Assembly (NCBI RefSeq): GCF_000147335.1
Contig: NC_014501.1
Span: 372,001 to 436,000, forward strand
Direction: 5' to 3'
DNA: 64,000 nucleotides
From: Gloeothece verrucosa PCC 7822
Lineage (GTDB): Bacteria > Cyanobacteriota > Cyanobacteriia > Cyanobacteriales > Microcystaceae
Positions 1 through 64,000 of this stretch are shown piece by piece. The position numbers were made by a program, and so were the translations under genes. Under the pieces are notes generated by a model. It was given only the letters and a program-made list of their open reading frames with translations. It ran no database searches and was not told the origin of the DNA. The number at the start of each line of letters is the position of its first letter. Position 1 is the first letter of the stretch.

Positions 1-514
1 CTTCTTGATAAGAAATCGTCTCCGTGACAAAAAAAGTATCAATGCCAAAAATTCCTTGCATGACCTTAAGGTCTTCTTCAGGAATGGGTAAAACTTCGGC
101 GATGATCGTTAAAGGTAATTCTGCTGAAGGTAACTTGTTTTCTAAAGATTGATTGGGGTGGGAAACTGGTTCGCCACTGGCTTGAATTGCTTGTTCTTGT
201 TGTTCTTTGAGCCGTTGGGCTGCTCGTTCTCGTAGAATAGTATCTTGGCCCTCAGCCCTAAGACGTTTGCCCAGATAAATATAAACTATAACTGAGCCGA
301 CTAAAAGCGAAAGAATGCCCACCAAATTTAAGTATATCCCTGCTGCAAATAGACCGAAAAACACTAGCCAAGGACCCATGAGAACAACAGATTGTAACCA
401 GGCTAATACTCCTAGTTTACCGAAGGTTTTTGCTCTCATATAGCCCCAAGCGAGAATTCCTACAGCAGCTAGGAGAATAACAATAATGGCAGTCGTCTCA
501 GAAGCATTAAACAT
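1..514 (-). CDS. Putative site-2 protease family membrane protein, N-terminal part
   Basis: The frame opens at an ATG at 514 and runs off the left edge, so only about 171 N-terminal residues are visible. They start MFNASETTAIIVILL and form three hydrophobic segments within the first 85 residues. A charged helical stretch (LRERAAQRLKEQQEQ) and a soluble part with the sequence GIFGIDTFFVTET follow. From memory this N-terminal arrangement matches a cyanobacterial M50 metallopeptidase family, but the HExxH and LDG motifs that would prove it lie outside the window. It is upstream of nothing visible on its strand; murQ ends 29 bp before its start. Confidence 0.5.
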   Translation of the reverse strand, partial: MFNASETTAIIVILLAAVGILAWGYMRAKTFGKLGVLAWLQSVVLMGPWLVFFGLFAAGIYLNLVGILSLLVGSVIVYIYLGKRLRAEGQDTILRERAAQRLKEQQEQAIQASGEPVSHPNQSLENKLPSAELPLTIIAEVLPIPEEDLKVMQGIFGIDTFFVTETISYQE

Positions 515-542
515 TGTGATCTTAAAGTTGAGTTATTAACTG

Positions 543-1463
543 TTAACTGTTGATGATGGTGCTATTGAGAGCGGCTCTTAGATTGCCTTGGTGTTCTTCT
601 AGGAGGCGATCGCCGGTTTCGGGTTCCACTCCGGTCCAGTGCATCAACAAAGCTAGTTTAACTCGTCTGCCACTTCTCTCCAACAGATATCCGGCCTCAG
701 TACGATTTAAATCGGTTAAGTCTTGTATAATGCGTAGAGCGCGGTCATGGAGTTTGCGGTTAGTCACTGCTACGTCTACCATCCGATTTCCATAGACTTT
801 TCCTAAGCGTACCATTACCCCTGTAGAGATAATATTTAAAGCCATTTTCGTGACGGTACCGGCTTTGAGTCGAGTTGAGCCGGCCACGATTTCTGGACCA
901 CTCAGAAGACGAATATCGACATCAGCATAGATTTCTACTTGTTCATAAGGAACACAACTAATACAAATGGTGGTTGCTCCCCGTCCTTTAGCCGCATCTA
1001 TTGCGCCGTGAACAAAAGGCGTTGTTCCCCCGGCAGTGATTCCCACTACTACATCTAATTCTGTTATTTGTCGTTGGGCTATGGCTTGCGCCCCATCTTC
1101 TAATTTATCTTCTAAGTCTTCGGAACTGCGAAGTAAGGCGGCGGCTCCTCCGGCAATAATTCCCTGTACCATCTCGGGGGGAGTACAGAAAGTTGGGGGA
1201 CATTCTGCCGCATCGAGTACCCCTAATCTTCCACTGGTGCCGGCACCGATATAAAATAATCTTCCTCCTTTACGTAAGGCCGCCGTTGTCAAATCAATGG
1301 TTTTTGCTAACTCATTTTTGGCCATGGCGATGGCTTTTAAGGTTTGAGCATCTTCGGCATTAAATAACTCTACCAATTCTAATGAGCTTAACTGGTCCAG
1401 ATTTTGGCTATTGGGGTTAATCTGCTCAGTTAATAAATGTCCCCTTTCTTCTAAATTGTTCAT
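543..1463 (-). CDS. murQ: N-acetylmuramic acid 6-phosphate etherase
   Basis: MurQ cleaves the lactyl ether of MurNAc-6-phosphate to give GlcNAc-6-phosphate and D-lactate in cytoplasmic peptidoglycan recycling. The protein has 306 residues, the usual family length. It shows the SIS-type sugar-phosphate fold: the glycine-rich FYIGAGTSGRLGVLDAAECP near residues 70-90, VVVGITAGGTTPFVHGA near 140-156, and the conserved block SGPEIVAGSTRLKAGTVTKM near 187-206. The C-terminal region (EAGYLLERSGRRVKLAL) is the UBA-like helical end. The gene reads away from the DUF3110 gene, which lies 14 bp upstream on the same strand, so the two may be co-transcribed. Nothing looks broken. Confidence 0.95.
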   Translation of the reverse strand: MNNLEERGHLLTEQINPNSQNLDQLSSLELVELFNAEDAQTLKAIAMAKNELAKTIDLTTAALRKGGRLFYIGAGTSGRLGVLDAAECPPTFCTPPEMVQGIIAGGAAALLRSSEDLEDKLEDGAQAIAQRQITELDVVVGITAGGTTPFVHGAIDAAKGRGATTICISCVPYEQVEIYADVDIRLLSGPEIVAGSTRLKAGTVTKMALNIISTGVMVRLGKVYGNRMVDVAVTNRKLHDRALRIIQDLTDLNRTEAGYLLERSGRRVKLALLMHWTGVEPETGDRLLEEHQGNLRAALNSTIINS

Positions 1464-1477
1464 TTTAGTTTTTTTTT

Positions 1478-1879
1478 TTACAAAAGTCCTTCAAGCTGAC
1501 GACGAATGCGCTCTAGCTCATCTTGGGACATTCCCGAAACCGTTTCTGTTTCTTTTTGAGCCGGTTCTATTTTCTCTTTTGATTGTTCTTCTTCGCTCCA
1601 TTGAGGTTTATCTACATTTTTTTCCGGAGGAATTGCTAACATTCCTTCTTTGATTAGTTCACAATCATAATCGGCACTGCGGCAGAATTCTTCAACTTCA
1701 ATAGATTCTATCGACTCTACAGATGGGGCGGGAAAATCTTGAGCTTCTAATAATAAAGCGTACCGAGTGGCATCATCTTCTGACTCAAACATTAACACTT
1801 TATTGCGGTTTCCCATTTGAACCGTATGAATCCCTTCATTTTCCGTGCCTACATTAAACAATAGTACATATACACGCAT
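1478..1879 (-). CDS. DUF3110 domain-containing protein
   Basis: This small soluble cyanobacterial protein has unknown function. I chose the ATG at 1879 because MRVYVLLFNVGTENEGIHT is the conserved beginning of the DUF3110 domain; the frame stays open 13 codons further upstream with no family similarity. From this start it has 133 residues. The domain covers about residues 1-80, and a conserved phrase near its end (DCELIKEGMLAIPPEKN) is visible. The tail is rich in Glu, Lys and Ser and ends in an amphipathic SQDELERIRRQLEGLL helix. It lies directly upstream of murQ on the same strand. Confidence 0.75.
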   Translation of the reverse strand: MRVYVLLFNVGTENEGIHTVQMGNRNKVLMFESEDDATRYALLLEAQDFPAPSVESIESIEVEEFCRSADYDCELIKEGMLAIPPEKNVDKPQWSEEEQSKEKIEPAQKETETVSGMSQDELERIRRQLEGLL

Positions 1880-2047
1880 GGGTTTAACTTGCTCAGAATT
1901 ACTACTACTGATAGACAACCATACAGAATTCCCGAAAAAGAACTAATAATTAAGTACCTGGACAATCATTCAAGTTAATTGATTGATGTCGGGGGTACTT
2001 ATCTTAGATAAAAGTTCTTAACTTTTAATCTTTGATGGTTTGAATTT

Positions 2048-2521
2048 TTAGTTTTTTGTCAACCACTTTTGACCATTCAGGCGTTGCAATGTATATAACA
2101 CCATTAAATCTAAGTTGACCTTTCGTTCATCAATCATAAAAGATTCAATGATACTCGGTTTTTTCCCTCCATTGGAGCAGGAAAAAGCTTTTTTACCACT
2201 GATATCTTCATCGAGGAAATAGAGGTTAAATTGTCTCCCTCCTTGGGGCAAAGAGCCGTTTACTTGCCAGTATTCCTCACTAGAAGAACTGCCAGCCAAG
2301 GGAAGTTTATCCTTTTTAAAGGTTAATTCTACATCTTTTAGCCCCTGACCTAAAAGAGCTTTTTTTAAGGCAGGGGTAAAATCTTGTTCGATGAACTCAG
2401 TGAAGGGTTTGTCTTCGATAGCAGGTTCTTTTTCCTTCTTTTTGGCTTCGGCTTTAGCTGGTGCGGCATCAGCTTCGGCTTGGGCTGTGGCTTTTGGGTT
2501 AGATGCGGTTTCTTCTGACAT
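2048..2521 (-). CDS. DUF2996 domain-containing protein
   Basis: This 157-residue protein is restricted, as far as I know, to cyanobacteria and plastids, and its biochemical role is not established. The first 40 residues are a low-complexity Ala/Lys/Glu-rich segment. A compact domain follows: FTEFIEQDFTPALKKALLGQG, then GSLPQGGRQFNLYFLDEDIS, and a Trp-Leu ending. There is no signal peptide or membrane segment. It stands alone, with about 170 bp to the DUF3110 gene downstream and about 250 bp to the sulfate-binding protein gene upstream. Confidence 0.7.
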   Translation of the reverse strand: MSEETASNPKATAQAEADAAPAKAEAKKKEKEPAIEDKPFTEFIEQDFTPALKKALLGQGLKDVELTFKKDKLPLAGSSSSEEYWQVNGSLPQGGRQFNLYFLDEDISGKKAFSCSNGGKKPSIIESFMIDERKVNLDLMVLYTLQRLNGQKWLTKN

Positions 2522-2708
2522 AAGATTTATTACGCTCGCTGTTTAATTCTAATTGTATCGACAATATATCTTTAGAATATCAGTAGATCGCCTCGCTTAA
2601 GGTAGTATTGGGCTGATGAAGAGATATGCTTGACAGGCGAGCGGCTTTGGACTGTAATATTGTCGCTCTAGCTCAATACCAATATTTGTTTCTCAGTTTC
2701 TCATGGGT

Positions 2709-2746
2709 CTTGCCATTTGTGTACTGCATAGGCTGAAAATGGCAAG
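2709..2746. other. Perfect 10-bp inverted repeat downstream of the sulfate-binding protein gene
   Basis: CTTGCCATTT at 2709-2718 is repeated in inverted form at 2737-2746 with an 18-nt loop, just past the stop codon of the minus-strand gene. It could form the 3' end of that transcript, but on the minus strand no T-tract follows, so it is not a canonical intrinsic terminator. Confidence 0.35.
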
Positions 2747-2767
2747 AATATTCACCTTTTTTCGGCT

Positions 2768-3844
2768 TTAAGCGGCTTTGATCGTTTTCAAGATTTGGAC
2801 AAAAATCCCGTTATCATCAAAAAACTGTTTCTGAATTTTAGCCCAGCCGCCATAATCTTTAACCGTTGCTAGACTTTTAATTGGAGGGTATTGCTTAGTT
2901 AAGGCTTGGTCTTGCCATAGACTAGAAGCAATGGGTCGATAGCCGAGAAGGGCGAACTCTTTTTGAGCTTCGACACTGTACAAATACTCGACAAAAGCTG
3001 CCGCTACTTCACGAGTACCGTGTCGATCTACGTTTTTATCCACCACAGCAACCGGATTATCAATGGAAAAATTGACATCAGGAATAACGTAGGGCGGTTT
3101 TTTCCCCTGGAGAGCATCATTAATTAACTCACTTTCATAGGTGAGCAACACATCTCCTTGAGCTTTGATAAATGTATTGGTCGCTTCTCTGGCACTTTCA
3201 GGCAAAATAGGGGCATTTTTATAAATTTTTGCGAGAAAGTCTCGGGTTTGCTTTTCATCCGCTCCTCCTTGCTTGGCTGCATTCCACAAAGCTAAAAAAT
3301 TCCAGCGTCCTAAACCGGATGTGGTGGGGTTAGGGGTGATCAGAGTTAGTCCGGCTTGGGTTAGATCGTTCCAAGTGTTAATGTTTTTGGGATTGCCTTC
3401 GCGAGTCACTAAGGCTACTACTGATTGGCTCACAATCCCATTGTTAGGAAATTCTGTTTCCCAATCTGGGTTAATTAATCCTGCTCTTTCAAGCTTTTGA
3501 ATATCGAGAGCAAGTGACAAGTGTACTACATCGGCTTCTTCTTTGCCTTGAGCCACCAAAAGAGCTTGAGAGCTAGAGCCGCCATAACTCTGCTTAAAGA
3601 TGACTTTTTGATTATGCTCCTGTTGCCACTTTTCGACAAACTTGGGAATAATTTTTTCGTAGGCGGCCCCGGTGACAGAGAAAGAAACAAGGTTCAGTTC
3701 AACCTCATTGGGTTGACTGGTGGTCAAAGATGTATCTCTATTGGTAGAAGTACAGGCGGCGATCACGACAGTTAAACTTAACCCGATCACAAAAAGCTGA
3801 ACAAAGCTTTTAAAAGAACTGCTCTTTAGCCGCCGGTTTGACAT
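2768..3844 (-). CDS. sbpA: Sulfate ABC transporter periplasmic substrate-binding lipoprotein
   Basis: This is the solute-binding component that delivers sulfate or thiosulfate to a CysTWA-type importer. I prefer the ATG at 3844: it gives a signal peptide with a basic start (MSNRRLKSSSFKSF), a hydrophobic core and the lipobox-like IAAC at about residue 31. An in-frame ATG at 3910 would add 22 residues. The mature protein has the family hallmarks NLVSFSVTGAAYEKIIPKF, QSYGGSSSQA, ADVVHLSLALDIQKLE and TPNPTTSGLGRWNFL. The last carries Ser/Gly residues that contact the anion in this family. Membrane components of a transporter are not adjacent, so this is an orphan copy in the window. Confidence 0.85.
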   Translation of the reverse strand: MSNRRLKSSSFKSFVQLFVIGLSLTVVIAACTSTNRDTSLTTSQPNEVELNLVSFSVTGAAYEKIIPKFVEKWQQEHNQKVIFKQSYGGSSSQALLVAQGKEEADVVHLSLALDIQKLERAGLINPDWETEFPNNGIVSQSVVALVTREGNPKNINTWNDLTQAGLTLITPNPTTSGLGRWNFLALWNAAKQGGADEKQTRDFLAKIYKNAPILPESAREATNTFIKAQGDVLLTYESELINDALQGKKPPYVIPDVNFSIDNPVAVVDKNVDRHGTREVAAAFVEYLYSVEAQKEFALLGYRPIASSLWQDQALTKQYPPIKSLATVKDYGGWAKIQKQFFDDNGIFVQILKTIKAA

Positions 3845-4442
<598 letters not shown>

Positions 4443-4508
4443 TTCTGACCAATTTCATTCATAAGACAAGCAATTCTATTCTTTAACCTTTTTTAACAAT
4501 GTCATTTT

Positions 4509-4536
4509 AGAGGGAGTATATTACTCTCTTTTTTTA
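4509..4536 (+). terminator. Likely intrinsic terminator of psaC
   Basis: An imperfect stem, AGAGGGAGTA against TACTCTCT with a three-base loop and one bulge, is followed immediately by seven T residues. It lies 66 bp after the psaC stop codon. Confidence 0.65.
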
Positions 4537-4724
4537 TCTTTTTGGCAGAAGATGGGATCATTACTCGTTTTGAAGCGCGGCGACTTGGGGAGTACGTTGA
4601 CTGGACATCTTTGGCGGCGAGCAGTGGGCACGGCTTGAGAAGTCATATAATTAGGGGTAAAATGACGCAATTCATTGGCCTTTCTCGTTGTTGAATTTTA
4701 CTTGCTTGGCCGTTAAAGACCTCT

Positions 4725-5270
4725 ATGAAAAAAGTGCTGTTTCTCTTTGGAGAATTGAACGATGATGACCTCGACTGGATCATTGCCCGAGGACAACTTG
4801 AAAAGATCTCCCCAAATACCATTCTTATTGAGCAAGACCAACCGATTGATAAGCTATACATTCTTCTCAAAGGACAGGTAGAGGTGTTGAGAACTGATCA
4901 AGATAGCACACAAGTGATCGCCAAAGGGGGAAGCGGCGAAGTTTTTGGAGAAATGTCCTTTATTGATAACCTTCTTCCTTCTGCTACCGTAAAAGCCACT
5001 GAAAACTCCGTCGTTTTATCCATTCCTTGTCTTCAGTTAGCTGACCGGCTTAATCAAGATATTGGCTTTTCTTCTCGGTTTTACCGGGCGATCACCTTAT
5101 TTCTCTCTAGTCGTCTTCGCCATACACTTAAAAATTTAGCTTATAACCCCAAAGAGGAAGAAAAAGAGGACATTGAACCTCAAAATCTGCCGCCGGCTTT
5201 TTTAGATGTCCTTCCTTTTGCTGAGGCTCGTTTTGATTGGTTACTGCGCCGTGTCAATAACCACATCTAG
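4725..5270 (+). CDS. Cyclic nucleotide-binding domain protein
   Basis: The 181-residue protein has a CRP-type cNMP-binding beta-barrel over about residues 10-125. Visible landmarks are the barrel start ISPNTILIEQDQPIDKLYILLKGQVEVL and the phosphate-binding-cassette region GGSGEVFGEMSFIDNLLPSATVKA. The usual Arg of the cassette (R-T/S-A) is replaced (SATV), so cAMP affinity is uncertain. The C-terminal part has an amphipathic helix and an acidic linker but no recognisable helix-turn-helix. It therefore looks like a stand-alone sensor or partner protein rather than a DNA-binding regulator. It sits alone between psaC and ilvB. Confidence 0.8.
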   Translation: MKKVLFLFGELNDDDLDWIIARGQLEKISPNTILIEQDQPIDKLYILLKGQVEVLRTDQDSTQVIAKGGSGEVFGEMSFIDNLLPSATVKATENSVVLSIPCLQLADRLNQDIGFSSRFYRAITLFLSSRLRHTLKNLAYNPKEEEKEDIEPQNLPPAFLDVLPFAEARFDWLLRRVNNHI

Positions 5271-5551
5271 CTTTTGACAAGCTGGTGAAGAAATGTAACA
5301 AATCTACTCAGAGTTGTCAAGAAATACTGAAAGATAGAAGTTTAAGGTAGACCTGAGAATCGTGGCTCAAGTGTTGGGAAACAGCAACTGATAAGCCGCT
5401 CTGAGCATCAACCTTGATCTTTTTAATCCAGCAGAAAAATAATTTCTGTTGCTTTCTTGCACTAAAATGAAAAGATACTTATCGTATCAATCTTGATGTT
5501 GTTATTGTTGCATCGTAGGCAACAAAATATAAAATAAATCCTTAAGTTTAG

Positions 5552-7426
5552 TTGGACGGTTTGGCTGTGGTTTCATCAATTCCTAAAACGACTCTACCCT
5601 TGACCATTTTGCCCCAACGACAAACCGGGGCTTACGCACTAATGGATAGTCTCAAACGTCACGGGGTAAAGCATATTTTCGGCTATCCGGGCGGCGCAAT
5701 TTTGCCGATTTATGACGAACTCTATCGCTCAGAAGCTAGAGGAGATATCCAGCATATTTTAGTCAGACACGAACAAGGCGCAGCCCATGCGGCCGATGGA
5801 TACGCGCGGGCGACCGGAAAAGTCGGTGTCTGTTTCGGAACTTCAGGTCCAGGGGCGACGAACCTAGTTACAGGAATTGCCACCGCCCACATGGATTCGA
5901 TCCCCTTGGTGATCATCACCGGTCAAGTGTCTCGCCCGGCCATCGGAAGTGATGCTTTCCAAGAAACCGATATTTTTGGCATAACTCTGCCGATCGTTAA
6001 ACATTCCTATGTGGTTCGCAATGCCAGTGATATGGCTCAAATCGTGGCCGAAGCCTTTCATATTGCCAGCACCGGCAGACCCGGACCGGTTTTGATTGAT
6101 ATCCCTAAAGATGTGGGACTCGAAGTCTGTGATTATATTCCCGTTGAACCGGGAGATGTCAAACTGCCTGGCTACCGTCCTACCGTAAAAGGAAACCCTC
6201 GCCAAATTAATGCGGCTTTACAGTTACTCGATGCCGCCGAACGTCCTCTACTTTATGTGGGGGGTGGAGCGATCGCCGCTAATGCCCATGCCCAAGTTCA
6301 TGAACTGGCAGAACGTTTTCAAATGCCTGTCACCACAACGCTGATGGGACTGGGCGCGTTTGATGAACATCATCCTCTATCGCTGGGAATGTTGGGGATG
6401 CACGGGACAGCTTATGCCAACTTTGCGGTCACTGAATGCGATTTATTAATTGCTGTGGGAGCCAGATTTGATGATCGCGTCACCGGTAAGTTAGAAGAGT
6501 TTGCCCGCAACGCGAAAGTCATTCATATTGATATTGATCCGGCAGAAGTGGGTAAAGTTCGGGGCCCTGATGTGCCTATTGTGGGAGATGTGCGCCAAGT
6601 TCTTGAACAAATTCTACAACGGGTCAGAGAAATTGATTATCCGACTAATTCTACAAGAACTAAAGCCTGGTTAGACCGGATTAATCGTTGGCGTGAAGAC
6701 TATCCTCTCATGGTTCCGAGTTATCCGGATAGTATTGCCCCTCAACAAGTGATTGTGGAGTTAGACCGCCAAGCACCCAAAGCCTACTATACAACTGATG
6801 TGGGACAACATCAAATGTGGGCGGCTCAATTCCTCAAAAATGGCCCTCGTCGCTGGATTTCTAGTGCGGGTTTAGGAACAATGGGTTTTGGTATGCCTGC
6901 GGCCATGGGGGCTAAAGTGGCCCTTCCCGAGGAACAAGTGATTTGTGTCAGTGGTGATGCGAGTTTTCAAATGAATTCTCAAGAATTGGCAACCCTGGCT
7001 CAGTACAATATTCAGGTGAAAACCGTCATCATTAATAACGGTTGGCAAGGGATGGTGCGTCAATGGCAGCAAACCTTCTATGGCGAGCGTTATAGTTCTT
7101 CTAATATGCAGCCGGGTATGCCCAATTTTGAGTTATTGGCTCAAGCTTATGGGGTGAAAGGAATCACGGTAACTGATCCGGCTCAACTGTCTGATGCGAT
7201 CGCCCAAATGTTAGCTCATGATGGCCCGGTTTTGGTGGATGTTCATGTCAGAAGAGAGGAAAACTGTTATCCGATGGTGGCTCCGGGTAAGAGTAATGCT
7301 CAAATGATCGGATTACCTGAACGTCAAACAGGCAATGGCGAAATTGCCCAGGTTCAGTGTAGCAACTGCGGAGCCGACAATCCACAAACGAATACTTTTT
7401 GTCCTCATTGCGGCACGAAATTATAG
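5552..7426 (+). CDS. ilvB: Acetolactate synthase large subunit with C-terminal zinc ribbon
   Basis: This ThDP-dependent enzyme condenses two pyruvates (or pyruvate and 2-oxobutyrate) in the first committed step of branched-chain amino acid synthesis. The 624-residue product reads from a TTG at 5552; conservation proper starts at [19 protein letters not shown] (residue ~24). Seen: the catalytic-Glu region [20 protein letters not shown], the FAD-binding middle domain, and the ThDP/Mg site [19 protein letters not shown]...[12 protein letters not shown]. The last ~25 residues add [19 protein letters not shown], a CxxC-x11-CxxC zinc ribbon outside the catalytic fold. No small-subunit gene is adjacent. 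The 280 bp upstream are non-coding and may hold its promoter. Confidence 0.93.
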
Positions 7427-7490
7427 ACAAAGGCATTTCCCTAGAGAAATCCTTGCTATAACTAGATTTTCGCCTATATAAGTAAATGCA

Positions 7491-7516
7491 GACCTCGCCC
7501 TTGAAGGGTGGGGTTT
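7491..7516. repeat. Imperfect palindrome resembling an IS200/IS605-type end hairpin
   Basis: ACCTCGCCCTT at about 7492-7502 pairs with AAGGGTGGGGT at about 7505-7515 (nine of eleven positions plus G-T pairs). The sequence resembles the sub-terminal hairpins of IS200/IS605 elements, but no transposase or TnpB reading frame lies nearby. If related, it is a solitary remnant. Confidence 0.3.
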
Positions 7517-7534
7517 AAAATTCAAATGGAAATT

Positions 7535-7568
7535 CCCTGTTAGGCCCTGATGGAAACAGGGTTTTTTT
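7535..7568 (+). terminator. Intrinsic terminator downstream of ilvB
   Basis: The stem CCCTGTT at 7535-7541 pairs with AACAGGG at 7555-7561 and is followed directly by seven T residues. It lies about 110 bp after the ilvB stop codon and 50 bp before the next start. Confidence 0.8.
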
Positions 7569-7614
7569 CGCTAAAATGTAGATTAATTTCTCTAAGACTA
7601 CTTAGATATTGATT

Positions 7615-8169
7615 ATGGATAAATTTCTCGAGTTTTTTGAGCATTGCCTTGGCAGTTGGGCAACAGAACGCACTTATCATTATTTAAGTCATCATGAAGT
7701 AGAACGCTCCCGAACAGAGTTTAACATTAAGCCGCTAACCTCTGAAATCAAAACTAAAGTTTTACTAGATAATCAATATCCGTCTCCAGATTTATTAAAA
7801 TTAGAACAAATTCCCGGATTTAATTTAGGGTTTTATACCATTTCTGAAAAAGGGGAAGAAGTCTCACAAAATTTGAATTTATTATTTGTGGTAAAAGAAG
7901 AAAAAAACGGATTTTTAGAAGGCGATTATCTCCGAGACCGCGCTTATGAAGAAGCTAAACCTATTATTTCTCATTTCCGTTTTGATCTGGGGACTAGAGA
8001 ATTATTAATGACGACGAACTATACCCGTGTGGTATCAGTAGATTCCATTACCTTAGTGAACCCAAAACTGAGAATTAGGAAAATTGTTAATTATCAACGA
8101 CCTGCCGACGGAGAACCTCTAGAAAATGTGGTGTTAGTTGGGTTTGGCGTAGAGGAAAAAGTCGCTTAA
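7615..8169 (+). CDS. cpcS: CpcS/CpeS-family phycobiliprotein lyase
   Basis: The 184-residue product belongs to the lipocalin-like S-type lyases that attach phycocyanobilin to the central cysteine of allophycocyanin and phycocyanin beta subunits. The ATG at 7615 begins the conserved MDKFLEFFEHCLGSWATERT; a TTG two codons earlier is less likely. Other family landmarks are RTYHYLSHHEVERSRTEF, FDLGTRELLMTTNYTRVVSVDSI and NPKLRIRKIVNYQRP. It forms a single beta-barrel domain without signal peptide. S-type lyases often work as heterodimers (CpcS/CpcU); no partner is visible in this window. Confidence 0.85.
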   Translation: MDKFLEFFEHCLGSWATERTYHYLSHHEVERSRTEFNIKPLTSEIKTKVLLDNQYPSPDLLKLEQIPGFNLGFYTISEKGEEVSQNLNLLFVVKEEKNGFLEGDYLRDRAYEEAKPIISHFRFDLGTRELLMTTNYTRVVSVDSITLVNPKLRIRKIVNYQRPADGEPLENVVLVGFGVEEKVA

Positions 8170-8526
8170 GTCAAGGTTTTTATTGATATGCGGCAACTGA
8201 AAAAAAATCCGCCCAGATGACTCTAAAAATAGGTGATTCTACGTAACCTATCGGCCTTTTTAATTGGGGATGGCTGATGAGTATTATTGCCTGTTTTTGA
8301 TCACTCTAAAAATACTCGTCCCTAGCGGCAAAAATTCTGACTCCTCTATCCCAAATTAAAACAGAAAATCTTATTTAACTTGTCTTTGAAAGATGAGTTC
8401 ATTTCTAATTAATTTAATCAAAACGGCTAATTAAACTCATTTTTTCCGAGGATGATATAAACAACAGTATTCCTTGCTATCCGAGCTAAGTGAGGAAATT
8501 TACACACTATTTAGAGGACTGCTTTA
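8170..8526. other. 357-bp intergenic region with no recognised gene
   Basis: AT-rich, with stop codons in the frames inspected and no gene recognised. The phrase ACTCTAAAAATA occurs twice, near 8218 and 8303. It presumably holds the promoter of the next gene; no defined element could be recognised. Confidence 0.4.
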
Positions 8527-8910
8527 ATGAGTGCGGGCTTCTTTTCACCTGATGATTTACCCTCGGCACCAACGCCGCTAGATAGACAGTTACGTTTAGG
8601 ATTAGAAGAGGCTGTAGGCAAATATTTTTATGCTTACTGCGATGCCATTACTCAAGTCTTATTATCAAAGTCTGACTGGCATTTTAGCATTACTGAGGAA
8701 GCTCTGAGACTAATTATTAATTGTCAAAATCGAGAAGTTTATTGGCAAATTTTGGGAGTAATTGAACAATTAGGTCTTTGCATTCAGGAAATTGCCAGTG
8801 AGCAAGCCATTATTCGTGTTTGTCCTTCAGATCAAAAGAAGCACCCCTTAGAAATTCAGGTGGGTGAGATCACCGCTTATTGGGATTGGTATGAGAAACG
8901 TGATTCGTGA
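8527..8910 (+). CDS. Conserved hypothetical protein
   Basis: I do not recognise this 127-residue soluble protein. It has no signal peptide or membrane segment. The N-terminus is flexible (DDLPSAPTPLDRQ), followed by an alpha-rich core containing EEAVGKYFYAYCDAITQVLL and ALRLIINCQNREVYWQILG. A short beta-like end closes on an aromatic ITAYWDWYEK. The ATG at 8527 follows GAGGACTGCTTTA. Composition and codon use are like the neighbouring core genes. No partner is implied by context, since the next gene is convergent. Confidence 0.6.
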   Translation: MSAGFFSPDDLPSAPTPLDRQLRLGLEEAVGKYFYAYCDAITQVLLSKSDWHFSITEEALRLIINCQNREVYWQILGVIEQLGLCIQEIASEQAIIRVCPSDQKKHPLEIQVGEITAYWDWYEKRDS

Positions 8911-8928
8911 ACTAAGTAGTCGGACACC

Positions 8929-8944
8929 CATTAAAGTTAACTGT
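8929..8944. repeat. Copy 1 of a short dispersed repeat
   Basis: CATTAAAGTTAACTGT at 8929-8944 recurs at 49552-49567. Both copies are preceded by related CTAAGTA-containing sequence and followed by a related AG/TAGG phrase, so this is probably a degraded dispersed intergenic repeat. Confidence 0.45.
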
Positions 8945-9034
8945 GAGGTTAGGGCGTCGGGTGTCGGGTGTGGGGGAATTGTGGGCGTTTTACAATTCGC
9001 GGGTACAGAGAAGCTCTATAGAGTGTCCAGGTAC

Positions 9035-12000
9035 TTACCCGAGGTTAGACTCAATTAGATCAACTATACTTTTAAGGAGTAATTGCGGTTCAACCGGTTT
9101 AGTAATATGCCGTTGAAATCCTGCCAAAAATGCTTGCTGTCGGTCTAATTCGCCGGCATAGGCAGTCAGGGCGATCGCCGCAATTTGAGCATTTCCTCTC
9201 AAAGCTTCCCATTTTCGTAACTCTCGCAGCAGAGTATAACCATTAATGTTGGGCATACCAATGTCACAGACTAAGAGATCAAACCGGTATTGGGTGACGA
9301 TTTCTAAAGCTTCCTTGGCCGAAGCCGCCACTGTAACGGTTGCACCCGCATCAGATAGGACAAACTGCAAAAACTCGCGGGTGTCTGCTTCATCGTCCAC
9401 CACCAAAATATGAAGACTTGCTAGGGTTAAAGTGGGGGTTTTGTTTTCACTCACCGGCGTAACACTCATGAGCGTATCGTTGGGGAATTCTTGAGGAAGT
9501 AAGGGCAAATTGACGATAAAAGTGGCTCCTTGATTTTCTCCGAGACTTTCGGCCCAAATTTTGCCGCCGTGCAATTCTACCAAGTGACGAGCGATGGCTA
9601 AACCTAACCCCAGTCCGCCAAATTTTCGAGTGGTGCTACTATCAGCCTGACGGAAGTAGTCAAAGATATAAGGTAAAAACTCTGGTGTAATTCCCTTACC
9701 GGTATCTTTTACCCGAATTTCAACACCGCCATGAATTTGCTCTAATTCTATCTCGACTTGTCCCCCGCTTGGGGTGAATTTAACCGCATTAGAGAGCAGA
9801 TTCCAGACCACTTGTTGTAAACGGGCGGCATCACCTAAAACTCTGCCCACAGGGGTTTCTAACTGGGTTCTAAGCTCAATACTTTTCGCCTGTGCTGCCA
9901 AACGCACCGTTTCTAGGGCTGCCTCAATCACCACCACGAGACTGACTGAAGTGGTATTGAGATTGAGTTTGCCTCGCAGAATGCGGGAGACATCTAAAAG
10001 GTCCTCGATTAATTCAGCTTGTAGGCGGGCATTGCGCTCAATAATACAGAGGGCTTTTTGAGTGGTGGGCTGATCAAGCTCATAGTTTTTTAACATCTGC
10101 GCCCAACCTAAAATCGGATTCAGGGGTGAGCGCAATTCATGAGACAGTACGGCTAAGAATTCATCTTTGATGCGATTGGCTGATTCTGCCGCTTCTCGGG
10201 CGGCTTGTTCGCGGATCAGCAGTTGTTCGCGTTCTTGCTCTATCTGCTTGCGTTCAGTGATATCTCGACAAATGGCTTGCACCGTTGGTAAACCATTGAG
10301 GGTAAATAAGGTAGCACTGACCTCAACAGGAATCTCTTGACCCTCTTTAGTGATGTGAACCGATTCTACGACAATATGTTTTGCTGATTGTAATTTTTTC
10401 AGACTGGCTTCGGGATTAACTGAGGCGGGATTGATGATATCCTTGACCGACATGGACAGCAATTCTTCGCGGCTATAGCCAAGCTTTTTCGAGGCTTGTT
10501 CGTTAACTTCAATTAATTTACCGGGTTGGTCCTCCTCTGTGAGGTGATAGACTAAAACCCAATCTTCCATGCCATTAAACAGGTTACTAAAGCGTTGTTC
10601 TCGTTGCTGTAAAGCTTCTTCAGCTTGTTTGCGCTCGGTGATGTCGAGCTTACAGCCTAGATAACCCACAAAGGAGTCGCCCTCAAATCTGGGTAAGCCG
10701 ATCACTTCAAACCATCGATAAACCCCATCATGTCGCCGCAAACGAACAACGGCCCGGTATTCGGACTTATGGGCAATGGCTTGTTTATACTTCAATAAAT
10801 ACTGCTGTGCATCTTCAGGATGAAGTAAGTCAGTCCACCCCTGCACAAGCATTTCAGGAGAGATGCCGGCAAACTGAAGATAACGTGCGTTGACAAAGCG
10901 GCGATGTTGAAATTCGTCATCCATCCAAATCAGCACAGGAACGTTATCGGCTAATAATTTAAAACGTTGCTCAGATTCTCGCAAGGCTTCAGAGGCTTCT
11001 TTGATTTCGGAAATGTCTGAGCTACTACCAATATAACCGAGGAATTGGCCTGTAGAACTGAATTGAGGAGTGGCTCTTGAGTCTAGCCATCGATACTGAC
11101 CATCTGCACGCTTAATCCTCGCTTGGGCCCGGAAGGGTTTTTGCTCGTTGAATGCTTGTTCATAAGCCGACAAATAGGGCTGCGCGTCGTCTGGATGTAA
11201 ATGAATACTCCAACCAAATCCTTGTATTTCTTCCAAGCTTTCGCCAAAAAATTTGAGATAGGCTTTGTTGACAAATTCGCAGCCGCCTTCAGCATTATTC
11301 ATCCAGATTAACACAGGGGCGCTATCTGCAAGATTTCTCAATTGGGCTTCACTTTCTCGTAATTTGGCTTCGGTTTGCTTGAGACTACTAATATCGAGGT
11401 TAATGCCGGCCCACCAGAGAAGTTCTCCCTTTTCATCCCTAACTGGAACACCCCGAGCGAGAATGGGATGCCAGTTACCATCTATACCGCGAAAGCGATG
11501 TTCTCTGTCCCAAAAATTGCCGCTTTGAGAGCATTCTTGCCAGGCGACGATGGTTGCTTCGGCATCGTCCGGATGTAAGACCTCTCCCCAACCAAAATTA
11601 GAACACTGTTCTTGAGTCATTCCCACTAGATTGAGGAACGAGTCACTGGCATAAATGTTTCGTCCATCGGGTTCGCAAATCCAAATCCCATAATCAATGG
11701 TTTCGCCGATGGCTCGATAGAGGCGTTCATTAAGACGTAAAGCCGCTTCTGAGCGCTTCCATTGGCTGATATTGCGAATAATCGCCAGTAAGTTATCTGA
11801 TTCTTTAAGCGGCACAAGTCGCGCTTCATAAAATTCTTCTATCTGGTTGATTAATAGAGAATATTCAATCGTTACTAGATTTTTTCTTCTATTTAAAGCG
11901 GCCAAGGCTTGTTTCCATTGCTCGCTTATCTGGGGGGGTAATATTTCTGCTAAGGTTTTTTGTTGTAGCTGTGTTGGCAGTGCGGAACGAGTTCCGCACC

Positions 12001-12316
12001 CCAGTCCATAGTCTTCTATGCTGTTTGTGCCGCTATAATCTAAAATTTTGCCCTGTTGGTCTATGGTGAGGATTAAATCTGGAAAAGCCTCTAGCATCGC
12101 TGCCTTCTCCTCAGTTTTAACTTTTCTGGTTTCTTGTTTTTGTTTAATTTTCTCGGCGATGGCTTCTCGGATGAATTCTTGCCAATTTTCTGTTGATTTA
12201 ATCTCTTCTAGCATAGAGTCAGTAACCCGTAGTGATAGCTTGGCGGTTAGCGGCTCATCTCTATCAGTCGTAAAATGATAACGAGCTATATGGGGATTTC
12301 CTTTTGGTCGCACCAT
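9035..12316 (-). CDS. Multi-PAS hybrid sensor histidine kinase with N-terminal ribbon-helix-helix
   Basis: This 1093-residue soluble sensor kinase has no membrane segment. Order: a RHH-like segment at ~20-62 (LTAKLSLRVTDSMLEEIK...WQEFIREAIAEKI); five PAS domains from ~70 to ~690, several with PAC ends such as RWLDSRATPQFSSTGQFLGYIG; HisKA at ~715-780 with the phospho-acceptor in FLAVLSHELRSPLNPILGWA; HATPase_c with NLLSNAVKFT, VKDTGKGI and GGLGLGLAIA; and a receiver at ~970-1088 with VVDDEADT, phospho-Asp in LLVCDIGMPN, LTAYA and KP. The N-terminal block MVRPKGNPHIARYHFTTDRD resembles stand-alone cyanobacterial RHH proteins, hence a fusion. A palindromic dispersed repeat is translated in frame within the first PAS domain. 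Confidence 0.92.
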   Translation of the reverse strand: MVRPKGNPHIARYHFTTDRDEPLTAKLSLRVTDSMLEEIKSTENWQEFIREAIAEKIKQKQETRKVKTEEKAAMLEAFPDLILTIDQQGKILDYSGTNSIEDYGLGCGTRSALPTQLQQKTLAEILPPQISEQWKQALAALNRRKNLVTIEYSLLINQIEEFYEARLVPLKESDNLLAIIRNISQWKRSEAALRLNERLYRAIGETIDYGIWICEPDGRNIYASDSFLNLVGMTQEQCSNFGWGEVLHPDDAEATIVAWQECSQSGNFWDREHRFRGIDGNWHPILARGVPVRDEKGELLWWAGINLDISSLKQTEAKLRESEAQLRNLADSAPVLIWMNNAEGGCEFVNKAYLKFFGESLEEIQGFGWSIHLHPDDAQPYLSAYEQAFNEQKPFRAQARIKRADGQYRWLDSRATPQFSSTGQFLGYIGSSSDISEIKEASEALRESEQRFKLLADNVPVLIWMDDEFQHRRFVNARYLQFAGISPEMLVQGWTDLLHPEDAQQYLLKYKQAIAHKSEYRAVVRLRRHDGVYRWFEVIGLPRFEGDSFVGYLGCKLDITERKQAEEALQQREQRFSNLFNGMEDWVLVYHLTEEDQPGKLIEVNEQASKKLGYSREELLSMSVKDIINPASVNPEASLKKLQSAKHIVVESVHITKEGQEIPVEVSATLFTLNGLPTVQAICRDITERKQIEQEREQLLIREQAAREAAESANRIKDEFLAVLSHELRSPLNPILGWAQMLKNYELDQPTTQKALCIIERNARLQAELIEDLLDVSRILRGKLNLNTTSVSLVVVIEAALETVRLAAQAKSIELRTQLETPVGRVLGDAARLQQVVWNLLSNAVKFTPSGGQVEIELEQIHGGVEIRVKDTGKGITPEFLPYIFDYFRQADSSTTRKFGGLGLGLAIARHLVELHGGKIWAESLGENQGATFIVNLPLLPQEFPNDTLMSVTPVSENKTPTLTLASLHILVVDDEADTREFLQFVLSDAGATVTVAASAKEALEIVTQYRFDLLVCDIGMPNINGYTLLRELRKWEALRGNAQIAAIALTAYAGELDRQQAFLAGFQRHITKPVEPQLLLKSIVDLIESNLG
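11977..12008 (-). repeat. Dispersed palindromic repeat inside the sensor kinase gene
   Basis: This 32-bp element has palindromic arms GTGCGGAAC and GTTCCGCAC around a two-base centre, plus a one-sided CCCAGTCCA flank. It matches 45164-45195 in inverted orientation, differing only at the two central bases. Here it lies in frame and encodes about residues 103-114 (GLGCGTRSALP) of the kinase. Confidence 0.8.
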
Positions 12317-12603
12317 TGTATCCCACCATCGACAAATATGTTTCTACATTAACACGTCCCCTCGTAAATTAGGGGTTTTTGATGATTTTTGTTACACCGA
12401 GAATCCGGACTATAGGGATTTTACATTTAACTTTTCGAGCGATTAATTGCAGAAGCTTCAAAGCTTGCTTTTATTAGGTTTTGGGTTTGAAAAATGTCCT
12501 AATGGCTTTAGCGGCTGCTATAGTTGTCCAAATACTTATTTTAACTTTTTTTGACCAGCGATTCACTTATTTTTTGAAAATTTTTTTCACTTTTCTGCCT
12601 CAT
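12317..12603. other. 287-bp gap between methyltransferase and sensor kinase genes
   Basis: AT-rich, with no coding potential that I can support. A CCCCT/AGGGG hairpin followed by five T residues lies near 12357-12380 on the plus strand, but no plus-strand gene reads into it. The kinase promoter should be here. Confidence 0.35.
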
Positions 12604-13659
12604 TTAATACTCCTCAATATCGACTATATCGGCTAAATTTAGAAATTTTTCGCTATTTTTTCCAGGCAAGTCTTCCTCTAAACTTAGTGGCAATTGTTCC
12701 GCAGAAGATTGGACTTTTTCTGCCTCTGTAGGTAAGCTAGAATTGAGGGCCTTTTGTGCAGACTTTTCTGCTTGTATATTAAATAGGGCTTTCTCAATAT
12801 TAGACACAGCTAGATCATAATACTCTTTTTTTATTTCAATCCCTAGATAATGTCTTCCTAACTCTTTAGCCGCTATACAAGTGGTTCCAGAACCCACAAA
12901 AGGATCTAGCACGAGATCCGACGTTTCTGTAAATAAGTTAATAAACCATGAGGGCAGAGATTTAGGAAAAGCCGCACTATGATTTTTATTATTACATTCG
13001 GTAGCTAGATGTAAAACATTGGTAGGATAAGCCATTGAACGCCCTAACCAATTAGATATATTTTTTCCAAATCCACTTTCTACTTTTGAAGGGTCACGAA
13101 TTTTATCAGTATCACTCAATTTTTTCAGGCGAGAATTGGCCCAGTCTCCCATCGGAACCATGACCCTTTCTTGATACATTTTAAATTTTTTTTGCCGATT
13201 AAATTGAAGACAGCGTTCCCAAGCATCTCGGAAACGATTGGGCCATTTACCGGGGTAGCAATTTTTTTTATGCCAAATATATTCTTCTGTCCATAACCAA
13301 CCTTGCTGTTGCATGGCCAGAATTAATTTAATGACATAATTATGTCTTTCTCCCTTGACGACTTTTTCTTTGATATTAAGAATAAATGTTCCTTCGGGTT
13401 TTAAAATTCTTTTCAATTCTTGAGCAATGGGTAAAAACCAATCTATATAATCATTAGGACTAATGCCGCCATAAGTTTTTTTACGACTATCAGCATAGGG
13501 AGGTGAAGTGACAATTAAATCCACGAGATTAGAAGGCATTTCCCTCAAAACAGGCAAACAATCGCTGAGAATCATTCGGTTTTGCCACTCTTGTAAACTT
13601 TTTATTTGTTGCTGTTCTACATCGGTTAAAGAGTTAGTAATCAAGTCTAAATCTTTCAT
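12604..13659 (-). CDS. Site-specific DNA methyltransferase, amino-group (N4-cytosine or N6-adenine) type
   Basis: The 351-residue protein is a class-beta MTase: catalytic motif IV (LIVTSPPYAD, residues ~47-56) precedes the SAM-binding motif I (LDPFVGSGTTCIAAKELG, ~253-270). The variable target-recognition region lies between them. TSPPY is commonest in N4-cytosine enzymes; DPPY would be typical of many N6-adenine enzymes, so m4C is the better guess. No endonuclease gene is adjacent, so it is an orphan or solitary MTase. It overlaps the stop of lspA in a TAATG arrangement, indicating translational coupling. The ~60-residue C-terminal tail is acidic and low in complexity. Confidence 0.88.
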   Translation of the reverse strand: MKDLDLITNSLTDVEQQQIKSLQEWQNRMILSDCLPVLREMPSNLVDLIVTSPPYADSRKKTYGGISPNDYIDWFLPIAQELKRILKPEGTFILNIKEKVVKGERHNYVIKLILAMQQQGWLWTEEYIWHKKNCYPGKWPNRFRDAWERCLQFNRQKKFKMYQERVMVPMGDWANSRLKKLSDTDKIRDPSKVESGFGKNISNWLGRSMAYPTNVLHLATECNNKNHSAAFPKSLPSWFINLFTETSDLVLDPFVGSGTTCIAAKELGRHYLGIEIKKEYYDLAVSNIEKALFNIQAEKSAQKALNSSLPTEAEKVQSSAEQLPLSLEEDLPGKNSEKFLNLADIVDIEEY

Positions 13660-14165
13660 TATTTAAAATTTTGATCTAAATTATTTTCTTTAGACAAATT
13701 TCTTTTTGCACTGGGTTTAGTGGGTAAACTGGCAATCAATAGGCAAAATATACCGACATTAATAAACACATCAGCCAAATTAAAGATCGGGAAATTAATT
13801 AAGCGAAAATCCAAAAAATCTACGACATATCCCATTACAAAGCGATCAATTCCATTGCCTAAAGCTCCTGCTAAAATAAAGCCATAGCCTAACTGTTCTA
13901 TCAGTCTCATTCTTGGGGCATACCATGCCAAAAAAATCAATCCTAGACTAACAATTAAAGAGAGCCACCGTAGCCATCCTGCGCCACCTTTAAAGAAACT
14001 AAAAGCGGCTCCTGTATTAATCACATAAGTAAAATGAAAAACCCCTGACCAAATGGGTACAGTATCTCCTGTGGTGTCAAAGCTTTGGACAACCCAATAC
14101 TTAGTCAGTCGGTCTAAAATTAAACCGATAATAGCCACCAGCCAAAACCATTGATTTTTTTTCAT
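13659..14165 (-). CDS. lspA: Lipoprotein signal peptidase (signal peptidase II)
   Basis: LspA cleaves the signal peptide from diacylglyceryl-modified prolipoproteins in the plasma membrane. The 168-residue product has four transmembrane segments. The two catalytic aspartates lie in conserved contexts: GALGNGIDRFVMGYVVDFLDF (first Asp) and FNLADVFINVG (second). The N-terminal DRLTKYWV motif is also conserved. The C-terminal tail is basic. It overlaps the downstream methyltransferase start by one base and lies about 50 bp after bioY on the same strand. Confidence 0.95.
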   Translation of the reverse strand: MKKNQWFWLVAIIGLILDRLTKYWVVQSFDTTGDTVPIWSGVFHFTYVINTGAAFSFFKGGAGWLRWLSLIVSLGLIFLAWYAPRMRLIEQLGYGFILAGALGNGIDRFVMGYVVDFLDFRLINFPIFNLADVFINVGIFCLLIASLPTKPSAKRNLSKENNLDQNFK

Positions 14166-14213
14166 TTTTTTGGGTTATTTAGGATTGTTTGTTATTGGCC
14201 AGCCACAAGCAAT

Positions 14214-14885
14214 TTAATAAAACAAGATTAAACGCAAAAAATAAGCAATCGCCACAATAACACAAATAATAACTAACTGACCTGGTATAGGCAACAGAGA
14301 ATAATTGACGATAAAAGAAGGTAAGCTGGTGGGGGATAGGGTTTGACTAGGACTCAGGAAGGATAAAGCAATTAAATAAACTAAACCACAAAGATGAATC
14401 ACTAATAAACCACAAATTGCACTAAAGGCCAACGTTTCCATTTTAGCCCTTGTGCGAAAAGCCATTAAGCCGCACACCCAAGCACCCGGAATAAACCCAA
14501 GAATATAACCAAAACTGGGTTCTTTGAGATATTCCCAATCGCCTCCATGAGCAAAAACGGGTAACCAGGTTAATCCTAGGATAACATAGGCAATTTGTGC
14601 CAAGGCTCCGGCATTTTTTCCTCCCATACAACCGGTTAGCAGAACTGCCCCTATTTGATAAGTGACACCTAAAGATTCAGGTAAAACGCCATCATGGGAC
14701 CAATTCCAGGGTAAATTAGTGATTGAGGCGGGTAAAAAGGTGGTAAAAATGGTTAAAAGTAAACCAATTAACCCCCAGAGAAATTCATTGGCAGGATTCA
14801 CCGTTGATTGAGGTTTTTTATAGTTAGCAAGAGATGGTCGGGTTTTGCGCTTGCGATGGGTATTCACCGGGAATAGGGGCTTCAC
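14214..14885 (-). CDS. bioY: Biotin transporter BioY (substrate-binding S component)
   Basis: BioY is the membrane S-component for biotin uptake, either alone or with an ECF module. The core has about six membrane helices with the family signatures GAVLLTGCMGGKNAGALAQIAYVILGL, GGDWEYLKEPSFGYILGFIPGAWVCG and a C-terminal LPIPGQLVI. From the ATG at 14885 it has 223 residues and overlaps the end of bioB by 62 bp. A GTG just before NPANEFLWG, near 14797, would remove the overlap and a basic 30-residue leader, so the start is uncertain. Placement with bioB supports a biotin role. Confidence 0.88.
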   Translation of the reverse strand: MKPLFPVNTHRKRKTRPSLANYKKPQSTVNPANEFLWGLIGLLLTIFTTFLPASITNLPWNWSHDGVLPESLGVTYQIGAVLLTGCMGGKNAGALAQIAYVILGLTWLPVFAHGGDWEYLKEPSFGYILGFIPGAWVCGLMAFRTRAKMETLAFSAICGLLVIHLCGLVYLIALSFLSPSQTLSPTSLPSFIVNYSLLPIPGQLVIICVIVAIAYFLRLILFY

Positions 14886-15930
14886 CGCCCTGTAAACCTA
14901 ACGATTCCAACATTAAATGATCTTGTTCTGGGGGTTGTCCCAGGGTTGTCAAATAATGCCCAATTAGCATAGCATTAATTCCCGCTTTTAAGCCTAAATT
15001 TTGTAATTTTCCCATGACAGCCTCTCTTCCTCCAGCATAGCGGAGGATTTGAGCGGGGAGAATAAATCGGAAGATAGCGATGGCTTTGAGGGCTTCAAAA
15101 GCATCGAGTTTAGGAAGATGCCCTAGGGGGGTTCCTTCTCTTGGGTTGAGGAGGTTAATGGGAACGGATTCTACTTCTAATTCTCGCAGGGATAGGGCTA
15201 AATCTATTCTATCTTCCCAGGTTTCTCCCATGCCAATGATGCCACCGGTACAGGCTTGTATGCCGGCTGATTTGAGGTTTTTAACGGTTTCTACGCGATC
15301 CCGCCAGCTATGAGTGGTAACGATTTGGGGGTAAAAGTTTTCTGAGGCTTCTAAGTTATGGTTATAGCGGGTAACGCCGGCTTCGGCGAGTGCTTGTGCT
15401 TGTTCTTGGGTGACTTCTCCTAAAGCACAGCAGGGTTTAATCTGCGCTTCTGTGATGATGCGTTTGACGGTTTCTAAGATTTGCTCGAATTCTTTGGATT
15501 TTGGGCTATTGTATTTTAAGCCGCGTCCTTGACTGACTAAGCAAAAGCGTTTTGCTCCGGCGGCTTTGGCGGATTTTGCTTGTTCTACAATTTCATCAGG
15601 GGATTTAAGCCCATAGATGGGGGATTCTTGTCCGGGATGATGCACAGATTGAGAACAAAAGCGACAATTTTCGGAACAGTTGCCGGATTTTACGTTGATG
15701 ATGCTGCATAAGTCCACTTGGTTGCCGCAACAACTTTGACGAATGCGATCAGCCGCTTCACAGAGTAATAGGATGTTTTCCTGGCCTTCTATTTGGGTTA
15801 GGGCGAGGGCTACTGATTTGCTGATGGCTTCACCTGCGATAATGCGATCTGCTAGTTGATTGAGCCATTGTTGTAATTGTTGTGTATCTTCAGGAAGGGT
15901 TATGGCTGACGATAGAGATGCTTGAACCAC
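14824..15930 (-). CDS. bioB: Biotin synthase
   Basis: This radical-SAM enzyme inserts sulfur into dethiobiotin. The 368-residue product contains the radical-SAM cysteine motif CSENCRFC, preceded by INVKSG, and the family blocks ARFCLVSQGRG-like AKRFCLVSQGRGL, CCALGEVT, YNHNLEAS, GGIIGMGETWEDRI, LNPREGTPLG and LRYAGGREAVMG. It is about 20-40 residues longer than many bacterial BioB proteins because of N- and C-terminal extensions. The 3' end overlaps bioY. No bioA, bioD or bioF is visible. Confidence 0.96.
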   Translation of the reverse strand: MVQASLSSAITLPEDTQQLQQWLNQLADRIIAGEAISKSVALALTQIEGQENILLLCEAADRIRQSCCGNQVDLCSIINVKSGNCSENCRFCSQSVHHPGQESPIYGLKSPDEIVEQAKSAKAAGAKRFCLVSQGRGLKYNSPKSKEFEQILETVKRIITEAQIKPCCALGEVTQEQAQALAEAGVTRYNHNLEASENFYPQIVTTHSWRDRVETVKNLKSAGIQACTGGIIGMGETWEDRIDLALSLRELEVESVPINLLNPREGTPLGHLPKLDAFEALKAIAIFRFILPAQILRYAGGREAVMGKLQNLGLKAGINAMLIGHYLTTLGQPPEQDHLMLESLGLQGGEAPIPGEYPSQAQNPTISC

Positions 15931-16118
15931 TTTCTACCTATGTTTTTGCCTACAGAGTATTTGCAAATTGTACCATCTAGTTGATTTTCTGGAAAATGTT
16001 GATCTCCCAAATACTCAAGAAGATGATTGCGACTTGCTTTAGACATTTTTCGAAAAGCCATAGCACAGTACCCTGATCACCAATCCGCTTTTCCTGACCT
16101 CAGAAATTTCTAGAGCGA

Positions 16119-16685
16119 TTATAAAGTCAACCATTGAAACATATCATTAGCCGATAACTGCCAATCTTCTAATACTTTTAAAACCGGTAAAATTTCCTCA
16201 TCAGATTTAATCTCAGGTAATTGATCGGGTTTAAAAATCATTACCGATTCATCTTCTGTATCAATTAACCATCCTAGCTGAGTTCCTTGTTTCAGAGAAA
16301 AAATAATTTTTTTCATAACTTTATTAGCGGATTGTTCAGGTGATAAAATTTCAATGATCCAATCCGGATAAATTTCAAATTTATTGAGTATTCTACCTTC
16401 AGAATTTTTCGGGATTCTTTCCCAAGTAAATACGGCAATATCTGGCACAATTGAACGTCCTCCAAAAGTACACCGCAATTCGGGTAAAGCATAAACTAAT
16501 TTTTTCGATTTCCCTCGCCCATTAATAGCCGCTACTAACTCACCTTGTAAGCTACTGTGTTCTCCTTGAGGCATAGGTTTTTGATAAATTTCTCCGTCAA
16601 AATATTCACTAGCTGGTTTAGTTTCTGGAAGGGTTAAAAATTCGGCTAAAGTTAATTTTTGTGTCAAGTGATTGACAATCGTCAT
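16119..16685 (-). CDS. Uma2-family (DUF820) putative endonuclease
   Basis: Uma2 proteins have a PD-(D/E)xK restriction-endonuclease-like fold and are highly multiplied in cyanobacteria; their role is not established. In this 188-residue copy the family pattern is clear: EFLTLPETKPASEYFDGEIY, then PDIAVFTWERIP, then PDWIIEILSPEQSANKVMKKI with the catalytic-like Asp and Glu, followed by GTQLGWLIDTEDESVMIF. It is arranged in tandem with a second Uma2 gene 21 bp upstream on the same strand, but the two proteins are quite divergent, so this is not a recent duplication. Confidence 0.85.
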   Translation of the reverse strand: MTIVNHLTQKLTLAEFLTLPETKPASEYFDGEIYQKPMPQGEHSSLQGELVAAINGRGKSKKLVYALPELRCTFGGRSIVPDIAVFTWERIPKNSEGRILNKFEIYPDWIIEILSPEQSANKVMKKIIFSLKQGTQLGWLIDTEDESVMIFKPDQLPEIKSDEEILPVLKVLEDWQLSANDMFQWLTL

Positions 16686-16706
16686 AATTACCTCTATTTA
16701 AAAACC

Positions 16707-17357
16707 TTATTTATTTTCGTTTAACCAATCCTGCTCAAACTGCCGCAAGGCTAGACTAGAACGATTATTCCAAGCCAGTTCTACATATTTAGGCAAAAGA
16801 TTTTTGACATCAATATTATTAAAGATTAAACTTGCTTGACTATTTTGATATCGATCACCCTCCAAAAGATAAATTAATAATTCTCCACGACGATAAATCC
16901 ACAACTCAGGGATCGCTATCGGTAAATAATCTTCCACTCGAGTTTTTGAAGTTAAGTCTACTTCTATCGCTAAATCTGGAGGAGGATCGACAGTCAAATC
17001 AATCCTATCTTTACCTAAAATAGCTTGATAATTATTAATATAAAAACAAGTATCTGGTTCAACTCCGGCTTGCTCAAATTTTTTAAGCGTAATAGGATCG
17101 AAACAATCCCAATCTTGATTTTGATAGCGTAAAAGAATTTTCACTAAATCTCTTAAAGCGTCGATTCTTTTTCCATGATTCTGTAGAGGTGACATCAGTA
17201 AAATAACACCAGTTTTAGCATTAAAATAAATTTTCGGAAAAGTTTTATCCTGACGAATTTTCAGGAGTTGTTCATAATCTTCCCAGGTTTGATCATGTAA
17301 AATGACTTCAGTTCCCGGAGACAGACTAAGGGTATTCGGGCTAACGGTTACAAACAT
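16707..17357 (-). CDS. Uma2-family (DUF820) putative endonuclease
   Basis: This 216-residue protein has the same PD-(D/E)xK-like domain as its neighbour. Landmarks are YFNAKTGVILLMSPLQNHGKRI, CFDPITLKKFEQAGVEPDTCFYI and DLTVDPPPDLAIEVDLTSKT, the last being the Asp...Glu-x-Asp core. IPELWIYRRGELLIYLL follows. The N-terminal 40 residues are longer than in the downstream copy. It starts at an ATG at 17357 and is divergent from the rseP-type gene, 147 bp away. Confidence 0.85.
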   Translation of the reverse strand: MFVTVSPNTLSLSPGTEVILHDQTWEDYEQLLKIRQDKTFPKIYFNAKTGVILLMSPLQNHGKRIDALRDLVKILLRYQNQDWDCFDPITLKKFEQAGVEPDTCFYINNYQAILGKDRIDLTVDPPPDLAIEVDLTSKTRVEDYLPIAIPELWIYRRGELLIYLLEGDRYQNSQASLIFNNIDVKNLLPKYVELAWNNRSSLALRQFEQDWLNENK

Positions 17358-17504
17358 AATGGCTGTGATGAGGGAACTACTCCAGTTTTAACACGACGGG
17401 CGGGCGCGGAGCCTTTATCTTCTCCAAGAAGCATCCATAAGGCTTGAACAATGTCTTAAAATAGACAAAAGTAAAAGTAAGATAAATTACAGAGTATCTT
17501 TATT

Positions 17505-18599
17505 ATGTCAGTTCTGGCAGCTATCGCCGTTTTAGCCCTATTAATTGTCATACACGAGTTAGGTCACTTTGCCGCCGCCCGCCTACAAGGGATTCATGTT
17601 AACCGTTTCTCCATCGGTTTTGGTCCGGCTTTAGCCAAATATCAAGGCCCCGAGACGGAATACGCCATCCGCGCCATTCCCCTTGGCGGTTACGTCGGTT
17701 TTCCGGATGATGAACCTGAAAGCAGTAATATTTCTCCAGATGACCCCAATTTACTACGTAACCGCCCTATCTTAGACCGGGCTATCGTCATCAGTGCTGG
17801 AGTCATTGCTAATTTAATCTTTGCTTATTTTCTCTTAGTGGGTCAAGCCGCTACTGTTGGCTTCCAAGATATGAACTATCAAGCCGGTGTGGTAGTGCCT
17901 GAAATTCTCCCCGGAGAAAAAAGTGCGGCGGTAGTGGCGGGAATTCAATCAGGAGATGTGATCCTGGGTGTGGGTAGCAAAACCCTCGAGGCCTCTCCAG
18001 AAGCGATTATGGATTTAAGGCAAATTATTCAAAGTTCGCCCAATAAACCCTTAGATTTTACCATCAAACGCGGAGAAAAAACCCTTAAACTTTCGATTAC
18101 TCCTCAAGAAACTCCCGAAGGAAAAGGCAAAATCGGCGTTATGCTCACGCCAAATGGGGAAATTGTCCATCGCCAAGCTAAAAATTTTATCGATGCTTTT
18201 ACGGTAGGAGCTAATGAATATCAACGCATAGCCAATCTGACAGCTAAAGGATTTTGGTTATTGATTAGCAATTTTCAAGAAAATGCGGCTCAAGTAGCTG
18301 GTCCGGTTAAAATTGTTGAGTATGGGGCAGCCATCGCCCAAAATGATGCCGGGAATCTGTTTCAATTTGCGGCACTCATTAGCATCAACTTAGCCATTAT
18401 TAATATTCTGCCTTTGCCTGCTCTAGATGGAGGTCAATTGGTGTTTTTGGGCATTGAAGCTCTACGAGGAAAACCCTTACCTTTAAAAGTACAAGAAAAT
18501 ATTATGCAAACGGGTTTAGTGCTTTTATTGGGGTTAGGGGTGTTCCTAATTGTACGGGATACCGTGAATTTAGCAATTTTTCAAAAACTTTTTCAGTAA
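17505..18599 (+). CDS. rseP: RseP-type site-2 intramembrane metalloprotease (M50)
   Basis: This polytopic plasma- or thylakoid-membrane zinc protease carries out regulated intramembrane proteolysis. The 364-residue protein begins with a helix holding the HELGH zinc motif (residues ~18-22). A PDZ domain spans about residues 125-210 (AAVVAGIQSGDVILGVG). The C-terminal part holds the third zinc ligand in NILPLPALDGGQLVF and a last helix VLLLGLGVFLIV. Length and order match bacterial RseP. It is followed 6 bp later by nth on the same strand, suggesting one transcript. Confidence 0.93.
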   Translation: MSVLAAIAVLALLIVIHELGHFAAARLQGIHVNRFSIGFGPALAKYQGPETEYAIRAIPLGGYVGFPDDEPESSNISPDDPNLLRNRPILDRAIVISAGVIANLIFAYFLLVGQAATVGFQDMNYQAGVVVPEILPGEKSAAVVAGIQSGDVILGVGSKTLEASPEAIMDLRQIIQSSPNKPLDFTIKRGEKTLKLSITPQETPEGKGKIGVMLTPNGEIVHRQAKNFIDAFTVGANEYQRIANLTAKGFWLLISNFQENAAQVAGPVKIVEYGAAIAQNDAGNLFQFAALISINLAIINILPLPALDGGQLVFLGIEALRGKPLPLKVQENIMQTGLVLLLGLGVFLIVRDTVNLAIFQKLFQ

Positions 18600-18605
18600 A
18601 TCAAT

Positions 18606-19274
18606 TTGGCACCAGTGAGCATCACCCGCAAGTGGGCAACAAAACAACAACGGGCATTAGAAATTTTGGTCATTCTTGAGCGGACTTATCCGGATGCCAC
18701 TTGCAGTTTGACCTATCAAACGCCTGTGCAACTTCTAGTGGCAACCATTCTCTCTGCTCAATGTACCGATGAACGGGTTAATAAAGTGACTCCTGCCTTA
18801 TTTGCCCGTTTTCCTGATGCCCCGTCTTTAGCCAACGCATCAATAGAAGAGTTAGAAACTTTAATTCGTTCTACGGGTTTTTATCGCAATAAAGCCAAAA
18901 ATATTCAAGGCGCTTGTCAGAAAATTGTCTCCCAATTTGGGGGAGAAGTCCCTCAACAGATGGAACAGTTACTCAGTTTGCCCGGAGTCGCTCGCAAAAC
19001 GGCTAATGTGGTCTTAGCTCATGGGTTTGGTATTATTCAAGGGGTTACCGTCGATACTCATGTTAAGCGGCTTAGTGGGCGGCTCGGATTAACTGAACAA
19101 ACAGATCCGATTAAAATAGAACGGGATTTAATGCGGCTGCTACCTCAACCGCAATGGGAAAATTTTTCAATTCGCATTATTTATCATGGTCGAGCCGTCT
19201 GTAAAGCTCGAAAACCCGATTGTGGCGTTTGTCAGTTAGCTCATGTCTGTCCTGCGGCTATTACCCCTGAGTAA
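18606..19274 (+). CDS. nth: Endonuclease III
   Basis: This base-excision-repair DNA glycosylase/AP lyase acts on oxidised pyrimidines. The 222-residue product has the helix-hairpin-helix LPGVARKTANVVLAHGFG with the catalytic Lys, and the catalytic Asp in VTVDTHVKRLSGRLG. The C-terminal [4Fe-4S] ligands follow the C-x6-C-x2-C-x5-C spacing (CKARKPDCGVCQLAHVC). The start is a TTG at 18606 or a GTG at 18615; no ATG precedes the conserved domain. It lies 6 bp downstream of the rseP-type gene. Confidence 0.95.
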   Translation: MAPVSITRKWATKQQRALEILVILERTYPDATCSLTYQTPVQLLVATILSAQCTDERVNKVTPALFARFPDAPSLANASIEELETLIRSTGFYRNKAKNIQGACQKIVSQFGGEVPQQMEQLLSLPGVARKTANVVLAHGFGIIQGVTVDTHVKRLSGRLGLTEQTDPIKIERDLMRLLPQPQWENFSIRIIYHGRAVCKARKPDCGVCQLAHVCPAAITPE

Positions 19275-19343
19275 GATTATTGAAAATGGTAACAAATTAT
19301 GTAAAGTTATACTAACATTAAACTTTTCGAGGATAGGGGACTA

Positions 19344-20531
19344 ATGAGGATTCTGGTACTAGCTTGGGAATTCCCCCCCAGAATAGTTGGGGGTATAGCG
19401 CGTCACGTCGCGGAACTTTATCCTGAACTGGTAAAACTGGGACATGAGATTCATTTACTAACTGTAGAATTCGGTAGAGCGCCGGCTTATGAAATCGTTG
19501 AAGGGGTTCACATTCATCGAGTTCCCGTAGCTCCTGGACACGACTTTTTTCACTGGGTTGTGAATATGAATGAAAGCATGGGGGCTTATGGCGGTAAACT
19601 GCTCAATGAAAGACCTTATGATCTTATTCATGCTCATGATTGGTTAGTCGCTGATGCGGCGATCGCCCTCAAACATCTCTTTAAAATTCCTCTGGTGGCT
19701 ACCATCCACGCTACAGAATATGGACGCTACAACGGGCTTTATAATGATACTCACCGTTATATCTCCTCAAAAGAAGGCACTTTAGGTTACAATGCTTGGC
19801 GAGTCATTGTTTGTAGCGGCTATATGCGCTATGAAATCGAGCGAGCTTTAGGTGTGCCTTGGGATAAAATTGATGTGATCTATAATGGCATTCGACCTGA
19901 GAAAAAACATCGCCATCCGAATTTTGATAGCCAAAATTTTCGCCGTTGCTTTGCTGAGGATCAAGAAAAAATTGTTTATTATGTCGGTCGTATGAGTTTT
20001 GAAAAAGGGGTTTCGGTATTACTTAATGCCGCACCGAAAGTCCTTTGGGAAATGGGAGGTCATGTAAAATTTGTGATTATTGGCGGCGGCAATATCGATA
20101 AGCTTAAAGAACAAGCGTGGAATTTAGGAATTTGGCATAAATGTTTTTTTACCGGTTTTATGTCGGATGAAAATTTAGATAAATTTCAAACTATTGCTGA
20201 CTGTGCTGTTTTTCCGAGTCTGTATGAACCTTTTGGTATTGTAGCACTAGAAAGTTTTGCGGCTCGTGTTCCGGTGGTGGTGTCAGATACTGGAGGGTTG
20301 CCGGAAGTTGTCCAACATGGTAAGACGGGAATTGTCACTTATACAAATAATCCTGATTCTTTGGCTTGGGGAGTTTTAGAAATTTTAAAAAATCAAGATT
20401 ATGCTCAATGGTTAGTGGAGAATGCTTATGAATCTTTAGAAAAACGTTTTAGTTGGCCGAAACTGGCTAAACAAACTGAGGCCGTTTATGGATTAGTATT
20501 ACAAGAACGTCAGAAAATTCCTTGGAATTAA
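19344..20531 (+). CDS. GT4-family glycosyltransferase
   Basis: This GT-B fold retaining glycosyltransferase has 395 residues. The N-terminal domain opens with LVLAWEFPPRIVGGIARHVAEL, the glycine-rich acceptor-side loop, and contains HAHDWL. The C-terminal nucleotide-sugar domain starts at VYYVGRMSFEKGVSVLL and ends in the E-x7-E motif YEPFGIVALESFAARVPVV. It lacks the extra features of bacterial glycogen synthase GlgA, although the opening resembles that family, so I do not assign donor or acceptor. It starts 70 bp after nth. Confidence 0.88.
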   Translation: MRILVLAWEFPPRIVGGIARHVAELYPELVKLGHEIHLLTVEFGRAPAYEIVEGVHIHRVPVAPGHDFFHWVVNMNESMGAYGGKLLNERPYDLIHAHDWLVADAAIALKHLFKIPLVATIHATEYGRYNGLYNDTHRYISSKEGTLGYNAWRVIVCSGYMRYEIERALGVPWDKIDVIYNGIRPEKKHRHPNFDSQNFRRCFAEDQEKIVYYVGRMSFEKGVSVLLNAAPKVLWEMGGHVKFVIIGGGNIDKLKEQAWNLGIWHKCFFTGFMSDENLDKFQTIADCAVFPSLYEPFGIVALESFAARVPVVVSDTGGLPEVVQHGKTGIVTYTNNPDSLAWGVLEILKNQDYAQWLVENAYESLEKRFSWPKLAKQTEAVYGLVLQERQKIPWN

Positions 20532-20595
20532 GTACAAGCAAACATCTCCCCAACCCCCCAAACTCACGGGGGGCTAAAGAAGTTTAGCTATGATA

Positions 20596-21981
20596 TTAGT
20601 TTTTCTGGATGACATAACACAATTTTCCTACTCGTGTTTGTTTTGATTCCATAGCTTTAAGCATTACAGCTTTTAACTCTGACAAAAAATTTTTTAATTT
20701 ATTAGTTTTAGACCCGTCTTGATTACTTGCTTCAGTGTTCCAAGTTGTCCACCAATTAGGCTCTTGAAATTGATAAGGAATTAAATTGGCTTGAATAAAA
20801 TATGTGCCAGATTCTAGTTTTTTGGCATCAATTTCTGAGGTCATATTCATCATATTAGCTTCTTTATTTAATATTGTAATAGCAAAAATATCGGCTGTTA
20901 AATTAACAGATTTAACAGGAGTAAAATCATTTTGACTTTTATCAAAAATTTCAACAATGGGATCTAGGGTAAATATATTTCCTTCAGAAGCAAGTGGTAG
21001 AGTGTAAGGCAGAGGATAGTAAGAAGCTTGGTTATCGATACTATTTTTATTACTATTTTCTAGGCGTTCGTCAACTCCCAATAGTTCGACGGTTTCGGGA
21101 TCGACCTTGATTCTGTTCTTTCTCTGATTTCCTGTCACCCACATGGTCTTTTGTCGCAGGAGTCCATTGCCTCGCCTAGGAGAATTTGAGCTAATAGAGA
21201 GTAATGAAGGTTGGCTAACAATCTGGTGATAGAAAATCATGAACTGTTCCTCTGTAAATAGGTTTTTGTCTAGATTTTTGAGTTGTTCAAAATAATTAAC
21301 TACGTCAGGATATTTCCCCAGAATAATGAGATAAAAAGGACGATATTGCTCGGGTTTAACCTTAGTTGTATCATACCGAAATTTGCCGCCAGCTATTCCG
21401 ACATCATAAATCCAGCCTTGAAACTGACTTCTAATGGCTAAAATTCCTACGGCATAATCTCCTTCTAAATATTGTTTTAATTGGTCTGTAACCTTCGCAA
21501 TATCAGACTCTTGTTGATACAAATCGGTAATTAAAATCGAGATTTTGTCCTTATTTTTCTGTCCAGTAATAGCAGCATTAATAGCCGTATCAATGCGAGT
21601 GTCTTCAAAATTTTTATCCGTCAGTTGATAAAAGCCGGGCAATTGTGCTTTCAAAAAATTTGATCGGTCATTAAGGGGCCTCGGTTCTATGCCAAAGCTG
21701 TAATAATTTCTATTTTTGAGTGCAGTCATGGCGTTAGCCGCACTATCAACCAATTGTATAGTCTGAACATAGTTACTGTTGGGAACAGTGACATACCCCT
21801 CCATTGAGGGTGTCGTATCAACGTAAATATCAATAGTGGGTGACTTTGACTTCTGGTTATCAATGTTAATTTTTGGAGGTTCGCAGTTAAGGGAGATAGG
21901 CGACTGGGAAGGACATCCTGTAGCTGTCAGTGCGATAAAAATAGTAATAGCCGCTAAGGGTTTGTATGTCATTATTTTCAA
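20596..21981 (-). CDS. Lipoprotein with von Willebrand A-like domain
   Basis: I infer an envelope lipoprotein. The N-terminus (MTYKPLAAITIFIALTATGC, from the second ATG at 21972) is a signal peptide ending at a possible lipidated Cys at ~23 of the longer form. A vWA-like fold follows: TIDIYVDTTPSMEGYV fits the DxTxS MIDAS strand with Thr for the first Ser, and KISILITDLYQQESD fits the distal MIDAS Asp strand. The ~200 C-terminal residues are unrecognised and beta-rich. It has 461 residues. It is divergent from the membrane/tubulin-like/actin-like operon with only 61 bp between start codons, so shared regulation is likely. Related vWA genes accompany FtsZ-like genes elsewhere (Makarova and Koonin, 2010). 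Confidence 0.75.
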   Translation of the reverse strand: MKIMTYKPLAAITIFIALTATGCPSQSPISLNCEPPKINIDNQKSKSPTIDIYVDTTPSMEGYVTVPNSNYVQTIQLVDSAANAMTALKNRNYYSFGIEPRPLNDRSNFLKAQLPGFYQLTDKNFEDTRIDTAINAAITGQKNKDKISILITDLYQQESDIAKVTDQLKQYLEGDYAVGILAIRSQFQGWIYDVGIAGGKFRYDTTKVKPEQYRPFYLIILGKYPDVVNYFEQLKNLDKNLFTEEQFMIFYHQIVSQPSLLSISSNSPRRGNGLLRQKTMWVTGNQRKNRIKVDPETVELLGVDERLENSNKNSIDNQASYYPLPYTLPLASEGNIFTLDPIVEIFDKSQNDFTPVKSVNLTADIFAITILNKEANMMNMTSEIDAKKLESGTYFIQANLIPYQFQEPNWWTTWNTEASNQDGSKTNKLKNFLSELKAVMLKAMESKQTRVGKLCYVIQKN

Positions 21982-22042
21982 CTTTCCTGGGAAAAAGTTA
22001 CAGATCGCGTTAAAAATAGATTATCGCTTTTCGAGACTGCAA

Positions 22043-22513
22043 ATGACTATTATTCGCCTGTTATTTGTCTTGTTAATTGGGTTTGCTTTTATGTTTGTTG
22101 TTCAGCCTTCCTTTTTTACCGGTGGTACGATCACACTAGAGGATGTTACTCCTGAAGATTGGGTTGGGGGTCAATACAGATTCGGTGCAGGGATTGTATT
22201 TGTGGCTTCGAGTCTAGGGAGTTTGATCTGGTATGGACTGGCAAGCTACTATAATGACCGAGATAACAGACTCTCAGTTCAAGGGTTCAGAATAATTTGG
22301 GCTAGTTTATCCCTGCTTCCTTTTGCTAGTATTCTATTATCTCTTTTTCTCTTTCAGGAAAGCCGTCAGGCTATTCCCTATTTAGCCTTTTTCTATGTGC
22401 TAGATGCTTTGTGGCTATTTTGGGTGGCTACCGCTATAAGTACACCAGAATCACTAAAATATGGGGTTGTTCCTGGCTCTTATTTCCTGCGTCACCTACC
22501 GTTTTTAAAGTAA
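22043..22513 (+). CDS. Small four-helix membrane protein of the tubulin-like locus
   Basis: The 156-residue protein has four hydrophobic segments: residues ~3-20 (IIRLLFVLLIGFAFMFVV), ~50-68 (AGIVFVASSLGSLIWYGLA), ~88-108 and ~112-130. I do not recognise the family. I chose the ATG at 22043; the frame is open upstream, but that part overlaps the divergent lipoprotein gene. The stop overlaps the start of the tubulin-like gene as TAATG, so the two proteins are translationally coupled and probably made in fixed ratio. I infer that it anchors or recruits the cytoplasmic NTPases. Confidence 0.7.
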   Translation: MTIIRLLFVLLIGFAFMFVVQPSFFTGGTITLEDVTPEDWVGGQYRFGAGIVFVASSLGSLIWYGLASYYNDRDNRLSVQGFRIIWASLSLLPFASILLSLFLFQESRQAIPYLAFFYVLDALWLFWVATAISTPESLKYGVVPGSYFLRHLPFLK

Positions 22514-23985
22514 TGGCACTGTATCTGATTGCAATTGGCGGAACCGGAGCAAAATGTGTGGAAGCCCTCGTGCATCTGGCCGGTGCAGGGTTGTGTGGAG
22601 AAGATTTCATCTGGATTGTTTTTGTTGATCAAGATGAAGCTAATGGCAATGTCACTCGTGCTAGGACAGTGATCGAAGTTTACCGGCAGTGCCGCGCATT
22701 AGTCCAAAATACTTGGATGACGACTCAGATTGAGGTAATCGGGGATGTGTGGGCCCCGGTAAGCGGAGCAAACCCAACCCTGAGTGATTTTTTTAATTAC
22801 CATACCTACAGGCAAAGCAATCCTAAACTGGGACATCTTTTTGAAGTTCTCTATGGAGAAGCCGAACGGGAAATTTCCCTAGAGGACGGATTTCGAGGTC
22901 GGCCTGCGATTGGTTCAGCCGTGATGAGTCATTTGCAATTAGCTGCCCAAGAACCTTGGCGATCACTGATAGAGAAGATTGAGAAAGATCCACAAGCTAA
23001 GGTATTTCTGTGCGGTTCGGTTTTTGGCGGGACGGGGGCTTCCGGATTGCCGACGATCGCCCGCTTAATTGCTAACCAGTTTGAGGGCTTGCCCATCGGC
23101 GGTTTGTTGATGCTTCCTTATTTTGAATTTCCGGTGGAGCGAAGTCTCGACGAAGAAGTCTATGCTAAACCCGAGGAGTTTTTGCTTACGGCAGAAGTCG
23201 CTCTGCGCTACTATAGAACTCAAGCGCACAATTCCTCAGATAATAGGGAAATAACGAATTATCTGGGATTTAGTAGTATTTACCTTTTGGGAACCCCCAA
23301 ATTATCCCCAGTCAGCGATCGCTTTAAGTTAGGGAGAGCAATGCAGGAAAACCGACAGCACTTTCTGGAATTGTTTGGTGCTTTGGCCATTCGTCATTTT
23401 CAGGTTCATACCCCAACCAATCAAGTCCTCCTCCTCAAGGCTAATGATCCGTTAGAAGTGACTTGGAATGATCTCCCAGAAAGCTCACAGGTACAAGAAA
23501 ATCTGATTGGTGCAACGCGCTTTGCTTTTGCCTGGACAGCTAAAATTGTTCCCGAACTCAGAGAGGGACTCCTGGACCAAGAAAACATGGCTAGATCTTC
23601 TCCTTGGGTAGAACATTTTTATAAAGTCCCTAAGTTTTTTGCTAACCCTAATCTGCCTGAACTATCGAATAGTGGACAACAGCAGGCACTCTCAGCAATT
23701 ACGACTTGGTGTAAGACTTATTTGCAATGGCTGAAAGCTTTACACGAAGATGAGGTCTATAAGATTCGACTGTTTAATACTCAAGCTTTTGGAGATTTTG
23801 AAAATCATGCTAATGGGCAAAACGGAAATTTTGCCGCTTTAGTCGATGAATCCAGTAGAATTGAGAGAAAGCGGCTAGATACGGTGCAGAGGTTGGTTAA
23901 TCGACTTGATCGTAGAGGAATAGAAGAACCGAATCAAGGCACGGTGGGACTAGCAAAGGCTCTGTACAGACTTTGCCAAAAATAA
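22513..23985 (+). CDS. Tubulin/FtsZ-like GTPase domain protein
   Basis: The 490-residue protein starts at the ATG overlapping the previous stop; frame upstream of it is not real. The first strand and loop are MALYLIAIGGTGAKCVEAL (GGTGAK at 9-14), matching the nucleotide-binding start of the tubulin superfamily. VFLCGSVFGGTGASGLPTI (FGGTGASG at ~171-178) is the equivalent of the GGGTGTG tubulin signature. WIVFVDQDEANGN follows the first motif as an acidic strand end. This pattern fits the Pfam Tubulin_2-type family (PF13809) rather than cell-division FtsZ. The C-terminal 200 residues are helical. GTP binding is inferred, not shown. Confidence 0.78.
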   Translation: MALYLIAIGGTGAKCVEALVHLAGAGLCGEDFIWIVFVDQDEANGNVTRARTVIEVYRQCRALVQNTWMTTQIEVIGDVWAPVSGANPTLSDFFNYHTYRQSNPKLGHLFEVLYGEAEREISLEDGFRGRPAIGSAVMSHLQLAAQEPWRSLIEKIEKDPQAKVFLCGSVFGGTGASGLPTIARLIANQFEGLPIGGLLMLPYFEFPVERSLDEEVYAKPEEFLLTAEVALRYYRTQAHNSSDNREITNYLGFSSIYLLGTPKLSPVSDRFKLGRAMQENRQHFLELFGALAIRHFQVHTPTNQVLLLKANDPLEVTWNDLPESSQVQENLIGATRFAFAWTAKIVPELREGLLDQENMARSSPWVEHFYKVPKFFANPNLPELSNSGQQQALSAITTWCKTYLQWLKALHEDEVYKIRLFNTQAFGDFENHANGQNGNFAALVDESSRIERKRLDTVQRLVNRLDRRGIEEPNQGTVGLAKALYRLCQK

Positions 23986-23996
23986 ACAGGTAGCTC

Positions 23997-26900
23997 ATGA
24001 GCAATTTTTTCTTTCTGCCCCAGTTAAAAGATGATTCTCAGGTTAAACCGGGTAATCCTGGGGAGTGGAGTGCCCAATCTTTCGATACCTTACAGCAAGT
24101 GGCGGCTAGTTTGAATACGGAAAATCCCAGGCAGAAAAACCGTGTTAGTTCTATCCCCCACATCTGGGCGCGTCCTCTGTTAGTGGAAATGGCCTTACAT
24201 GATACCCAGCATCCCCTGCGCCAAGAAATTACAGAACAATGGCAGGGAATGTTAGCGGCGATCGCTTTTGCTGAGATGCGGGGGTTTCCCTTAACAGCAG
24301 AGTTGATTGAACTCGAACAAGAACAAGATCCCTTTGCTCGCTCCCTGCGCCAACTCCTCCCTTCGGATGCTAACGCGGTGTACCAGCTAGAGGGAAAAAA
24401 TCCTTGGTACGATGTTTATATTTTGCTCTGGCAGAACAATCCGGTTGGAATGAGTTCTCCAAGTACCCTAGTTTGTCCCTCTGAAGGGGGAATCTGGGCC
24501 GGACTTCCTTGGTTTGTGGACGGCAAGCTACAATCTCCTCTGGCTCGCCCTTTTTTGGCGACCGAGGAAAAAGAATTATTATGGTATTGGTTAGAAAAAC
24601 TGGATCAGAGCTTGCCTCAGTATGGGGGCACTCGACAAGGAATTAATAAGATTTCTCTATTGCTGCAAGAGTTCAAAAACCGCCTGCAATTATATTCATT
24701 TCAGAAGGTAGATTTTCAGTTGAGTAAGAAGTCGAAATCTTTGGGGCAAGTGCTAAACCAAGGCGCGTTACAATCTCTCAAACCGATTCGGTTGGCAGAA
24801 CAACCTCCTAGCGTGCGCTTAATTCCCAGTCCCGAAAAAGCCGACACAAAGGAGTTGCTGATTATTCCTGATTCGGCTGAGTTACTAACTAGGCGTAATA
24901 TAGCCAAGATTGCAGAGCAATGGGGGGTCAAAGAACAGCAAATCCGCATCTGTAAAGATGTTCACTTAGCTATTCTCAATGGGTTGAATCATAAGCAACG
25001 GAAGAACCGTTTTGAAAGTTGGGAAAATGAATATAAGTTGATCGAGGCAAAAGATTTATTTTTACCTGAATTCTATTTTATAACTCAGGAACGGGCACTG
25101 CCAGGAAGCTTGCTTCCCGTCGGTAGTAATGGGCTGATTTATCAAAATAATGAGAAAAAAATTACGCCTTTGCTACCGATTAATCCTATTCTTCTCGATT
25201 ACCTTACTTCTGAAGAGTTAGCTAATCGGATTGATTTTGAATCTATTGATAGCGGAAGTGTTCGGGTAAGTCTGCGCTTACCTCTTTCTGGGTTGACTAT
25301 GGGAAATCCCCCTCAAGATTACGAAATCCAGAAAGATTATGCTCTTAAGCCCCAAAATGCCTTAGTTGATGTTCCAATTCTAGAGATTTGGCCGAATTTT
25401 CAAGCTCAGGGATGGCAAGAGTATTATGCCTTTTATTATGATCGCAATTGTCCTACTTTTAGGGTTCAGTTTCCCAGTCAAATTGTAGAAGTTTCAGAAA
25501 GATTTTCTGATTCTAGCTTTCTAGGTTCCTTTCAAACTGTCCAGTTAAACCAATTTCCTAGTTTTATTTTTTGCCAAGATGAACAAGCAAAAAATTTAGG
25601 TTTAATTTTATTGTCTAGTTCTCCTCAAGTGAGTAAAATAGATCCCGTTAACTGGATAGTGGGTGTTGATTTTGGGACTTCATTTACTAATGTTTACATT
25701 TATTGCAAAATTGATCGGGATAGAGGCTTTTCTGAAAAATTGATAGTTATGAGTCCTCCCTTAAATCTTCAGGTTACTAAAGACGCAGGAGAGGGTTTTA
25801 TTCCATTAATTGAGTATTTCATTACAGACAGCCCAAAAATCGTTCAGCTACCTTTGGCTAGTATTTTGACCACAAGGGGAAGCTCTAAAGAAGACCGCGA
25901 AAAAAACCGAAAAATTTTTGATGGTCGTATATATAGAACGGATACTGATATATTTAAAATTTCAACGGAAACAACTTGGTATAAGACCTCTTTAAAGTGG
26001 TCAACAAGTCATCCTAACTTTACAACGCTTTTTTTAAAGCAATTAGCTTTACATATTACAGCTAAAGCTGTTCTAAAAAATGTTAGAAGTATTGACTGGT
26101 GTATTTCCTATCCCTCAGCATTCTCTGATGATGATAAAGGCAATTATGCAGGGATATGGGAAACCATCATCTCAGATTTAAATCAGTCCAAGATGGTAAT
26201 TCAACATAACTTTCTCCGTCAAGATGAAAATATAGGAGATTATCTGACTGAAAGTTTAGCTGTGGCTCAATATTTTGTGGATAACCAAGGTCAACAAGGT
26301 CAACTCATTAATAGTGTAATTATTGATATCGGGGGTGGCACTTCAGATATTTCAATATGGGAAGATTATCGACTGGTTTATCAATGTTCAGTTCAGTTAG
26401 CTGGCAATCACTTATTCACCAGGTTTTTATCTCAGCGTTCAGATGTGTTACAGCTACTATTTGAGGAAGAAATATCTTCAACAAACTTAAATTCTTCAAC
26501 AAACTTAAATTATTTAGATTTACTATTAGCTCAAGAAGGAGATAGTGCCTTATCTGAACGACGAGTTTTACCTGAAATTATCAAAAATGAACAATTCCAA
26601 AAAGTTATCCAGCTAACGGCTTTAGGAATTGGCGGCTTGTATTATTATGTAGGGATTTTACTTAAAGTTCTTAGCGAAAGAGAAATAAAGAAAAGCCAGG
26701 AAATTCCTACTATCTATCTAGGGGGAAATGGCTCTCGTCTATTCAATTGGCTAGAGGATTCAGGGAAATTTAACAGAGAGTCTTTAATTAACAAAATACT
26801 GCTCGAAATTTTACAACAATCTACAAATTTTACTGGAGGATTGGGAAATATACACTTGAGCAATAATCCTAAAGATGAGGTTGCTCTGGGATTAGTTTTG

Positions 26901-27290
26901 GCTTATGATAAGCCTTTGCGAGGACTGAAAAATGCGGAAAAATATCCATACATTGCTGGAGAAGCTTACAAAATAAATGATGCTGAGTATAACTGGAATT
27001 CTGATTTTCCACCAGACAATAAAATTGAAAGCTGTGACCTTCCTGATTTAGAAAAATTACCCGAATTTCTCTTAAATTTTTATAATATTTGGACAAAATT
27101 AACTAAAAAAGAACCTTTAATTTTTAACAGGATTGATATTAACTCTAATTCTGAGTTTTGGAAAAATATCAGAAGGTTTATGCGAAATGAATTATTAGCA
27201 ATTGTTAACCGAAGGCGAGAATCTATTCGGTTTGAGCCTCCATTTATTTTGGGTTTAAAAGTCCTATTGCGTGTGCTAAGTGAAAGATAA
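23997..27290 (+). CDS. Large protein with C-terminal actin/Hsp70-like ATPase domain
   Basis: The 1097-residue protein has two halves. Residues 1 to ~540 are an unrecognised region without membrane segments. From ~553 on there is an actin/Hsp70/MreB-type ATPase: phosphate-1 loop GVDFGTSFTNVYI (Asp at 558), phosphate-2 loop VIIDIGGGTSDISIW (Asp at 777) and adenosine motif IYLGGNGSRL (~906-915). All three are in the right order with plausible spacing. The gene starts 11 bp after the tubulin-like gene, so they share an operon. The second half is notably AT-rich. ATP binding is inferred from the motifs; whether it polymerises, like ParM, or acts as a chaperone-like switch is open. Confidence 0.8.
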   Translation: MSNFFFLPQLKDDSQVKPGNPGEWSAQSFDTLQQVAASLNTENPRQKNRVSSIPHIWARPLLVEMALHDTQHPLRQEITEQWQGMLAAIAFAEMRGFPLTAELIELEQEQDPFARSLRQLLPSDANAVYQLEGKNPWYDVYILLWQNNPVGMSSPSTLVCPSEGGIWAGLPWFVDGKLQSPLARPFLATEEKELLWYWLEKLDQSLPQYGGTRQGINKISLLLQEFKNRLQLYSFQKVDFQLSKKSKSLGQVLNQGALQSLKPIRLAEQPPSVRLIPSPEKADTKELLIIPDSAELLTRRNIAKIAEQWGVKEQQIRICKDVHLAILNGLNHKQRKNRFESWENEYKLIEAKDLFLPEFYFITQERALPGSLLPVGSNGLIYQNNEKKITPLLPINPILLDYLTSEELANRIDFESIDSGSVRVSLRLPLSGLTMGNPPQDYEIQKDYALKPQNALVDVPILEIWPNFQAQGWQEYYAFYYDRNCPTFRVQFPSQIVEVSERFSDSSFLGSFQTVQLNQFPSFIFCQDEQAKNLGLILLSSSPQVSKIDPVNWIVGVDFGTSFTNVYIYCKIDRDRGFSEKLIVMSPPLNLQVTKDAGEGFIPLIEYFITDSPKIVQLPLASILTTRGSSKEDREKNRKIFDGRIYRTDTDIFKISTETTWYKTSLKWSTSHPNFTTLFLKQLALHITAKAVLKNVRSIDWCISYPSAFSDDDKGNYAGIWETIISDLNQSKMVIQHNFLRQDENIGDYLTESLAVAQYFVDNQGQQGQLINSVIIDIGGGTSDISIWEDYRLVYQCSVQLAGNHLFTRFLSQRSDVLQLLFEEEISSTNLNSSTNLNYLDLLLAQEGDSALSERRVLPEIIKNEQFQKVIQLTALGIGGLYYYVGILLKVLSEREIKKSQEIPTIYLGGNGSRLFNWLEDSGKFNRESLINKILLEILQQSTNFTGGLGNIHLSNNPKDEVALGLVLAYDKPLRGLKNAEKYPYIAGEAYKINDAEYNWNSDFPPDNKIESCDLPDLEKLPEFLLNFYNIWTKLTKKEPLIFNRIDINSNSEFWKNIRRFMRNELLAIVNRRRESIRFEPPFILGLKVLLRVLSER

Positions 27291-27292
27291 AA

Positions 27293-29158
27293 ATGATGAA
27301 AAATAAAGAGATTAGGAATTTTTTTATTTATCTAGTTTTAGACATGATTACAGTCAGTAGCCTAGTCTATAATCCTTCAATAATTTTAGCTAAATCTTCC
27401 CCTTCAATGCCTTCACCAGAAATGTCTAAACCAGGAGTTAGTTCTCCAAATCTATCGACCAACTGGAAAATTTTTAAGGACGATGAGAATGGGCCTTATA
27501 AAACATTTAAAAAATCCCTAAAAAAATTGATAAATACTATTGAGCAAGAGAAGACTAAACCTCCAGAAATAAAGTTGTTTGAAGATGCTTTTGATGCTAC
27601 AAAAAAATTGCAAGAAGAATATAAAAATTTGGTCAATACTAGAAATAGTAATAATGAATTAAAGCAAATAATTACCAATGAAGAAATACCAATTATTAAC
27701 CAACGATTAAAGGAAATTAACCAAGTGCTTGAGCCAATAAGTTCAGTTGAAAAATTAAGCACTAAGACATCCAATGCAAAGCTTCAAAATATACAGTCTA
27801 ATATTTTTAAACTTGAAAAAAAGGAATCAGACGGCAAATGGGGTACTGATACCAGTAATGCTTACATTATATATTTATTCAAAAAGATGGATTATATTTC
27901 TGAAACTCTTTTTCAAGGAAGTAGTTCTTTAGCGACGATAACCGTTGAGCATCAATCTTCAACAACCCGGCCACCCGAAAAAGCAAATCCACTATTTATA
28001 TATATCCTTATAGGCATCCCTATAGGCATCCCTATAGGCATCTTTATAGGTAGATTTATTAGTAAAACAAAACCTAAAAATGGGGAGCATACCATTTTTG
28101 TAAAAGCATCACCCAAAGTAACCATAATCCCAGGTTTTCAGCACCTCTTAAAAAAGATAACGTGCAAAATTGGGATGCTCTCTAAAAACAATGGTGAAGA
28201 AACCAAAGATATAAGTATTGGTAGTAATGAAACTGTTATTATAAAAAATCAATCTTTACCTGAAAAAATAGAACCTTTAAAGTATAAAGTAGAAACTATA
28301 CAAAGCTCTTTACCTGAAAAAATAGAACCTTTAGAGGGGAAATTAAAATTTAGACAAAATTCATTATCAACAAGGAGGAAACCTGTAAATAAGAAAAGAG
28401 AATATATGCTATCTAAAAATATAAAATCTGTACAAGCTAGACAACATTTAGACTCTCAAAAAATAGAAGCTTTAGAGGAGCAATTAAAATCTGTACAAGC
28501 TAGACAACATTTAGACTCTCAAAAAATAGAAGCTTTAGAGGAGCAATTAAAATCTGTACAAGCTAGACAACATTTAGACTCTCAAAAAATAGAAGCTTTA
28601 GAGGAGCAATTAAAATCTGTACAAGCTAGACAACATTTAGACTCTCAAAAAATAGAAGCTTTAGAGGGCAAAGTCGACTCGAATTTTGAGGGAAAAGATT
28701 TTACTAAAACGTTTGAGACACTTCTTCCTCCTCCTCCTGAGATTAAAATCTCTCCTTCTGCTGACTTGCTTTCTAAATATCAGCAACAAAATTTATCTAA
28801 CTCTGAATATACAACCGTTACACTAACAACAGAAAGTCGTGAAGAATCTTATGGAAAAGCGGGGAAGGGGAAACAGTTTATTTTTGAAAGGAATAATGAA
28901 GGGAAATTTTGGATTGTTACTGATCAGCAGGGACAAAATACTTATTACTGGTTGTTTTTATCATACGATTTAGATATAGAACTTTATAAAGATATAATTA
29001 ATGCCTCGTTTACAAAAACAATAAAGTCGTTATCGGGTAATAAAAATAAATGGACGCTGAAAACACCTGCTAGAGTAAAACCTTATGAAGAGGGGGAGCA
29101 GAAGTGGGAATTAGATACCAAAAACAAAGGCGAAATTGAGTATATACGATTTTATTGA
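27293..29158 (+). CDS. Signal-bearing single-pass membrane protein with coiled-coil repeats
   Basis: The 621-residue protein starts 2 bp after the previous stop. Layout: a hydrophobic signal-like segment (~8-33), a lysine-rich extracytoplasmic helical region to ~228, a transmembrane helix at ~233-254 built from repeated IPIG units, and a basic KTKPK stop-transfer. A cytoplasmic part then carries [12 protein letters not shown] heptads and four 21-residue coiled-coil repeats (~378-458). A beta-rich C-terminal domain (~490-621) contains [20 protein letters not shown] and [10 protein letters not shown]. The coiled coil could bind filaments or the partner ATPases. I do not recognise the family. 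Confidence 0.72.
28009..28050 (+). repeat. 12-bp tandem repeat encoding the transmembrane segment
   Basis: TATAGGCATCCC occurs twice and a third time with its last two bases changed (28009-28044), followed by a half copy. It encodes IPIG units inside the predicted transmembrane helix, so the length of the helix may vary between strains. Confidence 0.85.
28424..28666 (+). repeat. Four near-identical 63-bp tandem repeats encoding a coiled coil
   Basis: The units begin at 28424, 28487, 28550 and 28613. Each complete unit encodes 21 residues (three heptads) starting [19 protein letters not shown]; the last is cut after 18 codons. The copies I compared are the same at DNA level, which suggests recent expansion or gene conversion. 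Two diverged copies of a related LPEKIEPL unit lie just upstream, near 28255 and 28309. Confidence 0.92.
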
Positions 29159-29207
29159 AGCCAAGCACAATATCCAGTAAATTGAGTTAAACTAATAAAC
29201 TTATCAG

Positions 29208-30515
29208 CTAGGTATCAGTATTTTGTAGGTTTTCTTCCTTATCTCTTGGAGTAACAAGATTCTCTTTTGCAAGAGCTAACTCCAAAGACCGGTAGTGATC
29301 TAACTTTCGATTTATGATACCAATCTGGTTAGATAAGTCGATTTCTCTCTGAACATTGTTTTCTAATTGTTTTCCTTTTGGTATTAACTGTAATACATAT
29401 TTAGTAATTAGCAATATTATTACAATAAATATTATCCCAAGTCCAATCTTAATCCCTAATGTTTTATTTATACTCAAAATTAGAACACAAATAAGAATCC
29501 AAATTATCAAAAATGCACTTGCTAGGATGATATTTCGTACACTCTTATTTCTTATTAAAAGTTTTCTTGTTTTAATGTCAACTTGCTGTTGCTCTAATTG
29601 TTTTTTTTCTTTTTCAAGATCTTTTACTTCTTTTTGGTACTTTTCAAAAAGAATATTTACTTTATTTAATTCATAATCCTCTATAGTTTTTCTAATTTCT
29701 GGAAAAATGTGTTTTAGTGTTCTAACAAGTGCAAAAAGCAACACTGACGGTTTTTGAACATCAATTGGCAGCCTTTTATTAGCAAAGGCATTTCTAACTT
29801 GAGGATCGAAGGAAAGCGGAGGAAGCAAATCCTGCCATTCAAGAACGGTTTCTCGTTTCTGCATATCAACATACATTTCTAATTCACTTATAGTTAACTT
29901 GTTAACTAATCTAAGCTCTGGCGGGAAATTGAAGCCGCTTTTTCTAAAACTGTTAGATAATTGATTTATCGTATTCTTAGCCGCATCTTTTGTAATTGCA
30001 TCAGGTTCAACGACTATCACTAATTTATCTGCATCTAAGTTTGTGATAGCAACCTGCATAGTATATGAATATCCGGCTTGGCAATCCAATAAAATATAGT
30101 TAATATTTTGTTCAGATGCCCATTCTTTTAATCCCTTAAAAACTTCGCTTATTCTTTCTAGTTTTTGTGATAAAGATTCATAAGTTGGTAGTTCTTTATT
30201 TTGATATACTTTCCGTGATGCAGCAAAATAAAACTTATCTGTAATCCCAATCGGTAGCTCTTTCGCTTGTGCAGCAACTGCATCAGATTCTTTTAATTGC
30301 AATTCCAAAATTTCCCAAATTCCATTCGCTGCTTTTTCCTTTAATTTTTCTTGAAAAAAATACGAACATCCATTAGTAGTTAAATCACAATCTACTAAAA
30401 GACAAGATTGCTGTATGTCCGTAAGAAGTTGAGTAGTAGCAATAGTGATGGTGGTTTTTCCTGAACCTCCCTTGCCGCTAATAAATGCTATAACTTTAGG
30501 TTCTGAGTTGTTCAT
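29208..30515 (-). CDS. MinD/ParA-like ATPase with C-terminal coiled coil and membrane anchor
   Basis: The 435-residue protein begins with a deviant Walker A (VIAFISGKGGSGKTTITIA, residues ~7-25), then CLLVDCDLTTNGCSYFF (Walker A'-type Asp) and INYILLDCQAGYSYTMQVAI (Walker B). This SIMIBI ATPase domain ends near residue 270. A charged coiled coil (~285-325) leads into two transmembrane helices (~328-350 and ~355-378) and a second coiled coil. MinD and ParA normally lack transmembrane helices, so the permanent anchor is unusual. It is the last gene of a minus-strand operon that converges, with 49 bp between stops, on the coiled-coil protein gene of the tubulin-like operon. Confidence 0.82.
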   Translation of the reverse strand: MNNSEPKVIAFISGKGGSGKTTITIATTQLLTDIQQSCLLVDCDLTTNGCSYFFQEKLKEKAANGIWEILELQLKESDAVAAQAKELPIGITDKFYFAASRKVYQNKELPTYESLSQKLERISEVFKGLKEWASEQNINYILLDCQAGYSYTMQVAITNLDADKLVIVVEPDAITKDAAKNTINQLSNSFRKSGFNFPPELRLVNKLTISELEMYVDMQKRETVLEWQDLLPPLSFDPQVRNAFANKRLPIDVQKPSVLLFALVRTLKHIFPEIRKTIEDYELNKVNILFEKYQKEVKDLEKEKKQLEQQQVDIKTRKLLIRNKSVRNIILASAFLIIWILICVLILSINKTLGIKIGLGIIFIVIILLITKYVLQLIPKGKQLENNVQREIDLSNQIGIINRKLDHYRSLELALAKENLVTPRDKEENLQNTDT

Positions 30516-30543
30516 GATAATAATTGTTATTAATTATTAAGTT

Positions 30544-31179
30544 TTATTTATACAATTTAGTGATATTTATGCCTTGAGCCTGAGTAAAAGTTTTTCGATT
30601 TTTGCGATCGTATCTAAATTTTGTTTTTTTGGGAAAATCTCTCATCATAAATTGGATTTCATCAAGATATTCTTTAAGTTGATCACGGCGTTCGTTTTCC
30701 AATTGCTGCCACCTAAGTTGAGATTTTATAAAAATTATTACGCTGACTATCCTTTCAGATAATCGCTCAATAATCCTATCTAGATTTCTTTGTTTATGGT
30801 AAATAATTTTTTCTCTTTCTATAGCTTCATCAAAAATTATAATCAAATGATCTTCTAGAGCTTGAATATAATTTGTTGTATCATGTTGGTTGCTCAATTC
30901 TCTTATTTTATTTAAAAAATCTTCAATGATTGTTTCTATCAATTTAACATCTTTTATCGTGAGCAAAAAATTATCTTGAAAAATTAATTTAAAATAAAAC
31001 TGTAGTAAACTCTTTCGTGTTTCTAAAAAGGGCTGTTCACTAGCTATTAAATCATAAGCAATATCAAAAAATAAAGGGTGTGGGTATTGATGATTTCTTC
31101 TTATTTTATCAATATTTATGTTATATATTTCATCTAATATTTGTTGGTTTTCAGGATGGTGATTTGATTGTGTTAGCAT
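30544..31179 (-). CDS. Uncharacterised helical protein
   Basis: I do not recognise this 211-residue protein. It is lysine/isoleucine-rich, predicted mostly alpha-helical, and has no signal peptide or membrane segment. Phrases include HPENQQILDEIYNINIDKIR near the N-terminus, FDEAIEREKIIYHKQRN in the middle, and a basic end (KKTKFRYDRKNRKTF). It lies 28 bp upstream of the MinD-like ATPase gene and 59 bp downstream of the membrane coiled-coil gene on the same strand, so it is probably part of the same complex. Confidence 0.6.
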   Translation of the reverse strand: MLTQSNHHPENQQILDEIYNINIDKIRRNHQYPHPLFFDIAYDLIASEQPFLETRKSLLQFYFKLIFQDNFLLTIKDVKLIETIIEDFLNKIRELSNQHDTTNYIQALEDHLIIIFDEAIEREKIIYHKQRNLDRIIERLSERIVSVIIFIKSQLRWQQLENERRDQLKEYLDEIQFMMRDFPKKTKFRYDRKNRKTFTQAQGINITKLYK

Positions 31180-31238
31180 AATTTATTTTTTCCTTACTAC
31201 GCAATTAAATTGTTTACTTTTTTGATTTCTTTCTATTT

Positions 31239-31910
31239 TTATTCTCTCGATTGGTTTTCTATTAATTTCTCATATTGTCTTTGAAGCTCATCAATTTCAT
31301 TTTTGAAAGACTCGACATAGTTTTTAATTTCTTCTTTTTTAGTATCAATGAATTTGTTATTTTCTGAGAGTTTATTTTTCAGTTCTCTCATATCTTGGCC
31401 GATTTCTTTAAAAACTTCGTTAAAAACGTATTTTTTTATAGATTCCTTCAAGAAAAACATATAAACTGAAAGTACAATACCAATACCAGTAAATACTGTT
31501 ACTAAAACACTAAGAACAGTAGCAAAAGTTCCTAGGTTGCCAATCAACTTTCCTACCATATCTTTAGCTTCTTGTTCTCCCTCTTCACGAGCTATTTTTT
31601 GTAGTTCATTTTCAGCTATAACCATATTTTTAGCTTCTTCATGGGCTATTTTTTGTAGTTCCTTTTTATTTTCAGGCTGTTGAAAATATTTCTTAATTTC
31701 CAATTGAAATAAGTCTTTTTTGCCGTCAAAGTATTTTGTAACTATGCGCTCAATAGTAATTTGAATTTTCTCTTCAGATATGGATGATAAAGTAGCAGGA
31801 TTCTGAGACTGAGCGTCAGTAACCCACACAAATAGAATCAATAGCAAAGGAACAATCATCACCATCCCCTGCCAACGCCAAAACCTTTTATTTCCATGAC
31901 AAAGCTTCAT
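31239..31910 (-). CDS. Exported and membrane-anchored coiled-coil protein
   Basis: The 223-residue protein has a signal-peptide-like segment at ~17-33 (MVMIVPLLLILFVWVTDA). A helical extracytoplasmic part contains two related ELQKIA(H/R)EE phrases. A transmembrane helix lies at ~124-150 (FATVLSVLVTVFTGIGIVLSVYMFF) and a charged coiled coil runs to the end. The signal–helix–TM–coiled-coil order copies that of the 621-residue protein in the facing operon, although sequence similarity is not obvious. It is the first gene of the three-gene operon ending in the MinD-like ATPase. Function unknown. Confidence 0.65.
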   Translation of the reverse strand: MKLCHGNKRFWRWQGMVMIVPLLLILFVWVTDAQSQNPATLSSISEEKIQITIERIVTKYFDGKKDLFQLEIKKYFQQPENKKELQKIAHEEAKNMVIAENELQKIAREEGEQEAKDMVGKLIGNLGTFATVLSVLVTVFTGIGIVLSVYMFFLKESIKKYVFNEVFKEIGQDMRELKNKLSENNKFIDTKKEEIKNYVESFKNEIDELQRQYEKLIENQSRE

Positions 31911-32166
31911 TGGAAGTCTCCAATTAAAAAATTTATTTGCTAACAGACACTTGGTTAGGGGGAACAGCTATATAAAACAGGGTCGGTTGATTGAACAGGC
32001 AAAATAGAAAAAACGAGTAGCCTAGAGAAAATTATAGAACAGATTGTCAAAATTTCACCCTAAAAATAGATTTTTTTCAGACTTATGACCCTAGATTGCT
32101 CATTCTAACCAAGTTTCCAGTTATCGCAAGAGCCAAGAAAGTTAACAATTCTTGACATAACAGCCC

Positions 32167-33483
32167 TTAATTTAAATTCCACTTAAAGGCATTATCCCAA
32201 ACATAGTCAATAACTTGTTTAGCTTCATCTAAGGAAAGTGCATAACAAAACCCTTGACTATCAAAACTAATTAAAGGGATTTCTTCTTGATGAGCTAATT
32301 TTCCTCGAATTGCTTGTAAATTTTCTAAGGTTTTGTCAATATTGAAATTAATAGATTTATTGTTTTTTGTCCTCATCCATTCCTCAATCTGTTGATCTAA
32401 CTGCTGAGGAGTTAAGGGAATAGCGCTAGTTAATAAGTGATAATAAACTAAAATCATCTCTTTACATTCTTCTTCTTCTGCCGCATCAATTAAATACTGA
32501 AATACACCCGCTTGACTGGCCATCTTTCTAAAAAATAATGTCTCAGCCACTTTTTTTTGAAATTTTATTTGCTTATTTTTATAATCAGAATACTGTTTAA
32601 AAGCAAAGCCGCCACAAGTTAATACTAAAGAAAACATAGCGATTAAAATCGGCATTATTTCTTTAGTTTGTTCGGGAGTAATTTTAATTTGTTTAATGGG
32701 AGATGAACCCATTGTAACTACAAAAAATACTCCGATAATCAATAATACTTGAGGGATAATTTTATAAATCATTGAAATCGATGCCCCAATAGCCGGAACA
32801 CCAAATAATAACCGATCTTTCCAGGTCATACTCATTTTGATATTAGGAAAGATGAATTCTAAATCATACTTAGAAAGATGCTTGTAAAGATAGACATATA
32901 TTTTATTAAAATCTAATTCAAAATATTTTTCTAAAAACTTTTTTCTTTTTTGGGTAATTCTATCTTCTCTAAATTTAATTAATAAAACTACGGTATCAAA
33001 AGCCGCTACTTGTTTTTTTACCTTTTTAAATAGCTTTTTGACCGTCAATATTTTATAGACATCTCCGCGACCATAACAAACTAGATGTTCAAACTCATTA
33101 AAATCTACTTCGGTTTTAAGTTCAATTAAGGTTTGTTCTTTCAAAGCTTCCTCTAACCTTTCTTGACTAATAGGAATATAATTGGCTTGTTCTAGAATCT
33201 GTTGAAAATCTTCGATTAATTGTCTCTCCATTTGGTTTTTTTGAAGCGTCGACAGATCCCAGATAGAGTCCGGTTCATTCTCAGGGTTAAAGGGAGCAAA
33301 ATTATTTTTTAGTCTTTCTAAAATATGATGCAGCTTAAAATGATAATAAGCTGAAAGAATTTCACAGAATTCTCGAAATTGAGCCGCCTCATTGTCAGTT
33401 AAATGGCCATCAGATAGACATAAATGAATAAGTTCTGTGCGGCTATAGGGAATAAATGCCTCTGTTTGGTGATAGTTGGTCAT
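32167..33483 (-). CDS. DUF3754-like membrane protein
   Basis: The likely start is the ATG at 33483 (MTNYHQTEAFIPYSRTELI), giving 438 residues; an ATG at 33519 would place the first codons next to a tandem repeat. The N-terminal half is soluble. The block IYVYLYKHLSKYDLEFIFPNIKMSMTWKDRL, followed by a hydrophobic pair at ~235-275 and ~290-310, resembles the DUF3754/TMEM143 family. A C-terminal cytoplasmic domain ends with FDSQGFCYALSLDEAKQVIDYVW. The function of the family is unknown. It lies 256 bp upstream (in window order, downstream) of the tubulin-like locus on the same strand as the MinD-like operon, so membership is possible but not supported. Confidence 0.6.
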   Translation of the reverse strand: MTNYHQTEAFIPYSRTELIHLCLSDGHLTDNEAAQFREFCEILSAYYHFKLHHILERLKNNFAPFNPENEPDSIWDLSTLQKNQMERQLIEDFQQILEQANYIPISQERLEEALKEQTLIELKTEVDFNEFEHLVCYGRGDVYKILTVKKLFKKVKKQVAAFDTVVLLIKFREDRITQKRKKFLEKYFELDFNKIYVYLYKHLSKYDLEFIFPNIKMSMTWKDRLLFGVPAIGASISMIYKIIPQVLLIIGVFFVVTMGSSPIKQIKITPEQTKEIMPILIAMFSLVLTCGGFAFKQYSDYKNKQIKFQKKVAETLFFRKMASQAGVFQYLIDAAEEEECKEMILVYYHLLTSAIPLTPQQLDQQIEEWMRTKNNKSINFNIDKTLENLQAIRGKLAHQEEIPLISFDSQGFCYALSLDEAKQVIDYVWDNAFKWNLN

Positions 33484-33507
33484 CTTTAAGGAAGTAGGAG
33501 GTAGAGA

Positions 33508-33547
33508 ACTAATGACCAATGACTAATGACTAATAACTAATGACTAA
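33508..33547. repeat. Short tandem heptanucleotide repeat (STRR type)
   Basis: Between two minus-strand genes the 7-mer ACTAATG and its variants ACCAATG and ACTAATA are repeated about 5.7 times over 40 bp. Such heptamer STRRs are characteristic of cyanobacterial intergenic DNA. They frequently vary in copy number. Confidence 0.85.
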
Positions 33548-33551
33548 ATCA

Positions 33552-33728
33552 TCAAATTTGTGGTTCGATTCGATTTTCGGGTATCTCGGGAGAATGTTCA
33601 ATTTTTTTGAAGGAGTAGCCTTGTTTTTCTAGATTTTTGACAAATTGATCGGGAGCAAAATCGGCTTTATTTTGATTGTCCGGTAACGGCTCTTTACGAA
33701 TTTTTTTGAGTTTGGCTTTTTTTCCCAT
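33552..33728 (-). CDS. Small conserved basic protein
   Basis: From the ATG at 33728 this is a 58-residue protein with a strongly basic start (MGKKAKLKKIRKE), a central FVKNLEKQGYSFKKIEHSPEIP, and no membrane segment. It lies about 30 bp downstream of the alpha/beta hydrolase gene on the same strand, so the two are probably co-transcribed. I know of similar short basic ORFs in cyanobacteria but not their function. Confidence 0.55.
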   Translation of the reverse strand: MGKKAKLKKIRKEPLPDNQNKADFAPDQFVKNLEKQGYSFKKIEHSPEIPENRIEPQI

Positions 33729-33758
33729 AGTTAATTGGCTCTGACTCAATTTTAACGG

Positions 33759-34631
33759 TTAAGATTTGTTGAGAAACTCTCGGATATACTGATTGACTAA
33801 TTGAGGTTGTTCCTGTTGTACCCAGTGACTACAATTAGGAATATATTTGAGCGTCAAATCTTTGACATAAATTTCGGTTCCATAAGTAAGTTCTTTGCCT
33901 AAAGCGATATCATTTTCTCCCCAAATCATTAAGGTTGGGATTTCTAAAATTCCCCAATCTTTAAGGGGGCGATTGAACAAGCCAGACAAAGTGCTACGAT
34001 AATAATTAATCATCGCTGTCAAAGCTCCCCGTTTAGCCGCCGCATCTTTATAAGCGTTGATATCTTCTTGGCTAAAGGCATTTTTATTAATGGCCATCAT
34101 TTTAAAACTAGACTCAATGACTTGGTAATCATTAGCTTGCAAAAGCCACTCAGGTAATAAGGGAGTTTGAAAGAAAAATATATACCAACTTTTGAGCAGT
34201 TGTTGAGGGGTGCGGATGCCTTCCACAAATTTAGCTGGATGAGGAAGGTTAAGGACAATTAACTTTTCCACCATTTCTGGATGAGTATAGGCAAATTGCC
34301 AAGCGATCGCTCCTCCCCAATCATGGCCCACTAGGATACAATTTTCATAGCCTAAGCCTTGTATTACCCCTTTGATATCTTCGACTAATTCACTCAGTTT
34401 ATAGGCATCTGGTGATGAGGGTTTATCGCTATCATTGTAACCCCGTAAGTCTAAGGCCACGACTTTATGATCGGTGGAAAATTCTGTGATTTGATGTCGC
34501 CAAGAATACCAAAATTCAGGAAAGCCATGTAAAAATAAGATCAACTTTCCTTGTCCGGCGCTAACATAATGGAGATTAACGCCGTTAGTTTTGATCAAAT
34601 CTTCTTGCCAATCTTTCTGTAAGATAACCAT
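33759..34631 (-). CDS. Alpha/beta-fold hydrolase, epoxide hydrolase/dehalogenase-like
   Basis: The 290-residue hydrolase has the oxyanion HGFPEFWYSW, the nucleophile elbow VGHDWGGAIAWQ with Asp as nucleophile, the acid-side WGENDIALG and the catalytic His in NCSHWVQQEQP. An Asp nucleophile with HGFPE is typical of epoxide hydrolases and haloacetate/haloalkane dehalogenases rather than of esterases. The substrate cannot be told from sequence. It has no signal peptide. It starts 4 bp after the stop of the small membrane protein gene upstream, suggesting an operon. Confidence 0.88.
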   Translation of the reverse strand: MVILQKDWQEDLIKTNGVNLHYVSAGQGKLILFLHGFPEFWYSWRHQITEFSTDHKVVALDLRGYNDSDKPSSPDAYKLSELVEDIKGVIQGLGYENCILVGHDWGGAIAWQFAYTHPEMVEKLIVLNLPHPAKFVEGIRTPQQLLKSWYIFFFQTPLLPEWLLQANDYQVIESSFKMMAINKNAFSQEDINAYKDAAAKRGALTAMINYYRSTLSGLFNRPLKDWGILEIPTLMIWGENDIALGKELTYGTEIYVKDLTLKYIPNCSHWVQQEQPQLVNQYIREFLNKS

Positions 34632-34635
34632 TGTT

Positions 34636-34920
34636 TTACTCTTGGGTAAATGTCCTCTCAGATTCTAAAGCAGCAACAGCTATTTTTTCTCCCTCAAGAG
34701 AATGAGTAGAGTTAACTAAGGTGGCGTTTTGTGATAAAGTTACAGTTTTTTGCGAAGAGCGACCGAATAAAGACCCTATTCCCCGCTCCGAATTAGAAGC
34801 GATCGCCAAAAATGCTCCCGCTAAAATGTAAATGGGTAGAGGGAGAATAAAACCGATCACCCACTGATACAATTGAACTAAAATAAAGAGAACAATACAG
34901 GTAACTAACCAAACACCCAT
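34636..34920 (-). CDS. Small membrane protein
   Basis: The 94-residue protein has two adjacent hydrophobic segments in its first half, VWLVTCIVLFILVQLYQWVIG and FILPLPIYILAGAFLAIASN. A hydrophilic tail of about 45 residues with several Ser/Thr follows. It resembles no family that I can name. It precedes the hydrolase gene by 4 bp. A GCGATCGC octamer lies within it. Confidence 0.6.
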   Translation of the reverse strand: MGVWLVTCIVLFILVQLYQWVIGFILPLPIYILAGAFLAIASNSERGIGSLFGRSSQKTVTLSQNATLVNSTHSLEGEKIAVAALESERTFTQE

Positions 34921-35067
34921 TGTCGTTTTCCTAAGTTTATTTCTATGTTAATAAGGATAAAAATATATTTGCTCAGATTTTCTCAATGCCGCGTCACTAA
35001 AATAAACTCGCAAGAGCCAAGTTCATTCTCTCACGAGCCGCCAATTGTTTAATATTAAGCTGAAAAC

Positions 35068-36075
35068 TTACACAACTTGAGTAGCCACTTTAGGCTCAAC
35101 AGCCGTTAAGATTTCATAAGTCTCTCTCATTTTTAGACCGACTAAAACTTGGAATAACCCGGTTCCATTATTAGAACCTGGATAATCTTTGTGCTGTTGT
35201 AACAGGTGAGTCATTTCACCGTAATATTTAGTTCCTGTCCGGCTCAGATGTTGTTCAATATAAATCATTTCTTCGAGATTATCGAACTGACCATCAATTT
35301 CTAGGATAGAAACTTCATTGCCAAAGATATTATCGGGTCCATAGTACATTTTCAGTCCTGGATAAGCACAAGTGAGCTTGCGACCACAAGGTCTCCAGTC
35401 AATGGTTGAACCCTCGTCAAACAGATAAGCGGGTTTAAAGTTTTCTAACCCTTCTTTTTGAATTAAGCGCACCCGCAGGATTTTGCTTTCAGTGTCGTTT
35501 TCAATCAGTTTTGTTGGTAAAACTTGAATAACAACATCAGCGTATTCTCTTTGTGGCTCAATATAAGCACTAAAATCGGGTTTTCTAGCGTTGATCGAGG
35601 CAATCACATCATCATAAGAGTGTCCTCTTTCTGCCATATCCCGTTGAATCTTCCAGTTAATTTTTACCTCATCAGAAATATCAAGGTAAACGCTGAAGTC
35701 AACCAAAGAGCGGACGCGCTCATCATACAGGGGGTGAAGTCCCTCAATCACGACCACTTTGTTAGGTTCTACCCGTTCGGGAGGATCAATCATCCCTGTT
35801 TCATGGTTGTAGATGGGTTTCATGATCGGCTGACCGCTCTTGAGTGCCTTGATCTGCTCGGCCATCAGATCAAAGTTATTCGCTTTGGGATCTAAAGCCG
35901 TTACCCCTGCTTTTTTTCTTCCTTGACGATCAAGGCTATGATAGTCATCTAAACAGATAACCGTCATGAATTCTTCACCGAATAAATCGGTTAAACGACG
36001 TAAAAAAGTTGATTTTCCACAACCGGAGTCTCCGGCAACTCCAATGAGAACCACGCGATCTGACTGAGTGGTCAT
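35068..36075 (-). CDS. prk: Phosphoribulokinase
   Basis: PRK phosphorylates ribulose-5-phosphate to ribulose-1,5-bisphosphate in the Calvin cycle. The 335-residue product has the P-loop GVAGDSGCGKSTF, the catalytic region VICLDDYHSLDR and EGLHPLYDERVRSLVDFSVY. The regulatory pair Cys19 and Cys41 is present, as is a C-terminal pair in RPCGRKLTC, so thioredoxin regulation and GAPDH/CP12 docking are expected. It is monocistronic and divergent from petH across a region of about 670 bp. Confidence 0.97.
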   Translation of the reverse strand: MTTQSDRVVLIGVAGDSGCGKSTFLRRLTDLFGEEFMTVICLDDYHSLDRQGRKKAGVTALDPKANNFDLMAEQIKALKSGQPIMKPIYNHETGMIDPPERVEPNKVVVIEGLHPLYDERVRSLVDFSVYLDISDEVKINWKIQRDMAERGHSYDDVIASINARKPDFSAYIEPQREYADVVIQVLPTKLIENDTESKILRVRLIQKEGLENFKPAYLFDEGSTIDWRPCGRKLTCAYPGLKMYYGPDNIFGNEVSILEIDGQFDNLEEMIYIEQHLSRTGTKYYGEMTHLLQQHKDYPGSNNGTGLFQVLVGLKMRETYEILTAVEPKVATQVV

Positions 36076-37963
<1,888 letters not shown>

Positions 37964-37994
37964 TCTCAATTAATTCCTTTCAAGAGAGTTTCTC

Positions 37995-38022
37995 AGGTGG
38001 GCAGTGCCCACCTTAATTTTTA
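37995..38022 (+). terminator. Intrinsic terminator of petH
   Basis: A perfect 8-bp stem AGGTGGGC/GCCCACCT with a three-base loop is followed by a T-rich tail. It lies about 30 bp past the petH stop. Similar GGTGGG/CCCACC stems end chlB and groEL. Confidence 0.8.
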
Positions 38023-38238
38023 TCTAAATTTACAATAATTTTCCTGTTCAGAACGCTTTGATTTTTACAAATCTTCATATTTTCATTGATCTAGATCACC
38101 TAGGAATTTGGTAAAGAGGATAAATTATATATTAGACAAAAAGGAATAAGTGAAGCTGATTATAAGTCATTATACTCAAGTGGGGTTGACTTACTGAAAA
38201 GGCTTGCTATTTTAGTCAATTTCCTGGGAGCGAAAGTA

Positions 38239-39054
38239 ATGAGCAATGTTATTCATAAATATATCAATGTGATGGAAGAATTGGTAGAAATTGAAGTCAA
38301 CAAACAGTTAAAAAATTTACCTCCAATGTTTCTCAAGTACCGAGATTGTCTTAACCCGGTGGAAATTCAGACTTATGCCCTTAATCATTTACCCTGTTTG
38401 TATGCCAGCAGTACCGCCGGAAAATTTTATCAACTTGAAAAAGGAAAAACCCAATTATCAGAGCAAATTCAAACCACAGTAACCCGAGCAATAGCATCAG
38501 TTTTAAGAGACCCCATTAGACAATCAGAACCTTTATTAGAATCAATCAATCCTGACTGTATTTCAAGCGTTGAGCAAGAAAAATTAGAACAGCTTGAAAA
38601 AGCCGTTATTCATTTACAAGCTTATTTACAGGAACATAATTTAATTGAAGATGACGACGAGATCAGGGCTGATAATTTATTAAAAATTATTCGGAATAGT
38701 CTGCGAGAAGTAACAAGGCCTGTCGATCAAGTTTTACTTGAGTTACAGGAATATTTATTTCAAAAACAATTAATTGGCATTAACTGTCAAATCCACTTAG
38801 GGAATTTAGTAGAAGTTATTCGCTTGGTTCTCAAACAGAGAATAACTCATCATGCCGCCAAAATTGCTAGTCAACAAGCTTTGGAAAAAATGTCGGATTT
38901 GGAATATTACTTATCGATGAAAGATGAACTAGAACAAGAACAAGAAACTGAGTATGGCAACAATTTTATCAGTGAATTTGGACAGTTAATTCGAGATAAT
39001 TATTCAGGCCAAGTCATGGGGGATGAAAAAGCCAGTTTAAAAAGAAGAAGATAA
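38239..39054 (+). CDS. ComFB-family protein (possible c-di-GMP receptor)
   Basis: The first ~100 residues match the ComFB family: IHKYINVMEELVEIEVNKQL, LNPVEIQTYALNHLPCLYASSTAGKFYQ and a following helix. Cyanobacterial ComFB proteins (CdgR in Nostoc) have been reported as c-di-GMP receptors influencing cell size and motility. This 271-residue protein is longer than the ~160-180 residues I remember for CdgR. The extra ~150 C-terminal residues are helical, with two related segments (LQAYLQEHNLIEDDDEIRADNLLKIIR and LQEYLFQKQLIGINCQIHLGNLVEVIR) that look like an internal duplication. It stands alone. Confidence 0.65.
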   Translation: MSNVIHKYINVMEELVEIEVNKQLKNLPPMFLKYRDCLNPVEIQTYALNHLPCLYASSTAGKFYQLEKGKTQLSEQIQTTVTRAIASVLRDPIRQSEPLLESINPDCISSVEQEKLEQLEKAVIHLQAYLQEHNLIEDDDEIRADNLLKIIRNSLREVTRPVDQVLLELQEYLFQKQLIGINCQIHLGNLVEVIRLVLKQRITHHAAKIASQQALEKMSDLEYYLSMKDELEQEQETEYGNNFISEFGQLIRDNYSGQVMGDEKASLKRRR

Positions 39055-39095
39055 CCCATACAATTTTCAACGCTCCCGCTAATCATTTGCCCATC

Positions 39096-39947
39096 CTAAT
39101 AAAAAACCAACGTCCGAAGCTCAATGCTTTCTCTGGGCGGCGCATCGGCTGAACTGGTGGGGTCATCGAACGCTGTATGAGCCGTAAACCTTGTCTGACA
39201 ATTAGAGTCTGAGTCAAAACACTTGAGAAGCAAGACTTCATCGCGTCGCATTTGGGGAAAATAATACCATCGCTGGGCCGGATTATACGAAACTAAATAG
39301 GTTTCACCGACGCGCTCACGATACACAAGGTCAGCCGCCATAAAATCTGTTAAGGCTATGGTTTGGCCATCACATACGGCAATAGGAGATTCTTGAACCG
39401 GTTCAGCCAGAGGTCGCCAAAGATTAACGATACTAAATCTTTTTTGCAACAGTTCCTCGATATTATCGACCCCAAGGGCGGCTAATTCGTCTCGCGCACG
39501 TTGATAGCCAGAAAGGAGAGTAAAGTCATTATGGACCACCTTGACTGGCTCTTTTGCCGTTTTTTCTCCTAGTTTAGCTCGCCGAGCATTGCGAACATTG
39601 TGATCGAATACTACCACTTTAGCCGCATCTAATACCTTACTCAGAAACTGTGTGGCGTGAGGATAATAAATTGAGCGCACTTGATGGTCATCGTAGAAGT
39701 TAAGGTCTGGACTTGGGCTTTCCAGTAGTACAAACCCTTGTTTGTCAAGAGATAGATTTGTGGCAATTAATCGACCATTGAGGATGGGAAGCTTACGAGT
39801 TTCATAGGTTCCACTCCGTTGAGGAACACCTGGCGGGGGATCATAGGTATAGTTAACGGGTTTTTCTTTCATGGGAATGAGGTAATTGAGACTCGCCTCA
39901 ACGAAAGGCAAATTCTCAACAACTGGACTAATTACGGAAGCTTCCAT
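39096..39947 (-). CDS. CmcJ/NvfI-family oxidoreductase
   Basis: This 283-residue soluble protein fits the CmcJ/NvfI (GA4-desaturase-like) family: VVVFDHNVRNARR, VKVVHNDFTLLSG with the His-x-Asp pair, LWRPLAEPVQESPIAVCDG, and the ending PPRESIELRTLVFY. Characterised members include fungal Fe(II)/2-oxoglutarate-like enzymes and the cephamycin protein CmcJ; the cyanobacterial substrate is unknown. In the VxHNDxT motif the family metal-binding His and Asp are kept. It is monocistronic and convergent with the ComFB-like gene. Confidence 0.78.
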   Translation of the reverse strand: MEASVISPVVENLPFVEASLNYLIPMKEKPVNYTYDPPPGVPQRSGTYETRKLPILNGRLIATNLSLDKQGFVLLESPSPDLNFYDDHQVRSIYYPHATQFLSKVLDAAKVVVFDHNVRNARRAKLGEKTAKEPVKVVHNDFTLLSGYQRARDELAALGVDNIEELLQKRFSIVNLWRPLAEPVQESPIAVCDGQTIALTDFMAADLVYRERVGETYLVSYNPAQRWYYFPQMRRDEVLLLKCFDSDSNCQTRFTAHTAFDDPTSSADAPPRESIELRTLVFY

Positions 39948-40049
39948 GATTTAAAATACACTTTGTTGGTCAACTTAATGTATTTTAACAGAAAAAAAAA
40001 GCCGCGACGGTGTGATAGATCACTTGATATTGCTCAACATCCTCGATGG

Positions 40050-40264
40050 TTATAATCTAAAAAAACGCCGCCACACCACCATAAATCCCATCGGCTGTAG
40101 CCGCACCCAACCGGTGAAACCAAACCCGTCGCGGTTCCTTGGGCTAAAGTTCTATTAATACAAAGTATCCCGATGGGGCCCACTGGCGCAGCAATGGACA
40201 GCCCTATAATTAACCCTTGAATAAAAAAACCGGCATTCATCTGTATCATCTCTATCAATTTCAT
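40050..40264 (-). pseudogene. Truncated, frameshifted LysE-family translocator remnant
   Basis: The ATG at 40264 opens a LysE/RhtB exporter N-terminus, with FFIQGLIIGLSIAAPVGPIGILCINRTLAQGTATGLVS. At about 40120 the frame shifts by one base. The second frame then continues the family sequence, GAATADGIYGGVAAFF, before a stop at 40050. A complete LysE protein has about 200 residues, so the last two thirds are missing. This is a decayed gene. Confidence 0.8.
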
Positions 40265-40414
40265 TGCGAGAAATCTGAGAATTACGTTAAATTTAGTTAA
40301 GAACGATCTGCTTTTTATATAAATTTGGCAAACTTTATGCTAGATATCTTGACAAAAGCAGCAAAATAGAATAATAGAAATACTTTCTTGACCATCTAAG
40401 AGAAACATTAAAAC

Positions 40415-42301
40415 ATGAAAATTTCTTGGAGAACCGTTTTACTCTGGACAATACCCCTGCTAGTGGTAGGGTTTTTCCTTTGGCAAGGGACATTCACGCC
40501 GGCCACCAGCATGGTAGGCAATAATACCGCCAGTACCCGCATGACCTACGGACGCTTTCTCGAATATGTAGAAGCCGGACGGGTTCTATCGGTTGACCTC
40601 TATGAAGGAGGACGCACAGCCATAGTCCAAGCAGTTGATCCGCTAATTGAAAATCAAGTGCAAAGGTTACGGGTGGATTTACCCTCTAATTCTCCAGAAT
40701 TGATCTCTAAGCTAACCGATAAAGGAGTCAGCTTAGATGTACATCCTCTGCGTAATGATGGGGCGCTGTGGGGATTTTTGGGCAATTTACTCTTTCCCAT
40801 TCTCTTAATTGCGGCTCTATTTTTCCTCTTCCGCCGTTCTAGCAATATTCCCGGCGGTCCAGGCCAAGCCATGAATTTTGGCAAATCTCGCGCGCGCTTT
40901 CAAATGGAAGCCAAAACCGGCATTATGTTTGATGATGTAGCCGGTATTGACGAAGCCAAAGAAGAATTACAAGAAATCGTTACCTTCCTCAAACAGCCTG
41001 AAAAATTTACCGCAGTAGGGGCAAGAATCCCCAAAGGAGTCTTATTAGTCGGGCCTCCCGGAACCGGTAAAACCCTACTGGCTAAAGCCATTGCCGGAGA
41101 AGCCGGCGTGCCTTTCTTTAGCATTTCGGGGTCCGAATTTGTGGAAATGTTCGTCGGGGTTGGGGCCTCCCGAGTCCGTGATTTATTTAAGAAAGCCAAA
41201 GAAAACGCACCCTGTTTAATCTTCATCGATGAAATTGACGCAGTAGGTCGTCAACGGGGGGCTGGTATCGGTGGTGGGAATGATGAACGCGAACAAACCT
41301 TAAACCAACTGTTAACCGAAATGGACGGGTTTGAAGGCAATACCGGCATTATTATTATTGCGGCTACCAACCGCCCTGATGTGTTAGACTCCGCCTTGAT
41401 GCGTCCGGGACGTTTTGACCGTCAGGTAATCGTCGATGCGCCCGATGTAAAAGGACGTTTAGCGATTTTAGAAGTTCACGCCCGCAATAAAAAATTAGCC
41501 TCAGAAATTTCCTTAGATGCGATCGCCCGTCGGACTCCTGGGTTTAGTGGGGCAGATTTAGCCAACTTACTGAACGAAGCCGCTATTCTCACGGCCCGTC
41601 GTCGTAAAGAGGCGATTACCATGTTAGAGATAGACGATGCGATTGACCGGGTAATTGCCGGTATGGAAGGCACTCCCTTAGTAGATAGTAAGAGTAAGCG
41701 GCTAATTGCTTATCATGAAGTGGGTCACGCCATCGTGGGGACTTTAATCAAAGATCACGACCCTGTACAGAAAGTTACCCTAATTCCTAGAGGACAAGCA
41801 CAAGGGTTAACTTGGTTCACTCCTAATGAAGAACAAGGGTTAACCACCAAAGCGCAAATCATGGCCCGCATTGCCGGTGCGATGGGAGGCCGAGCCGCCG
41901 AAGAGGAAATCTTTGGTTATGATGAGGTTACCACCGGTGCCGGGGGAGACTTACAACAAGTTTCAGAAATGGCCCGTCAAATGGTGACACGTTTCGGGAT
42001 GAGTGATTTAGGTCCTTTGTCTTTAGAGAGTCAAAGCGGAGAAGTATTTTTAGGGGCGGGTTTAATGACTCGCGCTGAATATTCTGAAAAGGTAGCCACG
42101 AGAATTGACGATCAAGTGCGGGCCATTGTCGAACATGGTCATCAAATGGCTAAACAGATTATTCGGGATAATCGAGAAGTGATTGACCGTTTGGTTGATT
42201 TGTTAATCGAGAAAGAAACCATTGACGGCAAAGAGTTCCGTCAGATTGTGGCTGAATATACCCATGTTCCTGACAAAGAAGAGTTAATTCCTCAGCTTTA
42301 A
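40415..42301 (+). CDS. ftsH: ATP-dependent zinc metalloprotease FtsH (FtsH2-like)
   Basis: FtsH hexamers extract and degrade damaged membrane proteins; the FtsH2 form works with FtsH3 in photosystem II (D1) repair. The 628-residue product has an N-terminal helix ([18 protein letters not shown]), a lumenal domain, a second helix ([18 protein letters not shown]), AAA+ motifs GPPGTGKT (Walker A), FIDEIDAVG (Walker B) and the arginine-finger region [20 protein letters not shown]. The zinc motif HEVGH and a distal Asp complete the protease. Sequence is very close to Synechocystis Slr0228 as I remember it. It is monocistronic. Confidence 0.96.
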
Positions 42302-42330
42302 GGGATTTATCATAATTTGCTAACAATAGG

Positions 42331-42352
42331 GGACGGTGTGTAACCGTCCTTT
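42331..42352 (+). terminator. Probable terminator of ftsH
   Basis: GGACGGT at 42331-42337 pairs with ACCGTCC at 42343-42349 around a five-base loop, followed by a short T-containing tail. The T-tract is weak. Confidence 0.5.
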
Positions 42353-42504
42353 CAATATTTTGTCAATTGTTGTAGGATTAGACTTTTTGTTCAGTTTTGT
42401 TTATCTAGTTAAAAATCTATATCGATTAATATTGGCATTGACTTATTTCTATGGATGAGGGTAAGATAATAGGCGATATATACAATAGATAGGGAGACAG
42501 GCTC

Positions 42505-43443
42505 TTGATACAGGCAACTCTACATCAGTTAAGAGTTTTCGAGGCAACGGCCCGTCACGGAAGCTTCACCAAAGCGGCAGAGGAATTATACATTACTCAA
42601 CCTACTGTTTCGAGTCAGGTTAAGCAACTGACGAAGGCCATCGGTTTACCTCTATTTGAACAAATCGGTAAACGCCTCTATCTGACTGAAGCCGGTAATG
42701 AATTATTAAAGACTTGTCAAGATGTGTTTGACAGACTCGATAACTTTGATATGAAAATTGCCGACTTGAAGGGGACGAAACAGGGTAGCCTCCGTTTGGG
42801 GGTAATTACCACGACAAAATACTTTGTTCCTAGATTGTTAGGAGCTTTTTGTGAACAGTATCCGGGAATCGATATATCCTTACAAGTCACCAATCATCAG
42901 CAGCTACATCAGCGAATGCTCAATAATGAAGATGATTTGTATATTTTAAGTCAAATTCCCGAGGATGTTGACCTTAACAGCCAAGCTTTTTTAGATAATC
43001 CTTTAGTTGTCGTAGCCAGAAAAGGTCATCCTTTAGCTAAAAAGTCAAGAATTCCCATTAGCGAACTCAATGGAGAACCTTTTATCATGCGTGAAACGGG
43101 TTCAGGAACTCGTCAAGCCGCACTCAAACTGTTTAATCAACATAGGGTTTCTGTGAAAGTGCGTTTGGAACTCGGCAGTAATGAAGCGATTAAACAAGCC
43201 ATTGCCGGGGGTTTAGGGATCTCAGTGCTGTCTAAGCATACCCTACTGTCTACGAGTGAAGACCTTACGATTTTAGATGTTCAGCACTTTCCCATTGAAA
43301 GATCTTGGTATGTGGGTTACTTAGCCGGTAAACAATTATCAGTGATTGCGAGAACTTTTTTACAGTTTCTCATTGATGAAACTAAAAGTATGGAGATCTA
43401 TGACTTTTCTAAAAATGGCAATGGTTACTCTATAGCTGTATGA
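42505..43443 (+). CDS. cmpR: LysR-family regulator, CmpR/CbbR-like
   Basis: The 312-residue protein starts at a TTG with AGGGAGA upstream. The N-terminal winged helix-turn-helix reads LHQLRVFEATARHGSFTKAAEELYITQPTVSSQVKQL. The effector domain (residues ~90-300) includes GSLRLGVITTTKYFVPRLLG, GSGTRQAALKLF and ELGSNEAIKQAIAGGLGISVLS. These phrases match cyanobacterial CmpR, the activator of low-CO2 genes that senses 2-phosphoglycolate/RuBP, better than RbcR or NdhR/CcmR. The cmp transport operon is not adjacent, so the paralogue assignment is tentative. A strong terminator follows. Confidence 0.7.
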   Translation: MIQATLHQLRVFEATARHGSFTKAAEELYITQPTVSSQVKQLTKAIGLPLFEQIGKRLYLTEAGNELLKTCQDVFDRLDNFDMKIADLKGTKQGSLRLGVITTTKYFVPRLLGAFCEQYPGIDISLQVTNHQQLHQRMLNNEDDLYILSQIPEDVDLNSQAFLDNPLVVVARKGHPLAKKSRIPISELNGEPFIMRETGSGTRQAALKLFNQHRVSVKVRLELGSNEAIKQAIAGGLGISVLSKHTLLSTSEDLTILDVQHFPIERSWYVGYLAGKQLSVIARTFLQFLIDETKSMEIYDFSKNGNGYSIAV

Positions 43444-43502
43444 GTTTGAGCTTTTTATTTTTAATAAAAAAAAACTTAAAATAACTCCACTTCCACGAAT
43501 TA

Positions 43503-43528
43503 AGCCTGCCTACGCAGGCTCTTTTTTT
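43503..43528 (+). terminator. Intrinsic terminator after the LysR-type gene
   Basis: Stem AGCCTGC/GCAGGCT with loop CTAC is followed by C and seven T residues. It is one of the clearest rho-independent terminators in the window. Confidence 0.9.
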
Positions 43529-43657
43529 ATGCTATCCCCTGATGAATTAAGAGTCTTTTATTAAGATATATGTACTAAAAGATCGGTTTTGTTGATGGTA
43601 TTTTTTTAGGAACTATAATTACGGCTAGAAATTACATGATCGCAGAAAAACTAAACA

Positions 43658-44191
43658 ATGAAGACGAGACGCAAATTTTTGGCTGTTGCTGCACTGATGG
43701 CCACGGTGGCTTCTCTAACTTATAGCCTGTCCTCAACAAGGGCTGAAGACAACAAGGTTCAATTGATGTTTGTGCAGACTGCTGAAGATTTCAAGGTCGA
43801 GGGGAAAACCTTGCGCCTAGTCAATGTCAATCAGCAGACGTTGTATTTCTCGGATCGCCCAGTGCGGATCGCCGGGCACCTCACCATGCCCGCCTATTTC
43901 GATGAATGGAAAGCCAGGGAAGGTCCCGACAATTTTGGCAATGATCCACCCAACGCCACCCTTTCGGTCTATGAGTCAGGTCGTCAAGAGAACACCCTTA
44001 CTGTAGTTGAGATCACTCATCCCGTCATTGATGGGAAGGATTTAGTCTACAACTACAAGCTGATCAATGGTACGATGCCCAAATCTGGAGGAGCAACCGC
44101 GTTGTTCATTGATTGGATCGGTGTGGGCGGTGGAGTCGGCCCGGGTTTTCACGGCGTAGGGGCTGGCGCTCGCGGGGTGGGCATCTACTAA
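43658..44191 (+). CDS. Exported hypothetical protein with glycine-rich tail
   Basis: The 177-residue protein has a signal peptide with an arginine pair (MKTRRKFLAVAALMATVASLTYS) and likely cleavage near SSTRA/ED. The mature part has beta-like phrases (TLRLVNVNQQTLYFSDRPVRIAGHL, HPVIDGKDLVYNYKLINGTM) and ends in a Gly-rich IGVGGGVGPGFHGVGAGARGVG. I do not recognise the function. The coding region uses more G/C-ending codons than the flanking genes, which suggests acquisition from another lineage. It is convergent with the Tab2-type gene, only 4 bp between stops. Confidence 0.7.
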   Translation: MKTRRKFLAVAALMATVASLTYSLSSTRAEDNKVQLMFVQTAEDFKVEGKTLRLVNVNQQTLYFSDRPVRIAGHLTMPAYFDEWKAREGPDNFGNDPPNATLSVYESGRQENTLTVVEITHPVIDGKDLVYNYKLINGTMPKSGGATALFIDWIGVGGGVGPGFHGVGAGARGVGIY

Positions 44192-44195
44192 ACTT

Positions 44196-45068
44196 CTAAT
44201 TTTCTTCCTTTAACAACCAAAATCCTGCAAAAGATTCTGACTCCGGGCTAGATTGAACTGCTAAAAAATGGACATTATTAGCTCTTTTTTTCGTTTCTTC
44301 AAACCCTTTAGCTTCAGACAAAATTTGAGGATTAGTAACATTAATGACAATCCAGCTATCACTAACGCCAGTTTCTAGCCGCACGATGGGGCGATCACTC
44401 TCTTCAAATTTTAAATAACCCATCTCTAACCCTGACATCCAACCCGCTAAAGGAAGGGCGCGAGAAGAATAAATAATTAAGCCAGGAATTTTGTTTTTGG
44501 GGTTAATTCCCAGCATTGAGAGGGGAAAAGCTTCGCCAAAAGCGATATCCCATTCTTTGAGTTGAGCAAAAGCTTCGGCCTCTAAACTGACAAAAGCATA
44601 TTTATCGCCTTTATCTCCTCTGATAGCATCCGGAAGGGGAATAGCATTTAAACCGGGATATTGTACAGAAGTGGATAGAGCCGCTTTTTGATCATATCCT
44701 TCTTGTTGAGGATAAAACTCTTTCATTCTCTGTTCAATCCACTGATTTAAAGCATAAGTTCGGCGGCTCGGAGCCGCATCTATACCGGCTTCCTCACAAG
44801 CTTTAGTGATCATATTATTCATTTGCCGCCGAAAGAAGCGAATTTTTTTGGGAGCTTTTCCGGCTTGGGCGATGGCTTTTTTAAGGGTTTCTGCTAACCA
44901 AAGAGAATTAACCGTTTTACTAGAGCAAAATTCCGAATATTGAAACAAAGAATCCGGCGATAAATCCGGCTCGGTGGGGGCTTCACAAATTAAAACTTCC
45001 CATAATTTTTTTTCGTCTTCATCTAAAATTGGACGAGAATAAAAATCAAGTTCCCAAATCGTTCCCAT
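44196..45068 (-). CDS. Tab2/Atab2-family RNA-binding protein
   Basis: The family takes its name from chloroplast proteins needed for translation of photosystem I mRNAs (Tab2 for psaB in Chlamydomonas). The 290-residue protein begins with the diagnostic IWELDFYSRPILDEDEKKLWEVL and contains PKKIRFFRRQMNNMITKACEE and PSRRTYALNQWIEQRM. It ends with ETKKRANNVHFLAVQSSPESESFAGFWLL. It has no signal peptide. It is monocistronic as far as visible. Confidence 0.9.
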   Translation of the reverse strand: MGTIWELDFYSRPILDEDEKKLWEVLICEAPTEPDLSPDSLFQYSEFCSSKTVNSLWLAETLKKAIAQAGKAPKKIRFFRRQMNNMITKACEEAGIDAAPSRRTYALNQWIEQRMKEFYPQQEGYDQKAALSTSVQYPGLNAIPLPDAIRGDKGDKYAFVSLEAEAFAQLKEWDIAFGEAFPLSMLGINPKNKIPGLIIYSSRALPLAGWMSGLEMGYLKFEESDRPIVRLETGVSDSWIVINVTNPQILSEAKGFEETKKRANNVHFLAVQSSPESESFAGFWLLKEEN

Positions 45069-45163
45069 AGTTAATCGTTCAGTTGTAAGTGGTTAGCCAA
45101 AGGCACTGGCAAATTCCTGCTGTAACTAGGTTTTCACCTTTAAGGCTATGAATAGCCTTTCCT

Positions 45164-45195
45164 TGGACTGGGGTGCGGAACGAGTTCCGCACTGC
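45164..45195 (+). repeat. Dispersed palindromic repeat, intergenic copy
   Basis: The same 32-bp element as at 11977-12008, in the opposite orientation, with arms GTGCGGAAC and GTTCCGCAC and the TGGACTGG flank. It lies between the Tab2-type gene and the GT2 gene, 14 bp beyond the GT2 stop. Confidence 0.8.
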
Positions 45196-45208
45196 TATAT
45201 AATTAATC

Positions 45209-46234
45209 TTAAGAGTTTTGGCCAATAATTTCTCTAACTCGGTATATGGGGCGTTTTTGAGATTCATGATAAGTCCGCATTACTAACTCAGCTAATAATC
45301 CAAAACTCAACAATTGTATGCCGGTTAAAAATAGCAGCACCGCTAAAATTAGTAAAGGACGATGACCAATACTTGTCCCATAAAACAGTTTAATAACAGT
45401 TAAATAAATTCCAAAACCTGTTCCTAATAACATTGAGATTAAACCAAATAGCCCAAAGACGTGCATCGGGCGAGTCAGAAACTTTTTGATAAAAAAGACA
45501 GTAAATAAGTCTAGTATTACCCGAGAAGTTCTGCCTAAGCCATATTTACTTTTACCATAACGCCGGGCATGATGACCCACTGGGATCTCTGTAATTCTCG
45601 CTCCCTCAATGTAAGCTAAAGCCGGCAGAAAGCGATGTAATTCGCCATACAGATTCATATCAGCCAATACCTCGGCTCGGTAAGCTTTTAGAGAACACCC
45701 ATAATCATGTAATTCTACACCTGTGGCTCGCCCAATTAACCAGTTAGCTATTTTAGAAGGAAGTAAGCGGGTTAATTGATCATCTTGTCGGTTTTTACGC
45801 CAACCACTCACAAGGTCATATCCTTCATTTAATTTAGCTAATAATTTGGGGATATCAGCCGGATCATTTTGTAAGTCCCCGTCAAGAGTAACGATAATTT
45901 TACCTTGAGCATATCTAAAACCTGCTGCCATTGCCGGGGTTTGACCATAATTACGGCGTAAAATAACGGCTTTTAAGTCACTCCTCAAAGCGGCTAATTC
46001 CCGCAGCACTTCAGTGGAACCATCTCTAGAACCATCATCAACGCAGATAATTTCATAATCTAACCCAGTTTCTCTCAATGTGCTGGCAATTGTCTCCACC
46101 AATGAGGTAATGCTTTCTACTTCATTATAGATAGGCACAACCACAGACACTTGTGGGAAAAGGGAAGTGATCGGTTTTGATGTGACTGTCGCCTTGTTGC
46201 TCCCAGACTCATTGATCATTGACTGACTCCTCAA
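45209..46234 (-). CDS. GT2-family membrane glycosyltransferase (DPM1/GtrB-like)
   Basis: The 341-residue GT-A enzyme has the nucleotide-sugar start VSVVVPIYNEVESITSLVETI, EIICVDDGSRDGSTEVL, the DxD-like TLDGDLQNDPADIP, and a GCSLKAYRAEVL motif. Two C-terminal helices (~262-285 and ~300-322) anchor it. This layout belongs to undecaprenyl/dolichyl-phosphate hexose synthases such as GtrB, which load a lipid carrier. Start may be the ATG at 46234 or the one five codons later (MINESGSNK). It is not in a recognisable polysaccharide cluster. Confidence 0.88.
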   Translation of the reverse strand: MRSQSMINESGSNKATVTSKPITSLFPQVSVVVPIYNEVESITSLVETIASTLRETGLDYEIICVDDGSRDGSTEVLRELAALRSDLKAVILRRNYGQTPAMAAGFRYAQGKIIVTLDGDLQNDPADIPKLLAKLNEGYDLVSGWRKNRQDDQLTRLLPSKIANWLIGRATGVELHDYGCSLKAYRAEVLADMNLYGELHRFLPALAYIEGARITEIPVGHHARRYGKSKYGLGRTSRVILDLFTVFFIKKFLTRPMHVFGLFGLISMLLGTGFGIYLTVIKLFYGTSIGHRPLLILAVLLFLTGIQLLSFGLLAELVMRTYHESQKRPIYRVREIIGQNS

Positions 46235-46475
46235 ACCATTCTTGAACTTTATGATAGCTTTTTAATTGCCAATGCCCAATCTATTATTGAGCCAATGGGG
46301 AAACTCCCTATCAGCAGGTTTTACTCCCAAGCCAGACGTAATCATGGATGATAAAGTTCAAGTATTAGCTAAAACTTAGCCTAAATTAACAATAGCTTAA
46401 CAAGAGCGCTATAAAGCACCCGATAATTTAAGCTAGACTAAGAATAAATCTTTCTATGATTCCCTAAGAATATAT

Positions 46476-47411
46476 ATGTTTACTGGACTTGAATTGATGT
46501 CACTCAGTCTAGTCAATGAGGTAGAAGTTCAAGAAGAATCATCTCATCAGGCAGCCGAAGCATTAGGTGATCCCATTGAACTGAAAAATAATAATTTGGT
46601 TGAACAAAAAAGAGAATTCAAGAAAATTGATCCTCTCGAATTACAATCAAACCCTTCTAATGATCCATCTTTACCTTTAGTGGTGACTACTCCCCAGGTC
46701 AATCAGCAAAAACCTGAAGAAATTAATGGGGTTTTTAGCCAACTAAAATTTGATAACTTTCAATCTTCTTTAACGCTTAATTCGGGGAGTCTTAAGAGTT
46801 CTTTTGCTTTACCGTTAGGCTTGACATGGTATCTAGAACTTAGGGGAAGTCAGAATAATTTAACTGAGCAGCCTAACTGGACAAGCACCTCAAGTTTTTC
46901 TCTCAAAAAATTTATAGACTGGTTTCATAACGAGTTGTCTAATGCTCAAGAAACCTCTCAAAGTTCCTCTCCTCATGGGCTTAAAGTAATCGTCCCTAAT
47001 GACCTAAAATTTTCTCAGACAACTTGGCTCAACTTGAACAACTTTACCCCGAATGAAATTGATCAAACTCCGGACTATTTACGCAATTTAAATACCTCAG
47101 CAAAAGCCTTATCTAATCGTCGTATTAGCCAAGAATTTAATTTTTCGTGGGATGCCAATTTAAATAATGTCTCTCTAGGCTTTACTTCTCCGTTACCTGG
47201 GTTTTTGAATGATGAATTGGAAGTAAGAAATAATAGTAATATTTCCGAAATTATTATTAATCATTTTCCAGCTAATGAGCCGCTTCAAGGAACGGTTAGC
47301 TTAAAATATAGAATAGCTATTGATAAAAATATGAAACTGGAATTACATCATGATCATAATTTAAATAACAATAGTAATACGACATTTGTTAGATGGGTAG
47401 AAAAATATTAA
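46476..47411 (+). CDS. Hypothetical protein upstream of ruvC
   Basis: I do not recognise this 311-residue protein. The first 75 residues are polar and low in complexity. From ~80 on, alternating patterns such as NFQSSLTLNSGSLKSSFALPLGLTWYLELRG and GTVSLKYRIAIDKNMKLELHHDHNL suggest amphipathic beta strands, as in outer-membrane or beta-sheet proteins. No clear signal peptide is seen at the ATG at 46476. It ends 19 bp before ruvC, so the two may be co-transcribed. Confidence 0.6.
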   Translation: MFTGLELMSLSLVNEVEVQEESSHQAAEALGDPIELKNNNLVEQKREFKKIDPLELQSNPSNDPSLPLVVTTPQVNQQKPEEINGVFSQLKFDNFQSSLTLNSGSLKSSFALPLGLTWYLELRGSQNNLTEQPNWTSTSSFSLKKFIDWFHNELSNAQETSQSSSPHGLKVIVPNDLKFSQTTWLNLNNFTPNEIDQTPDYLRNLNTSAKALSNRRISQEFNFSWDANLNNVSLGFTSPLPGFLNDELEVRNNSNISEIIINHFPANEPLQGTVSLKYRIAIDKNMKLELHHDHNLNNNSNTTFVRWVEKY

Positions 47412-47430
47412 ATTCAATCATTTGGCAACC

Positions 47431-47919
47431 ATGAGTAAACGATGGCTCGGACTAGATCCCGGATTAGCACGAATTGGGTGGGCTGTATTAGAAATTGATG
47501 AACCCCTACCAGCCCAATTGCTTGATTATGGTACAATTGAAACCTCTAAACGTTGTCCTACTCCTGAAAGATTATTAGAAATTGAAAAGGATATTTCCGA
47601 AATTTTACAAGAGTTTCAACCTCAAGCAGTGGCCATAGAAATGCCGTTTTTTGGTCGCCAAATTAAAGCCGCAGGGGGGGTTATACAAGCGCTTGGGGTA
47701 TTAAATTTGGTCATTTATCGTGAGCTTAAAATTCTTCCGATTTTGCTACACCAATCTTCTTGGAAATGTTATTTAGATCATGGACGAGCGACTAAACAAG
47801 AAGTTGCCGAAATTATCCAAAATATTTTTAACCTAGATAGTCTTCCTATTGATGATACTGTGGATGCAATTGGTATTGCTTACGCCGCGTTGTCTGGTGT
47901 TAGAAATCAGATCGATTAA
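47431..47919 (+). CDS. ruvC: Crossover junction endodeoxyribonuclease RuvC
   Basis: RuvC resolves Holliday junctions as a homodimer together with RuvAB. The 162-residue product starts at the ATG at 47431 (MSKRWLGLDPGLARIGWAVL). Catalytic acidic residues are visible in LGLDPGLA (first Asp), AVAIEMPFFG (Glu) and DDTVDAIGIAYAA (last Asp pair). Length and order match the family. The 21-bp A-tract array begins about 135 bp downstream. Confidence 0.93.
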   Translation: MSKRWLGLDPGLARIGWAVLEIDEPLPAQLLDYGTIETSKRCPTPERLLEIEKDISEILQEFQPQAVAIEMPFFGRQIKAAGGVIQALGVLNLVIYRELKILPILLHQSSWKCYLDHGRATKQEVAEIIQNIFNLDSLPIDDTVDAIGIAYAALSGVRNQID

Positions 47920-48447
47920 GTACGAAGTGATTTTTATTAGGCTTCTTGCAAAATAAACGATTTTGAACTAAAAAAACCACATAAAAGAGTAAATATTCTA
48001 AAAAATTACTAAAAAATTAATTATACAAGAGGTCTATTTATGTCTAGGTAATTGCCGGCTCAAAAAAATTTTTGCCTTCTTAAAAAAAATTTTTGTCCAC
48101 TCAAAAAAAATTTTTGCCTTCTTAAAAAAAATTTTTGTCCACTCAAAAAAATTTTTGCCGGCTCAAAAAAAATTTTTGCCGGCTCAACAAAAAATTTGCC
48201 TTCTCAAAAAAAATTTTTGCCTTCTTAAAAAAAAATTTGTCTTCTCAAAAAAAATTTTTGCCCACTCAAAAAAAATTTTTGCCCACTCAAAAAAAATTTT
48301 TGCCCACTCAAAAAAAAATTTGCCCACTCAAAAAAAATTTTTGTCCACTCAAAAAAAATTTTTGCTTTTTCCTATCTCAAGATTAGAGGAGAGATTGAGG
48401 GCTTAAGAGGGTGCTAGGGGGTGATAGCAATTCTTTTTGCCCTAAAA
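47920..48447. other. 528-bp non-coding gap containing the A-tract array
   Basis: This convergent gap between ruvC and the patatin-like gene is very AT-rich and includes the 48055-48365 array. Apparent reading frames across the array are an artefact of its 21-bp period. No other gene is supported. Confidence 0.6.
48055..48365. repeat. Fifteen-unit 21-bp tandem repeat with A8T5 tracts
   Basis: Each unit is a pyrimidine-rich seven-mer (CCCACTC, TCCACTC, CCTTCTC/T or CCGGCTC) followed by about eight A, five T and a G. I count fifteen units. Most are exactly 21 bp; a few have A7T5, A9T3 or one substitution. Seven-mer types occur in blocks, with CCGGCTC and CCTTCTT first and CCCACTC last, as expected of unequal crossing-over or slippage. 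Confidence 0.95.
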
Positions 48448-49512
48448 TCAAACATACCAACTGGTAGGTTGAAATAACTCATCATCTATATTCTCTAAAA
48501 AGGCTTTAGCTTGCTTTTGTCCATCTTCAATTAACTGATGGATATGAGAGGGGTGGCGGTCTAGTTTTGAGGCATAATCTAAAAGGGCGACTAATTCAGA
48601 ATTAATAGCAATCAGACGAATTTGAATTTTTTTGACGGGATTTTTCGCCAAAAAATCTTCTGTAAAAGCCCCTTGCTCCAACCAATTATTAATCATGGTA
48701 ATTAACTCAATTTCTGCCCCTAATAAAATATTACCAGCTAATTCATTGTGACGCTCTAAAATATCCACTTCTGTTTTGGGTTCACTGTCTCGTGCTTTGG
48801 GATTAATTTTAATGATCCAAACTTCATCAGGTCGATTGTCTCGCTTCAAAATTCGACTTAGGGGTGGATTTTCAGCAAATAAACCATCCCAATATAATTC
48901 TCCCTCAATGGGAACCGCTTTAAAATAAGGCGGTACAGCACAAGAAGCCAGGATAGAATCTACAGTTATTTCTCCCTTAGTAGAATCAAATACTTTAAAA
49001 GTCCCTGAAATAATATTCACCGCTCCCACTAATAACTGAGGACTACTCGGTTTAACTAATTGTTGAAGAGAGTCAAAATCAACGTGCTTTTCTAAAAGAA
49101 TTTTTAGGTCTAAAAATTCCTTCCTTGGTGTAAAATTTAACCAAAATTTTTGCCAAGCTTCTAAATTGTCAGGATTAACACTAAAGGTAGGAATTAACCC
49201 ACTATCGGCTAATCGACGCGCTTGAAGTAACCAATTATTAAAAGACACTTCCCAAAGATTTGTCGCGGTGTTATCCTGCCAAAAATCCAAAAGGGGCTGA
49301 AATACCGGTTCAGTTGAGCCAAAAGCGGCTTTGAGGAGTCCATACCAAGTCAGCAAGGCACAAATTCCGCCGCCAGATGTTCCACTCAAGCTGACAATGT
49401 CATATTGCTGATGAACGCCTGCCGCCAGAAGTTCTTGTAACACGCCCGCAGTAAATGCTGTATGACTGCCTCCTCCCTGACAAGCAATCGCAATTTTTTT
49501 TCTATGTCTCAT
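48448..49512 (-). CDS. Patatin-like phospholipase
   Basis: The 354-residue protein has the patatin catalytic dyad in context: the oxyanion loop ACQGGGSHTAFTAGVLQEL, nucleophile Ser in LSGTSGGGICALL (GxSxG), and Asp in YWDGLFAENPPL (DG motif). It is a soluble serine acylhydrolase, probably acting on membrane lipids. It lacks signal peptide and extra domains. It is monocistronic and convergent with ruvC across the repeat array. Confidence 0.88.
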   Translation of the reverse strand: MRHRKKIAIACQGGGSHTAFTAGVLQELLAAGVHQQYDIVSLSGTSGGGICALLTWYGLLKAAFGSTEPVFQPLLDFWQDNTATNLWEVSFNNWLLQARRLADSGLIPTFSVNPDNLEAWQKFWLNFTPRKEFLDLKILLEKHVDFDSLQQLVKPSSPQLLVGAVNIISGTFKVFDSTKGEITVDSILASCAVPPYFKAVPIEGELYWDGLFAENPPLSRILKRDNRPDEVWIIKINPKARDSEPKTEVDILERHNELAGNILLGAEIELITMINNWLEQGAFTEDFLAKNPVKKIQIRLIAINSELVALLDYASKLDRHPSHIHQLIEDGQKQAKAFLENIDDELFQPTSWYV

Positions 49513-49851
49513 ATTGTCGCTCTGTGAAAGCTAAGTAAGTTTGTGGTCACTCATTAAAGTTAACTGTCAGACTAGGCAATAGACAAGGGGCAATAGAAAA
49601 AGGTTATGAGGATTTAAATATTGCAAGAGCAAGCTTGACAATCTTTAGCATTAAGATTTGTATCATTAAAACAACAAAAATGTTGTTTATATCGCTTTCA
49701 AACCCTTGGTAGCTCAAGATTTGGGCTATCAATCCCTTATGTAACGTTGTTTTAGCATTCCCCCTCAAAAGAGGACAACTCTGAGACAATTCATATACAG
49801 TTCAAAACCAAGTCATTATTTTTGCTCAAGTCAGCTTATAGGGAGAACTCT
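49513..49851. other. 339-bp region between divergent patatin-like and chlB genes
   Basis: Contains copy 2 of the CATTAAAGTTAACTGT repeat and presumably the promoters of both genes. The chlB leader ends with AGGGAGA as ribosome-binding sequence. No gene is supported. Confidence 0.45.
49552..49567. repeat. Copy 2 of a short dispersed repeat
   Basis: CATTAAAGTTAACTGT, identical to 8929-8944, with related flanks (CTAAGTA upstream, AGAC/TAGG downstream). Both copies are intergenic. Confidence 0.45.
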
Positions 49852-51378
49852 ATGAAATTAGCTTACTGGATGTATGCCGGCCCCGCTCATATCGGCACTC
49901 TACGGATCGCCAGTTCTTTTAAAAATGTCCATGCAATTATGCACGCTCCTTTGGGAGATGATTATTTTAACGTGATGCGCTCGATGTTAGAACGAGAACG
50001 CGATTTTACCCCAGTAACCGCTAGTGTTGTGGATCGCCATGTTTTAGCCCGGGGTTCTCAAGAAAAGGTGGTAGATAATATCGTCCGTAAAGATACTGAA
50101 GAAACCCCGGACCTGATTGTTTTAACGCCTACCTGTACCTCCAGCATTCTACAAGAAGATTTACAAAACTTTGTAGATCGGGCCCAAATGGATGCTAAAG
50201 GCGATGTGATGCTGGCCGATGTTAACCATTATCGAGTCAATGAATTACAAGCCGCCGATCGAACCCTTCAGCAAATTGTGCAGTTTTATCTCGAAAAAGC
50301 GAAAAAGAAAGACTTATTACCGTCAGGAAAGAGCGAAAAGCCCTCGGTTAATATTATTGGGGTTACTACTCTGGGTTTTCATAACCAGCACGACTGCACC
50401 GAATTAAAACGGTTAATGGCAGATTTGGGAATTGAAGTCAATGAAGTCATTCCCGAGGGCGCATCCGTGCAAAATTTAAAGAGATTGCCTCGCGCTTGGT
50501 TTAATCTGGTTCCTTATCGGGAAGTGGGGTTAATGGCGGCTCGTTATCTAGAGCAAGAGTTTGGAATGCCTTATGTGGATATTACCCCGATGGGTGTGGT
50601 AGAGACTGCCCGTTGCATCCGTAAGATTCAACAATTGCTCAATGAACAGGGGGCGGCGGTTGATTATGAAAACTTTATCGAAGAACAAACTCTTTTTGTT
50701 TCTCAAGCGGCTTGGTTTTCTCGTTCCATTGACTGTCAAAATTTAACGGGTAAGAAAGCGGTAGTTTTTGGGGATAGTACCCATGCGGCGGCGATGACGA
50801 AGATTTTGTCCCGAGAAATGGGAATTCATGTGGTTTTAGCGGGTACTTACTGTAAGTATGATGCTGATTGGTTTAAGGAGCAAGTGAAGGAGTATTGTGA
50901 TGAAATCCTCATCAGTGAAGATAATGCACAAATTGCTGATGCTATCGCTCGGATTGAACCTGCGGCTATTTTTGGCACTCAAATGGAACGTCATGTCGGT
51001 AAGCGTTTAGATATTCCTTGTGGGGTAATTGCCGCACCGATTCATATTCAAAATTTCCCTCTCGGTTATAAGCCTTTCTTGGGGTATGAAGGCACAAATC
51101 AAGTGGCAGATTTGGTTTATAATTCTTTCACTTTGGGGATGGAAGATCACCTGTTAGAAATTTTTGGCGGTCATGATACTAAGGAAGTGATTACTAAGTC
51201 GGTTTCGGCTGATTCTGATTTGAATTGGAATAAGGAAGCACAGGCGGAATTGAATAAAGTTCCGGGTTTTGTGAGAGGTAAAGTTAAGCGTAATACTGAA
51301 AAGTTTGCCCGAGAACGTGGGTTAAATGAAATTACCCTTGAGGTGATGTATGCGGCTAAAGAAGCTGTAGGCGCTTAG
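49852..51378 (+). CDS. chlB: Light-independent protochlorophyllide reductase subunit B
   Basis: ChlB forms with ChlN the nitrogenase-like NB component of DPOR, which reduces protochlorophyllide in the dark. The start at 49852 ([20 protein letters not shown]) is fixed by the conserved N-terminus and AGGGAGA upstream; it gives 508 residues. Asp36 (in APLGDDYF), the unusual ligand of the NB cluster, is present, and cluster Cys is in [10 protein letters not shown]. The C-terminal helical domain ([21 protein letters not shown]) is intact. chlN and chlL are not in this window. Confidence 0.96.
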
Positions 51379-51387
51379 TTGATTTTC

Positions 51388-51412
51388 GGGTGGGTGTGAA
51401 AGCCCACCTTTA
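51388..51412 (+). terminator. Probable terminator of chlB
   Basis: GGTGGGT and GCCCACC form a stem around a short loop directly after the chlB stop, followed by TTTAATAATT. The stem is the same type as those after petH and groEL. Confidence 0.55.
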
Positions 51413-51433
51413 ATAATTCAAAATTAATAAGTG

Positions 51434-51586
51434 ATGAATAAGTTACCCGATACAAAAACTCTATTAGAGTTGCTAAAAATTGCTAAAGAAGCGGAACAAA
51501 AAACTAGAGAATTATTCGAGAAAGGAGAAACGTTTGCTCAGAAGTGGGAAAGCCGGTTAGAGGTAAAACGTAAAATCGTAGAATAG
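51434..51586 (+). CDS. Small charged helical protein (50 residues)
   Basis: An ATG-initiated 50-codon frame encodes MNKLPDTKTLLELLKIAKE and then a highly charged helix ending EVKRKIVE. It lies 15 bp upstream of the TauD-like gene on the same strand. Similar short Lys/Glu-rich proteins precede accessory genes in cyanobacteria, but I cannot name a family. It could be a coiled-coil partner or a spurious frame. Confidence 0.4.
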   Translation: MNKLPDTKTLLELLKIAKEAEQKTRELFEKGETFAQKWESRLEVKRKIVE

Positions 51587-51601
51587 ACAGAGATAATCAA
51601 T

Positions 51602-52267
51602 ATGCTATTAACTAAAGAAGATTTAACAATTTTATCTCAAAATGGATGGCTTTATAAACAAAATAATACAGCATTTAATATTCTAGATATAGGACAACAG
51701 CTAGGACAGCCAATTCCTGCAAAAAAAGGTAGAAATTTAATAGATATTATTACTCCTAAAACTAGAGAAAATGCAAAGCCAGGATCATTATCTTCAATTT
51801 ATGGATTAGACGAAATACCTTTTCACACCGATGGTGTCTATCATAAAATTCCACCTCACTATGTAATATTTAGCTTTTCTCATGACTTACCTTATTCTTC
51901 TGCTATTAAAATACTAGATTTTGAAAGTATTAAATTTACAGAAGATGAAATTAAAACTTTATTTTATGAAGTTTGGATCGTTGAAGATGGGTATAATAAA
52001 TTTTATGCTTCAGTCTTAAGTAAATTTGCGGATAAAAATACTATTTTTTTAAGATACAATGAGGCTTGCATGAAACCTTGTCAGAGTATGGCTAAGGATT
52101 CAGCTATGCTCCTAAAAGACAACTTGAATACATCGACTCCTAAAAATATCAATTTTCAACCGTTTTCAATACTTATCCTCAACAACTGGCGGATTTTACA
52201 TGGACGTGATAAAGTAGAAAATAGCCAGTATGTTAATTTTGCCTTACAAAGATTGTTTATTGTTTAA
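51602..52267 (+). CDS. TauD/TfdA-type Fe(II)/2-oxoglutarate dioxygenase
   Basis: This 221-residue protein has the metal-binding facial triad of the TauD superfamily: HTDGVYHKIPPHY supplies His and Asp, and NNWRILHGRD supplies the distal His. The 2-oxoglutarate-binding Arg is in NFALQRLFIV at the very end. It is shorter than TauD (about 280 residues) and more like secondary-metabolism clavaminate-synthase-like forms. The substrate is unknown. It is AT-rich and starts an accessory gene group with the HEPN-like gene 17 bp downstream. Confidence 0.75.
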   Translation: MLLTKEDLTILSQNGWLYKQNNTAFNILDIGQQLGQPIPAKKGRNLIDIITPKTRENAKPGSLSSIYGLDEIPFHTDGVYHKIPPHYVIFSFSHDLPYSSAIKILDFESIKFTEDEIKTLFYEVWIVEDGYNKFYASVLSKFADKNTIFLRYNEACMKPCQSMAKDSAMLLKDNLNTSTPKNINFQPFSILILNNWRILHGRDKVENSQYVNFALQRLFIV

Positions 52268-52284
52268 AAAAACAGATAAATAAA

Positions 52285-53208
52285 ATGAGTGATTGGGATT
52301 ATGAAGGGTTTTGGCACAAAGCTAAAATATATATAAAATATGGAAATGAGGCAACTGAAGATAGTCCTTTATTTCCTTTTTGGTATTTTTTGGCATTAGA
52401 ATTATTAGCTAAAGCAACATTAGCTAAGATACATCCAGTATTACTAGCTGATACTAATAATAATAATAAAGAAGAGAGTATTTTATATGCTTTTGAACGT
52501 CCAATTAAAATTAAAAATAAAAAACCTACTACAATATCAGTAAGTACAGTGTTTTCAAGATGTGAATCTTTTGTCGACAATTTTACTAACAAAGAATCGC
52601 AGAGTTGTAATAATTGGATGGAACTGAGGAATATAGAATTACATACAGGAAGACCAGCTTTTGAAGGGTTAAAAACTGATACATGGTTACCTGAATATTA
52701 TAGAATTTGCCAAATTTTCCTTGCTCATCAGCATAAAGATTTGGAGGATCTATTTGGAAATGGGAGAGGAGAAGCCGCAAAAACAGCAATTCAATCAGTT
52801 GAAAATGATCTTGTATCGATGGTCAAAGAAAAAACAAACAAAGCGAAAATTTATCATGAACAATTGACTCCTGATGAAATTGAAATAAGAATATTAGAAA
52901 AAGACCAGAAATATAATAATCTAAACGATGAAACAAAAAAAATGATTGAATGTCCAGCTTGTAAATCTGACTCAATTATTCAAGGAAAAATTATAGACTA
53001 CAGTGAGCATAAAATTAAATTGATAGATGGGACTTTTGTTACAAATATATCTGTATTGCCAACAAAATTTGAATGTTTAGTTTGCCGACTCTCTTTAAAT
53101 GAACACGTAGCATTAAATGCGGCTAAGATCGGAGGACAATATACAGTTCCTTATGAAGAAGATCCCGAAGCTTTTTTCTGGGAGCCAGATGAATATATGG
53201 ATGAATAA
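52285..53208 (+). CDS. HEPN-like protein with C-terminal zinc ribbon
   Basis: The 307-residue protein is not one I can name. Its N-terminal helical half contains FWYFLALELLAKATLAKIHP and NWMELRNIELHTGRPAF; the RNxxxH in the latter fits the R-x4-6-H catalytic motif of HEPN ribonucleases, and the first phrase fits the conserved first helix. The C-terminal part has two CxxC pairs (IECPACKSD and FECLVCRLSLN) about 50 residues apart, a zinc-ribbon-like pair. The end is acidic. It is in line with the TauD-like gene and precedes hicB by 59 bp. Confidence 0.5.
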   Translation: MSDWDYEGFWHKAKIYIKYGNEATEDSPLFPFWYFLALELLAKATLAKIHPVLLADTNNNNKEESILYAFERPIKIKNKKPTTISVSTVFSRCESFVDNFTNKESQSCNNWMELRNIELHTGRPAFEGLKTDTWLPEYYRICQIFLAHQHKDLEDLFGNGRGEAAKTAIQSVENDLVSMVKEKTNKAKIYHEQLTPDEIEIRILEKDQKYNNLNDETKKMIECPACKSDSIIQGKIIDYSEHKIKLIDGTFVTNISVLPTKFECLVCRLSLNEHVALNAAKIGGQYTVPYEEDPEAFFWEPDEYMDE

Positions 53209-53267
53209 AATAAATCCTTTTATTTACTAATTTTAAAAATAAACTTTACCAACTTAAAAACATCAAG

Positions 53268-53462
53268 ATGCGATATCAAGTTAAACTAAAAAAAACAGAA
53301 GAAGGTTATGCCGTATGGTGTCCAACTTGGCCGGGATGTTGGTCACAAGGAGACACCGAAGAAGAAGCTTTAGAAAATATCAAAGATGCCATTCAAGCTT
53401 ATTTAGAAACACTTGAAGAATTAAACCAAGATGCTGAATCTTATTATGTGGAAGTCGGTTAA
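53268..53462 (+). CDS. hicB: HicB-family antitoxin
   Basis: The 64-residue protein is a full HicB-type partial RNase-H fold: MRYQVKLKKTEEGYAVWCPTWPGCWSQGDTEEEALENIKDAI. It lacks the C-terminal DNA-binding domain found in longer HicB forms. HicB neutralises the HicA mRNA interferase. Only a fragment of hicA follows, so this is an orphan antitoxin whose toxin has decayed. Confidence 0.88.
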   Translation: MRYQVKLKKTEEGYAVWCPTWPGCWSQGDTEEEALENIKDAIQAYLETLEELNQDAESYYVEVG

Positions 53463-53476
53463 ATAGGGTTATACAA

Positions 53477-53566
53477 TGGCTGGAATTATCAGAGATGCTG
53501 GTTTAACTATTGAAGAGTTTCAAGAATTATTATAAATATTGTTCTAACAAAAGTTCTTCTCACTAA
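53477..53566 (+). pseudogene. Decayed C-terminal remnant of hicA
   Basis: The frame reads MAGIIRDAGLTIEEF, which matches the end of HicA toxins (IIRDAGLTxEEF). The N-terminal ~55 residues with the catalytic His are absent. After the match a one-base loss shifts the frame; in the other frame the expected QELL and stop appear at about 53520-53535. The remnant is therefore both truncated and frameshifted. Confidence 0.65.
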
Positions 53567-53749
53567 GAAAACTTCAGAATAATTTCAGATTTGTTTTACC
53601 CGATTTATACTAAGAGACAAAATCTAAAATAATCATTAATAAATTGTTCAATCATTATAACAACTAAGAGAGAAAAACTCCCCATAGACTAACCTTAAGA
53701 AAGATACCTGATACAATAACCGTTTAGTCATTTTAAAGGTGAAAACTGT

Positions 53750-54952
53750 ATGGGTCGTGCCAATAAAGTTGTGTTAGCCTATTCGGGTGGTGTAGACACC
53801 TCAGTCTGTATTCCTTACCTAATCAAAGAATGGGGAGTACAAGAAGTGATCGCCCTAGCGGCTGACTTAGGACAAGGTGATGAACTTGGCCCTATTCAAC
53901 AAAAAGCCCTCAAATGTGGGGCAGTAGAATCATTAGTCGCCGACGCTAAAGAAGAATTTGCCAAAGAGTACGCTTTCGCTGCTATAAAAGCTAATGCTTT
54001 GTACGAAAATCGCTACCCTCTCTCCACCGCTTTAGCCCGTCCGCTAATCGCTAAACTGTTAGTAGAAGCCGCCGAAAAATATGGGGCGGATGCGGTTGCA
54101 CACGGATGTACGGCAAAAGGAAACGATCAAGTGCGCTTTGATTTAGGGATCTTAGCTCTTAATCCTAACCTTAAAGTCCTCGGCCCCGCCAGAGAATGGG
54201 GCATGACTAGAGAAGAAACCATCGCTTATGGGGAAAGATATGGGGTTGAATCTCCCGTTAAAAAATCTTCTCCGTTTAGTATCGATCGCAACCTTCTCGG
54301 ACGCAGTATCGAAGCGGGGCCGCTAGAAGACCCCATGACGGAACCCCCCGAAGAAGTTTTTCTGATGACCAAAGCGATCGCCGATACTCCTAATGAACCG
54401 GAGTATATTGAGATCGGTTTTGAAAAGGGAATTCCTGTCTCGATCAACGGTAACTATCTCGATCCCGTCACTCTCATTACCCAACTGAATGAAACAGTGG
54501 GTAAACATGGGATAGGCCGCCTTGATATGATCGAAAACCGAGTGGTAGGCATTAAATCGCGGGAAGTGTATGAAGCGCCGGCTTTATTAGTGTTAATTGA
54601 TGCTCACCGGGATTTAGAAAGTCTGACCTTAACCGGAGACGTTACCCACTACAAGCGGGGAATTGAGGAAACCTATAGTCACTTGATTTATCAAGGTCTG
54701 TGGTATAGTCCTCTCAAAGAAGCCTTAGATGCTTTCATCGATAAAACTCAAGAAAGAGTGACCGGTACAGTACGGGTGAAATTATTTAAAGGCAAAGCCA
54801 CTATAGTCGGTCGTAAGTCAGATTATTCTATTTATACCCCAAGTTTAGCCACTTATGGCGCTGATGATAAATTCGATCATAAAGCGGCTGAAGGCTTTAT
54901 CTATATTTGGGGACTCCCGACAAGGGTTTGGGCCCAAAAGGCTAAAGGCTAG
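53750..54952 (+). CDS. argG: Argininosuccinate synthase
   Basis: ArgG joins citrulline and aspartate with ATP in the penultimate step of arginine synthesis. The 400-residue product has the PP-loop [19 protein letters not shown], the citrulline/aspartate region [15 protein letters not shown], and [22 protein letters not shown]. Length is typical of the bacterial short class. The start ATG at 53750 directly precedes the conserved PP-loop. It is monocistronic, with a strong terminator. Confidence 0.97.
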
Positions 54953-54959
54953 TTTTTAA

Positions 54960-54996
54960 AGTGGGTTGAGGGTTTTGATTTCAACCCACTCTTTTA
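54960..54996 (+). terminator. Intrinsic terminator of argG
   Basis: AGTGGGTTGA at 54960-54969 is perfectly complementary to TCAACCCACT at 54981-54990, followed by CTTTT. It lies 8 bp past the stop. Confidence 0.85.
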
Positions 54997-55114
54997 CAAA
55001 GGCGCTATGTGTCAAAATTATTAAAGTTTTTCAATCCAAAAGCACAATCTCAAAAGGTAAAATTTAGTTACACCTGGTAAGTGCCTATTGCCTTTTGCCA
55101 TACTGACATCTAAC

Positions 55115-56284
55115 ATGACCAACTACGACATCATCGTTATCGGTGGCGGAATTACCGGTTCTGCACTCAGTTATGAACTCGCCCTCAAAGGACTTAAAGT
55201 TCTCCTACTAGAAAAAGATGCTATTTCTCATAATGCCACCCGATATAGTTATGGGGGGTTAGCCTATTGGTGCGGAACAACCAAATTAAACCGACAACTC
55301 TGTCAAGAAGGAATTGATCTTCATCGCAACCTTTCAGCAGAATTAGACGAAAATACAGAATTTAGAGAGATAGATTTAGTTTTAACCATTGACCCAACTG
55401 ATGACCCTCAAACTGTCTTTGAAAGTTACTCTATTTTTGCGATTCCTCCTCAACTCTTGACGGTAGAAGAAGCTTGTCAACTCGAACCTCTCCTTAATCC
55501 TAATGCTATTTCAGGAGTATTAAAACTGCCGCATGGTCATATTAATGCCCAAAAAACCCGAGACGCTTATCAACAGGCCTTTCTGCGTTTAGGGGGAGAC
55601 ATTAAAATAGAATCCGTTGTTAAACTTTTAGCTAACAAAAATCGGATAGAAGGAGTTGTTACTCCACAACAAAAAATTACTGCTAACTCGACAATTGTTT
55701 GTGCAGGAGCATTGAGTCGTTCTCTTTTACAAGCCGCAGGTATTCCGGTTAAACTTTATTTTACTCATTCACTTTCCCTTGAAACGCCGCCCATAGAAGA
55801 CCTTAAACTCCGTACCTTGGTTATGCCAGCCATACAAAAACGGTTAATCATGGAGTCTCAATGGACTACCTCCTCTCAACAACTCTATTGGGATAATCCA
55901 ACGCCAGATTTAAGGGAGGGAATTATTGAACCTGGGGCGATCCAATTTAAAGACAAAAGTTTTGTTTTAGGCCAAATGAGTCAAGTGCGGACTGATTATT
56001 TTGCTGACATTGATTTCGTTATCTCTGAGGCGGAAATACGCGCAGAAGTAGGCAGAATACTACCTCTATTATCTAATATACCAGGAAAGTTACACAGTTG
56101 TCTAGTGGCTTTTGCCAATAACTCTCAACCTTTAGTGGGAGAAATTAATAATTATTCGGGGGTTTATTTGTTTTCTGGTTTCACCAGTCCTTTAATTTTT
56201 GCTCCTCCTTTAGCGAGGCATTTTGCCAGTTGGATAGTAGGAGAAGATGATCAGGTTATTCCTCAGTTATCACCAGTAAGTTAG
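55115..56284 (+). CDS. FAD-dependent oxidoreductase, D-amino-acid oxidase family
   Basis: The 389-residue flavoprotein (start ATG 55115) begins with the Rossmann FAD motif YDIIVIGGGITGSALSYELALKG and LLLEKD. STIVCAGALSRSLLQAAGI supplies the second FAD-contacting segment, and LFSGFTSPLIFAPPLAR is the C-terminal dinucleotide/active-site block. This layout is that of DAO-superfamily enzymes such as glycine/sarcosine oxidase. The substrate is not evident. It is not linked to a partner subunit. Confidence 0.85.
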   Translation: MTNYDIIVIGGGITGSALSYELALKGLKVLLLEKDAISHNATRYSYGGLAYWCGTTKLNRQLCQEGIDLHRNLSAELDENTEFREIDLVLTIDPTDDPQTVFESYSIFAIPPQLLTVEEACQLEPLLNPNAISGVLKLPHGHINAQKTRDAYQQAFLRLGGDIKIESVVKLLANKNRIEGVVTPQQKITANSTIVCAGALSRSLLQAAGIPVKLYFTHSLSLETPPIEDLKLRTLVMPAIQKRLIMESQWTTSSQQLYWDNPTPDLREGIIEPGAIQFKDKSFVLGQMSQVRTDYFADIDFVISEAEIRAEVGRILPLLSNIPGKLHSCLVAFANNSQPLVGEINNYSGVYLFSGFTSPLIFAPPLARHFASWIVGEDDQVIPQLSPVS

Positions 56285-56392
56285 CAATTAAGAGGGATCA
56301 TAAGTAAAGCCGCCACAGAGTTTGGAAATCAATTTGAGATTAGAGCTTATAATTATGGATAAGCTCAATTAATTATTATTTTCCTAGCTTTA

Positions 56393-56560
56393 ATGAGTCC
56401 AAACACTTATCAAGAGTGGCTAAATGTTGCTCTAGAACGTATTGCTGATGCAGAAGCTATACATAAACATAATCCGAACGCAATAGGTGCAGTTTATATG
56501 GCAGGCTATGCTATTGAATGTAGTTTAAAAGCTTTGTTACAAAAGAAGGCTATTCCTTAA
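56393..56560 (+). pseudogene. Truncated HEPN-domain protein
   Basis: The ATG at 56393 opens MSPNTYQEWLNVALERIADA, continuing to VYMAGYAIECSLKALLQKK and a stop after 55 residues. The AGYAIECSLKAL phrase is the first helix pair of HEPN proteins of about 120-140 residues. The part that carries the R-x4-6-H motif is missing, so this is an N-terminal fragment. It ends 15 bp before the large NTPase gene on the same strand. Confidence 0.6.
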
Positions 56561-56575
56561 ACCGAGGCCAATTGG

Positions 56576-59191
56576 ATGAATCAGAACGAAATAAAAGAGC
56601 AAATCCGTCAAAATTTAAGCGATGAGTCCCTCGACTGTCAAGACTTGCGGGTTCAACCCGATCCCTTTTCAGGTTGGCGTATTGTGGTTGTTTGTGAGGG
56701 GTTTGCTGGTAAACCTTATCAAAAAAGAAGAGAAATTACCCTTAAAAAATTAGATAAATTAACCATTGAATCTTTAGATCTTTTGACACCTGATGAACTT
56801 GAATGGGCAGGAACTTTACCTATAGATTCTACATTAGAAGATCTTCCTTTATGGCCTGAAGCATTAGCTAGAAGTAGCAATTTTCCCGAAGAAATTATTT
56901 TTCCCTCAGATTTAGATGAAGATTTAAACCCCCCTATTATCACTACTTTTTATTCTTTAAGAGGAGGAGTAGGACGCTCCACAGCATTAGCCTATACTGC
57001 TAGAATTTTAGCTCGTCGAGGGCGCACTGTACTTTGTGTGGATATGGACTTAGAAGCACCTGGGTTAGCCGCTTTATTTGGCAAAGAAGCAGAAGTCAGA
57101 GATGATCAAGGATTATTATCTCTATTGATTGCTCTTGATCAAGGAAATCAACCTAATATTCAAGAACATATTCTGCGAATATCTGAAACGGAAGAATTAT
57201 ATTGTTTACCGGCGGGTATTCCTAACGCTAATTATGCCCGTTTACTAAATTTAATTAACCCTGAAGCTTGGTATCGAGAAGAAGAAAACCCTTTACGAAA
57301 GTTAATGGATTTGCTCAGTAATCATCTTTCATTTAAACCTGATGTAATTCTTCTGGATGCTCGTACAGGAATTACCCCTTTAAATGCTCCTTTATTATTT
57401 GATCTAGCAGATATAGCAATTATTGTCTTTTTTCCCCATCCTCAAGCCAAAAAAGGAACAGAGGCATTAGTTCGCGCTATGTTAACATCAAAGACAAAAC
57501 GAAATCAAAAATTAACCCCAGAACCTCGGTTTTTAGTATCACCTATTCCCGCTAGTAAAGCACCAGAAGTAGTAGAAAGATATCAAACTAGGGCGTTAGA
57601 TTGGATTAGCACTTGGTTATCCAAATTAAAAGAACAACAGTCTGAAAGTAATAAAATTATTGAATCTGAAATTACTCAATTTATTCCTTACCGTGAAGTG
57701 ATCGCTACTTCAGATCAAACGTTATCAGATCGAGAAATTTGGGAAGATTTTGAACCCGTATCGGAATGGATAGAATTATTTTTACCAACTCGCACTGAAC
57801 AGAGTCTTTTAAATAGAAGTAATTTATCTGAATCGAAACCCGATGTTTTAGCAGAATTAGAATTTTCGGCAGGAACAGCAGAATATCAGAATAATTTTCT
57901 AGAGACTTTTGTCGCTACTGAATTAGTTAATAAAGCTTTACAACCGAGAACTCCGTTAGTGCTAGGTAGAAAAGGGACAGGAAAAACTGCTATTTTTCGT
58001 CGTATTATGGAAGGTACTCAACGCCCTTCAGTAGTGGTAATGTCTCCCAGTCCTCTTAAAAAAGAAAGTTTTTGGGTGATTAGTTCTGATGGATTTAAAG
58101 AAATTGAAAAAACGCTAACAGATACAGGAGGAAGTTGGCGCGAGTTTTGGATGTTACAAACTTGTTTAGCTTGTTATTTATCTACTCCTGAAAATAACAT
58201 ATTACCTGATGAGTCTTTAGCGCAGTTATTAAATAAACGTACCTTAACTGAATTCCAAGTTATCCAGTGTCTCGAACAGATGTTATCTGTTAATAAGGTA
58301 GGACTTTTAGCTAGAGATTGGTTACAACGTCTAGATCAAGCAACCCAAACGGAAACTATTCTTTTATTTGATGGTTTAGATACGGGCTTTGGAAATACTC
58401 AATCTGATAGACAACGACGAACTAAAGCTATTGAAGGATTGCTAACTTTAATTACAGACATAGGGGATAATTTATCTAACTTAAAATTTAAGCTTTTGCT
58501 TAGAGATGATATTTGGCGGAAACTGAGTTTTGAAAATAAAAGTCATTTTTTTGGGCGTTCTGTTACCCTAAGTTGGGAAGAAAAAGCTGACTTTTTTACA
58601 GTTGTTATTAAACAAGCACTTCTTTCTCCAGCTTTTAAAAAAATTACGGCTTCATTTCTTGGTCAAGGGCTACTAGATAATTATGATTATTGGATGGAAT
58701 CTCAAGTTTTTGAGGTCTGGAATTTATTGGTTGGTGAAAGAATGAGAGGCGCAAAATCGGCTTTTACCCGCAACTGGGTTTGGAATCGTTTAGCTGATGG
58801 AAGTGATAACCATAATCCCCGCGCTTTATTACAGCTTTTTGTAGCGGCTAAAGATTGGGAAGTAAAAGAACAAAAAAGAAATAATTATGAAAAAAGTATC
58901 ATTCGACCTAAAGCCTTAATTTCCTCCTTAGAACGAGTATCTAAAGAAGCTTTAGATGCCTTAATTAAAGAGGAATTCCCCGAGTTACAAGAGCTTGTAG
59001 ATCATTTAAAAACTTTAGGAAGAACCCCATTTAAAGCTGAAGAAGTTAAAGGCTTTGACGAATTTTTAAAACTAGGTCTAGAGGTAGGATTATTAGCGAT
59101 ATATGAAGGGACTGAGGACGAAGTTCAGCGTTATAAAGTTCCCGATATCTATCGTTTAGGGATAGGAATGACTCGTCAAGGACAAGCTTAA
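56576..59191 (+). CDS. Two-P-loop ATPase: ParA-like domain plus AAA/STAND-like domain
   Basis: The 871-residue protein has an N-terminal ~90-residue module (IKEQIRQNLSD...WRIVVVCEGFAGKPYQKRRE) that resembles a BolA-like KH fold. A ParA/MinD-type domain begins with the deviant Walker A SLRGGVGRSTALAYTARIL (~127-145), then TVLCVDMDLEAPGLAALFG and VILLDARTGITP. A second NTPase follows, with PLVLGRKGTGKTAIFRRIM (~462-480) and Walker-B-like ETILLFDGLDTGFG (~600). The second half resembles the Sll1717-type P-loop ATPase family. It is followed 20 bp later by the JAMM gene. Role unknown; a stress or defence switch is possible. Confidence 0.72.
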   Translation: MNQNEIKEQIRQNLSDESLDCQDLRVQPDPFSGWRIVVVCEGFAGKPYQKRREITLKKLDKLTIESLDLLTPDELEWAGTLPIDSTLEDLPLWPEALARSSNFPEEIIFPSDLDEDLNPPIITTFYSLRGGVGRSTALAYTARILARRGRTVLCVDMDLEAPGLAALFGKEAEVRDDQGLLSLLIALDQGNQPNIQEHILRISETEELYCLPAGIPNANYARLLNLINPEAWYREEENPLRKLMDLLSNHLSFKPDVILLDARTGITPLNAPLLFDLADIAIIVFFPHPQAKKGTEALVRAMLTSKTKRNQKLTPEPRFLVSPIPASKAPEVVERYQTRALDWISTWLSKLKEQQSESNKIIESEITQFIPYREVIATSDQTLSDREIWEDFEPVSEWIELFLPTRTEQSLLNRSNLSESKPDVLAELEFSAGTAEYQNNFLETFVATELVNKALQPRTPLVLGRKGTGKTAIFRRIMEGTQRPSVVVMSPSPLKKESFWVISSDGFKEIEKTLTDTGGSWREFWMLQTCLACYLSTPENNILPDESLAQLLNKRTLTEFQVIQCLEQMLSVNKVGLLARDWLQRLDQATQTETILLFDGLDTGFGNTQSDRQRRTKAIEGLLTLITDIGDNLSNLKFKLLLRDDIWRKLSFENKSHFFGRSVTLSWEEKADFFTVVIKQALLSPAFKKITASFLGQGLLDNYDYWMESQVFEVWNLLVGERMRGAKSAFTRNWVWNRLADGSDNHNPRALLQLFVAAKDWEVKEQKRNNYEKSIIRPKALISSLERVSKEALDALIKEEFPELQELVDHLKTLGRTPFKAEEVKGFDEFLKLGLEVGLLAIYEGTEDEVQRYKVPDIYRLGIGMTRQGQA

Positions 59192-59211
59192 TTATTCAAC
59201 TAGATTAAAAT

Positions 59212-59661
59212 ATGATTACACTTACTTTAGAACAACTTCAAACAATTTATATACAGGCTGAAAAAATTTATCCCGAAGAATGCTGCGGTTTACTTCTCGG
59301 TAAAATTGAAGGAGAAAATAATCTTGTCAGTGAAGTTAGAGAAACGGAAAATAGTTGGAATGCTGAGGATTTTGAATTTTTATCCCTAACCGAAAGAACG
59401 AAACGCACTAATTTTAGTATTGCTCCGGAAGTAATTTTAAAAGTCCAAAAAGAAGCCCGCGATCGCAATTTAGCCATTATCGGCATTTATCATTCCCATC
59501 CCGATCACGCGGCTATCCCTTCAGAATTTGATCGCCTGATTGCTTGGCCGCAATATTCTTATGTCATTGCTTCTGTCCGACAAGGAAAAGTGATCGATGT
59601 TCGTTGCTGGAAACTCGACAAAGATCATCAATTTCAATCAGAAGAAATCTTAGTTGAGTAA
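59212..59661 (+). CDS. JAMM/MPN (M67) family metallopeptidase
   Basis: The 149-residue protein contains the JAMM zinc motif: Glu in PEECCGLLLGK and HSHPDHAAIPSEFD (HxHx7Sx2D). Bacterial JAMM peptidases remove ubiquitin-like tails (as in ThiS/MoaD/CysO-type proteins) or mature such proteins. No ubiquitin-like or E1-like gene is adjacent; the two-P-loop ATPase gene is. It has no signal peptide. It is monomeric-size and intact. Confidence 0.9.
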   Translation: MITLTLEQLQTIYIQAEKIYPEECCGLLLGKIEGENNLVSEVRETENSWNAEDFEFLSLTERTKRTNFSIAPEVILKVQKEARDRNLAIIGIYHSHPDHAAIPSEFDRLIAWPQYSYVIASVRQGKVIDVRCWKLDKDHQFQSEEILVE

Positions 59662-59839
59662 CTGACCCACGCACTTCGCTTAACGTGAGTGCGGGACTTG
59701 CGAAATTACACAAAGTTTTAATAAGTTCTTGTAACTGTGATTACAGCGCAGTTTTAGCCGCAATTCGGGTAAACTAGCCGATTAGTTCGGGAACCCGTAC
59801 CGTCAAAGGTGTTGCAAAGGCCTCGGTTGTTTCGCTACA

Positions 59840-59866
59840 TTAGCACTCGTAAGGTGAGAGTGCTAA
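59840..59866 (+). promoter_or_regulatory. CIRCE element (HrcA operator) upstream of groESL
   Basis: A perfect consensus TTAGCACTC-N9-GAGTGCTAA at 59840-59848 and 59858-59866, 46 bp before the groES start. HrcA repressor binds this operator in cyanobacterial groESL operons. Confidence 0.97.
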
Positions 59867-59912
59867 CTCAAACCACGAACTCAGACAAAGTAAGTAATCC
59901 GGAGGACATTTC

Positions 59913-60224
59913 ATGGCAGCTATTAGCATTAACGTATCGACAGTAAAACCACTAGGTGATCGCGTTTTTGTCAAAGTTAGCCCATCCGAAGAAAAGACCG
60001 CAGGGGGAATTCTCCTACCTGATACCGCTAAAGAAAAACCCCAAGTTGGTGAAGTTGTAGCCGTTGGGCCAGGTAAGCGCAATGACGATGGTAGTCGTTC
60101 TCCCATAGAAGTCAAAGTCGGTGACAAAGTTTTATATTCCAAATATGCTGGAACCGACATCAAACTGGGTGGAGAAGATTACGTCCTTCTATCTGAAAAA
60201 GATATCTTAGCTGCTGTTGCCTAA
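59913..60224 (+). CDS. groES: GroES co-chaperonin
   Basis: The 103-residue heptameric lid for GroEL contains [33 protein letters not shown] (mobile loop included) and [25 protein letters not shown]. The ATG at 59913 is preceded by CCGGAGGAC, a strong Shine-Dalgarno. It is first in the groESL operon, 131 bp before groEL, under the CIRCE operator. Confidence 0.98.
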
Positions 60225-60355
60225 TTTCTTATCGATCATTGGCTGTGTGTTGTTGGTTTTATCCACAACCCCACAACGAGAAACCCTTTAAGTTTCATTG
60301 ATCTTTTATTCGCTGTTCACAACTGTTAGCATCAACTGAGCAATCATATACACCT

Positions 60356-61987
60356 ATGGCTAAATCTATCATTTACAACGACGAAGCACGCCGCGCACTA
60401 GAACGAGGAATGGATATCCTCGCTGAATCTGTAGCCGTTACTCTCGGTCCAAAAGGACGTAACGTAGTATTAGAAAAGAAATTTGGTGCCCCGCAGATTG
60501 TTAACGACGGGATCACCATTGCTAAAGAAATTGAATTAGAAGATCACATTGAGAATACCGGCGTTTCTTTAATTCGTCAAGCCGCTTCTAAAACCAATGA
60601 TGTCGCTGGAGACGGGACCACCACCGCTACCGTACTCGCTCACGCAATGGTTAAAGAAGGGTTACGCAACGTTGCTGCTGGTGCTAACCCCATTTCTATC
60701 AAGCGTGGGATCGACAAAGCGACCGAGTATTTAGTCGGCAAGATTGCAGAACACGCTAAACCGGTTGAAGACTCCAAAGCGATCTCTCAAGTGGGTGCCA
60801 TCTCTGCGGGTAACGATGAAGAAGTCGGCAGCATGATCGCTCAAGCGATGGATAAAGTCGGTAAGGAAGGGGTTATCTCCCTCGAAGAAGGGAAGTCCAT
60901 GACGACCGAACTCGAAATTACCGAAGGGATGCGCTTTGATAAGGGTTATATCTCTCCCTACTTCGTGACTGATACAGAGCGCATGGAGTGCGTTTTCGAT
61001 GACCCCGCCATCCTGCTCACCGATAAGAAAATCGCGCTAGTACAAGATTTAGTGCCTGTATTAGAACAGGTTGCTCGTGCTGGCAAACCGTTATTAATTC
61101 TCGCTGAAGATATCGAAAAAGAAGCGCTTGCTACTCTAGTCGTTAACCGTCTGCGCGGTGTATTAAATGTCGCTGCGGTTAAAGCACCGGGTTTTGGCGA
61201 TCGCCGTAAGCAAATGCTCGAAGATATCGCGGTTCTGACTGGTGGTCAAGTGATCAGCGAAGATGCTGGACTCAAGCTAGAAAATACCAAGCTTGATATG
61301 CTCGGTAAAGCTCGCCGTATTACCATCACCAAAGATAACACCACCATTGTTGCTGAAGGTAACGAAGCGGGTGTTAAAGCGCGTTGCGAACAAATTCGCC
61401 GTCAAATCGAAGAAACCGAGTCTTCTTACGACAAAGAAAAATTACAAGAACGTCTTGCTAAGTTATCCGGTGGGGTTGCAGTCATTAAAGTGGGTGCTGC
61501 TACCGAAACCGAAATGAAAGACCGCAAACTCCGCTTAGAAGACGCGATCAACGCAACTAAAGCGGCTGTGGAAGAAGGGATCGTTCCTGGTGGCGGTACT
61601 ACCTTAGCTCATTTAACTCCTACCCTCGAAGAGTGGGCAAAAGCTAACCTCAAGACTGAAGAGTTAACCGGTGCGCTAATTGTTGCTCGTGCGTTAACGG
61701 CTCCCTTAAAGCGTATTGCTGAAAATGCCGGACAAAATGGTGCTGTTGTCGCTGAACGGGTAAAAGAGAAGGAATTCAACGTCGGTTATAATGCCGCTAA
61801 TGATACCTTCACCAATATGCTAGAAGCGGGTATCGTTGACCCTGCTAAGGTAACTCGTTCTGCTCTGCAAAATGCGGCTTCTATTGCAGGTATGGTTCTC
61901 ACCACTGAGTGTATTGTGGTTGACAAACCTGAAAAAGAAAAATCTGCTGCGGGTGCTGGCGCTGGCGGCGGTGATTTTGATTACTAA
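60356..61987 (+). CDS. groEL: GroEL chaperonin (GroEL1 type)
   Basis: The 543-residue ATP-dependent chaperonin is linked to groES, the arrangement of cyanobacterial GroEL1 (GroEL2 is usually unlinked). Motifs: [32 protein letters not shown], the ATP site [13 protein letters not shown], and [16 protein letters not shown] [15 protein letters not shown]. The C-terminus ends in [12 protein letters not shown] rather than the GGM repeats of E. coli, as in other cyanobacterial GroEL1 proteins. Regulation by HrcA/CIRCE is expected. Confidence 0.97.
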
Positions 61988-62017
61988 TCTTTAATTGAAT
62001 TCCGTGAACTGATGATA

Positions 62018-62050
62018 GGGTGGGTAGTAGGCCCACCTTATTTGTTTTTA
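62018..62050 (+). terminator. Probable terminator of groESL
   Basis: GGTGGGT pairs with GGCCCACC around a five-base loop and is followed by TTATTTGTTTTT. It lies about 30 bp past the groEL stop. Confidence 0.65.
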
Positions 62051-62115
62051 ACACCAATGTCTAAAAAAGTCCCCACCTATCAATTATCTAAAAAATACCC
62101 ACATTGAACGGTGGA

Positions 62116-63198
62116 TTATTTATTTTTCGGCTGATTTTTGGCTTGTTCTATAGCAATTTCGCGGATAGCATCATAAGAACTCCGATTAGATGAGCCTTCT
62201 ATCGCTTTAACCGCTAAGTCTTGTACTTGTTTCAGTGCGGCTTCGAGTTGTTGACTTAAGTTGCGAATTCTTCCTTCTTGGGTTTGAATGGTTTGTTGTA
62301 AAGAAGACAGTCTTAATTCATAATTTTTTCTTTCTCCTTCTATTTCTTTATTGCGTAAATCGGCTTTAATTTTTGCCTGATAATTACCAATTCCTTTGCC
62401 TTCTTCTTTACCTTGTTTAATTTTGGCTTCGAGTTCTTTCTCAAAGTCTTCTACTTTAGCTTTAGCTTCTGCTTGTTCTTTTTCTCGTTTAGCAATGCTT
62501 TCTTCTCGCTCTTTCCATTGTTTTTCTTGGGTTTGACGAGCTTCAGATAACTCTTGATATTGAGTTTTCTTTTGCTGTTCGTACTGTTCTAAATCCAAAC
62601 TTCTTTCTAAGTTTAAATTGTACCAATATTCTTCTTCTTCTCGTTCTAGATTTTTTTGATAGTCATCATTGCGGGTTTTAATTTCTCGATTGTGATTTTC
62701 TTGTTCTTTTCTCCAAGCTGTTCGTAAATCTTGAATTTCTTGTAATAAGGTTTCTCGCTGCTGATTTATTTCTTCTCCAAAGGTCTTAGAATTTTCCTCA
62801 TAAGATTGAATTAAGGTATCTAGAGTATTTTCTTCAACGGTTTCTACTTGATGCAATTGTTGTAATTGTTCGAGTTCTTCCGCTAACTCTTCTCTTAAGT
62901 CTTCAAGGGTGGAAGCTTCGGCAATCAGTTTTTCTGATAAATTGCTGACGGAACTTCCAAAACCCACTTGTAAGTTTTCTAGATTTTGCAGAATTTGAGA
63001 AATATTAGCTTGAAGAATTTGAGGCGCTTTTACGGCTGTATTGTTTGTGGTAGTATTGGGCATGGTTTGGCTCGCTTCAGTTGCTTTCAGTTTACTAAGT
63101 TTTTTCAGTTGGGCTTCGATTTCTACTTTTTCTTTTTCTAATTCTTCAAAAGCTTGTAAAATTTCGGTCTTGGTGCTTTTAGAATTGATTTTAGCCAT
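62116..63198 (-). CDS. Long coiled-coil protein, copy A
   Basis: The 360-residue protein is charged and almost wholly alpha-helical, with no membrane segment. After a short N-terminal coiled coil and a Thr/Asn linker, continuous heptads run from ~95 to ~335, rich in Glu, Lys and Gln; WKEREESIAKREKEQAEA is typical. It ends in a polar tail (SSNRSSYDAIREIAIEQAKN). The neighbouring upstream gene encodes a paralogue, so they form a tandem duplicate pair. Function unknown; a cytoskeletal or scaffold role is possible from the structure only. Confidence 0.72.
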   Translation of the reverse strand: MAKINSKSTKTEILQAFEELEKEKVEIEAQLKKLSKLKATEASQTMPNTTTNNTAVKAPQILQANISQILQNLENLQVGFGSSVSNLSEKLIAEASTLEDLREELAEELEQLQQLHQVETVEENTLDTLIQSYEENSKTFGEEINQQRETLLQEIQDLRTAWRKEQENHNREIKTRNDDYQKNLEREEEEYWYNLNLERSLDLEQYEQQKKTQYQELSEARQTQEKQWKEREESIAKREKEQAEAKAKVEDFEKELEAKIKQGKEEGKGIGNYQAKIKADLRNKEIEGERKNYELRLSSLQQTIQTQEGRIRNLSQQLEAALKQVQDLAVKAIEGSSNRSSYDAIREIAIEQAKNQPKNK

Positions 63199-63238
63199 GA
63201 ATTAACTCCTAAATAAAATTCAAGTTTTTTTCAAAATA

Positions 63239-64000
63239 CTAGGCGGTTTTAGTTGCTGTGCCATTGGTTTGAAAGGCTCTCATGGCTAAGTTTTGCGCTT
63301 GAGTGGTAGCCGCTTGTAATTGAGCCGTGAGTTCCGCTATCTGTTCATTATTCCGAGTAATTGCCGCTTCTAGAGATTGAAGGCTTAACTCATATCCTTG
63401 CTTAGAAAGTTCCCAATCTTTCTCAAATAGGTCTGTTCTAACTTTTGCGTCTCTTTCTGCTTCTTTAATTGCTTCTCCTTTAGCTTTGTTGTATTCTTCT
63501 TTCAGTTTTTCTTCAAAACCGCTTATCTTCTTCAGATTCTCTTGGAATTCTTTTTCATGCTCGGTTAAGACTTTTTCTCGTTCTTTCCACCCTTTTTCTT
63601 TTTCTTTATTCACTTGTTGTAACTCTCGTTGTTGTTGTCGTTTTTTCTCCTCATATTCATCGGTTTCTATTTTGCGGTCGCGCTCAAGATGGTATTGATA
63701 ATCTGCCGCTTCTTCCTGCCGTTTATTCGCGGTTAATTCGGCAGTTTCAGTCACTTTTATTTCAAAGTCTTGTTGTTCTTTTTCCCAAGTTTTGCGAGTT
63801 TGGGCCATGTCTTTTTCTATGGTTTCTCGTTGCTCGGCGGTCTGTTCTTGCAAAATTCTTAACTGTTCTTGATGTTCCTGTCTTAAAATATGAAGGGCAT
63901 CAGCAACTAAGCGGACTTTCCGCAATTCTTCTAATTGTTCTTTTTGCACGCCGATGGCTTTTCGTAGTTCATCTAATTTAGATGATTCTGAGGTTAATCT
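63239..64000 (-). CDS. Long coiled-coil protein, copy B (partial at window edge)
   Basis: This paralogue of the previous gene shares the order and many residues: GWKEREKVLTEHEKEFQ against QWKEREESIAKREKEQA, YELSLQSLEAAI against YELRLSSLQQTI, and LAMRAF against LAVKAI near the end. The frame is still open at the right window edge, so the N-terminus is missing; at least 253 residues are visible. Any start codon inside the window, such as the GTG at 63949, is probably internal. It reads toward copy A, 40 bp away, and the two are probably co-transcribed. Confidence 0.7.
   Translation of the reverse strand, partial: RLTSESSKLDELRKAIGVQKEQLEELRKVRLVADALHILRQEHQEQLRILQEQTAEQRETIEKDMAQTRKTWEKEQQDFEIKVTETAELTANKRQEEAADYQYHLERDRKIETDEYEEKKRQQQRELQQVNKEKEKGWKEREKVLTEHEKEFQENLKKISGFEEKLKEEYNKAKGEAIKEAERDAKVRTDLFEKDWELSKQGYELSLQSLEAAITRNNEQIAELTAQLQAATTQAQNLAMRAFQTNGTATKTA

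Follow-up and report, generated by a model that had tools for sequence, protein, structure and literature searches.

A conserved cyanobacterial gene module with a predicted tubulin-fold protein, a predicted actin-fold ATPase and predicted membrane partners

FtsZ with FtsA is the classic tubulin-actin pairing of bacteria: at the membrane, the tubulin homologue FtsZ acts together with FtsA, a homologue of actin. Other bacterial tubulin relatives include FtsZl1, which in the sense of Makarova and Koonin (2010; PMC2875224) comprises an FtsZ-like domain, an extended coiled coil and a helical C-terminus in about 1000 aa. The available text of Kaur et al. (2020; PMC7159879) names a class in which GTPases occur with tubulins and an HSP70 protein. 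In Synechocystis sp. PCC 6803, operon sll0443-sll0449 is reported to encode Tubulin_2, FtsA and DivIC proteins (PMC9880817; PMC2633013), and sll0445-sll0447 are reported as Tubulin_2, FtsA-like and DivIC-like, respectively, with mutant phenotypes (PMC9880817).

We analysed a 64,000-nt stretch of the Gloeothece verrucosa PCC 7822 genome (NC_014501.1, forward strand, 372,001-436,000), hereafter the window, and all coordinates are positions within it. The window carries one copy of a conserved module, A-B-C-D-E, whose genes and motifs are present and whose members are inherited together (Table 1); the folds of C and D and the membrane topology of the module are predicted. The open reading frames and motifs listed in an earlier, sequence-only reading of this DNA all lie at the positions it gave. 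Two clades are distinguished: clade I, to which the window belongs and in which A is divergent (42 of the 42 loci that allowed judgement), and its sister, clade II, in which all genes point in one direction.

Table 1. Features of the module in the window
Feature	Positions	Strand	Basis
A: likely lipoprotein; likely carries a divergent vWA domain	20596..21981	-	family alignment and profile comparison
A-B gap, 61 bases between divergent genes; presumed shared promoter region	21982..22042	.	sequence
B: 156-aa predicted multi-span membrane protein; stop overlaps C start	22043..22513	+	hydropathy, profile
C: tubulin-superfamily protein, 490 aa, without long coiled coil	22513..23985	+	motifs, predicted structure
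C, T4-type phosphate loop, residues 172-178, GGTGASG	23026..23046	+	family alignment
D: 1097 aa; C-terminal half with predicted actin/MreB fold	23997..27290	+	motifs, predicted structure
D, actin-fold ATPase domain, residues about 550-973	25644..26915	+	model range; conserved phosphate/adenosine motifs
E: 621-aa coiled-coil protein, one predicted span	27293..29158	+	ORF, span prediction
E, C-terminal domain, about 130-150 aa, common to many proteins of these operons	28703..29155	+	

Protein C had been called tubulin-superfamily-like on the basis of GGTGAK (residues 9-14) and FGGTGASG (about 171-178). GGTG is present at residues 9-12 and FGGTGASG at 171-178, and all 38 aligned homologues keep the glycines of both. 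G172, G173, G175, A176 and G178 of the T4 loop are likewise present in 38/38, and the loop fits the pattern GGTG[AT].G, with Thr kept in 37 of the 38. The structure predicted for the 22513-23985 product matches tubulin, FtsZ and CetZ and has the fold of a tubulin-type GTPase domain, as the sequence-only reading had anticipated. Foldseek alone returned no match for C at E 0.001 or better (best 1.4e-3), a profile search of solved structures gave no match, and at 16.8 bits the window's C misses the curated cut-off of 27 for Pfam Tubulin_2 (PF13809), a domain that precomputed annotation assigns to 106 of the 120 relatives among the matches listed. Elsewhere in the same genome, a separate 1103-aa frame matches PF13809 at 387 bits. 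W318 and D320, which directly precede helix 324-354 in the model, are invariant in the alignment; that they bear on the role of the T7 catalytic acidic residue would be a guess. Membership of C in FtsZl1 was rejected on architecture, given its 490 aa and a model without a long coiled coil.

For D, the actin/Hsp70-type motifs DFGTS (558-562), DIGGGTSD (777-784) and GGNGSR (909-914) were found as claimed, and the phosphate 1, phosphate 2 and adenosine motifs of this superfamily are present. Residues D558, G560-S562, D777, G779-D784, G909, G910 and R914 are invariant in all 39 homologues. Structure prediction for the C-terminal part of the 23997-27290 product (residues about 550-973) yielded an actin-type ATPase fold that matches MreB, FtsA and actin; the profile search of solved structures reached MreB only at E 0.005.

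The description of A as a vWA-like lipoprotein has one profile comparison in its favour. A MIDAS-like DTTPSM occupies residues 55-60, and a second MIDAS Asp, D153, lies in ITDL; D55 is invariant in the family alignment (64/64), and C23, S59, M60 and D153 are kept in at least 90%. A loose lipobox-like pattern occurs in 53 of 72 family proteins. When compared with 13 VWA_2 domains of the same genome, the A profile gave a probability of 92.7 and E 4.3e-7 with MIDAS positions aligned. However, single vWA sequences gave probabilities of only 0.9-35, a PDB profile search produced one match (E 0.096), and a Pfam vWA domain was found in none of 64 family members. We take A to be a likely lipoprotein that likely carries a divergent form of the vWA domain; the vWA call is weak. 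Linking the locus to the vWA-FtsZ-like systems that Makarova and Koonin described, as was done earlier, is reasonable, given this likely vWA protein and the OmpA-type protein that adjoins the module in clade II.

The supposed four-helix membrane protein, B, is predicted to be multi-span from its hydropathy; it starts at 22043 rather than 21836. A profile built from the B genes of other loci retrieves the window's B at E 1.3e-45 and matches 87 of the 91 non-redundant loci, the majority of them contributors to the profile itself. Among the 91 loci, 67 encode a protein other than D, with one or two spans predicted, in the same-strand run that follows C, and the C-terminal domain of E recurs in 150 proteins from 63 of the 91, with up to five per locus. 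Of the two single-pass coiled-coil proteins noted before, E belongs to the set and the other does not.

When co-occurrence was examined, the tubulin and actin genes were found to travel together across genomes, and the gene set stays associated both across cyanobacteria and in genome bins that bear the labels of other phyla. The sequence-only reading had gone further and proposed that tubulin, actin and MinD/ParA NTPases act as one system. All three genes do lie within 8 kb in the window, and the ParA/MinD ATPase, F, is real (AAA_31, E 9.3e-11). However, F is on the opposite strand in an operon of its own, and it stands beside C, as does another protein of the window, G, in the window alone (1/101 loci), with a further one, H, in 2/101 (the window and one other match). 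At E 1e-10, with at most five candidates per genome scored, the only one of 292 cyanobacterial genomes with an F homologue is that of the window itself; H has two weak partial matches in other genomes (E 1.7e-4 and 9.3e-4). F was therefore rejected as a third partner: because it is not conserved, two cytomotive folds belong together, not three. Within the sampled genomes the three-NTPase arrangement is already refuted as a general rule, and as an account of this locus it is very improbable.

We related the module to the Synechocystis operon by means of published primers. Primer sll0445up matches C of one locus (L043) exactly and the window's C with two mismatches, and sll0446up matches D of another locus (L044) with two mismatches. 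The two 'down' primers gave no match at up to two mismatches, and an exact match for the sll0446 primer was found in 0 of 5 genomes of the genus Synechocystis examined. The positions of these gene-specific primers identify the sll0445/sll0446 family as probable homologues of C and D, and by its primer matches the operon appears to belong with clade II; the clade II relatives in the alignment share 30-34% identity with the window's C. In Synechocystis, mutants of the related genes are reported to be impaired in phototaxis (PMC9880817), and the proteins to co-fractionate with pilus proteins. Since these mutants reportedly move poorly towards light, the module likely serves the cell surface. The reported photosystem defects suggest pleiotropy, and the accompanying changes in PSII fluorescence (PMC9880817) would also suit a membrane remodelling machine, in which, following the FtsZl1 proposal, C and D would mould or constrict either the plasma membrane or the thylakoid membrane. 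The tubulin fold, the membrane proteins, the likely vWA partner and the clade II OmpA-type partner agree with such a machine. However, C lacks the FtsZl1 coiled coil, reviewer 1 in the published FtsZl1 paper objected to the topology (PMC2875224), and we consider the remodelling reading improbable.

The spread of the module is patchy (21/292 genomes). Its own genome holds a second copy on a 47.5-kb contig, for which megablast found no plasmid record, own-genome records possibly lying outside the database. C matched 5 of 72,556 plasmid records, four of them Picosynechococcus or [Synechococcus] NIES-970 and the fifth a weak match (60%) in a Prevotella record; tblastn of C against 50,697 phage records gave no match. 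Operons of clade II encode ZorA-like and ZorB-like proteins: such stator genes occur in 15 of 90 tree loci, 14 of them clade II, and in 1 of 60 loci of the window's clade. They are not among the module's neighbours in the window, and a ZorB query, run without a positive control, found nothing in the window's own genome; the clade II ZorB type also occurs in 37 sampled genomes without C.

Patchy distribution, ZorA/ZorB-like pairs and variable accessory genes with a common domain would all fit a biological-conflict system, anti-phage or altruistic-death. It would be a version of the NTPase conflict systems of Kaur et al. (2020) that combines tubulin with actin; its two NTPases would set a threshold, and the shared-domain proteins would act as effectors. 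Several loci lean the same way. Phormidium OSCR (L059 = L030) has iSTAND, MoxR-type AAA and VWA_CoxE genes between C and a D that is extended at its N-terminus; Westiellopsis (L062) has the same arrangement, its iSTAND piece narrowly missing the cut-off (E 1.2e-4), and a Calothrix bin (L095) has similar genes upstream of C. P0218, a homologue of D, is a fusion with Trypsin_2 and VMAP-M1, and a Microcystis operon (L061 = L031) ends with a weak DO-GTPase2 gene that misses the cut-off (E 0.0024). However, the MoxR, CoxE-type vWA and iSTAND genes are found with only 3 of the 91 loci and the GTPase with only 1, no effector domain was recognised in the window's copy, PADLOC gives only weak matches there, and the published phenotypes of the relatives, in the text available, are motility and photosynthesis. 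We regard a conflict role as doubtful, if quite conceivable.

Our preferred reading, held tentatively and at a little under even confidence, is a scaffold, switched by nucleotides, that would sit at the inner face of the plasma membrane, be coupled to an outer-face sensor and act on type IV pili and the cell surface. C (a putative GTPase, with GTP) and D (a putative ATPase, with ATP) would assemble with each other, by analogy with FtsZ and FtsA. B would anchor both at the membrane and pass on a signal from A, whose likely vWA domain may bind a partner or metal outside, and the scaffold would recruit E and the other proteins with the shared C-terminal domain. The Zorya/MotAB-like stator genes of clade II would contribute a force or a signal powered by the proton gradient. 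Published data agree best with an output in the control of pili and the cell surface, because Synechocystis strains mutated in the relatives are phototaxis-impaired and the proteins co-fractionate with those of pili. It is clade II relatives that the phototaxis data describe, not members of the window's clade; MoxR-vWA linkage and patchy spread also fit a conflict role; and the window's clade almost lacks stator genes, which counts against the stator part. A bolder and unlikely version is a trans-envelope machine of tubulin and actin that co-polymerise beneath the membrane and are gated from outside by the vWA lipoprotein, with effectors recruited through the shared adaptor domain and, in one clade, a Zorya/MotAB-type proton motor, used by cyanobacteria in motility and, in MoxR-vWA hybrids, as a conflict system.

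If the scaffold reading is correct, the module is a second, separately conserved tubulin-actin pairing, with a likely vWA lipoprotein and, in one clade, stator-like genes, and tubulin-actin co-operation at membranes would be a reusable design outside cell division. A light-movement locus with mutant, expression and co-fractionation data, sll0443-sll0449, would gain a structural hypothesis testable in a model strain and would thereby be tied to genes predicted to act in conflict. As in FtsZ-FtsA, a tubulin homologue would be paired with an actin homologue at the membrane, but D is much larger, C is far from FtsZ, and likely vWA and membrane partners are added; genomes with the module presumably keep their own division genes.

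The vWA-FtsZl1 operons (PMC2875224) share a Tubulin_2-type protein, a vWA-type partner (a likely one here), membrane proteins and an OmpA-type partner, here in the sister clade. They differ in that C has 490 aa without a coiled coil, the window has no GTPase gene, and the actin-fold partner, nearly constant here, is not mentioned for them in the available text. GAP1-N2 GTPase-centric conflict systems (PMC7159879) likewise include tubulin, HSP70-type, vWA and membrane proteins. However, in the available text tubulin and HSP70 are non-overlapping themes, above all of firmicutes and actinobacteria, and those systems are built on GAP1 and DO-GTPases, for which Pfam gave no match in the nine proteins from 20596 to 33519. 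With Zorya ZorA/ZorB and the MotA/MotB stators the likeness is judged on ZorA/ZorB alone; such proteins are encoded in clade II operons, not beside the window's copy. The exact set, of which the sequence-only reading knew no description, is described in part: A (the likely vWA protein), B (the small membrane protein) and structural models do not appear in the available text of PMC9880817 and PMC2633013, but the sll0445-sll0447 cluster is reported there. The Synechocystis operon, as a clade II member, has one gene direction, whereas the window's clade I has a divergent A; in both, the tubulin-type and actin-type genes are adjacent, the third gene in Synechocystis, sll0447, encoding a DivIC-type protein.

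The finding comprises two groups of genes: A to E, which encode a likely lipoprotein, a predicted membrane protein, proteins of predicted tubulin and actin fold and a predicted coiled-coil protein, and a converging minus-strand operon, F-G-H. The window belongs to a 7.84-Mb genome; its kin and those relatives that bear names are cyanobacterial. When B is read from its revised start, it is found at an E-value of 1.3e-45 by a profile made from B genes of other loci.

Coordinates and strands of the genes in the window
Gene	Position	Strand	Remark
A	20596-21981	minus	
B	22043-22513	plus	156-aa product, start re-read as 22043
C	22513-23985	plus	
D	23997-27290	plus	
E	27293-29158	plus	
F	29208-30515	minus	MinD/ParA type
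G	30544-31179	minus	
H	31239-31910	minus	
DUF3754 protein	32167-33519		next after H

The composition of the module is well supported. In a survey of 292 cyanobacterial genomes with unequal detection thresholds (1e-3 for C and 1e-15 for D), C was present in 21 and D in 23; all 21 genomes with C also carry D, where 1.65 would be expected by chance (P = 4.6e-30), and in one of them (G111) D sits on a different contig from C. The locus sample consisted of 101 loci carrying C (the window plus 20 plus 80), and 91 were left once near-identical copies had been removed. Of these, 72 have A and 87 have D, while B is placed by position in 83 and recognized by profile in 87. Among the 63 loci with enough flanking sequence, the neighbourhood of C holds D in 62 cases, B in 59 cases, A in 53 cases and all three in 51, and D starts less than 1 kb past C in 58. 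A, B, C and D also occur together in loci from genome bins, whose taxon labels are to be taken with care: Nitrospirae (L091 and L097), Pyrinomonadaceae (L098), Calditrichia (L115 and L117), Alphaproteobacteria (L121) and Caldisericia (L124).

Several individual loci deserve mention. Copies close to the cyanobacterial ones in bins labelled Chloroflexaceae, Euryarchaeota and Tatlockia (L092, L106 and L118) are perhaps mis-binned contigs. Elsewhere in the window's own genome, a diverged second copy of A-B-C-D (L028, G000:C3:28000-47550) lies on a 47.5-kb contig, possibly a plasmid, that also carries a ParA-like ORF recognized by motif. Extra copies matching residues ~349-1097 of D lie near or off the main module (L032, L038, G235:C106 and G111:C39); in genome G235 one partial D copy lies on the same contig, and a ZorB-like match that holds an internal stop is ~4 kb away. 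In L034 (genome G042) D is interrupted or split: a TAG falls within the match, and the C-terminal part stands separately. A protein of ~526 aa follows the module in both Calditrichia loci and matches Pfam canonical HSP70 in L115, where another protein, bearing TonB C-terminal and SH3 domains, is also present.

Protein A likely carries a divergent vWA domain, as judged from sequence comparison. In its family a MIDAS-like motif, which reads DGSGSM or DGTPSM in most members and DTTPSM in the window, has an invariant D55 (64 of 64), and the family alignment holds a nearly invariant second aspartate, D153. The Pfam vWA domain is found in none of the 64 members. Compared profile to profile with 13 VWA_2 domains from the window's genome, the family scored a probability of 92.7 (E = 4.3e-7, 161 columns); reversed, column-shuffled and unrelated control profiles gave 0-0.4, with the exception of the C family (8.4), and the 13 vWA sequences compared singly gave only 0.9-35. 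A loose lipobox-like pattern is present in 53 of 72 A proteins.

The sequence-only reading had proposed that tubulin, actin and MinD/ParA folds co-operate as one system. This three-fold co-operation is unsupported because, at E 1e-10 and with at most five candidates scored per genome, an F homologue was found in the window's own genome only (1 of 292), and F lies beside no other C copy among the 101 loci. F-G-H (29208-31910) is an orphan operon: F is a MinD/ParA ATPase for which membrane spans are predicted at the C-terminus, and the other two proteins are small. F matches the PADLOC candidate PDC-M28B (E = 6.5e-8), and NCBIfam AAA_KGGVGR below cut-off.

A midpoint-rooted tree of 90 C proteins parts the loci cleanly into two clades (support 0.92). 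Clade I (60 loci, including the window) has A divergent in all 42 judgeable cases (16 loci are without A and two have a distant A), a zinc-ribbon protein in the gene run of 27 of 60 loci by a crude CxxC rule, and stator genes at a single locus. In clade II (30 loci) A is co-directional in 28 of 28, with two loci lacking it, and 14 of 30 carry stator-like genes, namely ZorA-like plus ZorB-like. PADLOC ZorB models match all ZorB-like proteins in five scanned pairs, with best E-values of 2.7e-19 for L091, 3e-23 for L124, 6.9e-9 for L102 and 2.7e-9 for L112. Pfam OmpA scores above cut-off in three of these proteins (L091, L098 and L124) and below it in two, and MotA_ExbB is barely above cut-off in L091, below it in L098 and absent from three pairs; the ZorA-like PADLOC matches are weak (best 1.4e-9) and in part reflect coiled coil. 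Across the 292 genomes this ZorB type is present in 47, and ten of these belong to the 21 with C (~3.4 expected by proportion). Within the fetched neighbourhoods it is near C in only two of these ten (G014 and G133), so this ZorB type also exists apart from the module. Three loci of clade II carry a small gene for ~190-200 aa between C and D (L041:8685-9245, L042:10800-11363 and L043:6857-7462), and the products of the first two cluster together. These products resemble Uma2-type proteins, as does the one encoded at 16119-17357 in the window.

The last ~130 aa of E recur in 150 proteins from 63 of 91 loci, with up to five per locus, and the listed carriers include zinc-ribbon, membrane-anchored and coiled-coil proteins. 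This domain may be an adaptor through which accessory proteins reach the scaffold. Within E, four tandem 63-base units (window 28422-28671, 99% matching) encode coiled coil, which suggests a recent expansion.

The reading that we favour is a tubulin-actin scaffold attached to the membrane, with its assembly, topology and direction of signalling inferred. C and D would form the scaffold at the membrane, switched by GTP and ATP, and B would couple it to the likely vWA lipoprotein A, with pili or the cell surface receiving the output. The strongest rival is a role in biological conflict. In L059 (the same as L030), genes for iSTAND (E = 1.8e-14), MoxR-type AAA and VWA_CoxE proteins separate C from an N-terminally extended D; L062 is arranged likewise, except that its iSTAND gene is fragmented. 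When every locus was searched with these genes, L095 was the one addition, with the genes placed upstream of C, which makes a total of 3 of 91. One D homologue (P0218) is fused to Trypsin_2 and VMAP-M1, and the L061 operon ends in a weak DO-GTPase2 match that is found in none of the remaining loci of the 91. All of these are parts of systems in Kaur et al. (2020; PMC7159879), a paper that names a class in which GTPases are combined with tubulins and HSP70; within GAP1-N2 it describes the tubulin theme and the HSP70 theme as non-overlapping.

Relatives of the genes that we assign to the membrane scaffold are described for Synechocystis PCC 6803, where, according to PMC9880817, Sll0445 is a Tubulin_2 protein, Sll0446 has an FtsA domain and Sll0447 a DivIC domain. 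The three are reported there to associate with Slr2015, Slr2018 and photosystem proteins, and insertion mutants of their genes to be impaired in phototaxis and to differ in PSII fluorescence. Other papers predict a CRP site for the operon sll0443-sll0449, as for slr2015-slr2018 (PMC2633013), list ratios of 3.8 to 5.8 for sll0443-sll0445 in a lexA-mutant table, taken as mutant/wild type (PMC4759255), and report Sll0445/Sll0446 as deregulated in a comFB mutant (PMC12313861). The sll0445 'up' primer (PMC9880817) marks the C family because it matches several C genes: the match is perfect in L043, has a single mismatch in L044 and has two mismatches in the window and several other loci. The sll0446 'up' primer matches D of L044 with two mismatches, and neither 'down' primer gave a match when up to two mismatches were allowed. 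Because the closest primer matches fall there, we place the Synechocystis genes in clade II; going only by gene order, sll0443 would be A and sll0444 B.

No other paper describing the whole set was recognized in the literature searched, which excludes supplements, bioRxiv and most subscription journals. FtsZl1, with vWA and OmpA partners, is described by Makarova and Koonin (2010; PMC2875224) as a coiled-coil-bearing protein of ~1000 aa, an architecture unlike that of C, which was rejected as a member. Tubulin_2 proteins are set apart in a 2023 study of FtsZ/tubulin evolution (PMC9871819).
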